This document shows positions 1 to 43,354 of a stretch of DNA of 43,354 nt, in pieces. The stretch is from Nioella sp. MMSF_3534. GTDB taxonomy: Bacteria > Pseudomonadota > Alphaproteobacteria > Rhodobacterales > Rhodobacteraceae. Each line of letters begins with the position of its first letter. The first letter of the stretch is position 1. The position numbers and the translations under genes were made by a program. A model generated the notes under the pieces. The model saw nothing but the letters and a program-made list of their open reading frames with translations, was not told where the DNA came from and did no database searches. The DNA lies in contig NZ_JASHJX010000041.1 of the NCBI RefSeq assembly GCF_030732985.1, forward strand, positions 1-43,354, read 5' to 3'.

Positions 1-34
1 GGTGTACAGGGGGTGTACGGGGGGCACCCCCCTG
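1..34. repeat. GC-rich short repeat and hairpin at the left edge
   Basis: The heptamer GGTGTAC occurs at 1-7 and again at 12-18. CAGGGGGTG (7-15) can pair, with one bulge, with CACCCCCCTG (25-34). It lies just past the stop codon of the minus-strand ABC ATPase. It could be a weak hairpin or processing site, but no T-run follows on the minus strand, so a classical intrinsic terminator is unlikely. The element is cut by the window edge and cannot be assigned further. Confidence 0.35.
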
Positions 35-48
35 TTTTCGGGGCAAAC

Positions 49-870
49 TCAGTCATGGGCGACCCCCAGATAGGCGTCGATCACTTCCTGGTTGTTGCGC
101 ACCTCGTCGGGCGTGCCGTCGCCGATCTTCTTGCCGTAATCCATCACCACGACGCGGTCGGACAGGTCCATGACCACGCCCATATCGTGCTCGATCAGCG
201 CGATGGTGGTGCCGTATTCATCATTCACGTCGAGGATGAAGCGGCTCATGTCCTCCTTCTCCTCAACGTTCATACCGGCCATCGGTTCGTCGAGCAGCAG
301 GAGCGAGGGTTCCGCGACCAGCGCGCGCGCCAGTTCCACACGCTTTTTCAAGCCGTATGGCAGGCGCCCCACCGGTGTTTTCCGAATGGCCTGAATCTCA
401 AGGAAATCAATGATTTCTTCGGCTTTCTCGCGGTTCGCGACCTCTTCCCGCTCGGCCTTTCCCCACCAGATCGCCTGATCGAGGAAGCTGGCCGACATGT
501 GGTTCAGGCGGCCGGTCATGATGTTGTCCAGAACCGTCATCCCTTCGAACAGGGCGATGTTCTGGAAGGTCCGGGCGATGCCCTGCCGCGCCACCTCGAA
601 CGGGCGCATCGGTCCGCGCTTTTCGCCCAGATACCAGACCTCGCCTTCCTGCGGCTTGTAGAAGCCCGAGATGACGTTCAGCATCGAGGATTTTCCAGCC
701 CCGTTCGGGCCGATAATGGCGCGGATCTCACCCTCTCGGATGTCGAAGGAAATGTCCTTGATCGCCACCACGCCACCAAAGCGCAGGGTGATATTCTTCA
801 TTTCCATCATGGTGTTACCGATAGTCCGGCCATCGGCGGTCACATGGGGTTCGTAGTGCATCATGGTCAT
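49..870 (-). CDS. ABC transporter ATP-binding protein, LivG/BraF type
   Basis: This is a cytoplasmic ATPase subunit of a branched-chain amino acid (HAAT) type ABC importer, 273 aa, the usual LivG length. The Walker A motif GPNGAGKS is at residues 54-61. A Q-loop region, a signature-like LPYGLKKRVELARAL and a Walker B LLLLDEP follow, then the C-terminal extension ending in DEVRNNQEVIDAYLG that is typical of LivG proteins. The start overlaps the stop of the upstream acyl-CoA ligase by 4 bases (867-870), so translation is probably coupled. Pairing of an acyl-CoA ligase with Liv-type transporter genes is common in Rhodobacterales and suggests uptake of an acid that is activated to a CoA ester. 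The permease and binding-protein genes would lie beyond the left edge. The substrate is unknown. Confidence 0.93.
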   Translation of the reverse strand: MTMMHYEPHVTADGRTIGNTMMEMKNITLRFGGVVAIKDISFDIREGEIRAIIGPNGAGKSSMLNVISGFYKPQEGEVWYLGEKRGPMRPFEVARQGIARTFQNIALFEGMTVLDNIMTGRLNHMSASFLDQAIWWGKAEREEVANREKAEEIIDFLEIQAIRKTPVGRLPYGLKKRVELARALVAEPSLLLLDEPMAGMNVEEKEDMSRFILDVNDEYGTTIALIEHDMGVVMDLSDRVVVMDYGKKIGDGTPDEVRNNQEVIDAYLGVAHD

Positions 871-2843
871 TCTGCGGCCACCTGCGCTTGGCCCGCGGCC
901 TCCACGACTTTTGCGTCGCGGATCTCCAGCGTGGCGGTGATCTTGCCCTTGCGACCGTCTTCGTAGGTCACTTCGGTTTCGGTGTATTGTTCCGACTTGC
1001 CGGTGTAGAGCGCGTCGATCAGGTCGGCGAACTTCTCTTCCACGATGCGGCGACGCACCTTCCGGGTCCGGGTCATTTCACCGTCATCGGCGTCCAGTTC
1101 CTTGTGCAGCACGAGGAACCGATGCACCTGACAGCCCGACAGCATCGGGTCTTGCGCCACGGATTTGTTCACCTCTTCAACATGTTGCTGGATGGTATCC
1201 AGAACCTGCTTATGCCCGGCCAGTTCCTGATAGGACGCATAGGCGATGTTGTTGCGCTCGGCCCAGTTGCCGACGGCGGCAAGGTCGATATTGATGAAGG
1301 CGGTGCACATGTCGCGCCCGTTCCCGAAGACCACGGCCTCCAGAATGTTCGGATAGAACTTGAGCTTGTTTTCCACGTATTTCGGCGCGAACAGGCGGCC
1401 ATCGGCCATCTTGCCCACATCCTTGGCGCGGTCGATGATCCGCAGATGCCCGCTGTCTTCCTCGATGAAACCCGCGTCGCCGGTCGCAACCCAGCCTTCG
1501 GGATCTTTGGTATCGGCGGTGCTTTCGGGGTTCTTGTAGTATTCCACGAAGGTGCCCGGGCTGCGGTAGTAGATTTCGCCGCTGTCCCCGATCCTGATTT
1601 CCACGCCGGGGCTGGGAACGCCCACGGTATCGGCGCGCACCTCGCCATCGGGCTGCTGCGTGATGAACACCGTCGCTTCCGTCTGGCCATAGAGCTGTTT
1701 GAGGTTGATGCCGAGCGAGCGGTAGAACTCGAAAATCTCCGGCCCGATCGCCTCACCCGCCGTATACCCGACCCGGACGCGGCTGAAGCCGAGCGTGTTC
1801 TTGAGCGGCCCGTATACCAGCTTGTCGCCGATCCAGTATTTCAGCTTGTCACCGAAGGAAACCGGCTTGCCGTCCAGAAGCCTGGGACCGACTTTCTTGG
1901 CGTGTTCCATATACTTGTGGAACATCTTGCGCTTGAATTCGCCTGCGTCCTCCATTCGGATCATGACAGTGGTCAGCGTCGTTTCGAACATGCGGGGCGG
2001 GGCGAAGAAGTAGGTCGGACCGATTTCGCGAAGGTCGGTCATCATCGTGTCGGGCGATTCCGGGCAGTTGGTGCAGAAGCCCGTCCAGTACGCCTGCCCG
2101 ATGGAGAAGATGAAGTCGCCAACCCAAGCCATCGGCAAGTAGGCGAGAATTTCTTCCGAGGGGCGCAGATGATCGAATTCGGAGGACGCCCTGGCCGTCT
2201 CGATCACATTGCGGTTGGACAGCACCACACCCTTGGATTTACCCGTGGTGCCCGAGGTATAGAGCATCACGCAGGTGTCATCGTAGCCGATCGAGGCCTC
2301 GCGGTCGGCGAGTTCCTTTTCGAACCTCTCACTGGCCGCGCGGCCCTCTGCTTGCACGGAGGCCAGAGAGTGCAGCTTGGTGTGATCATATTTCCGCAGA
2401 CCGCGCGCGTCCTGATAGATGATGTGTTCGATCTGGTGCACGGTTTCCTGCACCTCGATCACCTTGTCGACCTGTTCCTGATCGCCGCAAACGACGAAGC
2501 GGGCACCGGAATGATCCAGCGCATAGGTCATCTCTTCGGCCACGGCGTCCTGATACATGGGCACCGGCACGGCCCCCACCTTCATCGCGGCAACCATCGA
2601 CCAGTACATGGCAGGGCGGTTGCGGCCGACAATGGCGATATGGTCGCCCTTCTCGACGCCAAGCGCCAGGAACCCAAAGGCAATTGCCTGGATCTCCTCG
2701 GCCGCTTCTGCCCAGGTCCAGCTTTGCCAGATACCGAATTCCTTTTCCCGATAGGCGGGCTTGCTTCCGAATTGTGCAACGTTCCGTGCGAGCAGTGCAG
2801 GAACGGATTCAGGCACGCCCGAAACCGCTTTCATCTCAGCCAA
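867..2843 (-). CDS. Long-chain fatty-acid--CoA ligase (AMP-forming)
   Basis: This 658-aa member of the adenylate-forming superfamily should activate a fatty or aromatic acid to acyl-AMP and then to acyl-CoA. The P-loop-like motif YTSGTTGKSKG is near residues 195-205, GYTAGEAIGPEIFEFY and YGQTEATVF carry the adenine-binding region, and GWVATGDAGF gives the conserved ATP-ribose Asp. The length and the C-terminal part (KDVGKMADGRLFAPKYVEN) resemble the FadD15/long-chain group. The chosen start is TTG: GGGAGG lies 7 bases before it, whereas the next ATG, three codons in, is too far from that site. It forms an operon with the downstream ABC ATPase. The exact substrate cannot be read from sequence. 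Confidence 0.92.
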   Translation of the reverse strand: MAEMKAVSGVPESVPALLARNVAQFGSKPAYREKEFGIWQSWTWAEAAEEIQAIAFGFLALGVEKGDHIAIVGRNRPAMYWSMVAAMKVGAVPVPMYQDAVAEEMTYALDHSGARFVVCGDQEQVDKVIEVQETVHQIEHIIYQDARGLRKYDHTKLHSLASVQAEGRAASERFEKELADREASIGYDDTCVMLYTSGTTGKSKGVVLSNRNVIETARASSEFDHLRPSEEILAYLPMAWVGDFIFSIGQAYWTGFCTNCPESPDTMMTDLREIGPTYFFAPPRMFETTLTTVMIRMEDAGEFKRKMFHKYMEHAKKVGPRLLDGKPVSFGDKLKYWIGDKLVYGPLKNTLGFSRVRVGYTAGEAIGPEIFEFYRSLGINLKQLYGQTEATVFITQQPDGEVRADTVGVPSPGVEIRIGDSGEIYYRSPGTFVEYYKNPESTADTKDPEGWVATGDAGFIEEDSGHLRIIDRAKDVGKMADGRLFAPKYVENKLKFYPNILEAVVFGNGRDMCTAFINIDLAAVGNWAERNNIAYASYQELAGHKQVLDTIQQHVEEVNKSVAQDPMLSGCQVHRFLVLHKELDADDGEMTRTRKVRRRIVEEKFADLIDALYTGKSEQYTETEVTYEDGRKGKITATLEIRDAKVVEAAGQAQVAAE

Positions 2844-3046
2844 GTTCTGTCCTCCCTTCGCCGGTCATCCCGGCGGCCACGCGGTTCCATGACGAAAACG
2901 AATCCGCACCTCACCGTGTTGCCGCCATGGTTGAGCGTCAATTTTTACCTGACTTTTTCCCAATCCTAACGAATTGTAACACGCGGCTGGCAGGTCTTGG
3001 CGCGAGGGAACCAAGCGTGTAGCGGAAAGGCAGGAGGAGTTGACAG

Positions 3047-4975
3047 ATGGCCAGATCGGACGCCACTGCGCATATGACCCGTGCCGGGTTGAACCTGATC
3101 CAGCAGGCGCTGACGATCTATGACCGCGACCTGAAGCTTGCGGTCTGCAACCGGCCCTTCCAGACCATGTTCGATCTGCCAGAATCTCTGGTCACCCCCG
3201 GTGCGACATTTCGTGACACGATCCGATTTCTTGTCCAGCGCGGCGAATATGGCGAGGTGGACGACCCCGAGGGATTCGTCACCGACCGTGTGGAACAGGC
3301 CCGTGCCTTTGAACCGCATTACATGGAACGCCGCCGGTCCAATGGCAGGATGATCAGTGTCGAGGGCAGCCCGCTGCCAGAGGGGGGCTGGGTCACGGTC
3401 TATACCGACATCACCTCGATCAAGAGCCAGGAGTCGCTGCTGCGCGCCCGGTCCGAGGAACTGTCCGATCAGTTGCTGACACATGCGGAGGAGCTCTCTC
3501 GCACCAACCGCCAGCTTGCCGCCACCATCGCACAGCTGGAAGAGACCAAGCGCGGGCTGGCCGAAATGGAGGCGCGCACCCGCCTGACCACCGAAATGAC
3601 GCCCGCCCATATCGGCCATGTGGATACCGATGGCGTCTACACCTTCACCAACCGGCGCCTGTCTTCGGTTTTGCCGGGGCGATCGAACGAGATCGTGGGC
3701 CTGCATTTCTGCGAAGCGCTCGGGGTCAAGACATCGCGCCGCCTGCGCCCGCATCTGGACCGGGCGATGAAGGGTGATTCAAGCGTGCTGGAGTTCACCG
3801 ACGAGGACTCTGGCCGCCGCATTCGCACGGCCTTTACCCCCGATCGGGTAGGCGAAACCGGTCCGATCAACGGCGTTTACCTGCTGTCCACAGATGTGAC
3901 GGAAGAGGCGCAGGCGCGCGCGGTGCTGATCCAGACCAACAAGCGCGAACTGGCGGCGCAACTTACCAGCGGCATGGCGCATGACTTTTCCAACCTGCTG
4001 ACCATCATCCTCGGCCTGCAAAGCCGCCTGTCCCGGATGGACCTGCCGGAGGCCGCGAAGGAGTTGACCAGCGCCACCACAGCCGCCGCCCGCCGCGGCG
4101 GGACGCTGCTGGACCGGATCGCGCGCATCTCCGGCCCGCGGGAACTGCACCCCGCCCCGGTTGATATGCGCCGCTTTTTCGAGACCTTCGAGGCGCTGGC
4201 CCGCGCGCCCCTGGCCGACAACATCCGCCTGTCGATCACCCAGAACGTGCCCGACCCGCTGTTGATGCTGGATGAAGGATCCTTGCAGGACAGTCTTCTC
4301 AACCTCGTGCTGAACGCCCGTGACGCGATTGGCCCGGAAGGAGGAGAGATTCGCATTCGCGCGCAGAAGGTGCGGGATACGTGGCTCGATATCGTGGTGG
4401 AGGATACCGGGCCGGGCTTTTCAAAAGAAGCGCTGGAATTCGCGCTCGACCCGTTCTTCACCACCAAGGGGCAGGCGGGGTCGGGGCTTGGCCTGTCGAT
4501 GGTCTTCGATTTCGCCAAGCTGTCGGGCGGCAATGTACGTCTGGAAAACCATCGCGAGGGCGCGCGCGTCACCTACCGGCTGCCCTTCCGCGCGGTGCCC
4601 CTGTCCGAGGCCACACCGATGCTGATCCTGCTGGTGGAGGATATGCCCGATCTGCGCGTGTCGGTGCGGGAGATGCTGACCGATATGGGCCATCAGGTGA
4701 TCGAGGCTGCCAGCTTTGCCGAGGCCGATGCGCTGGCCGACCTGCCCGCCATCAACATGGTTCTGTCTGATATCAAGCTCTCTGGCCATACGACCGGTGT
4801 CGATCTGCTGGCAAGGCTGGCCCGGCGGCGGCCGGAACTGCGGCTGGCGCTGATGACGTCCCTGCCCGAAACACACCCGCTGCGGCAACGGGGGGCGGCC
4901 TGCTGGCCCGTTCTGTCGAAACCCTTCGACAGCGGCCAGCTTCACGCCATACTGGCGCAGGAGGAAAGCGCATGA
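3047..4975 (+). CDS. Hybrid PAS sensor histidine kinase with C-terminal receiver
   Basis: This is a cytoplasmic hybrid kinase of 642 aa with no clear membrane helix. A PAS_7-like domain spans about 8-125, a coiled coil about 126-180, and a second PAS about 183-290. The dimerisation/phosphoacceptor helix has H312 in SGMAHDFSNLL. The HATPase domain has the N-box at N423 (NLVLNARDAI), a G1 box DTGPGF and a G2 box GSGLGLS. The receiver domain spans about 524-640 with phosphoacceptor D575 and conserved K625. A typical Shine-Dalgarno site (AGGAGG) precedes the ATG. The stop overlaps the start of the response regulator gene by 4 bases (ATGA), so the two form one phosphorelay unit. The signal is unknown; the absence of membrane segments suggests an internal or diffusible cue. 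Confidence 0.93.
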   Translation: MARSDATAHMTRAGLNLIQQALTIYDRDLKLAVCNRPFQTMFDLPESLVTPGATFRDTIRFLVQRGEYGEVDDPEGFVTDRVEQARAFEPHYMERRRSNGRMISVEGSPLPEGGWVTVYTDITSIKSQESLLRARSEELSDQLLTHAEELSRTNRQLAATIAQLEETKRGLAEMEARTRLTTEMTPAHIGHVDTDGVYTFTNRRLSSVLPGRSNEIVGLHFCEALGVKTSRRLRPHLDRAMKGDSSVLEFTDEDSGRRIRTAFTPDRVGETGPINGVYLLSTDVTEEAQARAVLIQTNKRELAAQLTSGMAHDFSNLLTIILGLQSRLSRMDLPEAAKELTSATTAAARRGGTLLDRIARISGPRELHPAPVDMRRFFETFEALARAPLADNIRLSITQNVPDPLLMLDEGSLQDSLLNLVLNARDAIGPEGGEIRIRAQKVRDTWLDIVVEDTGPGFSKEALEFALDPFFTTKGQAGSGLGLSMVFDFAKLSGGNVRLENHREGARVTYRLPFRAVPLSEATPMLILLVEDMPDLRVSVREMLTDMGHQVIEAASFAEADALADLPAINMVLSDIKLSGHTTGVDLLARLARRRPELRLALMTSLPETHPLRQRGAACWPVLSKPFDSGQLHAILAQEESA

Positions 4976-5673
4976 GCGAACCGCTGGTCACCATTCTGGA
5001 CGACGAACCACAGATACGGCTGATGCTGTCCGAAGCGCTGACCGAAGCCGGGTTTCGCACGGCGGCCTATTCCCGCGCGACCGAGTTCGAAGCCGCCCTG
5101 CGCAAGACCACCCCCGATGTCTGCCTTGTCGATCTGGGCCTGCCGGACCGGGACGGGCTGGCCGTGGTGCACCGGCTGGCATTGGAATCGGGCGCGTCGA
5201 TCATCATCATCTCGGGCCGCGCACAAGTACAGGACCGGGTGACCGGGCTGGAACTGGGGGCCGATGACTACATCATCAAACCGTTCGACCCCGCAGAGGT
5301 CGTGGCCCGTGTGCGCGCAAGGCTCAGGGATGTGCGCAGTCGCCCGGCGCAATCCGACACCGCCCGGTTCGAAGGCTGGACCGCCTATTTCGACCGCTAC
5401 GTTATGGTCGATGAAGCGGGCGAAGAGGTCAGTTTTTCCCATGCGGAAGGCGAGGTTCTGCGGCTGTTCCTCGACAGCCCCAAACGCCTGATCAGCCGCC
5501 AGCAGATGCAGGAAGCGCTTGGCGGCGCGGCGGGCGAAAGCTTTGACCGCGCCATGGATGTCCGCATCTCGCGCCTGCGCACCAAGCTGAAGGAAGACCC
5601 GAAAAACCCGCGCCTGATCAAGACGATCTACGGCGCGGGCTATATCTTCCTGGGTGATGTGAAGTGGGACTAG
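4972..5673 (+). CDS. Two-component response regulator, OmpR/winged-helix type
   Basis: The protein has 233 aa: a receiver domain at 1-120 (acidic pair D10/D11, phosphoacceptor D54, K103 in IIKPFDP) followed by a winged-helix DNA-binding domain at about 130-230 ending in IKTIYGAGYIFLGD. It is a transcription factor that should be phosphorylated by the kinase encoded immediately upstream, with which it overlaps by 4 bases. Its targets are not visible here. The stop codon is shared in a CTAG with the stop of the convergent flavodoxin gene (5670-5673), so the two transcripts overlap. Confidence 0.94.
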   Translation: MSEPLVTILDDEPQIRLMLSEALTEAGFRTAAYSRATEFEAALRKTTPDVCLVDLGLPDRDGLAVVHRLALESGASIIIISGRAQVQDRVTGLELGADDYIIKPFDPAEVVARVRARLRDVRSRPAQSDTARFEGWTAYFDRYVMVDEAGEEVSFSHAEGEVLRLFLDSPKRLISRQQMQEALGGAAGESFDRAMDVRISRLRTKLKEDPKNPRLIKTIYGAGYIFLGDVKWD

Positions 5674-6197
5674 GCGGCGATCCAGTCGTCAACTGCCCGG
5701 TCCAGCCCGGTCCAATCGGTATATTCCCGATCTGCGGTCAGGTCCTGACCGGGGTCTTTTGCGGCGATGATCCGGCGCATGGCGAAGCGTCGGATGATAT
5801 CGTAGCGCGAGGGCGTGTAGGCCCCCGCCACCTGCTCCACCCTGTCGGGGGTCCAACCGGTGGCCTCGGTCATCTCGTTGGCGATTGTTTCAAGGCCGCG
5901 CCAGTCGTCGGCATCATGCCCCGCTGCGGACAGGGAAACCGACAAGAACAGGGTGGGCAGCGTTGCCAGCAATGGCGCAGCATCGGCCACAAAGTCCGAT
6001 AGCGCCTGCTGGTAGTGGCCAAGGTGAACCGATGCGGCGAGGATGACCCTGTCGAACCGCGCAACGCCTGGGTCATCTGACTCCGAAAGAGGGAGCAATT
6101 CGACAGAGTGACCGCCATCAATCAAGTGATCTGCCACATGGCGGCAAATCTTGCGGGTCTGGCCCTCGGTCGTGGCATAACCGATCAGGATCTTCAT
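5670..6197 (-). CDS. Flavodoxin-domain protein, HemG-like
   Basis: This 175-aa protein has an N-terminal flavodoxin fold. The FMN phosphate loop is ATTEGQTRKI at residues 8-17, and LAASVHLGHYQ around 53-63 is the second FMN loop, resembling the HemG family (menaquinone-dependent protoporphyrinogen oxidase), whose length is similar (about 180 aa). AGGAGG sits 7 bases before the ATG. The enzyme could oxidise protoporphyrinogen IX or serve as another FMN oxidoreductase; Rhodobacterales often use other protoporphyrinogen oxidases, so the HemG role is only a possibility. It is convergent with the response regulator gene, and no haem gene is adjacent. Confidence 0.8.
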   Translation of the reverse strand: MKILIGYATTEGQTRKICRHVADHLIDGGHSVELLPLSESDDPGVARFDRVILAASVHLGHYQQALSDFVADAAPLLATLPTLFLSVSLSAAGHDADDWRGLETIANEMTEATGWTPDRVEQVAGAYTPSRYDIIRRFAMRRIIAAKDPGQDLTADREYTDWTGLDRAVDDWIAA

Positions 6198-6305
6198 GAG
6201 AACGCCTCCTTGCCTGCGATCCGCCGGGCAAGCGGCGATGCGCCCGACATCTGGCCGCAGTCTGCGCCCGAAGCCAGGCTGACGCCTTGACGAGAGTCAA
6301 AAAGC

Positions 6306-7520
6306 TCAGGAGGGCGCCAGATCCGCCGCCGCACGCGCCAGAACCCTGAGGCCGGTCACCAGGTCGGCCTCGGCGGTGTCTTCGGCAAAGTCGTGGCTGA
6401 TCCCGCCGATGGACGGCACGAAAAGCATTCCCACCGGCATCATCCGAGACAGGTTCGACGCATCATGCAGCGCACCGGACGGCATCGACCGCCACTTGCC
6501 GGGCGCAATTTGTCCGGCGGCTCTCGAAAGCGCCTCTTGCATCCGCGCATCCATCGGCACGGGCACCAGATCGTGGCGCAGACGGTCGGCGCTGATGTTC
6601 AGGCCGGTGCCGTTCTCGACCTCCAGCAGGACGGAGTCGATCACCCGTTCCATCCGGTCCAGCCGATCCGCATCGCCATCGCGCCACTGGATGGTGAACA
6701 CAGCCTTGCCCGGCACGATGGAAGATGCATTGGGCAGAAGCCGCATATGCCCGATGGTCCAGACGGTCTGCGGCGTCACCAGATTGCGGAACCGGTCATT
6801 CAGTAGCGTCGCAATCCGCACCGCCCCCTGAAACGCATCCTTGCGCATGGCCATGGGCGTGGTGCCCGCGTGGTTCTGTTCGCCGCTCACCGTGACCTGC
6901 AATTGCCTCAGCCCCACGATAGAGGTCACAACGCCAACCGCTTCGCCAACCTGATCCAGAACTGGCCCCTGTTCGATGTGGCATTCCAGAAAGCCGGTGA
7001 ACCGGTCCGGGTCCACGAAATCGGGCTTGGCAAGATGGGCGACCGCCGCTCGGCCTTCCGCAAAGCTCTGACCGTCGGTGGCGCGGAACGCGTCCGCCTC
7101 GGCCAGCGTGGTGCTGCCCGACCAGATATCGCTGCCCGTGAGGGCGCCATAGCGGCCCTCCTCGTCCTGAAAGCTGACGCAGGAAATGGCAGGGCCACCG
7201 GCCTCTCGCGATGCACGAGCCACCTCCAGCCCCATGATCACGCCGAGCGCCCCATCGAGCCAGCCGCCTTCCGGCTGCGAATCGGAATGCGAACCGATCA
7301 GCAAAGACGGGCCGTCGACCAGCCCGAAGAGGTTGCCCGCCGGGTCCATATGCGGCGCAAGCCCCGCCTCCTGCATGCGCGCGGACAGCCATTCGCGTGA
7401 GGCCACATCAGCGGGCGAGAAGGCGGGCCGGACCACGCCGGACCCCTCTGCCCCGAAGCTGCGGAGATGATGCAGATCGGCCAGAAAGCGCGCGGAATCG
7501 ATATCGAAAGTCTGTCCCAT
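6306..7520 (-). CDS. M20-family Zn-dependent amidohydrolase (N-carbamoyl amino acid / allantoate type)
   Basis: The protein has 404 aa, matching the HyuC / AllC / ureidoglycolate-hydrolase family, which cleaves carbamoyl or ureido groups with two metal ions. Visible metal-site motifs are [20 protein letters not shown] (His and bridging Asp), [10 protein letters not shown] (Glu pair) and [13 protein letters not shown]. The dimerisation-domain motif [14 protein letters not shown] and a C-terminal metal His in [10 protein letters not shown] are also present. The family's usual HxDT is HSDS here. AGGAA precedes the ATG. It stands alone, with no purine or hydantoin gene next to it, so the substrate is undecided among N-carbamoyl amino acids, allantoate and ureidoglycine/ureidoglycolate. 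Confidence 0.9.
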
Positions 7521-7557
7521 GTCCCATTCCTAGCCCGTTTTATGCTATCGTCTAGTC

Positions 7558-7719
7558 ATGGACCCTGTAACGCTTACCTTTTACGCCGTGGTGTGTGGCC
7601 TTTTGGGCCTTGTCAGCCCAAACCTTGGCCGCCCGGCAATCCGTCTTGGCATCGGGACCATTGTGGGCCTGATCGCAGCCGGTGCCCTGCCCACGATCCG
7701 TGCCAGCCTCGGGCTCTGA
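7558..7719 (+). CDS. Small membrane protein (53 aa), unknown function
   Basis: This short open frame encodes 53 residues beginning MDPVTLTFYAVVCGLL and ending ASLGL. Two hydrophobic stretches (about 4-20 and 30-46) flank a short polar turn (NLGRPAIR), which suggests a hairpin of two membrane helices. It lies in the gap between the divergent amidohydrolase gene and the histidine phosphatase gene. No Shine-Dalgarno sequence is seen. A TATGCT element about 12 bases before the ATG could make it leaderless. The coding base pattern looks real, but function and expression are unknown. Confidence 0.5.
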   Translation: MDPVTLTFYAVVCGLLGLVSPNLGRPAIRLGIGTIVGLIAAGALPTIRASLGL

Positions 7720-7788
7720 GACGCTTCGCCCCTTTTCTTGCGCGCCCCGACGTCCTAAGCGGGGGGCAGACGGCGCGAGGAAATCCCC

Positions 7789-8448
7789 ATGTCCTACATC
7801 ACCCTCGTGCGCCACGGTCAGGCCAATACCGAAGCGCGCGACGAAGACAGCTATGACCGGCTGAGCGAGCTTGGCACCCGACAGGCCCAGTGGCTGGGGC
7901 AGCATCTGGCGCGCACCGGTGAGGTGTTTCCGCGACTTTACTCCGGCACGCTTCAGCGCCACCGGGAAACCGCCGCAGCCATCGGGCTGGACGGTCATGC
8001 AGAGCCCCAGATTGATGCGCGGTTCAACGAGATGGAGTTCTTCACGCTGGCCACGCTCTACCGCGACCAGCATGGCGTGCCGATCCCCGAGGACCGGGAG
8101 GATTTCACCGATCATCTGCCCCGCCTCTTCGCCGCGTGGCAGGCAGGCGAGATCGACAATCCGCCGGAAAGTTTTCAGGCATTCGAAGCCCGCGTTCGGG
8201 ACGGCATGGAAGAGATTGGCGCCGGCGACGGTCGGGCTCTGGTCGTGACCTCTGGCGGGGTCATCGGCATGGCCATGCGGATCACCCTCGGGCTCGACCT
8301 GATGGGATATGCCCGCGCCTGCCTCGCCGTGGAAAACACCTCGCTCAGCCGCTGGCTGCCCCTGCGCGGTTCGCTGGCCCTGACCCAATTCAACGCGCTG
8401 CCGCATCTGGAGCACCCGGAACGGCAATTCGCGCGCACCCATCTGTGA
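7789..8448 (+). CDS. Histidine phosphatase superfamily protein with substituted second histidine
   Basis: This 219-aa protein has the phosphoglycerate-mutase-like fold: LVRHGQANTE at 6-15 gives the nucleophilic His9 with Arg8, SGTLQRHRETA (52-62) supplies the second phosphate-binding Arg, and E81/E83 may act as the acid. The usual second histidine motif (SHGG) reads VVTSGGVIG around 152-160, so Ser155 stands where the family has His. Some branches of the family show this change, and activity may be reduced or altered. GAGG precedes the ATG. The saccharopine dehydrogenase gene follows after 10 bases, so they are probably co-transcribed. Substrate unknown. Confidence 0.88.
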   Translation: MSYITLVRHGQANTEARDEDSYDRLSELGTRQAQWLGQHLARTGEVFPRLYSGTLQRHRETAAAIGLDGHAEPQIDARFNEMEFFTLATLYRDQHGVPIPEDREDFTDHLPRLFAAWQAGEIDNPPESFQAFEARVRDGMEEIGAGDGRALVVTSGGVIGMAMRITLGLDLMGYARACLAVENTSLSRWLPLRGSLALTQFNALPHLEHPERQFARTHL

Positions 8449-8458
8449 GGAAACCGAT

Positions 8459-9502
8459 ATGACACATCTCTGGGTCCGGGCCGAACAGCGCCCGAACGAG
8501 GAACGCACCGGGATCACGGCAGAGGGCGTTCGCGCCCTGATCGCGGCGGGTATCCGTGTGACGGTCGAGGAAAGCTCCACCCGCGCCGCAGGTCTGACGG
8601 GCTATGCCGAGGCCGGCGCCGAGATCGCGCCGGAAAACAGCTGGCCAGACGCGCCTGCCGACGCGATCATCTTCGGGCTGAAGGAACTGCCAGAGGACGG
8701 CACCCCGCTGCCGCACCGTCACATCATGTTCGGCCACGCCTTCAAGGGGCAGTTTTCAGGCCGTGCGCTGCTGGACCGGTTCAAGGCCGGGGGCGGGACA
8801 CTCTACGATCTGGAATACCTTGTGGACGAGACCGGCCGCCGCGTCGCCGCTTTCGGCTACTGGGCCGGGTTCGCAGGCGCGGCCGTGTCGCTGAAGGCCT
8901 GGATCGCGCAGCAATCGGGCGGCATCTGCCCGCCCGTCGAGGCCTATCCCGGCAAGGATGCGTTGCTGTCCGATCTGGCCAAGGGCATGGCGGGCCTGAC
9001 CGCGCCCCGCGCCATCGTCATCGGCGCGCTTGGCCGCGTGGGCACCGGCGCGGCGGATCTGTGCGAGGCCATGGGGATGAGCGTGACCAAGTGGGACATG
9101 GCCGAGACCGCCAGCGGCGGGCCGTTCCCCGACATCCTCGACCATGACATCTTCCTCAACTGCATCTTCGCGCGCCCCGGAACGCCGGTCTTCGTCCCGC
9201 GCGAGGCGCTGACGCAGCCGCGCAGCCTGACCGTGATCGGCGACGTGGCCTGCGACCCCGACAGCGATTACAACCCCGTGCCGGTCTATGACCGCGCGAC
9301 CACATGGGACGCGCCCGTGCTGCGCGTTCATGACATGCCGCCGATGGACGTGATGGCAATCGACAACCTGCCCTCGATGCTGCCGGTGGAGTCTTCGCAG
9401 GACTACGCGGCGCAGCTTCTGCCCTCTCTCCTGACACTGACCGATCTGGATAGTGGGGTCTGGGCGCGGGCGAAGGCGGAATTTGACAAGCACGTCGGCT
9501 GA
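8459..9502 (+). CDS. Saccharopine dehydrogenase, NAD+, L-lysine-forming (Lys1 type)
   Basis: This 347-aa protein resembles fungal Lys1, which interconverts saccharopine with lysine and 2-oxoglutarate. The N-terminus LWVRAEQRPNEERTGIT matches the Lys1 / alanine dehydrogenase N-terminal domain with its substrate-binding Arg and Glu residues. The Rossmann motif AIVIGALGRVGTGA is at about 182-195, and NCIFARPGTPVF and GDVACDPDSDYNPVP are family hallmarks near the C-terminal half. Bacteria mostly make lysine from diaminopimelate, so here it more likely serves lysine breakdown or a related opine-like reaction. No second saccharopine-pathway gene lies nearby. It ends 16 bases from the convergent DUF3775 gene. 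Confidence 0.85.
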   Translation: MTHLWVRAEQRPNEERTGITAEGVRALIAAGIRVTVEESSTRAAGLTGYAEAGAEIAPENSWPDAPADAIIFGLKELPEDGTPLPHRHIMFGHAFKGQFSGRALLDRFKAGGGTLYDLEYLVDETGRRVAAFGYWAGFAGAAVSLKAWIAQQSGGICPPVEAYPGKDALLSDLAKGMAGLTAPRAIVIGALGRVGTGAADLCEAMGMSVTKWDMAETASGGPFPDILDHDIFLNCIFARPGTPVFVPREALTQPRSLTVIGDVACDPDSDYNPVPVYDRATTWDAPVLRVHDMPPMDVMAIDNLPSMLPVESSQDYAAQLLPSLLTLTDLDSGVWARAKAEFDKHVG

Positions 9503-9518
9503 CCCGTCGGGCAAGGCC

Positions 9519-9836
9519 CTACATCAGGTCGTCTTCCGCCTCGGACGGATCGACGCCGAGCGCCTCCAACCCGGCTTCCAGATGGTCCGACAGGTGCGGG
9601 GTGCCGATCAGGTAATCGGCTGTCGGCGTCGTCGCCTCGTTGCGGGCGGTGGAAAGCGCCTCGGCGAAATCCTCGGGCTCGAAACTGCCGCGCCCGATCC
9701 ACATGATGGCGACAACCTCGGCCTGCTCATCCTCGTTCAGGGTTTCGAGAAACCCGCGCAATTCACCCTCGGCCCGGTCGAGCTCGTGCCCCATCAGGAT
9801 GATCTGTGCGACCTTGTGGGTGGAAATGGCCAGCAT
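9519..9836 (-). CDS. DUF3775 family protein
   Basis: This 105-aa acidic protein starts LAISTHKVAQIILMGHELD, contains EDEQAEVVAIMWIGRG and TPTADYLIGTPHLSDHLEAGLEALG, and ends with an acidic tail. That is the pattern of DUF3775, a short alphaproteobacterial family without known function. It has no signal peptide or membrane helix. GGAGG is placed 7 bases before the ATG. The SDR gene 48 bases upstream on the same strand may share a transcript. Confidence 0.82.
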   Translation of the reverse strand: MLAISTHKVAQIILMGHELDRAEGELRGFLETLNEDEQAEVVAIMWIGRGSFEPEDFAEALSTARNEATTPTADYLIGTPHLSDHLEAGLEALGVDPSEAEDDLM

Positions 9837-9884
9837 GTCGGGTCCTCCGGTTCTGTCCGAGTCTAGGATTGTTGCGCGCCCGGT

Positions 9885-10604
9885 TCAATCCTGCGCCGGT
9901 TTTGTCAGCCATGCAATGGCAGGCCGTGTCAGCCAACCGGGCAGGATATGCAGCAGCCGCACCACGGCCCCCGCCATGGCGGGAACCGTCCGGCGGAATC
10001 GCGGCGTGCCCATATGTTCGAAGATCTCGGCGGCGGCGGCGGCAGGGGCAACCGCCAGACGGCTTCCGGGCACCCCGAGCGTGACAAGCTGCACCGCCAG
10101 CGCCGACCCCTTCGCCTCGGCGCGCAGCGATTCGGCCATCAGGCGCACCCCGGCCTTGGATGCGGCATAGCCCGACTGACGGGGCGATCCGCCGATCCCG
10201 GCTAGGCTGTCCAGCAAAACGATATGCCCCCGCCCCTCGAAGATCGGCAACGCCACGCCAAGCGCATTTGCGATCCCGGTCAGATTGGATGAGATCATTC
10301 GTGCCACAACCGCAGCGCTCCACGCTTCCGCGCCGATCACATGGTGGTCATCTATGGCATAGACCAGTCCATCGACTGCACCCAGTTCAATGGCAATCTC
10401 GGCAAGCCTGTCTTCGTCCCTGACATCAATCGGGATGTAGCTTGCGCGCCCCGGCAGCGACACCACCAGGTCTTCCAGCTTGTCCTGATCGCACCCTGAC
10501 AGGACAAGGGACACCCCGGCGCGGCTGAGCTTTTCGGCAAGCGCGGCACCGAGAGACGCGTCCGCCCCTACAAGCCAGTATCGCATCCCTGCCCAATCGC
10601 GCAT
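9885..10604 (-). CDS. Short-chain dehydrogenase/reductase
   Basis: This 239-aa Rossmann-fold oxidoreductase has the nucleotide loop GADASLGAALAEKL (residues 8-21), which replaces the common TGxxxGIG with a variant. D62 in DVRDEDR is the adenine-contacting Asp, and the catalytic Ser and YAASK (Tyr-x3-Lys) lie around 151-169. The C-terminal hydrophobic stretch (PAMAGAVVRLLHILPGWL) may touch the membrane or bind a lipid-like substrate. GGAGG lies close before the ATG. Cofactor preference and substrate cannot be fixed from sequence. Confidence 0.88.
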   Translation of the reverse strand: MRDWAGMRYWLVGADASLGAALAEKLSRAGVSLVLSGCDQDKLEDLVVSLPGRASYIPIDVRDEDRLAEIAIELGAVDGLVYAIDDHHVIGAEAWSAAVVARMISSNLTGIANALGVALPIFEGRGHIVLLDSLAGIGGSPRQSGYAASKAGVRLMAESLRAEAKGSALAVQLVTLGVPGSRLAVAPAAAAAEIFEHMGTPRFRRTVPAMAGAVVRLLHILPGWLTRPAIAWLTKPAQD

Positions 10605-10689
10605 GTCGACCTCCGGTTTCGCGTCGGAGGGAAGGTTTCACTTCGGCGCGAGCAGGTCCAGTACAGAAGGGACGTATAAATGTCGCAGC

Positions 10690-10714
10690 AATGCCCTGCC
10701 CCGCAGCATGTCGG
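10690..10714 (-). terminator. Hairpin downstream of the small 54-aa gene
   Basis: CTGCCCCG and CGGGGCAG form an 8-bp stem around an 8-base loop, about 20-30 bases beyond the stop of the minus-strand gene ending at 10731. No strong T-run follows on the minus strand, so it may be a weak terminator or an mRNA-stabilising hairpin. Confidence 0.5.
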
Positions 10715-10730
10715 GGCAGGTGAGGATCAG

Positions 10731-10895
10731 TCAGCCCAGAACACGGTTGCAGATGGTCCGGTCACGCATCTGAGCCTGCCCGCCAAGCAGCGACCAGATA
10801 CGGAGCATGGTTTGCGCATCGCTGGCGCGGCCCAGTTCCTCTGGGTGGGTTTCCTTCAGTTTCAGGACGCGGATTTCCGAAGTTTTGTTGATCAT
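10731..10895 (-). CDS. Small hypothetical protein (54 aa)
   Basis: This is a short basic protein starting MINKTSEIRVLKLKETHPEE, with no membrane segment or signal peptide and one Cys near its C-terminus. The chosen ATG has AGGTGA about six bases upstream. A GTG seven codons earlier, at 10916, is an alternative start with a poorer ribosome site. The function is not recognised. A hairpin lies downstream, and the 102-124 bases to the next plus-strand gene probably hold divergent promoters. Confidence 0.5.
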   Translation of the reverse strand: MINKTSEIRVLKLKETHPEELGRASDAQTMLRIWSLLGGQAQMRDRTICNRVLG

Positions 10896-11018
10896 GACGT
10901 TCACCTGCTGGTTCACGCCCCCACAGTCCGATCAGACTGCCCTCGCAGAAGTTACCCGGGACTTAACATCGGACGGGATAAAGCGTTCAATTGTAACGGA
11001 TTCACGAAAGGCAACACC

Positions 11019-11291
11019 ATGGACAGCGGCATTTTCATCCTTCTGATTGCGCAGGGACCATGCTTTGCGCTTTGGGCGGTGCTGTCCTTTCGGGCCGTGT
11101 TCCAGATCCGCGCCATCGCAGCGAGTCGCAGCGGACAGATGTTTCCCGGCCCCGTGTCGTTTCTGTCGGCCATGGGCGTCTGGCTGAAAGACCCCTCTCA
11201 CCGGCTGACGCGGGGTCTCTGGACCCTGTCGCTGCTTGGGACAATGGCACCATCCCTCGTCATTGCCTTCGAAACCGGCGGCGTGGAATAG
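11019..11291 (+). CDS. Small two-helix membrane protein (90 aa)
   Basis: The start is placed at the ATG preceded by GAAAGG. An open frame extends further upstream, but that part lacks protein-like composition. The 90-aa product has hydrophobic segments at about 4-25 (FILLIAQGPCFALWAVLSF) and 70-86 (LSLLGTMAPSLVIAF), separated by a basic, probably cytoplasmic, region. It lies 38 bases before the pseudouridine synthase gene. The family is not recognised. Confidence 0.6.
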   Translation: MDSGIFILLIAQGPCFALWAVLSFRAVFQIRAIAASRSGQMFPGPVSFLSAMGVWLKDPSHRLTRGLWTLSLLGTMAPSLVIAFETGGVE

Positions 11292-11329
11292 GCCTTTCGG
11301 AACCGCGCCGGAGCCAATAGACCAACCCC

Positions 11330-11980
11330 ATGCAACCGCTCGACTACCGCCCCCCGCAGGAACCGCTTGAAATCCTGCACCACGACCATGAGCTCCTGCT
11401 GGTCAACAAGCCAAGCGGGCTGTTATCCGTGCCCGGAAAGGGCGATCACCTGTCCGATTGCCTGATCGCCCGAGTGAAAGAGGCCTTCCCGGAGGCGCTG
11501 CTGGTGCACCGGCTGGACATGGACACCTCTGGCGTCATGGTCTTCGGGCTGACACCCCACGCTCAGCGGCACCTGGGGCTGCAATTCGAAAAGCGCCAGA
11601 CCAAGAAAACTTATGTGGCGCGGGTCTGGGGCGAAATGGCCGAGAAGACCGGTGAAGTGGATCTGCCACTGATCGTGGACTGGCCGAACCGGCCGTTGCA
11701 GATGGTCGACCACGAAAACGGCAAGCCTGCACAAACCGGGTGGCGGGTCATGCGAACCGGTAACGGGGAAACACGGGTTCGGCTCTATCCGCGTACCGGT
11801 CGCTCGCACCAGTTGCGTGTGCACATGCTTGCGCTCGGCCATCCGATTCTGGGCGATCCGTTTTATGCGAAGGGGCCAGCGCGCGACTTTCCCCGTTTGA
11901 TGCTACACGCGGAATCGCTGCGCCTGCGCCATCCCGACGGGGGCAAGGGAATGAACTTCTCCGTCAAGGCCCCGTTCTGA
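11330..11980 (+). CDS. RluA-family pseudouridine synthase
   Basis: This 216-aa enzyme should isomerise uridine to pseudouridine in rRNA or tRNA. The catalytic motif HRLDMDTSGVMVFG at 62-75 contains the essential Asp (HRLDxxTSG). VNKPSGLLSVPGKG is the N-terminal KPxG motif, YPRTGRSHQLRVHMLALGHPILGDPFY is the RTGRxHQLRxH region, and LMLHAESL is near the end. It has no S4 domain and is short, like RluA itself or the YlyB-like group that modifies 23S rRNA position 746 and tRNA position 32, but the target is not certain. Confidence 0.92.
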   Translation: MQPLDYRPPQEPLEILHHDHELLLVNKPSGLLSVPGKGDHLSDCLIARVKEAFPEALLVHRLDMDTSGVMVFGLTPHAQRHLGLQFEKRQTKKTYVARVWGEMAEKTGEVDLPLIVDWPNRPLQMVDHENGKPAQTGWRVMRTGNGETRVRLYPRTGRSHQLRVHMLALGHPILGDPFYAKGPARDFPRLMLHAESLRLRHPDGGKGMNFSVKAPF

Positions 11981-11992
11981 CCGGGGCGCGGG

Positions 11993-12034
11993 AAAGGATT
12001 TTGAAAATCCTTTCAACGATCTTTCAAGATCGTT
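11993..12034. terminator. Two back-to-back perfect hairpins between convergent genes
   Basis: AAAGGATTTT (11993-12002) pairs with AAAATCCTTT (12004-12013) around a single G. Immediately after, AACGATCTT (12015-12023) pairs with AAGATCGTT (12026-12034). They lie between the convergent pseudouridine synthase and kinase-like genes. The A/T-rich symmetry gives T-runs on both strands, so the pair may terminate both transcripts. A repeated intergenic element is the other possibility. Confidence 0.6.
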
Positions 12035-12044
12035 CCAGCGCCCT

Positions 12045-13079
12045 CTACCCGCGCAGCACCCTGTCGGTGAAGTTCAGGCGCGTGGCCACGATCGGGCAGA
12101 GCAACGGCTCCAATTCCGGCTCTCTTCGCAAGACCTCTTCCAGATCGTCCAGCCGGTTGGTGGCGATCAGTTGCAGAACATCGCTTCGCACGCTTCCATC
12201 CTGCCGCCGGGGCAAGTCGGCCACGGGCTGAACCAGTTCGGCCCGCGCCTCGGGGATAAGGGCGCGTAGTTCAGCGGCATCCATGTCCGTTTCCGCAAAG
12301 ACGTAAACCCCAACTCCACGCGCGGGCAGGGCGTAGGTGCACAAGGCCACATCGCGCAGGGCATCATGCCGGGCTGCCAGATCGCGGATCGCGGGACCGT
12401 CGCGGGCGATCCGGTCTTCGGTGCCTTCTCCGTCGGACCAGTTCATCAGCCGCCGGGTAATGAAGTTGTAGACAGGCTTGGCGGTCGCCATCCAGATGCG
12501 CGACGGCAGTGACTTGCGGGCCAGCAAGCGCTTTTCGGACGCGGTCAGCAGGTCCGGCGCAAAGGCGCGTTTCTGTTTCAGAAGATGCCGCAGATCCTCT
12601 CTTGCCATGGTGCGAAACATCACCCCGCGCCGCCGGTGGACGCTGGCCAGTTGAAAATCAATCACCGCCGCGCGGCCTTCGGGCGTGCGCAGCCAGTTCT
12701 GCGGTTTGGCTATATCGTTGTGAGTCACCCCGTGCCGCCGCATCTGACGCAAAAGCCGCTTGGCGTCGCGATAGAATTCGCGATCAACCGGGCGGGCCAG
12801 TTGCAGGGGTGTCCCCTCCGACCAGCTGCGCAGCAGCCCGACCTTGTCCACGCGCAGAAGCTCTGGCGTGCCCTCGATACCCTGCACCGCCCTAAGCCCC
12901 CGTATTTCCTTGCGGGCGAGATACCATGCGATCGGCCGCGCCCAGATCGGCACGCCATCGAGCTTGCGCAGGGCCACTTTGCGGGACGGATCTTCGGCCA
13001 GATGCCCGGCGATGGTTTCCGAGAACACATCGCGTTTGAGCACCGTATCCGGCACGAAGGTCAGGGGCTGGTCAGGCAT
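12045..13079 (-). CDS. Kinase-fold protein fused to an acyl-CoA-ligase-type C-terminal domain
   Basis: This 344-aa protein contains a protein/lipid-kinase-like catalytic core: THNDIAKPQNWL at 119-130 corresponds to the HxDxxxxN loop (H120, D122, N128) and AVIDFQLA at 138-145 to the metal-binding DFG, here DFQ (D141). RIO and WaaP-like kinases are the closest types I can name. Residues about 237-315 (GVYVFAETD, VADLPRRQDGSVRSDVLQLIA) resemble the C-terminal lid domain of AMP-forming acyl-CoA ligases, but the catalytic Lys position in the PRTxxGK motif is Ser296. No signal peptide or clear membrane helix is seen. The substrate is unknown. There is no clear Shine-Dalgarno site before the ATG. 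Confidence 0.72.
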   Translation of the reverse strand: MPDQPLTFVPDTVLKRDVFSETIAGHLAEDPSRKVALRKLDGVPIWARPIAWYLARKEIRGLRAVQGIEGTPELLRVDKVGLLRSWSEGTPLQLARPVDREFYRDAKRLLRQMRRHGVTHNDIAKPQNWLRTPEGRAAVIDFQLASVHRRRGVMFRTMAREDLRHLLKQKRAFAPDLLTASEKRLLARKSLPSRIWMATAKPVYNFITRRLMNWSDGEGTEDRIARDGPAIRDLAARHDALRDVALCTYALPARGVGVYVFAETDMDAAELRALIPEARAELVQPVADLPRRQDGSVRSDVLQLIATNRLDDLEEVLRREPELEPLLCPIVATRLNFTDRVLRG

Positions 13080-13097
13080 GAAGGGCGAAACCCCCGA

Positions 13098-13131
13098 AAA
13101 GAAAGATCCGGGGGCGGTGATACCCCCGGAT
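13098..13131 (-). terminator. Intrinsic terminator after the aldehyde dehydrogenase gene
   Basis: ATCCGGGGG (13106-13114) and CCCCCGGAT (13123-13131) form a 9-bp GC-rich stem with an 8-base loop. On the minus strand it is followed by CTTTCTTTTC. It sits between the dehydrogenase stop (13157) and the start of the kinase-like gene (13079), so it separates the two transcription units. Confidence 0.8.
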
Positions 13132-13156
13132 GCAAAGCTTTGTCCATGTTCACCGG

Positions 13157-14602
13157 TCAGGCGTCGTCAGTCGACCAGCCGGACACGGCCTTGACCTCGC
13201 AGAAATCCTCCAGCCCGAAGACACCGCCTTCGCGCCCATTGCCGGATTTCTTCATGCCACCGAAGGGGCTGCCCGCGCCGCGACCCTGGCCGTTCATTTC
13301 GACCATGCCGGACCGCAGCTTCCGCGCCAGACGGTTGCGCTTGGCCCCATCTTGCGTCTGGACGTAGTTCGTCAGGCCGTATTCCGTGTCATTGGCAATC
13401 GCCAGCGCCTCGGCCTCATCCTCGAAGGGGATGATCGACAGGACCGGACCGAAGATTTCCTCGCGCGCGATGGTCATGTCGTTATTCACATCGGCAAAGA
13501 CCGTCGGCCGCACGAAATAGCCCTTGTTGAACCCCTCGGGCCGTCCAAGACCACCAGCGACCAGTCGGGCGCCTTCTTCGATGCCCTTTGCGATCAACCC
13601 TTGGATCTTGTCGAACTGCATCTGGCTGACGACCGGGCCGATATGACGCCCGGACTCGCTGGCCAAGCCAACGGTGGTGGCCTCTGCCGTCGCGGCGGCA
13701 ATCTCTACCGCCTGATCGTAGACCTCGCGCTGCACCAGCATGCGCGTCGGCGCATTGCAGGACTGGCCGGAGTTGTTGAAGCAGTGGATCGCCCCACGCT
13801 TCACAGCCTTCTCATCGGCATCGGCGAAGATGATGTTCGCGCCCTTGCCGCCCAGTTCCAGATGCACAGGCTTCAGCGTGTCCGCCGCGTTCTTGGAAAT
13901 CGCGATGCCTGCGCGGGTCGATCCGGTGAAGCTGATTGCGTCGATGCCGGGATGCGCGGTCATCGCAGAACCCACGCCCGCACCATCACCGTTGATCATG
14001 TTGAACACACCCGCGGGCACGCCCGCCTCATCAAGGATCTCGGCCCAGACAAGCGACGACAGCGGCGCGATCTCGGACGGTTTCAGGATCATCGTGCAGC
14101 CGGTGGCCAGAGCAGGGATCACCTTCAGCGTCACCTGGTTCATCGGCCAGTTCCACGGGGTGATCATGCCGACAACGCCAACGCCCTCGTAAATGATCCG
14201 GTCATTCGGCGCATGGTCGCCCAGGGGGCGTTCGAACTCGAAATCCTCCAGCGCCTTGATGAAATTCGAGATGTGCCACGTGCCCGCGCCGACCTGAGAG
14301 GACCGGGCCATGTCGATGGGTGCACCCATCTCGGTCGAGATTGCCTGCGCCATGTCCTCGCCACGGGCCTTGTAGACCTCCAGCACCTTGCGGATCAGGT
14401 CGAGCCGGTCCTGCTTGGACGTATAGGCATAACTTTCAAACGCCGTTCGGGCAGCGGCAACGGCGGCGTCCACATCGGCCTGCCCGCCAAGCGAAATCGT
14501 TGCGCAGACCTCCTCGGTCGAGGGGTTGACGACGTCGAAATCATTGGGCTGGCTCGGGGCCACCCATTGGCCGTTGATGTAGAAATCTGTGCTCTTGGGC
14601 AT
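13157..14602 (-). CDS. NAD(P)-dependent aldehyde dehydrogenase
   Basis: This 481-aa enzyme oxidises an aldehyde to its acid. The key motifs are present: the PWNWP cofactor-site motif, FTGSTRAGIAIS, the general-base Glu in LELGGKGANI, the nucleophilic Cys in NNSGQSCNAPTR, and the C-terminal MVEMNGQGRGAGSPFGGMKKSG. The start is the ATG of MPKSTDFYINGQW, preceded by GGGAGA. An open extension of 84 codons upstream lacks a ribosome site and family similarity. Substrate specificity (betaine, glycol or fatty aldehyde) is not readable. It is divergent from the peroxiredoxin gene with about 226 bases between. Confidence 0.93.
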   Translation of the reverse strand: MPKSTDFYINGQWVAPSQPNDFDVVNPSTEEVCATISLGGQADVDAAVAAARTAFESYAYTSKQDRLDLIRKVLEVYKARGEDMAQAISTEMGAPIDMARSSQVGAGTWHISNFIKALEDFEFERPLGDHAPNDRIIYEGVGVVGMITPWNWPMNQVTLKVIPALATGCTMILKPSEIAPLSSLVWAEILDEAGVPAGVFNMINGDGAGVGSAMTAHPGIDAISFTGSTRAGIAISKNAADTLKPVHLELGGKGANIIFADADEKAVKRGAIHCFNNSGQSCNAPTRMLVQREVYDQAVEIAAATAEATTVGLASESGRHIGPVVSQMQFDKIQGLIAKGIEEGARLVAGGLGRPEGFNKGYFVRPTVFADVNNDMTIAREEIFGPVLSIIPFEDEAEALAIANDTEYGLTNYVQTQDGAKRNRLARKLRSGMVEMNGQGRGAGSPFGGMKKSGNGREGGVFGLEDFCEVKAVSGWSTDDA

Positions 14603-14740
14603 GATCTGTCTCCCTTGTTCGGCGCGGAGCCTGTCATCGACTGATGCCAAGGACAAGGCCCCCCGTTCGTGACGCGACGGAGTTGCGGGAACGCCTGTCA
14701 CATCCTGCCGCAGTGCGGCGGAATGTCTGTCCCTATCTAT

Positions 14741-14794
14741 AAGGATTCTAAATCTTGGCGGTGTAACTCCCCCTCGGAATACCCATATTATAAT
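14741..14794 (+). promoter_or_regulatory. Candidate promoter and operator of the peroxiredoxin gene
   Basis: A perfect TATAAT at 14789-14794 lies 34 bases before the ATG at 14829. The hexamer at the -35 spacing is poor, which suggests activator dependence. An imperfect palindrome, AAGGATT-CTA-AATCTT (14741-14756), lies about 33 bases upstream of the -10, where an activator could bind. The regulator is unknown; a peroxide or Fe-S sensor would be typical for this gene class. Confidence 0.4.
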
Positions 14795-14828
14795 TGACGA
14801 CTGCAACCGAATAACGAGGAGCCCGAGT

Positions 14829-15482
14829 ATGGCCCTGCGCATCAACGACACCATCCCGAACCTTACCGTCGAAACAGATCAGGGCAGCTTTGCCCTGCAT
14901 GACTGGATCGGCGACAACTGGGCGATCCTGTTCAGCCACCCCAAGGATTTCACCCCGGTCTGCACCACTGAATTCGGTGCCGTCGCCCAACTGGCCGACG
15001 AATGGGAAAAGCGCGGCACCAAAGTGCTTGGCATTTCCGTGGACAGCGTGGAAGAGCATGTGAAGTGGAAGGGCGATATTGAATCCGTGGGCGGTGCAAA
15101 AGCAGGCTTCCCGATCGTTGCGGACAAGGACCTGCAGGTTTCCAAGGCCTTCGACATGCTTCAGGCCGACTATTACCTGTCCGACAACCCGACACCCGCC
15201 GACAGCCAGACCGTGCGCACGGTCTTCATCATCGGCCCCGACAAGCAGTTGAAGCTGTCGATGACCTACCCGATGAATGTGGGCCGCAACTTCGCCGAGG
15301 TGCTGCGCGCGCTGGATGCGCTCCAGACCGCCGCGCGCGAAACCGTGGCAACCCCGGCCAACTGGACCCCCGGTGGTGACGTTGTGGTGCCGCTGTCGGT
15401 CAGCGACGAAGATGCCATCGCCAAATATGGCTCGATCGACAAGAAACTGCCCTATCTGCGTATGGCAAAGCTCTCTGCCTGA
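14829..15482 (+). CDS. 1-Cys peroxiredoxin, Prx6 type
   Basis: This 217-aa thiol peroxidase reduces H2O2 and organic peroxides. The peroxidatic Cys45 is in HPKDFTPVCTTEFG, with Thr42 and a later Arg (SQTVRTVFII) completing the active site. The long C-terminal domain (GRNFAEVLRALDALQTA, then NWTPGGDVVVPLSVSDEDA) is diagnostic of the Prx6 group, in which no resolving Cys is needed. GAGGAG precedes the ATG. It is a monocistronic unit with a clear promoter region and a terminator. Confidence 0.95.
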   Translation: MALRINDTIPNLTVETDQGSFALHDWIGDNWAILFSHPKDFTPVCTTEFGAVAQLADEWEKRGTKVLGISVDSVEEHVKWKGDIESVGGAKAGFPIVADKDLQVSKAFDMLQADYYLSDNPTPADSQTVRTVFIIGPDKQLKLSMTYPMNVGRNFAEVLRALDALQTAARETVATPANWTPGGDVVVPLSVSDEDAIAKYGSIDKKLPYLRMAKLSA

Positions 15483-15508
15483 TCTGCCTCCGGTCGCAGT
15501 AAAGAAGA

Positions 15509-15537
15509 GGCCCCTGGGATGGTTCCAGGGGCCTTTT
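15509..15537. terminator. Intrinsic terminator between peroxiredoxin and L,D-transpeptidase genes
   Basis: GGCCCCTGG (15509-15517) pairs with CCAGGGGCC (15525-15533), followed by TTTT on the plus strand. A shorter A-rich stretch (AAAGAAGA) on the other side may let it also stop the convergent minus-strand gene. Confidence 0.85.
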
Positions 15538-15553
15538 GCGTTCCGGTCCGACG

Positions 15554-16114
15554 TTAGACGGGGTGCAACCGGACCGGCGTTCCCACATCCACCATGTCGT
15601 ACAGTTGGATCACATGGTCATTCACCATCCGGATACAGCCAGAGGATGCCGACATGCCGATAGACCAGGGTTGCGGCGTTCCGTGGATACGCAAAAGCGA
15701 ATCGCCATAGCCGGTATAGAGATACAGAGCCCGCGCCCCGAGCGGGTTGTCCGGGCCGCCCTCCATGCCACCGGCGAACTGCGAATAGACCTCCGGCTCG
15801 CGCGCGATCATGCTTGGTGTGGGTGTCCAGCTTGGCCATTCGGCCTTGCGGCCAACCCGGAAAGAACCGGATGCCTGACGGCCTTCGCGCCCCACGGCAA
15901 CGCCAAATCTAAGCGCCGTGTCGTTCTCATGCACCAGATATAGGAAATGTGCGCCCATATCGACATGGATCGTGCCGGGGCGGAAGCCGGGGTTGATGTC
16001 AACCATTTGCGGCTCGTACCGGCTGGACAGCTGCCAGCTTTCGGTGGCGCCCGCGATGGTCGGTGTCAGGGCCAGCGCAGCCCCGGTCGAAATGAAATGG
16101 CGGCGGGTCAGCAT
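15554..16114 (-). CDS. L,D-transpeptidase (YkuD domain), exported
   Basis: This 186-aa protein has a twin-arginine-like signal, LTRRHFISTGAALALT, with probable cleavage after AGA. The YkuD catalytic motif is in IHGTPQPWSIGMSASSGCIRM: His then, after about 15 residues, SxGCIRM with the nucleophilic Cys. The enzyme would form 3-3 cross-links in peptidoglycan or anchor proteins to it, in the periplasm. The start is set at the second of two nearby ATG codons because GGGAGG lies directly against the first one (16123) and 9-10 bases before the second. Upstream codons look non-coding. Confidence 0.88.
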   Translation of the reverse strand: MLTRRHFISTGAALALTPTIAGATESWQLSSRYEPQMVDINPGFRPGTIHVDMGAHFLYLVHENDTALRFGVAVGREGRQASGSFRVGRKAEWPSWTPTPSMIAREPEVYSQFAGGMEGGPDNPLGARALYLYTGYGDSLLRIHGTPQPWSIGMSASSGCIRMVNDHVIQLYDMVDVGTPVRLHPV

Positions 16115-16252
16115 CGGCAGCATCCCTCCCCTTCGGTAAAATTTCTGAACTCGGCAGAGTTTGACCGATCCTTTGTGAACCGGGCAAGTCTTTGTTTGAT
16201 AACGTTTCTGTAATTCCACCCCCCGCGCAGGTTTCATATCGGTGATTCAAAC

Positions 16253-16272
16253 CTGTCACACAGCTTTGACAG
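16253..16272 (+). promoter_or_regulatory. Candidate Pho-box-like inverted repeat before phoX
   Basis: CTGTCA (16253-16258) and TGACAG (16267-16272) form an inverted pair 50 bases before the phoX-like start. The first half matches six of seven bases of the PhoB half-site (CTGTCAT). The second direct half at 11-base spacing (CTTTGAC) is poor, and another CTGTAAT lies at 16208. This fits phosphate control but is not a clean PhoB site. Confidence 0.3.
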
Positions 16273-16321
16273 GCCCACGATAGCCACCACGCCAGTTGCA
16301 ACCATCGCGCAAGAGGCCGCC

Positions 16322-18232
16322 ATGAAAGAGTCCGATCTCAGCCACCTGTCCTGGGACGAATGGGATGAACACCACGACCCCCGCCCCGAGGAAACCGATT
16401 TCGACCGCGTGGTCGAGGCGGCCCTGTCGCGCCGCGGCTTCCTGTCTGGCCTTGTGGCCTTCGGATCGGGCGCTACTGCCATGGGCGCGGGCCTGCTGAA
16501 TTCCACCGCGGCTATGGCCATGGGACATGGCGCGACGCGCTTTGCCTTCACCCCGATTGCCGCACAGACCGATTTCACCGTGCACGTGCCCGAGGGCTAT
16601 TCCTGGGCACCGCTGGCCCGGTGGGGTGACCCCCTGTTTTCCGACGCGCCCGCCACGCTCGACCCCGCGACCGGCGTGACCGTCGAAGCCTCTGACCGCG
16701 TTTTCGGCGAAAACACCGACGGGATGGAGCTGTTCAGCGTCGATGGTCACGAGCTGATTGCCGTGAACCATGAATACGTGAACCCGGGCGTGAACCTGCC
16801 AGCCACGGGCGGCGAGATCGAAACCGCCGAGGCCGTTCTGACGCTTCAGAACATGCAAGGCGTCACGGTCATGGAAGTGGCAAGGGGAGAGGCCGGTTGG
16901 CAGATCGTCGTCGACAGCCCCTTTAACCGCCGCATCCACCACAACACCGAAATGCGCCTGTCCGGCCCTGCCGCGGGCGATGCGATGCTGCAAACATCGG
17001 CCGATCCGACTGGCACGATGGTTCTGGGCACACTCAACAATTGCGGGTCCGGCCGGACGCCCTGGGGCACCTACCTGACCTGTGAAGAGAACTTTAACGG
17101 CTATTTCGGCTCGACCGATCCGAACTTCGAGCGCCCCGCCGCCTTCCGCCGTTACGGCATCAACCTTGAAAGCCGCTACAACTACGAACATCACGATGCG
17201 CGTTTCGATATCTCGGTAGAACCGAATGAGCCGAACCGCTTCGGCTATATCGTCGAGATCGACCCGTCGGCCCCAGACAGCACCCCGGTGAAGCGCACCG
17301 CGCTTGGCCGCTTCAAGCATGAAAACGCCGCCTGCGCGATTGCCCCCGATGGCCGTGTCGCCGTCTATATGGGCGATGATGAACGCGGCGAGTTCCTGTA
17401 CAAGTTCCTGTCCAACGGCGTTTATCAGCCCGGCGGCAACACCGATGGCCTGCTCGATGACGGGCAGCTCTACGTGGCCCGCTTCAACGAGGATGGCAGC
17501 GGTGAGTGGGTTGCCCTGACCCCCGAGGCAACCGGTATGTCCGAGGTCGAAATCCTGGTTCACACCCGTATGGCCGCCTCTGCCGTCGGTGCCACCACCA
17601 TGGATCGTCCCGAATGGGTCGCCGTGAACCCGATCGCGGTCGAGGCCTATTGCGCGCTGACCAATAACAGCCGCCGCGCGCTGCTGAACGACGATGGCAC
17701 CATGCGCGCCAATGCAGGCGGTGACGTGATGGAACTGAACGCGGTCAACCCGCGCGAGGGCAACCGCTATGGCCAGATCGTGCGCTGGCGCCCCGCGAAT
17801 GACGACCACGCGTCGGACAGCTTCGACTGGGATCTCTACGTCATGGCGGGCAATCCCGAAGTGCATGAAGACGCCTATGCCGGATCTGAAAACGTCAACG
17901 CGGGCAACCTGTTCAACTCGCCCGACGGGATGATGTTCGACAGCGCTGGCCTGCTGTGGATCCAGACCGACGGGAATGACAGCAACGAGGGGGATTTCGC
18001 GGGCATGGGCAACAACCAGATGCTCTGCGGCGATCCTGAAACGGGTGAGATCGTGCGCTTCCTGACCGGCCCCAACGGTTCGGAAGTGACCGGCCTGACC
18101 TGGTCGTCGGACCGGCGCACCATGTTCGTGGGCATCCAGCACCCCTCTGCCCCGTTCCCGGATGGCGAAGGTCAGTTGGCCCGCTCGTCTGTCGTGGCGG
18201 TCTGGCGCAACGATGGCGGGCTTGTCGGCTAA
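16322..18232 (+). CDS. phoX: PhoX-family alkaline phosphatase (DUF839), Tat-exported
   Basis: This 636-aa protein has an unusually late twin-arginine signal, LSRRGFLSGLVAFGSG at about 35-50, behind an acidic N-terminal region, as is common in PhoX proteins. The mature part has the family pattern: ELIAVNHEYVNPG, NNCGSGRTPWGTYLTCEENFNGYF, YNYEHHDARFD, RTALGRFKHENAACAIAPDG and YMGDDERGEFLYKF, which carry the Ca/Fe-binding acidic residues and the active-site Cys/Arg. It releases phosphate from esters in the periplasm. Roseobacters rely on PhoX when phosphate is scarce. A Pho-like element precedes it and a strong terminator follows, so it is a single-gene unit. Confidence 0.9.
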   Translation: MKESDLSHLSWDEWDEHHDPRPEETDFDRVVEAALSRRGFLSGLVAFGSGATAMGAGLLNSTAAMAMGHGATRFAFTPIAAQTDFTVHVPEGYSWAPLARWGDPLFSDAPATLDPATGVTVEASDRVFGENTDGMELFSVDGHELIAVNHEYVNPGVNLPATGGEIETAEAVLTLQNMQGVTVMEVARGEAGWQIVVDSPFNRRIHHNTEMRLSGPAAGDAMLQTSADPTGTMVLGTLNNCGSGRTPWGTYLTCEENFNGYFGSTDPNFERPAAFRRYGINLESRYNYEHHDARFDISVEPNEPNRFGYIVEIDPSAPDSTPVKRTALGRFKHENAACAIAPDGRVAVYMGDDERGEFLYKFLSNGVYQPGGNTDGLLDDGQLYVARFNEDGSGEWVALTPEATGMSEVEILVHTRMAASAVGATTMDRPEWVAVNPIAVEAYCALTNNSRRALLNDDGTMRANAGGDVMELNAVNPREGNRYGQIVRWRPANDDHASDSFDWDLYVMAGNPEVHEDAYAGSENVNAGNLFNSPDGMMFDSAGLLWIQTDGNDSNEGDFAGMGNNQMLCGDPETGEIVRFLTGPNGSEVTGLTWSSDRRTMFVGIQHPSAPFPDGEGQLARSSVVAVWRNDGGLVG

Positions 18233-18275
18233 GGCCAGCCCCGACAGGATTTCAGTACCTGATTATTTGTTTCAG

Positions 18276-18305
18276 CCCCGGCAGGCATTGCTTGCCGGGG
18301 TTTTT
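18276..18305 (+). terminator. Intrinsic terminator of phoX
   Basis: CCCCGGCA (18276-18283) pairs with TGCCGGGG (18293-18300), followed by TTTTT. It is a classical rho-independent terminator 44 bases after the phoX stop. Confidence 0.92.
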
Positions 18306-18308
18306 CCG

Positions 18309-18977
18309 TCAGGCCCGTGCCGCCATCAGCGGGTTGGACTTGCGGGCGATGGAATGCTCGGCCCCGATATGGCGGCAGCCGCCATCCTCCAGATAGCCCA
18401 CATGCCGCCCTGCCGCGCGCATATGGCGCGAGATGTCCTTCTCCTTGCCGAACCGGCTGTAGCCGCCAAGATCCTGCCAGGTGCTGCGGCGGATCACATG
18501 CGGGTTGAAGGTGAACCCGTACCAGCGCATGTGCACGCGCGTCATGAGCGCGTAGGACACGCCACCGATCTCTTCGTATGTCACACGGGCCGCGCGCTGT
18601 GGCTCGATCGGCATGTCATCCAGCTCCCTGACGCAGACAGAGGTCATGGTCGGGTCGGAGTCCAGCAAGGCAATGGCTTCGGGCAGGAAGTCGGTGCGGG
18701 CGAAATGCCAGTCATCCTCGATATGGAAAATATAGGGGGTGTCCACGGCCTCATACATCGCGTCCACAGCGGCGTGATGGCCGACACGACCGCCAAGATC
18801 AATGCGCCGCCCATGGGGGCAGAGCCTGTCGAACATCCGGTTCGTGGGATCATCCCCGAAATCATTGATCGCCACGATCGGCAGCAGCCGCATCTGGGGC
18901 CCAAGACTTTCAATCGTCTGTTCCAGATAGTCGGGGCGCAGCCCCATCGTCATGCAAATCGTGATCTGCCCGCTCAT
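18309..18977 (-). CDS. Glycosyltransferase family 2-like protein
   Basis: This 222-aa protein starts SGQITICMTMGLRPDYLEQTI, typical of a GT-A fold. It has AINDFGDD near residue 38 and IFHIEDDWHF near 92, where EDD is the metal/nucleotide-sugar site. The rest, with ISRHMRAAGRHVGYLEDGG, resembles small family-2 transferases of cell-surface sugar assembly. The start is the ATG at 18977; 33 upstream codons also open lack family features and overlap the pnp terminator region. No membrane helix is seen. Acceptor and donor are unknown, and no other surface-sugar gene is adjacent. Confidence 0.8.
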   Translation of the reverse strand: MSGQITICMTMGLRPDYLEQTIESLGPQMRLLPIVAINDFGDDPTNRMFDRLCPHGRRIDLGGRVGHHAAVDAMYEAVDTPYIFHIEDDWHFARTDFLPEAIALLDSDPTMTSVCVRELDDMPIEPQRAARVTYEEIGGVSYALMTRVHMRWYGFTFNPHVIRRSTWQDLGGYSRFGKEKDISRHMRAAGRHVGYLEDGGCRHIGAEHSIARKSNPLMAARA

Positions 18978-19074
18978 GCCCTTGCCTCTTCTCTCTGCCC
19001 CCGGCGGTGTGCGCTCTTGCGGGCAGGTCTGCTCGTTATCCTTATCTTTACACAGTTTTTCCCAAAACTTCGGC

Positions 19075-19108
19075 AAAAAAATGACCCCGGAGAAATCTCC
19101 GGGGTCAT
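19075..19108 (-). terminator. Intrinsic terminator of pnp
   Basis: ATGACCCCGGAG (19081-19092) and CTCCGGGGTCAT (19097-19108) form a 12-bp perfect stem with an AAAT loop. On the minus strand it is followed by seven T residues. It lies 24 bases after the pnp stop. Confidence 0.95.
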
Positions 19109-19131
19109 GGGTATGTATCTGATGCTTGGGC

Positions 19132-21261
<2,130 letters not shown>

Positions 21262-21513
21262 GTATCGTATCCTCGATGGGAGCACTCCCAGCCCCTGCCG
21301 GGTCTCCCGATTGCGTGGCGGCCCCATTGCCGCCGACCCCAATCCTGTTCATGCGCCCGGGGTCAAAGGCATCACGTCTCAGATGGCGGGGCCATACACG
21401 GATTTTCAGCGGTTTGAAAGCAATCTCTTTCATTTCGCGGCCCGTCCCCCTTGACCGGACCCCTTGATCGGCGCACCAAGCGCCCCGCAACCTATGCGAG
21501 AGCCTGTCCCGAA
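21262..21513. other. Intergenic region between pnp and the asparaginase gene
   Basis: These 252 bases separate the divergent pnp and asparaginase genes. I see no tRNA, no rpsO and no convincing small gene. The region should hold both promoters and the pnp leader, but no clear -35/-10 pair was recognised. Open reading in either direction here is continuous with the neighbouring genes but lacks ribosome sites. Confidence 0.5.
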
Positions 21514-22491
21514 ATGAACCCGCGCAATCGTATCCTGCTGCTTCACACTGGCGGCACCATCGGCATGGTTCCGACCGCGCGCGGCCTGAAGCCGGAGCTT
21601 GGGGTCGTCGAGTACGCCGTTGGTCGGTTGATGGCAGAACGCGGGAATGACCTGGATATTGAGATTGTCAGGCTGGAGCCGCTGATCGACAGCGCCAACG
21701 CGACGCCCGCAGACTGGAACCGGCTGGCCGCCGAGATCGTCGCGCGGGCGGACAGCTGCGATGCGATCCTGATCACCCATGGCACCGACACGCTCGCCTT
21801 CACCTCCTCGGCCCTGACCATGGCGCTTGAGGGATTGCACAAGCCGGTGATCCTGACCGGGTCGATGATCCCGTTGGGTGGGGACAACAGCGACGGGTGG
21901 GCCAATCTGCGCGATGCACTGGCGGCAACGCAAACGGCAGAGCCCGGCGTCTGGATCCAGTTCGCAGGCAAGCTGCTGCGCGGGCCAAGGGCGCGCAAGA
22001 TCCACAGTTCCGCCCCCGACGCATTTTCCGCCATGCTGTCGGACAGGCCCCCGCGCCGCGAGGGTGAGACGCTGGCACAGCATCGCTTCGGAGAGGCGCG
22101 GATTGCCGTCGTCCCGGTGGCTCCGGGCTGTGACATGCGCGTGGTTGGGTTCGCGATGGACACCTGCGATGGTGTCGTCCTGCGTTGTTATGGCAGCGGC
22201 ACCGTGCCCGACGATCCACTGCTGGAACAGGGGCTGGCGCGCGCCGCAGACCGCGGCATTCCCGTGGTTGCCGTCAGTGAAACGCTGGCAGGGGGCACAT
22301 CGCTTGGCCACTACGCCGCCGGGGCGGTGTTGCTGGATCACGGGGTGATCGACGGGCGCGACATGACGCTGGAGGCTGCCTATGCCAAGCTGTCGCTTGC
22401 GCTGGCAACGGTCACCGGGCGGGCAGCGCTGGCGACGTTCCTCGAAACGCCCCTTTGCGGGGAATTCGGGGCGCCATTTCCGGTGCCCTGA
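21514..22491 (+). CDS. L-asparaginase (type I/II-like amidohydrolase)
   Basis: This 325-aa enzyme hydrolyses asparagine to aspartate and ammonia. Both family signatures are visible: LLLHTGGTIGMVPTA (first catalytic Thr in TGGTIG) at about 8-22, and ILITHGTDTLAFTSSAL (HGTDT with the second Thr, Asp) near 86-102. Lys in TGSMIPLGGDNSDGWANL is nearby. No signal peptide is present from the chosen ATG, suggesting a cytoplasmic type I-like enzyme. It ends 3 bases from the convergent Lrp/AsnC regulator gene, close to an amino-acid symporter gene, so a role in amino-acid use is likely. Confidence 0.92.
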   Translation: MNPRNRILLLHTGGTIGMVPTARGLKPELGVVEYAVGRLMAERGNDLDIEIVRLEPLIDSANATPADWNRLAAEIVARADSCDAILITHGTDTLAFTSSALTMALEGLHKPVILTGSMIPLGGDNSDGWANLRDALAATQTAEPGVWIQFAGKLLRGPRARKIHSSAPDAFSAMLSDRPPRREGETLAQHRFGEARIAVVPVAPGCDMRVVGFAMDTCDGVVLRCYGSGTVPDDPLLEQGLARAADRGIPVVAVSETLAGGTSLGHYAAGAVLLDHGVIDGRDMTLEAAYAKLSLALATVTGRAALATFLETPLCGEFGAPFPVP

Positions 22492-22494
22492 TCG

Positions 22495-22950
22495 TCACTC
22501 CAGGTGGTAGCCCTGAAATTCTTTCACCGTCGACAGGCTGAGCAGCGTTTTCATCTGAGTGACTGACGGGATCTCGGACAGGCGATCACGATAGAGCTTT
22601 TCGTAGGCTTCGGTGTTTCGCGCCGCAAGGCGGATCAGGTAGTCGAACTCACCCGAGATCATGTGGCATTCCAGAACCTCCGGCATGTGCCGGATCGCCT
22701 TTTCGAAAGCCGTGATGTGTTCCTTGCGCTGGCTCGCCAGCTTGACCTCGATGAAGATCTGGATTTCAAGCCCCACGGCCTTGCGACTGAGCCGCGCCGT
22801 GTAATTCGCGATCTTGCCGCTGCCCTCCAGCAGCTTGACGCGCCGGTGGCAGGCGGACAGGGACAGGCCGACCTGTTCGGATAGCCGAGCCATTGATATC
22901 TGCCCATCCCTCTGCAAGACGGAAAGAATTTTCACGTCCAAGTGATCCAT
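22495..22950 (-). CDS. Lrp/AsnC-family transcriptional regulator
   Basis: This 151-aa protein has an N-terminal helix-turn-helix (LDVKILSVLQRDGQISMARLSEQVGLS, then ACHRRVKLLEGSGKI) followed by the RAM ligand-binding domain (VGLEIQIFIEVKLASQ, EVLECHMISGEFDYLIRLAARN). It forms dimers or octamers and senses amino acids. The start is at MDHLDVK, with AAAGGGA upstream. An in-frame upstream extension is rejected because it is AT-rich intergenic sequence. The gene is divergent from uspA and the symporter gene, which it probably controls together with itself through the 146-base A/T-rich gap. Confidence 0.93.
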   Translation of the reverse strand: MDHLDVKILSVLQRDGQISMARLSEQVGLSLSACHRRVKLLEGSGKIANYTARLSRKAVGLEIQIFIEVKLASQRKEHITAFEKAIRHMPEVLECHMISGEFDYLIRLAARNTEAYEKLYRDRLSEIPSVTQMKTLLSLSTVKEFQGYHLE

Positions 22951-22990
22951 CGGAAATTTTCCCTTTATTGAGCGAATTTTGCTCCATTTT

Positions 22991-23005
22991 TCGCAAATTA
23001 TCTTC
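22991..23005. promoter_or_regulatory. Candidate Lrp-type operator
   Basis: TCGCAAATTATCTTC matches 11 of 15 positions of the E. coli Lrp consensus YAGHAWATTWTDCTR. It lies 41 bases before the regulator start and 92 bases before uspA, in a locally A/T-rich gap. Autoregulation and control of the uspA-symporter unit are inferred. Confidence 0.4.
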
Positions 23006-23096
23006 TTGTGCAAGAAATATGGGAATCTTTTTTGCCCCACCGATGGTATCTTTGAATTGTCTCGGAGGAGGCGAAAACAACCCAAGGGAGGCATGA

Positions 23097-23531
23097 ATGT
23101 CCCAAAAAATCGTCGTCGGGTTCGACGGCAGCGAAAGCGGCCGAGCGGCCCTGACCTTCGCTGTCGAAGCGGCCCGCAAAAACGGGGGTGAGCTTCTCAT
23201 CGCCCATGTCCTGGAATGGTCACCCTATTCCTTTCTGACCCCGACAGAGCTGGAAGAGCGTCACAAGCGGCGCGGGGAAGAGCTGGAACGCGCTGAAAAG
23301 GCGATCCTGGCCCCCGTGGTGGAAAGCGTGAAAGCCAGCGGCGTCGCGGTTTCCACCGCCCTTCGCTATGGCCATATCGCCGAAACGCTGATCAGCATCG
23401 CCAAGGAAGAAGGTGCCGACCAGATCGTCATTGGCCGGACCGGGCATTCCAGCCTGTCGTCCCGCCTGTTCGGATCAGTTGCGGGCAGCCTGGCGCAGGC
23501 CGCGCCGGTCGCCGTGACCATTGTTCCATAA
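23097..23531 (+). CDS. Universal stress protein, UspA family
   Basis: This 144-aa single UspA domain starts KIVVGFDGSESGRAALTFAV and ends with the ATP-binding pattern G-x2-G-x9-GS: GRTGHSSLSSRLFGSVAG. It is an ATP-binding type. The ATG follows GGGAGG. The gene is 19 bases before the AGCS symporter gene, so one transcript is likely; Usp proteins next to transporters often tune transport under stress. The partner role is inferred. Confidence 0.93.
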   Translation: MSQKIVVGFDGSESGRAALTFAVEAARKNGGELLIAHVLEWSPYSFLTPTELEERHKRRGEELERAEKAILAPVVESVKASGVAVSTALRYGHIAETLISIAKEEGADQIVIGRTGHSSLSSRLFGSVAGSLAQAAPVAVTIVP

Positions 23532-23550
23532 TCCTTAGTCAGGACACGTC

Positions 23551-25095
23551 ATGAAAACGCATTACAAGGCCGCGGCAATCGCCGCGACGGCCTGGCTGGC
23601 TGCATCCGCACCCGCCATGGCCCAGTCCATCGACCAGCGCGTGAACGAGATTTTCGCGAATTCCACCGGCTGGTTCGTCAACTTCATCTTCAGCCCCTTC
23701 CCGGGTACGACCTTCCCTTGGATCGTGGCCTGGCTGGTGATCGCAGCGACCATCTTCACTGTCTATTTCGGGCTGATTCAGTTCCGCGCCTTCCCGCATT
23801 CCATCGCCCTCGTGAAAGGCGACTACTCCGACCCTAACGATGCGGGCGAAGTCAGCCATTTTCAGGCCCTTGCCACCGCGCTGTCGGGCACCGTGGGCCT
23901 TGGCAACATCGCAGGCGTGGCCGTCGCCATCGGCATTGGTGGTCCGGGGGCTACCTTCTGGATGATCCTCGCGGGCCTCATGGGCATGGCGTCGAAATTC
24001 ACCGAATGTACGCTCGGCGTGAAGTACCGGAATGAATACGCGGACGGCACCGTTTCCGGTGGCCCCATGTACTACATGACCAAGGGCTTCGCGGAGCGTG
24101 GCATCCCCGGCGGCAAGGCCATGGCGATCCTCTTCTCGATCTTCTGTATCCTCGGCGCGCTCGGCGGCGGCAACATGTTCCAGGCCAACCAGGCCCATGC
24201 GCAGTTGACCAACGTCATTGGCGACTATCCCGGCTGGATCACCGGCGTGATCTTCGCGGGTATCGTGTTTGCTGTGATCGTCGGTGGCCTCAAGTCCATC
24301 GCGAAAGTGACCGAGAAAGTCGTGCCGATCATGGGCGTGATGTATGTGGTGACCGCGGTTGTCATCCTGCTGATGAATGCCAACATGATCGGTTGGGCCT
24401 TTGGCCAGATCTTCGAAGGGGCCTTCACCGGGCTTGGCGTTGCGGGCGGCATGGTCGGCGCACTGATCCAGGGCTTCAAACGGGCCGCGTTCTCGAACGA
24501 GGCGGGCGTTGGTTCCGCTGCGATCGCGCACTCGGCGGTTCGGACGAAAGAGCCGATCACCGAGGGCTTCGTGTCGCTGCTTGAACCCTTCATCGACACT
24601 GTCGTCATCTGCACCATGACCGCGCTTGTGATCATCATCACCGGGCAGCTGGTATCCGACCCTGAAACCGGGCTTTACCTGCTGAACGAAGGCGGCAGCG
24701 CGATCCAGACCGTTGACGGCAACTCGGGCGTGGCGCTGACCTCGGCGGCCTTCTCCTCTGCCTTTGGCTGGTTCAAGTATGTGCTGGCCATCGCGGTGAT
24801 CCTGTTTGCCTTCTCGACCATGATCAGCTGGTCCTACTATGGCCTCAAGGCCTGGACCTTCCTGTTCGGCGAAGGCAAGACGACCGAGCTGGTGTTCAAG
24901 GTGATCTTCTGCATCTTCGTCGTTATCGGCGCGGCGGCCAGCCTTGGCCCGGTGATCGACTTCTCGGATGCGGCGATCTTCGCCATGGCCGTGGTCAACA
25001 TCGTCGCGCTGTATCTGCTGATGCCGATCGTCAAGCGCGAGCTGGACAGCTACCTGTCGCGGCTGAAGTCCGGCGAGATCCGCAAGTTCCACTAA
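23551..25095 (+). CDS. Alanine/glycine:cation symporter, AGCS family
   Basis: This 514-aa inner-membrane protein has about ten to eleven helices and imports alanine, glycine or a related amino acid with Na+ or H+. Family features are ATALSGTVGLGNIAGVAVAIGIGGPGATFWM (about 108-140), GGPMYYMTKG, and the AGCS signature region AFSNEAGVGSAAIAHSAVRT near 309-328. The N-terminus (KAAAIAATAWLAASAPAMAQ) looks like a cleavable signal peptide placed before the first transport helix. The gene lies after uspA and opposite the Lrp regulator, suggesting amino-acid responsive control. Confidence 0.94.
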   Translation: MKTHYKAAAIAATAWLAASAPAMAQSIDQRVNEIFANSTGWFVNFIFSPFPGTTFPWIVAWLVIAATIFTVYFGLIQFRAFPHSIALVKGDYSDPNDAGEVSHFQALATALSGTVGLGNIAGVAVAIGIGGPGATFWMILAGLMGMASKFTECTLGVKYRNEYADGTVSGGPMYYMTKGFAERGIPGGKAMAILFSIFCILGALGGGNMFQANQAHAQLTNVIGDYPGWITGVIFAGIVFAVIVGGLKSIAKVTEKVVPIMGVMYVVTAVVILLMNANMIGWAFGQIFEGAFTGLGVAGGMVGALIQGFKRAAFSNEAGVGSAAIAHSAVRTKEPITEGFVSLLEPFIDTVVICTMTALVIIITGQLVSDPETGLYLLNEGGSAIQTVDGNSGVALTSAAFSSAFGWFKYVLAIAVILFAFSTMISWSYYGLKAWTFLFGEGKTTELVFKVIFCIFVVIGAAASLGPVIDFSDAAIFAMAVVNIVALYLLMPIVKRELDSYLSRLKSGEIRKFH

Positions 25096-25122
25096 CGGAC
25101 CCGCATCATACGACATGATCTG

Positions 25123-25177
25123 CGCGCCTCCGGGGTATCGGGGGCGCGTTTTCAGTTCTACCCGCTGGCGGGTTTTC
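25123..25177 (+). terminator. Two tandem intrinsic terminators after the symporter gene
   Basis: CGCGCC (25123-25128) pairs with GGCGCG (25143-25148), followed by TTTTC. ACCCGC (25160-25165) pairs with GCGGGT (25168-25173), followed by a short T-run. Together they end the uspA-symporter unit before the DUF4170 gene. Confidence 0.75.
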
Positions 25178-25270
25178 CGCGTGATTGCGGCGCGACGGCT
25201 GGCCGGCTTGACCCCTGCCCGCAAATGCCTAGGGTGCCGCCAAGCTGTGGCACCAACCCCCGAGGCCCCC

Positions 25271-25516
25271 ATGACACAACGCCTGCACCTCGTCTTCGGC
25301 GGCGAGTTGATCGACCCGACCAAAAGCGCCTTCAAGGATGTCGACGCCATCGACATCGTCGGCATGTACCCCGATTACGCCAGCGCCTATGACGCGTGGA
25401 AGGACGCGGCGCAGCGCACCGTGGACAATGCCCATATGCGCTACTACATCGCCCATATTCACCGCCTGCGCGACGAAGAGCGTGAAGCGTCCCCGACCGA
25501 AGAACTCGACGGCTGA
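25271..25516 (+). CDS. DUF4170 family protein
   Basis: This 81-aa protein starts TQRLHLVFGGELIDPTKSAF and contains VGMYPDYASAYDAWKDAAQRTVDNAHMRYYIAH, the DUF4170 pattern. The family is short, alphaproteobacterial and of unknown function, and is commonly found just before the Kdo transferase gene, as here (14 bases before waaA). An upstream in-frame extension of 52 codons falls in the terminator region and is rejected. Confidence 0.85.
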   Translation: MTQRLHLVFGGELIDPTKSAFKDVDAIDIVGMYPDYASAYDAWKDAAQRTVDNAHMRYYIAHIHRLRDEEREASPTEELDG

Positions 25517-25530
25517 AAGACACCCCACAG

Positions 25531-26829
25531 ATGCGGTTTTCCCTTGCGCTTTCGGCCTACATGGCCTTTTCGGCCCGCGCCTCGCGCTATGCCGAAAGGA
25601 AGCTGTCCGCGCGGCTGGATGCCGGCAAGGAAGACCCCGACCGCATCGACGAGCGCCGGGGCATTGCGGGGATGGAGCGGCCAGAGGGCGATCTGATCTG
25701 GTTTCATGCCGCCAGCGTGGGCGAATCCCTGTCGCTGCTGGAACTGATCCGCCGCATGTCCGAGGAACGACCCGATCTGCATTTTCTTGTGACCACCGGC
25801 ACGGTGACCTCGGCGCAAGTGATGGCCGCGCGCCTGCCGTCCGCGGCCTTTCATCAGTTCATCCCGGTCGATGCCCTGCCCTATGTCCGCCGGTTCCTCG
25901 ATCACTGGCGCCCTAACCTGGCCGTCTGGACGGAAAGCGAGCTGTGGCCCGCGCTGATCGTGGAAACCAAGGCCAGGTCAATTCCCATGGTGATCATCAA
26001 TGCGCGCATGTCGAAAACCAGCCACGACCGCTGGCGGTTTCTGCGGGGCATGGTGCGCCGCCTGCTGGAACAGTTTGACGAGGCGCATGTTCAGGACGAT
26101 CTGACCGCCTCTTACCTGCGCCATCTCGGCCTGCCGGGCGACCGGCTGCATGTTACCGGAACGCTTAAGGAAGGGGCCGCCGCCCTGCCCTGCGACGAGA
26201 CCGTGCGCGCCAGGCTGGCCCGGCATCTGAACGGACGCCCCACATGGCTGGCGGCCTCGACCCATGAGGGTGAGGAACAGAAGATCCTCGACGCCCACAA
26301 ACAGGCCCTCAAGGTCAATCCCCGGCTGCTGCTGGTGCTGGTCCCGCGTCACCCGCATCGGGGGGACGACGTCGCCGCGTTGATCGAAGCCCAGGGGTTC
26401 AGTTTCGCCCGCCGCAGCGCGGGGGAACAACCCGACCCCGATATTGCCGTCTATCTGGCCGATACGCTCGGTGAGCTTGGCCTTTGGTATCGCCTTGCCC
26501 CGATCAGCTTTGTCGGCGGCTCGCTGGAGCCCATTGGCGGACATAACCCGTTTGAACCCGCGGCGCTCGGCTCGGTCATTCTGCACGGGCCCTATGTCAG
26601 CAATTTCGTCGATATCTTTCAGCGATTGGCCGAAGCCAAGGCCTCGCGGCTGGTGTCCTCGCCGGATTCACTGGCGGCAGCTGTCAACGACCTGCTGAAT
26701 CCCGATCGTGCCGCCGAGATGGCCCATGCGGCTTGGGAGGTCTGTTCCGCCGGGGCAGAGGTGACCGACAAGGCGCTCGACATGCTGTTGGACCATCTGG
26801 ACCGCACCCCGCGGCTGACGGCGGACTGA
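25531..26829 (+). CDS. waaA: 3-deoxy-D-manno-octulosonic acid transferase
   Basis: This 432-aa GT-B glycosyltransferase adds Kdo to the lipid A precursor at the inner membrane. Family motifs include [14 protein letters not shown] (acceptor region with the catalytic Glu), [28 protein letters not shown], and the C-terminal [19 protein letters not shown], which binds CMP-Kdo. An N-terminal hydrophobic stretch may anchor it. The stop overlaps the lpxK start by one base (TGATG), so translation is coupled and both belong to one lipid A assembly operon. Confidence 0.95.
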
Positions 26830-27812
26830 TGCAGGCGCCACGGTTCTGGCATGACAAACCGGGGCTGCTGAGCCTGCTGCTGTCACCGCTCGGGGCGATC
26901 TATGCAGGTGCCACGGCCCGACGGTTGCGCAGGGGCACCCCGCATCGCGTGGGGGTTCCGGTGATCTGCGTCGGCAACCTGAACGCGGGCGGCACCGGCA
27001 AGACTCCGACCGTGATTGCCCTGGCCGAGCGACTGACACAGCGCGGCATTGCCGCCCATGTGGTCAGTCGAGGATTCGGCGGAACGGTCGAAGGACCGCA
27101 CCGCGTGGACGAAGCAAAAGACAGGGCAGAGGACGTAGGCGATGAGCCCCTGCTGCTGGCCGCCTTCCTGCCGGTCTGGGTCGCAAAGGATCGCGCGGCC
27201 GGGGCGGATGCCGCCGTTCAGGCCGGGGCCGAGGTGATCTTGATGGACGATGGGTTTCAGAACCCCGCCCTGCACAAGGACCTGTCGATCATCGTGGTGG
27301 ATGCCGCGCGCGGCTTCGGCAATGGCAAGGTCATTCCCGCAGGCCCCTTGCGCGAACCGGTTGCGACCGGGCTTGCCCGTGCCGATCTGGTTCTGTCCAT
27401 CGGTCCCGCAAAGGCGCAGGAAAGGTTCCGTCAGGACTGGGCCAGCGCAATCGACCTGCCGCATGTCACCGGCAGGTTGGAGCCGCTGCCCACGGGCATG
27501 CCCTTCGACGGGTTGCCGGTGCTTGCCTTTGCAGGCATCGGCCACCCGGGCAAGTTCTTCGCCACGCTTCGATCCATGGGGGCAGATGTTCGGCGCGCTG
27601 AACCTCTGTCAGATCACCAGCCCTTGACCGATGCCTTGCTGTCACGACTGGAACAGGATGCGTTCAACCTGGGCGCGCAACTGGTCACCACCGAAAAAGA
27701 TGCCGTCCGCCTGCCCGACCGGTTCCGCCGCAAGGTGCTGACCCTGCCGGTCCGCCTGCGATTGGACAACCCGGACCCATTGGACGCAGCGTTGGATCGG
27801 CTGTTGGCCTAA
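26829..27812 (+). CDS. lpxK: Tetraacyldisaccharide 4'-kinase
   Basis: This 327-aa inner-membrane-associated kinase phosphorylates the 4' position of the lipid A disaccharide. It has the Walker A motif [17 protein letters not shown] near 56-72, the conserved [13 protein letters not shown], the [12 protein letters not shown] motif and the C-terminal [10 protein letters not shown]. The chosen ATG overlaps the waaA stop. The gene ends in a 4-base convergent overlap with the CoA-transferase gene. Confidence 0.95.
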
Positions 27813-28915
27813 GTCCTAAGCTTGGGCGAAGCCCGGTCCAGCTTAAGCTCCGCGTCAGAGAACCGGAACGGCGACCGCACGCCCGGCACGCCTTCGGGAT
27901 CAATCCGCATCCCGCGCGCCTGAACCTGCGGGTCGGCAAAAACCTCGGCCATGTCGTTGATCGGCCCGGCGGGCACGCCCTCGGCCTCGCAGGCGGCCAG
28001 CAGGTCGGCCTTGCTGCGCTCTCGGGTGCGCGCCATCAGGCGGGCGATCATGGTCTCACGGTTGGCGATGCGATCGGCATTGGTCAGGAACTCTGGCGCC
28101 TCGGCCATCTCTTCCAGACCCAGAATGCCGCAAAGCCGCCGATACTGGGCATCATTGCCAGTTGCGATGATGATGAACCCATCCGCGCAATCGAAGACCT
28201 GATAGGGCGTCAGGTTCGGGTGATAATTGCCCGTCCGCCCCGGCGGCGTACCCGTCGCCAGATAGTTCATCGCCTGATTGGCCGTGATCGACACGGCGCA
28301 ATCCAGCAGCGCCATGTCGATATGCTGGCCCTTCCCGGTCCGCTCCCGCTGATACAGCGCGGCAAGGATGCCGTTGACGGAATAGAGCCCGGTGAAAAGA
28401 TCGGTGACCGCCACGCCCACGCGCTGCGGTTGGCCATCCGGGTCGCCTGTGATCGACATCAGCCCGGACATGCCCTGAATGATGTAGTCATAGCCCGCGC
28501 GGTGCGCATAGGGGCCGGTCTGCCCGAACCCGGTGATGGAACAATAGATCAGGCGGGGATTAATCTGCGACAGGCTGTCATAGTCCAGCCCGTATTTCTT
28601 CAACCCGCCGAGCTTGAAATTCTCGATCAGGATGTCGGACTCGGCGGCCAGCTTGCGGACCAGTTCCTGACCCTCGGGCGTGCGAAAATCGGCGGTGACC
28701 GTCCGCTTTCCCCGGTTGCAGGAATGGAAATAGGCGGCTGTTCTGTCGCCATCCCGCTCGATGAAGGGCGGGCCCCACTGACGGGTATCATCGCCCGCGG
28801 GGCTTTCGACCTTGGTCACTTCGGCCCCAAGATCCGACAAAGTCTGACCGGCCCAGGGGCCGGCCAGAATCCGTGCAAGCTCTAATACCTTGAGCCCTTC
28901 AAGCGGCGTGCTCAT
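27809..28915 (-). CDS. CoA-transferase, CaiB/BaiF (family III)
   Basis: This 368-aa enzyme moves CoA between carboxylic acids. Family III features are [30 protein letters not shown] at the N-terminus, [10 protein letters not shown]-like [61 protein letters not shown], and the catalytic Asp probably in [12 protein letters not shown]. The start overlaps the dsbA stop by 4 bases, which indicates coupling although no functional link is obvious. The substrate (formyl, succinyl, carnitine or another CoA) is unknown. Confidence 0.92.
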
Positions 28916-29625
28916 CCCTCGATTTCGGCCAGCAGCCCGTCAAGCACTTCGGAAAAGGCCGCGTAGCTCATGTTGGAATACGTCTCGCCGTTGATCACGA
29001 AGCTTGGGGTGCCCTGAACCTCATCGGCTTCCGCCTGTTCCTGCGACAGGGTCACCATGGCCTGCGCCATGTCGTTATTGGTCAGGCAGGCGTCCAGCGC
29101 CTCGTTGGACAGGCCCGCGCGCAGACCGAGACGGCGCAGGTTGGCGGCAACCTCGGCCGGTTCGCCCTGAACCCATTCGCGCTGCTCTTCCATGATCATC
29201 TCGGAGATACCGAAATAGCGCAGCGGGCCACCACAGCGGGCGACCATACCGGCCCACAGGCCATAGCGGTCGAAATACACCTCGCGCATGATGAAGCGGA
29301 TATGGCCCGTTTCGACATAGTTCGTCACGAGGTCATGGTAGACTTCTTCGTGAAAGCGGGCGCAGTGCGGGCAGGTGAAAGAGGCGTATTCGATCACCGT
29401 GATCGGCGCATCCTCATCGCCCATCACCATCTCGATCACTTCAGCGGCGGCCTCCTCGACCGAATCGGCGGGGGCGGTATCTGTGCTGCCTGCCTCTTGC
29501 GCGCTGGCGGCCATCAGCGGCTGGCTGAGGGTCTGGTTCACCGACTGCGAGGCGGTCAGGTAAAGATACCCGCCCAATGCCACCATCGCAGCGGACAGGG
29601 CGGACAGAATAAGGGTGCGGGACAT
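28912..29625 (-). CDS. DsbA-family thiol-disulfide oxidoreductase
   Basis: This 237-aa periplasmic protein has an N-terminal hydrophobic signal/anchor (LILSALSAAMVALGGYLYL), a low-complexity acidic linker and a thioredoxin fold with the redox motif CPHC (YASFTCPHCARFHEEVY). The cis-Pro loop is in QGTPSFVINGETY. It should introduce or isomerise disulfides in exported proteins. GAGGAG, inside the end of the dciA gene, is its ribosome site, so translation is coupled to dciA. Four-gene order dciA-dsbA-smc is frequent in alphaproteobacteria; here a CoA-transferase gene follows instead of smc. Confidence 0.92.
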   Translation of the reverse strand: MSRTLILSALSAAMVALGGYLYLTASQSVNQTLSQPLMAASAQEAGSTDTAPADSVEEAAAEVIEMVMGDEDAPITVIEYASFTCPHCARFHEEVYHDLVTNYVETGHIRFIMREVYFDRYGLWAGMVARCGGPLRYFGISEMIMEEQREWVQGEPAEVAANLRRLGLRAGLSNEALDACLTNNDMAQAMVTLSQEQAEADEVQGTPSFVINGETYSNMSYAAFSEVLDGLLAEIEG

Positions 29626-29636
29626 GAATGCTCTCC

Positions 29637-30164
29637 TCAATGGCTGTTCTTGGTTAAAACGTTACGGGCCAGACGTTCAAGCGCCTCTTTCAGACGTTCG
29701 TCGTGAATCGAGGCGGCGGCAGCTTCGGCGGCCTGCATGATCTCGGGGCTCGGTGTCGGTTTCGGCTTGGGCCGGGCGGTGAACTGAACCTGCCCCTCGG
29801 CAAAGCCGGTCGGCGCGGTCTGGGTGATTTGCACCTTGCTGACGGCGTTGTAGCCGTAGCAGGCATTGACCTTCTGGCGGATTGCGTCCTTCTGCATTTC
29901 CAGCAGCGGCGCATGGCCCCCGGTGGTCAGCAAAACCAGCGTCGTACCGATCCCGCCATGGGCGTGGCGGATCTTGACCGGCATGGCGCTGGCGGCGATT
30001 TCCTCGCCCACGATCTCGGGCCAATGGGTGATCAGCTTGGCCTCGGAAAACCCGCGCTTTTCCAGCGGCCCGCGCAGATGACCGGCGACCAGTTTGGACG
30101 CGGCCTCGAACCCGCGCTTGCGGCGGGGCGGCTTGGGCGGCATTTTGGGCCGGGCTGCGGGCAT
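29637..30164 (-). CDS. DciA / DUF721 family protein
   Basis: This 175-aa protein has the DUF721 domain: GFEAASKLVAGHLRGPLEKRGF, ITHWPEIVGEEIAASAMPVKI, LVLLTTGGHAPLLEMQKDAI and VNACYGYNAVSKVQITQ. DUF721 proteins (DciA) load the replicative helicase in bacteria without DnaC. The Pro/Lys-rich N-terminus is basic. The start at 30164 is preferred since AAAGGA is 7 bases upstream; an ATG at 30179 has its purine tract too close. It is divergent from mutY. Confidence 0.85.
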   Translation of the reverse strand: MPAARPKMPPKPPRRKRGFEAASKLVAGHLRGPLEKRGFSEAKLITHWPEIVGEEIAASAMPVKIRHAHGGIGTTLVLLTTGGHAPLLEMQKDAIRQKVNACYGYNAVSKVQITQTAPTGFAEGQVQFTARPKPKPTPSPEIMQAAEAAAASIHDERLKEALERLARNVLTKNSH

Positions 30165-30244
30165 CGGGTTTCCTTTCATCCCTGTCAATCTATCCTTCCC
30201 AGGCGAGGGAACCAATGGGGCAGCAACGGGCGGAGAGATAAAAC

Positions 30245-31303
30245 TTGCGTGACGAGGATTACAGCGCCGTCCTGCTGGACTGGTATGACCGGCACGCGCG
30301 CGTGTTGCCGTGGCGGGTTGCGCCCTCGGATCGTGCGGCGGGTGTGCTGCCCGATCCCTATGCGGTCTGGCTGTCAGAGGTCATGCTGCAACAGACGACC
30401 GTGGCCGCCGTGAAGGATTATTTTCGCCGGTTCACGACCCGTTGGCCGTCAGTAGGGGCGCTGGCGGCGGAAGAGGATGCCGAGGTCATGGGCGAATGGG
30501 CCGGGCTTGGCTACTACGCCCGCGCGCGGAACCTGCTGAAATGCGCCCGCGTGGTGGCGGATCAGCATGGCGGCGTGTTTCCCGACACGGAGGAGGGTCT
30601 GCTGACCCTGCCCGGCATCGGCCCCTATACTGCCGCCGCCATCGCCTCCATCGCCTTCGACCGGCCCGCACCGGTGATGGATGGCAATGTGGAACGGGTG
30701 ATGTCGCGCCTCTTCGCGGAAACAACGCCGCTGCCAGAGGTGAAACCGGTCCTGAAAGCACATGCGACACGGCTGACTCCGGCGCTGCGCCCCGGCGACC
30801 ATGCGCAGGCGGTGATGGACCTTGGCGCGACGATCTGCACGCCCCGCAATCCTGCCTGCGGCATCTGCCCCCTGCGCGATCCATGCCGGGCGCGCGCCGA
30901 GGGTATGGCCGCCGATCTGCCGCGAAAGTCCCCAAAGAAGGCAAAGCCGACCCGGTTCGGTATTGCATACTTGGCCCGCCGCAGCGATGGCGCTTGGCTG
31001 CTGGAGACCCGGCCGGACAAAGGGTTGCTTGGCGGGATGCTCGGCTGGCCCGGCACCGAGTGGACCGAGGACGCCCAACGGGAAGCGCCTCCTATAAAGG
31101 CCGATTGGCACGATCCGGGGTTGGAGGTGCGCCACACATTCACCCATTTCCACCTGCGCCTGTCGCTGCGGCTGACCACGGTAAGCGGCGCCGAACCCGA
31201 CCGGGGCAGTTTCCTACCACGCGATGCCTTCCGCCCCGCCAACCTGCCCACGGTGATGCGCAAGGCCTTTGACCTTGCGCAAGGTGCGTGGCCAGAGGAT
31301 TGA
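30245..31303 (+). CDS. mutY: A/G-specific adenine glycosylase
   Basis: This 352-aa DNA repair enzyme removes adenine opposite 8-oxoguanine. The start is TTG, preceded by GGAGAG; it fits the family N-terminus (DEDYSAVLLDWYDRHARVLPWR). The catalytic Glu is in WLSEVMLQQTTV, the helix-hairpin-helix in LLTLPGIGPYTAAAIASIAF, and the catalytic Asp in VMDGNVERVM. The 4Fe-4S cluster is in C-x6-C-x2-C-x5-C (CTPRNPACGICPLRDPC). The NUDIX-like C-terminal domain includes GMLGWPGTEW and the FTHFHL motif. All key residues are intact. Confidence 0.96.
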   Translation: MRDEDYSAVLLDWYDRHARVLPWRVAPSDRAAGVLPDPYAVWLSEVMLQQTTVAAVKDYFRRFTTRWPSVGALAAEEDAEVMGEWAGLGYYARARNLLKCARVVADQHGGVFPDTEEGLLTLPGIGPYTAAAIASIAFDRPAPVMDGNVERVMSRLFAETTPLPEVKPVLKAHATRLTPALRPGDHAQAVMDLGATICTPRNPACGICPLRDPCRARAEGMAADLPRKSPKKAKPTRFGIAYLARRSDGAWLLETRPDKGLLGGMLGWPGTEWTEDAQREAPPIKADWHDPGLEVRHTFTHFHLRLSLRLTTVSGAEPDRGSFLPRDAFRPANLPTVMRKAFDLAQGAWPED

Positions 31304-31394
31304 GATACGCTGCCGCTTGCGCAAGACTGCGTTCAACTCGTTTTCAGCAATCCGTGTCACCAGTTCCCGACGCTCTGTCACAAAGGCCCCCGCG

Positions 31395-32537
31395 ATGATC
31401 CCCGCCTCTCAGGTTGCCAAACTGCAAAACGCCCTGCCCTTCTGGATGTCGGTCCTGCTGGTGCCGCTGGCGGTGTTCGGGGCCTGGGCCGGGGGGCTGG
31501 CGCTGCTGCTGCTGCCGCTCTACGCCATCGGGCTGACGACGCTTCTGGATGCCATCTCCGGTCTCAATCAGGAGAACCCAGATCCCGATACACCCGAAGA
31601 CGGGCTGTTCTGGTATCGGCTGGTCACGCTTATCTGGTTCCCGGTCCAATTCGTCACCGTCCTGTCGCTGATCTGGTACGCGACCCACACGGACCATCTG
31701 GCGACATGGGAGAAGCTGCTGCTGTTCTATGGTGTCGGCGTCATGTCAGGCGGCATCGGCATCGTCTATGCGCATGAGCTGATGCATCAGAGAAACAACC
31801 TCGAACGCTGGTTGGGCGATTTGCTGATGGCCTCGGTCCTCTACAGCCATTTCCGCAGCGAACATCTGCTGGTTCATCACATCCATGTGGGCACCCCGCG
31901 CGATCCGGTGACGGCGCGCTATAACGAGGGCTTCCACCGGTTTTTCTGGCGGGTGCTGCGTGACTGCCCGAAATCCGCCTTCCGCGCCGAGAAGGCGATG
32001 TTGGCGCGAAAGGGGCGGCCCTGGCATGACGCGGCCAACCCGTTCTGGCGCTATTGGGCCTTGCAGGGGGCGATGATCCTGCTGGTGCTGATCGTCGGCG
32101 GATGGGCCGGGCTTGGCCTGTTCCTGTTCGCAGCCTTCATCGCCGTGTCGCTATTGGAGCTGACCAACTACATCGAACATTACGGGCTGACCCGAAAGCA
32201 CCTTGGCAATGGCAAATACGAACATGTCCAGCCGCGCCACAGCTGGAATGCCTCGCATCGCGTGTCGAACTGGCTGCTGATCAACCTGCAACGCCATTCG
32301 GACCATCACTACAAACCGAGCCGCCGCTTCCCGCTGTTGCAGACCTATTCCGAGGCCGAGGCACCACAACTGCCACTTGGTTACCCGGCCATGACCCTAT
32401 TCGCGCTGTTCCCGCCGCTCTGGCGCAGGCACATGAACCCGCGCGTGCGCCGCTGGCGGCAGATGTACTACCCCGAGATCACCGATTGGCGGGCCTATAA
32501 CAAAGGCGAAACGCCCATGCCGCGCGGGGCTGCCTAG
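31395..32537 (+). CDS. alkB: Alkane 1-monooxygenase, AlkB type
   Basis: This 380-aa integral membrane di-iron enzyme hydroxylates the terminal carbon of n-alkanes. The His boxes are visible: HELMHQRNN, HLLVHHIHVG, and LQRHSDHHYKPSRR, with NYIEHYGL as the additional HYG motif. Several hydrophobic helices precede and separate them. The ATG of MIPASQ is chosen; the 42 open codons upstream overlap the mutY end and lack family likeness. No rubredoxin or regulator gene is adjacent, so electron supply must come from elsewhere. Confidence 0.93.
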   Translation: MIPASQVAKLQNALPFWMSVLLVPLAVFGAWAGGLALLLLPLYAIGLTTLLDAISGLNQENPDPDTPEDGLFWYRLVTLIWFPVQFVTVLSLIWYATHTDHLATWEKLLLFYGVGVMSGGIGIVYAHELMHQRNNLERWLGDLLMASVLYSHFRSEHLLVHHIHVGTPRDPVTARYNEGFHRFFWRVLRDCPKSAFRAEKAMLARKGRPWHDAANPFWRYWALQGAMILLVLIVGGWAGLGLFLFAAFIAVSLLELTNYIEHYGLTRKHLGNGKYEHVQPRHSWNASHRVSNWLLINLQRHSDHHYKPSRRFPLLQTYSEAEAPQLPLGYPAMTLFALFPPLWRRHMNPRVRRWRQMYYPEITDWRAYNKGETPMPRGAA

Positions 32538-32717
32538 ACATCGTTCAGTCCGGATCCACCGCATCTTGGACAGGTCATCGGTTGTGTTCCAGGCTGAACG
32601 ACGCCGCGTCCACCACACATGTTGCAAGGCACTTTAACCATTGGTTTTCTCCACAGAACGATGAATCCAACAAGACCCTAGGCTGACCTAGCCTGTCAAA
32701 CTCCCTAGTGGATCGAC
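32538..32717. other. Gap between convergent alkB and double-cupin genes with a CTAG cluster
   Basis: These 180 bases contain no convincing gene. CTAG occurs at 32678-32681, 32688-32691 and 32705-32708, and again at 32718-32721 across the cupin stop. The first two form CTAGG-CTGA-CCTAG, a small inverted repeat. CTAG is usually rare in proteobacterial genomes. No clear rho-independent terminator is present. Confidence 0.6.
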
Positions 32718-33386
32718 CTAGGCCGCCATCTCCGGCAGGTGCCCGGTCTTCACATAGATCAGGCAGCCCTCGTCCGACCACGGGTTGTGACGCGACAGGT
32801 GCGGGCTGCGGATCCAGGTGCCGGCGGGATAGTCGCCATGCTCGTCCTGAAAGGTGCCTTCGATCACGAAGATCTCTTCCCCGCCCCAATGGGCGTGATC
32901 GGCAAAGCGGGTTCCCGGCGCCCATCTGACGAGCGCCACATTCTCCGCCTCATGCGAATGCAGCGGCAGGACCGTCAGGCCGGGTCGCGAGCCTGGCTGG
33001 AATGCTGCATTGCGCGTGTCGATGGCCTTCTGTTCGGTATCCGTTTCGGAAAACTGGCACAGCTTTACCAGAGTCGTGCAGCCTTCCGGCCCGATATGCG
33101 GGCGGTGCGCAGTGCCGATCGGATTGCGCACATAACTGCCCGCCGGGTAGTCGCCGTGTTCGTCCGAGAAGACGCCCTCCAGCACCAGAAACTCCTCTCC
33201 TCCGCCATGGGTATGGGGATCGAACTGGCTGTTGGGGGCAAAGCGCACGATGGTCGTTGCGCGGGCGACCTCTTCCCCGATCCGGTCCAGCATCATCCGC
33301 TGCACGCCCGATGCGGGGGAATCGACCCAATCGTAATCCTCGGGCCGGATGACGACGCGTTTGGAGAAGTCGGCGTTGAGTTTCAT
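32718..33386 (-). CDS. Double-cupin protein, ChrR-like
   Basis: This 222-aa protein is an internal duplication of a cupin: HTHGGGEEFLVLEGVFSDEHGDYPAGSYVRNP in the first half and HAHWGGEEIFVIEGTFQDEHGDYPAGTWIRSP in the second are clearly paralogous (metal-binding His/His/Glu in each). ChrR anti-sigma factors carry such a cupin, but the N-terminal zinc anti-sigma domain is missing here and no ECF sigma gene is adjacent. It may be a metal-dependent dioxygenase or a sensor domain pair. GGGAGA precedes the ATG. Confidence 0.85.
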   Translation of the reverse strand: MKLNADFSKRVVIRPEDYDWVDSPASGVQRMMLDRIGEEVARATTIVRFAPNSQFDPHTHGGGEEFLVLEGVFSDEHGDYPAGSYVRNPIGTAHRPHIGPEGCTTLVKLCQFSETDTEQKAIDTRNAAFQPGSRPGLTVLPLHSHEAENVALVRWAPGTRFADHAHWGGEEIFVIEGTFQDEHGDYPAGTWIRSPHLSRHNPWSDEGCLIYVKTGHLPEMAA

Positions 33387-33471
33387 GGGCGGTCTCCCTG
33401 TGATCGGTCGGCTTGTCGCGCTGTTGCTGCATCTAAGGCGATATCATCCACATATCCACTCGGGGGAAACG

Positions 33472-33505
33472 AAAAAGCCCCGCCAACGCGTTGCCGCGGG
33501 CGGGG
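33472..33505 (-). terminator. Intrinsic terminator of ccrM
   Basis: CCCCGCC (33478-33484) pairs with GGCGGGG (33499-33505). On the minus strand the stem is followed by CTTTTTC. It lies about 60 bases after the ccrM stop and before the promoter region of the cupin gene. Confidence 0.85.
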
Positions 33506-33564
33506 ATAGGTGTCGTGCCGCGACCTTTCAGACCACAGGCACGGGCGGTAATTTCTTGGTGTTC

Positions 33565-34701
<1,137 letters not shown>

Positions 34702-34721
34702 TCATTTTGTGCCCCAAGGAT

Positions 34722-34760
34722 GAGTCAAAGGTGATTCGCCGTCAATTTCTTTTTTGAATC
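34722..34760 (-). promoter_or_regulatory. Cluster of three GANTC sites in the ccrM upstream region
   Basis: GAGTC (34722-34726), GATTC (34733-34737) and GAATC (34756-34760) lie within 39 bases in the 90-base gap before ccrM. On the minus strand the first is part of TTTGACTC, a possible -35 hexamer (TTGACT). All three are substrates of the enzyme encoded downstream. Confidence 0.6.
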
Positions 34761-35379
34761 AGGAGGTTATAGATTTTTCTTGATACAAGATATTGTGGAC
34801 GGGCTTGAAGCTGCGTCTATGGTGAGGGGTCACCCCCAAATCTAGAAGCGCCTGTTTGTGGTCGGCTGTGGGGTAGCCTGCGTTCCTCTCCCAACCATAG
34901 CCCGGAAATTGCCTTGAAAGCGCCATCATGTGCGCATCTCGCCCCACTTTTGCCGCAATTGAAGCCGCCGCAATCGACAGGCTGCGCCCGTCGCCCTTGA
35001 TGATCGTGGTGGCGGGACAGGGCAGATCGGGCGGCAAGGCGTTGCCATCCACAAGCGCGTGATCGACGGGGGCAAGTCCGGCCAGGGCGCGGGTCATGGC
35101 AAGAAAGGTGGCATTGCGGATGTTGAGCGTGTCGATCTCCTCGACACTGGCCCATCCGAGAGACACCTCGGCACTGGCCAGCAACGTTTCCAGCAGCGCC
35201 GTGCGCTTGCGGGCGGTCAGCTTCTTGGAATCGTTCAGCCCCTCGGGGATCGCGGCAGGGTCCAGCACCACGGCGGCGGCAGTCACTGGCCCGGCCAGCG
35301 GGCCCCGCCCCACCTCGTCCACGCCGGCCACGCGGCCGCCGATCTGTGTCTCGAAACTGAAATCCGGTCCCTCTGCCAT
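34759..35379 (-). CDS. rnhB: Ribonuclease HII
   Basis: This 206-aa enzyme removes ribonucleotides and RNA primers from DNA. The N-terminal motif [19 protein letters not shown] supplies the first Asp and Glu of the active site, [11 protein letters not shown] follows, and VDGNALP gives another Asp. The C-terminal [16 protein letters not shown] and [11 protein letters not shown] are also typical. The start is taken at MAEGPDF; an ATG five codons upstream (35394) is about equally likely, and neither has a clear ribosome site. It precedes ccrM by about 90 bases, a conserved pairing in alphaproteobacteria. Confidence 0.93.
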
Positions 35380-35410
35380 GCGGCCAGAAACCATGGCAGA
35401 ACTGCAGACA

Positions 35411-35445
35411 CAACAAAAAGGCGACGGGGCCAAAGCCCCGCCGCC
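35411..35445 (-). terminator. Intrinsic terminator of the four-cysteine secreted protein gene
   Basis: GGCGACGGGGC (35420-35430) pairs, with one mismatch, with GCCCCGCCGCC (35435-35445). On the minus strand TTTTTGTTG follows. It separates the secreted-protein gene from rnhB. Confidence 0.9.
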
Positions 35446-35480
35446 TTCCGTCGCACTGCTCGACGAAAGCTGGTCAGCCG

Positions 35481-35951
35481 TTACGACCGAACCCAGCCAT
35501 GGCGGTAAAGGCATTGCGCATCATAGACATCGCGCCAGCCCTGATAGGTGAAGATGCGTTCGCGGCAGCTGCCGGGCAGGGCTGCATAGTGGGGCACGTG
35601 CTGCTGCAAACAATGGGCACCGAAAGCGCGCATATCGACATTCGGACCCTCGAAACGGCGGTGGCAGGACCTTGGGGCCACGAGGTTCGGCACGATCACC
35701 TGCGGCACCACATAATGCGTGGAGGGCGGGGCAACGTAGCGCGTGACCGGCGCGGGCGCATAATGGTGGGTACGGTTGTGACGGTCATTCAGGATGTTGC
35801 CGAGAATCACGATACCGGCAGCGGCACCCAGAAAGGTGCGCAGGTCATCGCGGTCGGCGCGGGCTTCGGTGGTGCTGGCGAAGGTGCCCGTCAGGGCGAC
35901 GGTCACGGCCAGCCCCACGGCGGCAAGGGATTTGGGAAGGGATCTAAACAT
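35481..35951 (-). CDS. Secreted four-cysteine protein, unknown function
   Basis: This 156-aa protein has a signal peptide ([21 protein letters not shown], probable cleavage near ARA at 30-32), a short hydrophobic glycine-rich stretch ([16 protein letters not shown]), a His/Pro-rich linker, and a C-terminal part with four Cys (in [30 protein letters not shown]), likely two disulfides in the periplasm. GGAGA precedes the ATG. I do not recognise the domain by name. It is a single-gene unit with its own terminator. Confidence 0.78.
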
Positions 35952-36051
35952 GGGTTGGTCTCCGGGTAGATGAGTGTTGGGGGCACGTCATGAAACACCG
36001 CGTGCGTGCGCGGCTGGTGCGTCCAAAATCCCTCCGACCCGGTCAGACAGG

Positions 36052-36105
36052 CAATATCAGCCCCGCGATATCGGATAACAGGCTGTTTTTGGGCGTCTGA
36101 TATTG
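36052..36105. promoter_or_regulatory. Inverted CAATATCAG repeat upstream of the membrane-regulator operon
   Basis: CAATATCAG (36052-36060) and CTGATATTG (36097-36105) are perfect inverted copies, with a further palindrome CGATATCG (36066-36073) between them. They end 33 bases before the start of the small secreted-protein gene. GATATCGG at this site also occurs in front of peptide gene 1 at 37455-37462 on the opposite strand. It is probably an operator. Confidence 0.5.
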
Positions 36106-36138
36106 AATGACAGGGCCATCTGACACTAACTCAACCTC

Positions 36139-36417
36139 ATGAAACAGCTTCTTCTTTCCCTCGCCCTGATGGGCCTCGCCACTACGGCCAACGCAACTTG
36201 CTTCGCCGATTACAAGGCAAAGATGGATAACCCGCTCCGCCTGCATTACGGTGTGATCGAGTTGCCGGATTCTGCCTGCTCTGTCGGCGCAGCTGCGTCC
36301 AACATCGCAGGTCGCCTGACGGGCGGCTGGCAGCTCCTGGAAGTTATGTCGGTCTTCGACGAGACCGGCCTCGATTCGAGGAGAGACCGTGCAGGACAAT
36401 ACTACCTCCGCTTCTGA
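36139..36417 (+). CDS. Small secreted protein (92 aa) coupled to the membrane winged-helix gene
   Basis: This 92-aa protein has a clear signal peptide (KQLLLSLALMGLATTANA, cleavage before TCFAD) and a mature part of about 72 residues with two Cys (in TCFADYK and DSACSVG). It ends LDSRRDRAGQYYLRF. Its 3' end overlaps the next gene by 29 bases in another frame, so the two are almost certainly translated from one mRNA. It may act as a periplasmic partner of the membrane regulator; that is inference from position only. Confidence 0.72.
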   Translation: MKQLLLSLALMGLATTANATCFADYKAKMDNPLRLHYGVIELPDSACSVGAAASNIAGRLTGGWQLLEVMSVFDETGLDSRRDRAGQYYLRF

Positions 36418-37093
36418 GTCGCGGATCACCGGTACCCGGGTCGTACAGCTCGGGATCGTGGCAGTCGTCGCCATCCTCGCGGTGGCGGCGTTTTTGCTGT
36501 TCTCCTACCTGCCCGATGCAGGTGCGTTCAACGACGCGGTGGAGGAGATCTTCGTCGTCAACGATGCGTTGACCACCACGGAATCCATCAGAATCCTTGA
36601 GATTCTGGCGCAATCCGGCACCACCTTTTCCAAGGTTCTGGCCAGCTACCGGGCGATCATCTTCGTGCTGATCGTCTTCGCCACGGCGCTGCTGATCGCC
36701 TGCCTGGTCTTCCTTGTGACCATCATCACCCTGAACCGCCGGATGCATGAGATTGAACGCTCGGGCATTCAGGTGTCTTCGCTGGTCGTGAGCCGCGAAG
36801 AGGGTGTCGTCTACCTCAACAACATGGAATTCAAGCTGACCGCCGCCGCCATGGAAACCCTGTCGGTCCTGGCCGAGGCGCGGATGGATGACGACGTACT
36901 GTCGGGGGCGGAAATCGAATCAATGGTGTCGGGAAAACCGGCATCGGATTGCGAAGAGGCCGCAGGCGCCACGCGAATCAAACGCCTGCGCGATACGCTT
37001 GGCAATCAGATGGTCAGCGAATTGCTGGTCAAGAACATCGCCCGCCGGGGCTATATGCTGGCGATCGACAAGGACGTGATCAAGATGATCTGA
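36389..37093 (+). CDS. Membrane-anchored winged-helix regulator with N-terminal helices
   Basis: The start is GTG, preceded by GAGGAG. The 234-aa product has two membrane helices (about 18-40, 88-115) around a 47-residue loop predicted to be periplasmic, then a cytoplasmic C-terminal domain (about 138-226). Its LTAAAMETLSVLAEA, TRIKRLRDTLGNQMVSELL and IARRGYMLAI follow the pattern of OmpR-type winged-helix domains. There is no receiver or kinase domain. ToxR/CadC proteins have the same parts in the opposite order (DNA-binding domain first). It is probably a one-component membrane transcription factor, with the upstream secreted protein as candidate partner. Confidence 0.72.
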   Translation: MQDNTTSASESRITGTRVVQLGIVAVVAILAVAAFLLFSYLPDAGAFNDAVEEIFVVNDALTTTESIRILEILAQSGTTFSKVLASYRAIIFVLIVFATALLIACLVFLVTIITLNRRMHEIERSGIQVSSLVVSREEGVVYLNNMEFKLTAAAMETLSVLAEARMDDDVLSGAEIESMVSGKPASDCEEAAGATRIKRLRDTLGNQMVSELLVKNIARRGYMLAIDKDVIKMI

Positions 37094-37105
37094 CCGGGGT
37101 CCGGC

Positions 37106-37378
37106 CTAGCAATTGTTGGGCCGCCCGCGACCATAGCCGGACCTGTCCGAGATGCTGCCATTGTCGCTGTCGGTATAGCCGGTGCGGGTGCCGCCCGGCC
37201 CACGCGGGCAGGCGTTGCCATCGTTCCACGATCCGGTATCGCCATCAGCGGCCTGCGCCTGACCCGGTAGAATCGCCACCGTGCCACCGGCAGCAGCCAG
37301 CCCAAGGAACCGCCGCCGTCCGCTGCGGCCCACCTGAATATCGCTATCCGTCAGGGTCTTGTCGGATTTGTCGGTCAT
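37106..37378 (-). CDS. Tat-signal peptide precursor, paralogue 1 (90 aa)
   Basis: The start ATG at 37378 opens a leader with TLTDSDI and a twin-arginine signal SGRRRFLGLAAAGG, with probable cleavage at AQA near residue 43. The predicted mature part of 47 residues has ACPRGPGG, TGYTDSDNGSISDR and GYGRG, and ends in Cys. It aligns along its full length with the next gene upstream. The ribosome site is weak (AAAGGA, 13-14 bases before the ATG). Tat export of so short a peptide suggests that it leaves the cytoplasm folded or modified. No named family is recognised. Confidence 0.75.
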   Translation of the reverse strand: MTDKSDKTLTDSDIQVGRSGRRRFLGLAAAGGTVAILPGQAQAADGDTGSWNDGNACPRGPGGTRTGYTDSDNGSISDRSGYGRGRPNNC

Positions 37379-37436
37379 ATTGGCGGTCCAATCCTTTGGT
37401 CTGATGAATGCACGGGCCCCGAAGGACCCGCTGTGA

Positions 37437-37464
37437 ACTATATCAGATGTTGCGCCGATATCAG
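37437..37464 (-). promoter_or_regulatory. Candidate promoter of peptide gene 1 with CTGATAT direct repeats
   Basis: On the minus strand CTGATAT occurs twice with an 18-base period (37458-37464 and 37440-37446). The second copy runs into TATAGT (37437-37442), a -10-like hexamer. The -35 position is poor. ATATAGTTC here is also present upstream of peptide gene 2. The repeats resemble the inverted motif before the membrane-regulator operon. Confidence 0.5.
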
Positions 37465-37739
37465 CAGTAAGGCGCACCGCGCCCATATCCGCCACGATCC
37501 GTGATGCGGCCATTGTCGCTGTCGGTGTAGCCGGTATAGGCCCCACCACCGCCACGAGGGCAGGACCCGCTGTCGGTCCAGTTTCCGTTGTCCACGTCGC
37601 TGGCCTGTGCAGTTGTCGGGGTCAGCGCCACGACGCCACCCGCTGCCATCAGGCCAAGCACGGCCCGCCGGGCCGGACGCGCGGTTGAAATATCGCTGTC
37701 GGTCAGCGTCTTTTGGCCGGTCTTATCTTTTTTAGACAT
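37461..37739 (-). CDS. Tat-signal peptide precursor, paralogue 2 (92 aa)
   Basis: This paralogue of the downstream gene shares KTLTDSDI in the leader, the signal ARPARRAVLGLMAAGG, probable cleavage at AQA (residue 46), and a mature part of 46 residues containing SCPRGGGG, TGYTDSDNGRITDR and GYGRG, again ending in Cys. The start ATG follows AAGGAAGG. A strong promoter (TTGACG, 17 bases, TATAGT) lies upstream. It is divergent from the JmjC-type oxygenase gene, 168 bases apart. Function unknown; calcium binding through DSDNG, disulfide-closed structure, or oxygenase-modified peptide are possible. Confidence 0.78.
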   Translation of the reverse strand: MSKKDKTGQKTLTDSDISTARPARRAVLGLMAAGGVVALTPTTAQASDVDNGNWTDSGSCPRGGGGAYTGYTDSDNGRITDRGGYGRGAPYC

Positions 37740-37765
37740 GGTGGCCTTCCTTGCTGCCAAATCAT

Positions 37766-37811
37766 GTGTAATACTCACACGAACTATATGGACAACAGGT
37801 AAGCCCGTCAA
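37766..37811 (-). promoter_or_regulatory. Sigma70-type promoter and possible operator of peptide gene 2
   Basis: On the minus strand TTGACG (37806-37811), a 17-base spacer and TATAGT (37783-37788) form a near-consensus promoter. GTGT-N7-ACAC (37766-37780) lies just downstream of the -10, around the expected transcription start, where a repressor could bind. Confidence 0.6.
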
Positions 37812-37907
37812 TGCCCGCCTCCGTCCATCGGCCAATTCACGCCGGTTGCGGCCCCTCCGGCACGATGCAGAGCTGACGCTCCAGTCAGCAGATGGGAGAG
37901 CGGACAG

Positions 37908-39098
37908 ATGTCCATGAGTTTCGACAAGGCCATCGCGCCGGTCACCCCGCAGGAGTTTTTCGAACAGTCGTTTGAAAAGAAGCATCTGGTCATTCGCAGG
38001 GGGCAGGCGGATTACTATTCCAGCCTGCTGACGAGCGCCGATATTGACTGGGCGGTCTCAACGCTCGGCCTGTCCGTGCCCGAAGTGAACGTTGTCCAGG
38101 CGGATCGGGAGATTTCGGCCACCGATTTCGCCTATGACAGCGGCTTCATCGACCCGGTTGCTGTGAACCAGCTCTTCGCCGAGGGCGCGACGATCATCAT
38201 GTCGAACCTTCAGGAACGGCTGCCGAAGCTGGCCATGTTCTGCCGGGAGCTGGAGAAGGTCTTTTCCGCCCGCGTGCAGACAAACATCTACATGACACCG
38301 GCAAACAGTCAGGGCTTCAAAGCCCACTACGATGGCCATGACGTTCTGGTGCTTCAGGTCGAGGGCACCAAGGAATGGCGCATCTACGACACGCCCGTTC
38401 ACCTGCCGCTGGAGGAACAGGCCTTCAACCCCCATGACGTCCCGATCGGCGAGATGACCGACAGTTTCATTCTGGAACCCGGCGACATGGTCTATGTGCC
38501 CCGCGGGCTGACCCATGATGCCGTGTCGACCGACCAGACCAGCCTGCATATCACGACGGGGCTGATGATGCGGTCCTGGGCGGATGTGATGGTCGAGGCG
38601 GTGCGGAAAATGGCCCTGAGTGACGCCGAATTCCGCGAGGGACTGCCGCCGGGCTTTGCCAATGAGGGCTTTGACAGCAGCGGGGCCGAGGCCAAATTCG
38701 CGGCCCTTCTGGGCAAGCTGTCAGGTGCCACGCTGGACTCTGTCCTGAACGAGTTCCGCGAAGATTTCATCGCCACACGCCTCCCCCGCGCGCATGGCCA
38801 ACTTGCCCAGATGGCGCGGCTTGACGGGCTTGGCCCCAATAGCGTGATGGGCGCCCGCCCGACGTTGATCTACCGCCTGACAGATGTGCCCGCAAAGGGC
38901 GACCAGCCCGACAGCGTTGCTCTGTCCTGCCAAGGCACCGTCATCACCCTGCCCGCCTATGCCCGCGAGCCGTTGGAATACGCGATCTCCACCCCAAGTT
39001 TTACGCTGGCTGATCTGCCGGGTGATCTGGATGATGCCGGCAAAACCGTCCTGCTGCGCCGATTGGTGCGCGAAGGGCTGGTTTATTTCATCGAGTGA
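37908..39098 (+). CDS. JmjC/cupin-type Fe(II)-2-oxoglutarate oxygenase
   Basis: This 396-aa protein carries the JmjC core of ribosomal-oxygenase-like enzymes. FKAHYDGHDVLVLQVEGTKEW holds the HxD pair (H140, D142) and a candidate 2-oxoglutarate Lys (K155), while YVPRGLTHDAVST holds the distal H203. A C-terminal winged-helix-like region follows, as in RoxA/YcfD (373 aa in E. coli), which hydroxylates an Arg of ribosomal protein uL16. GGGAGAG lies 7 bases before the ATG. Being divergent from the two peptide genes, it may hydroxylate those peptides; a ribosomal substrate is the main alternative. Confidence 0.85.
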   Translation: MSMSFDKAIAPVTPQEFFEQSFEKKHLVIRRGQADYYSSLLTSADIDWAVSTLGLSVPEVNVVQADREISATDFAYDSGFIDPVAVNQLFAEGATIIMSNLQERLPKLAMFCRELEKVFSARVQTNIYMTPANSQGFKAHYDGHDVLVLQVEGTKEWRIYDTPVHLPLEEQAFNPHDVPIGEMTDSFILEPGDMVYVPRGLTHDAVSTDQTSLHITTGLMMRSWADVMVEAVRKMALSDAEFREGLPPGFANEGFDSSGAEAKFAALLGKLSGATLDSVLNEFREDFIATRLPRAHGQLAQMARLDGLGPNSVMGARPTLIYRLTDVPAKGDQPDSVALSCQGTVITLPAYAREPLEYAISTPSFTLADLPGDLDDAGKTVLLRRLVREGLVYFIE

Positions 39099-39100
39099 TC

Positions 39101-39177
39101 TGGTGACCCCGGCAGGATTCGAACCTGCAACCTGCCCCTTAGGAGGGGGCTGCTCTATCCAGTTGAGCCACGGGGCC
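39101..39177 (-). tRNA. tRNA-Arg (anticodon CCT)
   Basis: The minus strand folds into a full cloverleaf of 77 bases: acceptor GGCCCCG with CGGGGTC, D-arm GCTC/GAGC, anticodon stem GCCCC/GGGGC with loop CTCCTAA, T-arm GCAGG/CCTGC with TTCGAAT, discriminator A and an encoded CCA. It reads AGG codons. No integrase or att-like repeat is next to it. Confidence 0.96.
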
Positions 39178-39318
39178 GACCTTTGCCCGTTCTGGCCAAT
39201 TCCGTCCGCGCTGGCAAGCGCTTGGCCGTGAAAAAACCGTCTGCGACGTTCTGGTTTGGACAAGCCGCCCGGAAGTGCGTAACAGTCGTGTTATCGCAAT
39301 CAACCGGAGCCCGCCGCC

Positions 39319-40353
39319 TTGCCCCCCAGAAGCCAAGACCCAGGTCGACCTCAACTGACCCTTCGTGATGTGGCCGAGGCCGCGCGCGTGTCGGAAATGA
39401 CGGTCAGCCGTGTGTTGCGCAACCGGGGGGACGTTTCGCAGGCCACAAGGGCACGCGTTCTGGAGGCAGCCCGATCGCTCGGCTACGTGCCCAACAAGAT
39501 CGCCGGGGCCCTGGCCTCTTCACGCGTCAATCTTGTCGGCGTGGTCATCCCGTCGCTGTCCAACATGGTGTTCCCGCAGGTCTTGGCTGGGATCTCGGAT
39601 GTGCTGGACGATACGCCCTTGCAACCGGTCTTCGGGGCAACCCACTACAAGCCGGAACGCGAAGAGGAAGTCATCTACGAGATGCTGTCCTGGCGGCCTT
39701 CGGGCATGATCGTGGCCGGGATCGAGCATTCCGAGGCGTCGGTTGCCATGCTTGCCAATTCCGGCATTCCCGTGGTCGAGATCATGGATGCCGATGGCGA
39801 CCCGATCGACGCGATGGTCGGCATCAGCCACCGCGCCGCCGGGGCGCGCATGGCAAAAGAGATCCTGTTGCGCGGCTATCGGCGGATCGGCTTCATGGGC
39901 ACCAAGATGCCGCTGGATTACCGGGCGCGGAAACGGCTGGAAGGGTTCGAAGCCGTTCTGAACGAGGCCGGAGTCGATCTGGTGGATCGCATCTTCTATT
40001 CCGGCGGTTCGGGCCTGGGCAAAGGCCGCGAGATGACGCAAGAGATGCTGACGCGGCACTCCGACCTCGATTTCCTCTACTATTCCAATGACATGATCGG
40101 CGCGGGCGGGCTTCTTTACTGTCTTGAGAAGGGCATTCGCATTCCCCAGGATTTGGGGCTTGCCGGGTTCAACGCGGTCGAAATCCTTGACGGTCTGCCG
40201 ATGCGCCTGGCCACGATGGACACCCGCAGGCTGGAGATCGGCCGCGCGGCGGCCCAGATCATCGCCGCGCGCGTGGCCGGTGAAAGCTGCGACCAGATCA
40301 TCACCATGGATGCCGGTTTCGACCCCGGAGATACCATGCGCGACCCCGTCTGA
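39319..40353 (+). CDS. LacI-family transcriptional regulator
   Basis: This 344-aa protein has the LacI helix-turn-helix (LTLRDVAEAARVSEMTVSRVLRN at 13-35), the hinge helix (IAGALASS) and a periplasmic-binding-protein-like sensor domain (VGVVIPSLSNMVFPQVLAGI, ending GFDPGDTMR). It is closest in pattern to GntR-type regulators of gluconate or sugar acids. The start is TTG with GGAG about 10 bases before it; no ATG or GTG fits before the DNA-binding domain. No sugar genes are adjacent, so the regulon lies elsewhere. A terminator follows. Confidence 0.9.
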   Translation: MPPRSQDPGRPQLTLRDVAEAARVSEMTVSRVLRNRGDVSQATRARVLEAARSLGYVPNKIAGALASSRVNLVGVVIPSLSNMVFPQVLAGISDVLDDTPLQPVFGATHYKPEREEEVIYEMLSWRPSGMIVAGIEHSEASVAMLANSGIPVVEIMDADGDPIDAMVGISHRAAGARMAKEILLRGYRRIGFMGTKMPLDYRARKRLEGFEAVLNEAGVDLVDRIFYSGGSGLGKGREMTQEMLTRHSDLDFLYYSNDMIGAGGLLYCLEKGIRIPQDLGLAGFNAVEILDGLPMRLATMDTRRLEIGRAAAQIIAARVAGESCDQIITMDAGFDPGDTMRDPV

Positions 40354-40364
40354 CACATTCCGAA

Positions 40365-40394
40365 CCCCTTCCAAGAAAAGGGGATTCATTTTTT
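40365..40394 (+). terminator. Intrinsic terminator of the LacI-family gene
   Basis: CCCCTT (40365-40370) pairs with AAGGGG (40378-40383), followed by ATTCATTTTTT. It lies 12 bases after the stop. Confidence 0.8.
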
Positions 40395-40421
40395 CGTCAT
40401 CTCTGCTACGATTCAGGAAAA

Positions 40422-40439
40422 CCGGGCACAAAAGCCCGG
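40422..40439 (+). other. Leader hairpin before the GSCFA gene
   Basis: CCGGGC (40422-40427) and GCCCGG (40434-40439) form a perfect 6-bp stem with an A-rich loop, ending 19 bases before the ATG and just ahead of the ribosome site (AGAAGG). Without a T-run it is not a terminator; it may affect mRNA stability or translation. Confidence 0.5.
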
Positions 40440-40458
40440 ATCGAGCAGAAGGTACAAG

Positions 40459-41652
40459 ATGACCAAACTATTGGACCCGGCCGCGGTGACCAAGGCGGCA
40501 GATCGTGTGGCAGGCAACGAATCCACGAAAGAGGGACGTGTTCACCAGACATGGTTCCGGGGATCAAAGGGCAGCCGCCCGCCCAAGGCCATGCAGATGA
40601 TGCCGGAAACGGCTGTTCTGGATTACGTGCTGAAAGGCTGGGAACCGCCTGCCCCCTGCATCAACGAAACCACGAAAGTGACGGCCTTCGGCAGCTGCTT
40701 CGCCGCCTATATCTCGGACTGGCTGGCCTCTCGTCATTACAACGTGCTGACCCGCAACAAGGAAAGCAACGCCTATGTGGTCAGCTGCGGCGAGGGTATG
40801 GTCAACACCTTCGTCATCCGCCAGCAGTTTGAATGGGCGTTCGAGGCCAAGAGCTTCGACGCGCCCCTGTGGCATGGCTACAAGTCTGAAGAATTCGGCT
40901 ATGATGAAGAGGTGCGTCAGGAAACCCTGCGGCTCTTCAATGAAACCGACGTCTTCATCCTGACCCTTGGCCTGTCCGAGGTCTGGTATGACGAACCGAC
41001 CGGAGGTGTCTTCTGGCGCACCCTGCCGAAGGACAAGTACGACCCTGAACGCCACAAGTTCCGTGTTTCGACCGCCCAGGAAAACGCCGACAACCTAAGG
41101 GAAATCTACCGCCTGATCCGCAAGCATCGCCCGGATGCCAAGATCATCCTGACCCTGTCGCCCATTCCGCTGATCGCCACCTTCCGCGATGAAAGCTGCA
41201 TCAGCGCCAACAGCGTATCCAAGGCCGTGCTGCGCGTTGCCATCGACGAGGTGATGCGGGAATTCAAGGACGAGGGGCATATCTTCTATTGGCCGTCCTA
41301 CGAAATCGTGGCCGACATCTTCAACTACCCCTTCAAGGAAGATCGCCGCCATCTGTACAAATCCGTACAGGATTTCATCATGATGACTTTCGAGCGCGTC
41401 TGGTGCGAACGGGCCCCGACCGATCACGAATACCTGCGCCAGTGGCTCCGCGCCAAGTCAGCCGCCGGGCAATTGAACGAAAGGCTCGACGGCGCGCTCG
41501 GTGCCCGCAACCTGCCCAAGCTGCGGCATATGCTCAACCGCAACCGGATCAGCGATTTCAAGGTCACGGACGAGGCGGCGAAGGAAATGCTGCTTCGATA
41601 CATCGAAGAGGAAGAGCGGATTCAGGCGGCAGAAGCCACGGCAGCGGAGTAG
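40459..41652 (+). CDS. GSCFA-domain protein
   Basis: This 397-aa protein contains the namesake motif FGSCFAAYISDWLASRHYN at about 76-93, with the catalytic-type Ser of SGNH/GDSL-like hydrolases. LTLGLSEVWYDEPTGGVFW and LTLSPIPLIATFR (the later Asn/His-type blocks) follow, with YWPSYEIVADIF near 276. GSCFA proteins are predicted hydrolases, possibly acting on carbohydrate or acyl groups, and are often near surface-polysaccharide genes; none is seen here. No signal peptide. It ends 10 bases from the convergent sdaA. Confidence 0.88.
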   Translation: MTKLLDPAAVTKAADRVAGNESTKEGRVHQTWFRGSKGSRPPKAMQMMPETAVLDYVLKGWEPPAPCINETTKVTAFGSCFAAYISDWLASRHYNVLTRNKESNAYVVSCGEGMVNTFVIRQQFEWAFEAKSFDAPLWHGYKSEEFGYDEEVRQETLRLFNETDVFILTLGLSEVWYDEPTGGVFWRTLPKDKYDPERHKFRVSTAQENADNLREIYRLIRKHRPDAKIILTLSPIPLIATFRDESCISANSVSKAVLRVAIDEVMREFKDEGHIFYWPSYEIVADIFNYPFKEDRRHLYKSVQDFIMMTFERVWCERAPTDHEYLRQWLRAKSAAGQLNERLDGALGARNLPKLRHMLNRNRISDFKVTDEAAKEMLLRYIEEEERIQAAEATAAE

Positions 41653-41662
41653 TCAGATGTTC

Positions 41663-43075
41663 TCAGCATTCCGGAATATTCACGGCAAGGCCGCCACGGC
41701 TGGTCTCCTTGTAGTTCTCGCTCATGTCGATCCCGGTCTGGCGCATAGCCTCGATACAGTTATCGAGGGGCATAAAATGCTGCCCGTCGCCGCGCAAAGC
41801 CAGCGAAGCGGCGGAGACAGCTTTGATCGCCCCCAGGCCGTTGCGTTCGATGCAGGGCACCTGTACCAGGCCCGCGACCGGGTCGCAGGTCATGCCCAGA
41901 TGGTGTTCGAGCGCGATTTCGGCGGCGTTCTCGATTTGCTCGTTCGTGCCGCCCAAAGCGGCGCAAAGCCCGGCAGCAGCCATCGCGGCGGCGGACCCGA
42001 CCTCGCCCTGACAGCCGACCTCCGCGCCCGAGATCGAGGCATTATGCTTGATCAGGCCGCCTATCGCCGCAGCGGTCATCAGGAAGGTGCGCCGACCCTC
42101 TTCGGTGGCGCCGATGCAATGATCACGGTAGTAGCGCAGGACAGCCGGGACGACCCCGGCAGCTCCGTTCGTGGGCGACGTCACGACCTTGCCACCAGCG
42201 GCGTTCTCCTCGTTGACGGCCATGGCATAGACGCTGAGCCAGTCATTGACAGTGTGCGGCTGCGCCAGGTTCGTGCCACGCTCGGAGAGCAGCTGTTCGT
42301 GGATCGCCTTCGCCCGGCGTCGTACCTTCAGCCCGCCGGGAAGGATCCCCTCCTGGGAGAGTCCCCGGTCGATACAGGCGTCCATAGTTGACCAGATCGC
42401 ATCCAGTCGCGTTTTGACCTCGGCGCGGCCACCATGTGTGGCCTCGTTTTCCCATTTCATCTCGGCAATGGATTTGCCCGAGATCTGCCCCATGCGCAGC
42501 ATTTCCTCCGCCGAACCGAACGGATAGGGATACCCGTGTGCGGCTTTCTCCGCATGGAACTCCTCGGCCCCGCCCTGCTTGTGGCGATCAAGTTCTGCCG
42601 CGGTCATCACGAAACCGCCGCCGATGGAGTAATAGGTTTCCTCCATATAGAGGTTCCCGGCCGCATCGAAGCCCCGCAGGATCATCCCGTTGGCATGGCC
42701 CGGCAGCGGCGGCCCGAAATCGAACACCACGTCCTTTTCCGGATCAAATGACAGGGGGGGCAAACCTTCCGGCGTCAGGGTGTGGCTGTCTTTCAGCGCC
42801 GCTTCCGCCACTTCCGCCTTGTCCGGGTCGATCGTGGCCGGAAGAAACCCCAGAAGCCCCAGGATCACGGCCCTGTCCGTCGCATGGCCCTTTCCGGTAA
42901 ACGCCAAGGACCCGTGCAAAGAGCACATGACCCGCGCCACATCGCCCGCGCCGGGTTCCCGCAGTCCGGTGCGCAGCTGTCCGAGGAACTGCGCCGCCGC
43001 TGTCATTGGCCCCATCGTGTGGGACGAGGACGGGCCGATACCGATCTTGAAGATGTCGAAAACGCTGAGGAACAT
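41663..43075 (-). CDS. sdaA: L-serine ammonia-lyase (L-serine deaminase)
   Basis: This 470-aa single-chain iron-sulfur enzyme converts serine to pyruvate and ammonia. The N-terminal beta domain starts [23 protein letters not shown]. The alpha domain has [45 protein letters not shown] and [22 protein letters not shown], containing the cluster-binding Cys residues. The length matches one-chain SdaA/SdaB. The ATG of MFLSVF is chosen, with AGGA upstream; 81 open codons further upstream lack family similarity. Confidence 0.95.
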
Positions 43076-43187
43076 GGAACCGCTTCCTGTTGGGATTGCC
43101 GCCTGTTTACCCTGTTTGCGGGCATCACGCCGGGGGAAACCGACATTGCGATCCATGCGACCGACGCACGTCCCCGTCAATGACAAA

Positions 43188-43217
43188 GCACGCTCCCCTT
43201 GGGACGGGGGAGCGTGC
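43188..43217 (-). terminator. Strong hairpin, terminator of the gene entering from the right edge
   Basis: GCACGCTCCCC (43188-43198) pairs perfectly with GGGGAGCGTGC (43207-43217). On the minus strand it is followed by TTTGTCA. It lies 16 bases after the minus-strand stop at 43233-43235 and before sdaA. Confidence 0.75.
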
Positions 43218-43232
43218 AGGTTTGGCGAGGGA

Positions 43233-43354
43233 TCAGCCCGGGTCCAGGAAGGGCGTCTCCCTGCCGAACGGGAATTTCTCAGTCGAGTCCGAACTGGAAG
43301 AGGAGTCCTGTCTGGCATCCGTTTCCTTGTGCGACGTTTGCGTTTGCGCCGTTT
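43233..43354 (-). CDS. Partial gene, C-terminal 39 residues only
   Basis: A minus-strand frame stays open from the window edge to a TGA at 43233. The visible tail is Ser/Asp-rich (DSSSSSDSTEK) and ends in FGRETPFLDPG. The start and most of the protein are outside the window. The strong hairpin directly after the stop supports a real gene end. The function cannot be named. Confidence 0.45.
   Translation of the reverse strand, partial: TAQTQTSHKETDARQDSSSSSDSTEKFPFGRETPFLDPG

Follow-up and report, generated by a model that had tools for sequence, protein, structure and literature searches.

Several described systems resemble, in part, the locus reported here. Biphenomycin BipG and PbsQ are likewise JmjC-type 2-oxoglutarate (2OG) enzymes that hydroxylate a ribosomal precursor peptide, and two reports (PMC12707348; PMC12257519) give their target as ornithine formed from arginine, in an FRF core, with a cluster that also includes an MNIO, an arginase, and a B12-radical SAM enzyme. 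In contrast, the system described here has one enzyme, Asp-rich repeats, and mostly Tat signals. The oxygenases NO66, MINA53, and YcfD share its PF08007-type fold and are its best sequence and fold matches, and a winged helix is a further point of resemblance (PMC6006756). However, their substrates are ribosomal proteins, whereas the linkage observed here points to exported repeat peptides.

Bufferin precursors carry signal peptides, and bufferin chemistry is Cys-based. Bufferins are also ribosomal peptides that are modified by an iron oxygenase (an MNIO) and linked to metals, according to PMC12452194, but MNIOs are a different enzyme family and the peptides described here are Asp-rich.

A 2025 paper (PMC12710340), in the passages that concern these proteins, places an RRE-like fold on PF08007 (JmjC) proteins of fish and algae, whose closest bacterial homologues, at about 30% identity, occur in RiPP-like contexts. 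Neither a precursor nor a leader motif is described in those passages, nor are a core and a route of export, and the words “twin-arginine” and “hydroxyl” are absent from the main text. These RRE-fused PF08007 proteins are a partial precedent for a leader-binding JmjC enzyme. Among the top matches listed in literature searches, there was no account of the repeat, the leader, or the Tat–JmjC pairing described below.

A Locus of Two Precursors and a JmjC Oxygenase

The window, meaning the whole stretch of DNA analysed, comprises 43,354 nucleotides from Nioella sp. MMSF_3534, and in it two short precursor genes diverge from a JmjC_2 oxygenase gene (Table 1). An earlier, sequence-only reading had described a pair of paralogous twin-arginine precursors next to an intact JmjC oxygenase, and this description is borne out. 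The precursors are 65% identical over residues 5–90, would leave mature chains of 47 (P0001) and 46 (P0002) residues after cleavage behind AQA as judged by eye, and carry a twin arginine that is invariant in 17 aligned precursors. In comparisons with genomes G186 and G208, dN for both peptides (0.17–0.25) is far below dS (0.66–1.43), and the enzyme gives dN of 0.15–0.24 with dS of about 1.0. These values indicate that both precursors and the enzyme are under purifying selection and are not chance open reading frames (ORFs). A genome search for a third precursor copy in the Nioella genome found none (one extra row, E 0.27). In the region 5′ of the precursors there are two sigma-70-like matches where 0.7 are expected, and by eye all 7 intergenic regions that were aligned keep the −35 portion GTCAA, whereas 4 of the 7 keep the TATA portion.

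Table 1. Coordinates of the features of the precursor–oxygenase locus in the window
Feature	Position	Strand	Remarks
Precursor 1 (P0001)	37106..37378	-	90 aa; layout as precursor 2; alignment of 17 precursors; dN<dS
Precursor 2 (P0002)	37461..37739	-	92 aa; leader, Tat signal, and two repeat units, with Cys at the C terminus; dN<dS
JmjC_2 oxygenase (P0003)	37908..39098	+	396 aa; PF08007 E 5e-30; pLDDT 96.7 (AlphaFold)
Leader motif TLTDSDIST, precursor 2	37683..37709	-	L12 and I17 unchanged across the 17 aligned precursors
Leader motif TLTDSDIQV, precursor 1	37331..37357	-	Alignment of 17 precursors
Twin arginine R24-R25, precursor 2	37665..37670	-	Invariant in aligned precursors
Repeat unit 1, precursor 2, DVDNGNWTDSGSCPRG	37551..37598	-	Invariant D48 D50 G52 D56 R62 G63
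Repeat unit 2, precursor 2, TDSDNGRITDRGGYGRG	37476..37526	-	Invariant D73 D75 G77 D81 G86 R87
Repeat unit 1, precursor 1, DGDTGSWNDGNACPRG	37199..37246	-	Alignment of 17 precursors
Repeat unit 2, precursor 1, TDSDNGSISDRSGYGRG	37124..37174	-	Alignment of 17 precursors
Promoter-like TTGACG-17-TATAGT for precursors	37783..37811	-	Consensus match only
JmjC domain (residues 105-226) with H140, D142, H203	38220..38585	+	Triad invariant in 65 aligned sequences, P0003 included
C-terminal winged helix (residues 313-394), candidate RRE-like leader binder	38844..39089	+	DSSP of model; RLxxEG covariation; proposed role

The enzyme is assigned to JmjC_2 by a Pfam domain above cut-off together with the HxD...H triad. 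Pfam gives its clade only a domain name, and NCBIfam gives none. The best fold matches of its AlphaFold model are NO66 and MINA53 (Foldseek). YcfD is not its closest relation, since the profile E value is 1.7e-57 for NO66 versus 2e-8 for Escherichia coli YcfD, and the Foldseek order agrees.

The flanks of the module also have recurring features. A tRNA-Arg(CCT) gene (39101–39177, minus strand) lies 2 bp past the JmjC stop codon, and of the 14 loci of relatives that were scanned, 7 have the same tRNA 0.1–5.3 kb from JmjC. This proximity perhaps reflects an old insertion site or plain synteny. On the other side, 36389–37093 (plus strand) encodes a membrane protein that weakly matches PF00486, a winged helix of the response-regulator type (E 3e-4, below cut-off). 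Its homologues, at 72–94% identity, occur no more than about 3 kb from the peptides at 20 loci of Rhodobacterales, two of which (L038 and L126) are one contig. The protein could be a regulator of the module, or its position could be plain synteny. In Rhodobacterales the module keeps a fixed gene order with the membrane winged-helix gene and with genes that we take to be ccrM and rnhB.

Pairing of Precursor and Enzyme

The sequence-only reading also proposed scoring how often homologues of the peptides adjoin a JmjC gene, and we ran this check. When P0002 was searched against 295 genomes of the family, 25 were listed. Eight of these, the Nioella genome among them, are true positives, and the other 17 (best E 1.1e-4 to 0.0098) were rejected, with no ORF in their loci showing the repeat unit or two TDxD motifs. 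One genome (G011) was missed by this search, and its precursors were found beside its JmjC gene. With a precursor profile, 385 class genomes and 398 phylum genomes yielded eight and three further positives, respectively; the Nioella genome recurs in both samples and G616 recurs in the phylum sample. All 11 have a JmjC gene adjoining at least one precursor. Across the three samples, and with the Nioella genome included, JmjC is present and adjoins a peptide gene in 19 of 19 peptide-positive genomes, which supports the sequence-only reading. JmjC itself is patchy, occurring in 11 of the 295 family genomes, and the hypergeometric p for the family sample is 1.3e-13 when relatedness is ignored and the Nioella genome is counted.

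Two distant family JmjC genomes, G250 (34% identity) and G286 (28%), have no precursor at their loci, and none was seen at the short loci of the distant paralogues L119–L123. Extra precursors occur on other contigs, some of them short, without a nearby P0003-like gene (for example L032, L036, L039, L091–L093, L104, L105, L107, L219, and L223), and one precursor of G855 (L221) lies about 2.4 Mb away on the contig of its JmjC gene. One enzyme may therefore serve several precursors in trans.

From the enzyme side, we scanned GTDB contigs with the enzyme alignment and took the top 80 among at least 585 relatives, so this survey describes the nearest clade rather than all PF08007 proteins. Because at least five of the loci (L126, L136, L146, L149, and L197) are contigs of genomes in the peptide-side samples (G084, G222, G441, G618, and G297, respectively), the two tests are not fully independent. 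By eye, a precursor is adjacent to JmjC in 74 of these 80 loci, which represent several phyla. By rule, 69 of the 80 have a unit- or leader-bearing ORF within 600 bp of JmjC, two of them (L171 and L191) counted through a spurious ORF although each has another precursor by eye. Automated precursor picks were wrong at L132, L137, L139, L191, and L203 and were replaced by hand. Of 700 ORFs lying no more than 600 bp from JmjC, 46 contain strict repeat units, versus 0 of 3055 beyond 2.5 kb, and the leader rule gives 55 near ORFs versus 11 far ones. We rely on the strict rule because a loose precursor rule fired on 52 of the 3055 far ORFs.

The six loci without a precursor were dropped. Four of them (L145, L158, L176, and L195) have less than 400 bp of sequence upstream, L162 has no precursor upstream and only 28 bp downstream, and L153, with both flanks present, is the single unambiguous negative. 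A tree built from 87 enzymes groups those of the 80 loci with the window enzyme (97/98), with the long-branch paralogue L119 inside, and G250, G286, and two more distant rows fall apart from this group. The linked enzyme is a PF08007 protein, not an MNIO (DUF692), and the 14 largest neighbour clusters listed include no third gene common to the groups, antisense shadows aside. The JmjC of L145, a MAG labelled Anaerolineae, is nearly identical to that of L146, an alphaproteobacterial MAG. The placement of L145 is probably a binning error, and the phylum count should therefore not rest on it.

On the strength of these genome comparisons, the pairing of enzyme and precursor is very probably real. 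The partnership is large, is spread across several bacterial phyla, and apparently carries no name.

Leader Motif and C-Terminal Winged Helix

Ahead of the signal, the precursors have a leader of the form (T/S)-L-x-D-x-(D/E/Q)-I-x-T-x-R, whose L and I never vary across the 17 aligned rows. Under one rule for all, the leader is matched by 51 of the 53 precursors that fall outside one enzyme clade and by 0 of 21 inside it, the leaderless clade being Maricaulales, Caulobacterales, and kin. One of the 51 matches (L139) is spurious, and by eye L139, L150, and L163 do carry the motif. With a looser rule that fixes L and nearly fixes I, run on the same 53 precursors, the columns left free are also conserved: 47 precursors have T or S at −1, 39 have T at +7, and 30 have R at +9. 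An RLxxEG motif in the C-terminal part of the enzyme follows the same division (52 of 53 outside versus 0 of 21 inside). Because leader and RLxxEG were lost together once on the tree, this covariation counts as a single evolutionary event, and both rules were tuned on these very data. A precursor gene that joins a conserved leader to a repeated or variable core, next to the gene of a modifying enzyme, is the arrangement of a RiPP, and the family shows it, except that the 21 precursors of one clade lack the leader motif.

The leader is more than a piece of the Tat n-region, because it persists where no Tat signal follows. The Chloroflexota precursors of L168, L171, and L200 (the first and last from one genome) and L039 7835–8059 have the leader and Asp-rich cores without a Tat signal. 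The L039 ORF, on the minus strand, carries the leader TLKDDDII and three TDxD motifs, has no signal peptide by eye, and is upstream of a Tat lipoprotein-type precursor. The Chloroflexota precursors are perhaps cytosolic or exported otherwise.

In the model of P0003, DSSP assigns strands to residues 313–316, 322–327, 336–341, and 344–349, and helices to 350–361, 367–369 (three residues only), and 376–388. The strand-then-helix order of residues 313–394 is close to the RRE definition given in PMC12710340, as compared by description and with a middle helix of three residues. From this model and the covariation, we see even odds that the winged helix is the leader binder. Against such a role, NO66 and MINA, which are ribosomal-protein modifiers, also carry winged helices.

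Repeat Units and the Target Residue

Each mature peptide consists of two degenerate copies of [T/S]DxDxGxxxDxxGxGRG in the alignment of 17 precursors. Because the invariant residues D48, D50, G52, D56, R62, and G63 match D73, D75, G77, D81, G86, and R87, the short peptides are two-unit versions of this repeat. The earlier account of the peptides was right that the precursors are real but overlooked their tandem-repeat nature, the leader, and the constancy of Asp in divergent cores, and the window peptides are the short form. Longer relatives built from tandem units are also present in some peptide-positive family genomes, and the longest array, in one ORF of L140, has 13 units (regex). Under a rule that fixes D2, G6, D10, and G15 and allows D or N at position 4, 48 of the 74 loci together yield 196 canonical units. 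Position 4 is always D although N was allowed. Frequencies are 91% for T at position 1, 73% for S3, 69% for A9, 62% for P11, and 93% for R16, which the rule left free.

For the window peptides and nine repeat precursors, Pfam contains no family above cut-off, and NCBIfam none except the generic Tat-signal model TIGR01409. PHROGs has no match for the peptides, PADLOC has none for the peptides or the enzyme, and plasmid and phage searches gave one weak match each. An SD-repeat adhesin identity for L199 was rejected, its matches looking compositional.

Cores differ strongly in sequence from one group to another: TDSDxGxxxDPxGxGRG in Alphaproteobacteria and Myxococcota, DPDKK and TDSDQA in Acidobacteriota, GTDGEADADG in Chloroflexota, and SDSSDQSGR in one gamma MAG and one Dehalococcoidia MAG. 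Asp and Gly occur in 74 of 74 cores and Ser and Thr in 72, whereas Arg is absent from 15, Asn from 15, His from 47, Glu from 50, and Lys from 58. The 74 of 74 is partly circular, as richness in Asp was one ground for choosing the cores and each core was taken from its first Asp onward. We therefore redid the count on ORFs picked by leader and twin arginine alone. A DxD motif follows the signal in 50 of 55 such ORFs near JmjC versus 2 of 11 far from it, and among these 50 near ORFs Arg is missing from 13, His from 34, Lys from 38, and Glu from 35, with Asp, Gly, and Ser never missing. Core matches are weak at L151, L164, and L200.

Asp is the likeliest target because it is always present in divergent cores, unlike Arg, His, Lys, and Asn. 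It is also preferred because 2OG oxygenases hydroxylate Asp at the β-carbon, an established chemistry. Gly is universal as well, and Ser and Thr are nearly so, and Asp is thus favoured by chemistry and not by counting alone. Hydroxylation is likely to be the reaction of P0003, and we lean toward Asp as the residue that would receive it. Set against a leader-bound Asp model, NO66 and MINA hydroxylate His and YcfD hydroxylates Arg.

It is conceivable, but improbable, that the pair is enzyme and substrate as proposed while the modified residue is the Arg of GxGRG, or Ser or Thr. The conservation of R16 in a column the rule left free is consistent with an Arg target, as is the existence of JmjC Arg hydroxylases such as YcfD and JMJD5 (PMC6006756; PMC5862942). 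However, cores that lack Arg lie beside enzymes of the same clade, for example at L168, L171, and L193, an argument that leaves Ser and Thr untouched. Because JmjC is patchy, is nearer to NO66 and MINA than to YcfD, and faces cores without Arg, P0003 is probably not the uL16 Arg hydroxylase.

We also think it improbable that the oxygenase performs oxidative crosslinking or macrocyclisation, or oxidises hydroxy-Asp further, instead of carrying out simple hydroxylation. Macrocyclisation of RiPPs by a 2OG-dioxygenase is reportedly the subject of one study. In a graspetide cluster, SmaO/SmaX carry Asp through β-hydroxy-Asp to aminomalonate (PMC13097080). Both sequence profile and fold nevertheless group P0003 with the hydroxylases NO66 and MINA. 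Finally, although the closest solved relatives of P0003 are ribosomal oxygenases, a ribosomal-protein oxygenase with incidental repeat neighbours is very improbable given the linkage to precursors over several phyla, the lack of another shared neighbour among the clusters listed, and the patchy occurrence of JmjC.

Export and Location of the Product

Tat export, as put forward in the sequence-only reading, is usual among the precursors but not universal, the exceptions being the leader-bearing precursors without a Tat signal described above. Most precursors have Tat-type signals, many of which end, as judged by eye, in a lipobox-like Cys. P0001 scores 15.3 bits with TIGR01409 against a cut-off of 16.7, P0002 returns no row, and two of nine relatives are above cut-off. 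The Nioella genome encodes TatC.

The best clue to location is the repeat precursor of L091 (7855–8664, minus strand; genome G441), which is fused to a PG_binding_1 domain (E 1.6e-18). AlphaFold leaves the peptide unfolded (pLDDT 48.6), a low confidence that is uninformative on a metal site, and the mature chain is predicted to be disordered. The sequence features of the precursors suggest an acidic polymer resident in the envelope as the product. That hydroxy-Asp would be used there to bind metal is a doubtful guess.

Proposed Pathway and Implications

We propose, with a probability of roughly 0.7, that the locus encodes a two-gene, leader-guided peptide modification system in which the JmjC_2 enzyme hydroxylates Asp before export, mostly by Tat. 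This proposal builds on the enzyme–precursor pairing, the conservation of leader and units, and the Asp present in every core seen in our comparisons. In the cytoplasm, the oxygenase, using Fe(II), 2-oxoglutarate, and O2, would bind the precursor leader L-x-D-x-D/E/Q-I-x-T, probably by way of the winged helix at its C terminus, and would hydroxylate the aspartates of the repeated (T/S)DxD, most likely at the β-carbon. The modified and probably disordered chain would then be exported, usually via Tat, and one signal cleavage would take off leader and signal together. An acidic peptide or lipoprotein bearing hydroxy-Asp would remain in the envelope and might serve there to bind metal ions.

For a broader formulation, we judge the chances to be evenly balanced. 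It would define a multi-phylum, leader-guided class in which a JmjC enzyme with a built-in leader-binding domain β-hydroxylates the Asp residues of tandem DxD units in precursors that are often anchored to lipid or peptidoglycan and exported by Tat, with some precursors served in trans and a metal-binding hydroxy-Asp polymer of the envelope as the product. The locus would extend the leader-guided ribosomal peptides with a JmjC–Asp-repeat type.

A testable candidate substrate is now at hand for a widespread bacterial JmjC clade, and the leader motif and DxD units can be used as search terms in genome mining. The pairing suggests that a winged helix of the NO66/MINA type can serve as a leader-binding module. 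It also points to a coupling between the hydroxylation of aspartates in proteins and export by Tat, and such a coupling would plausibly explain why short, unstructured chains take the Tat pathway.
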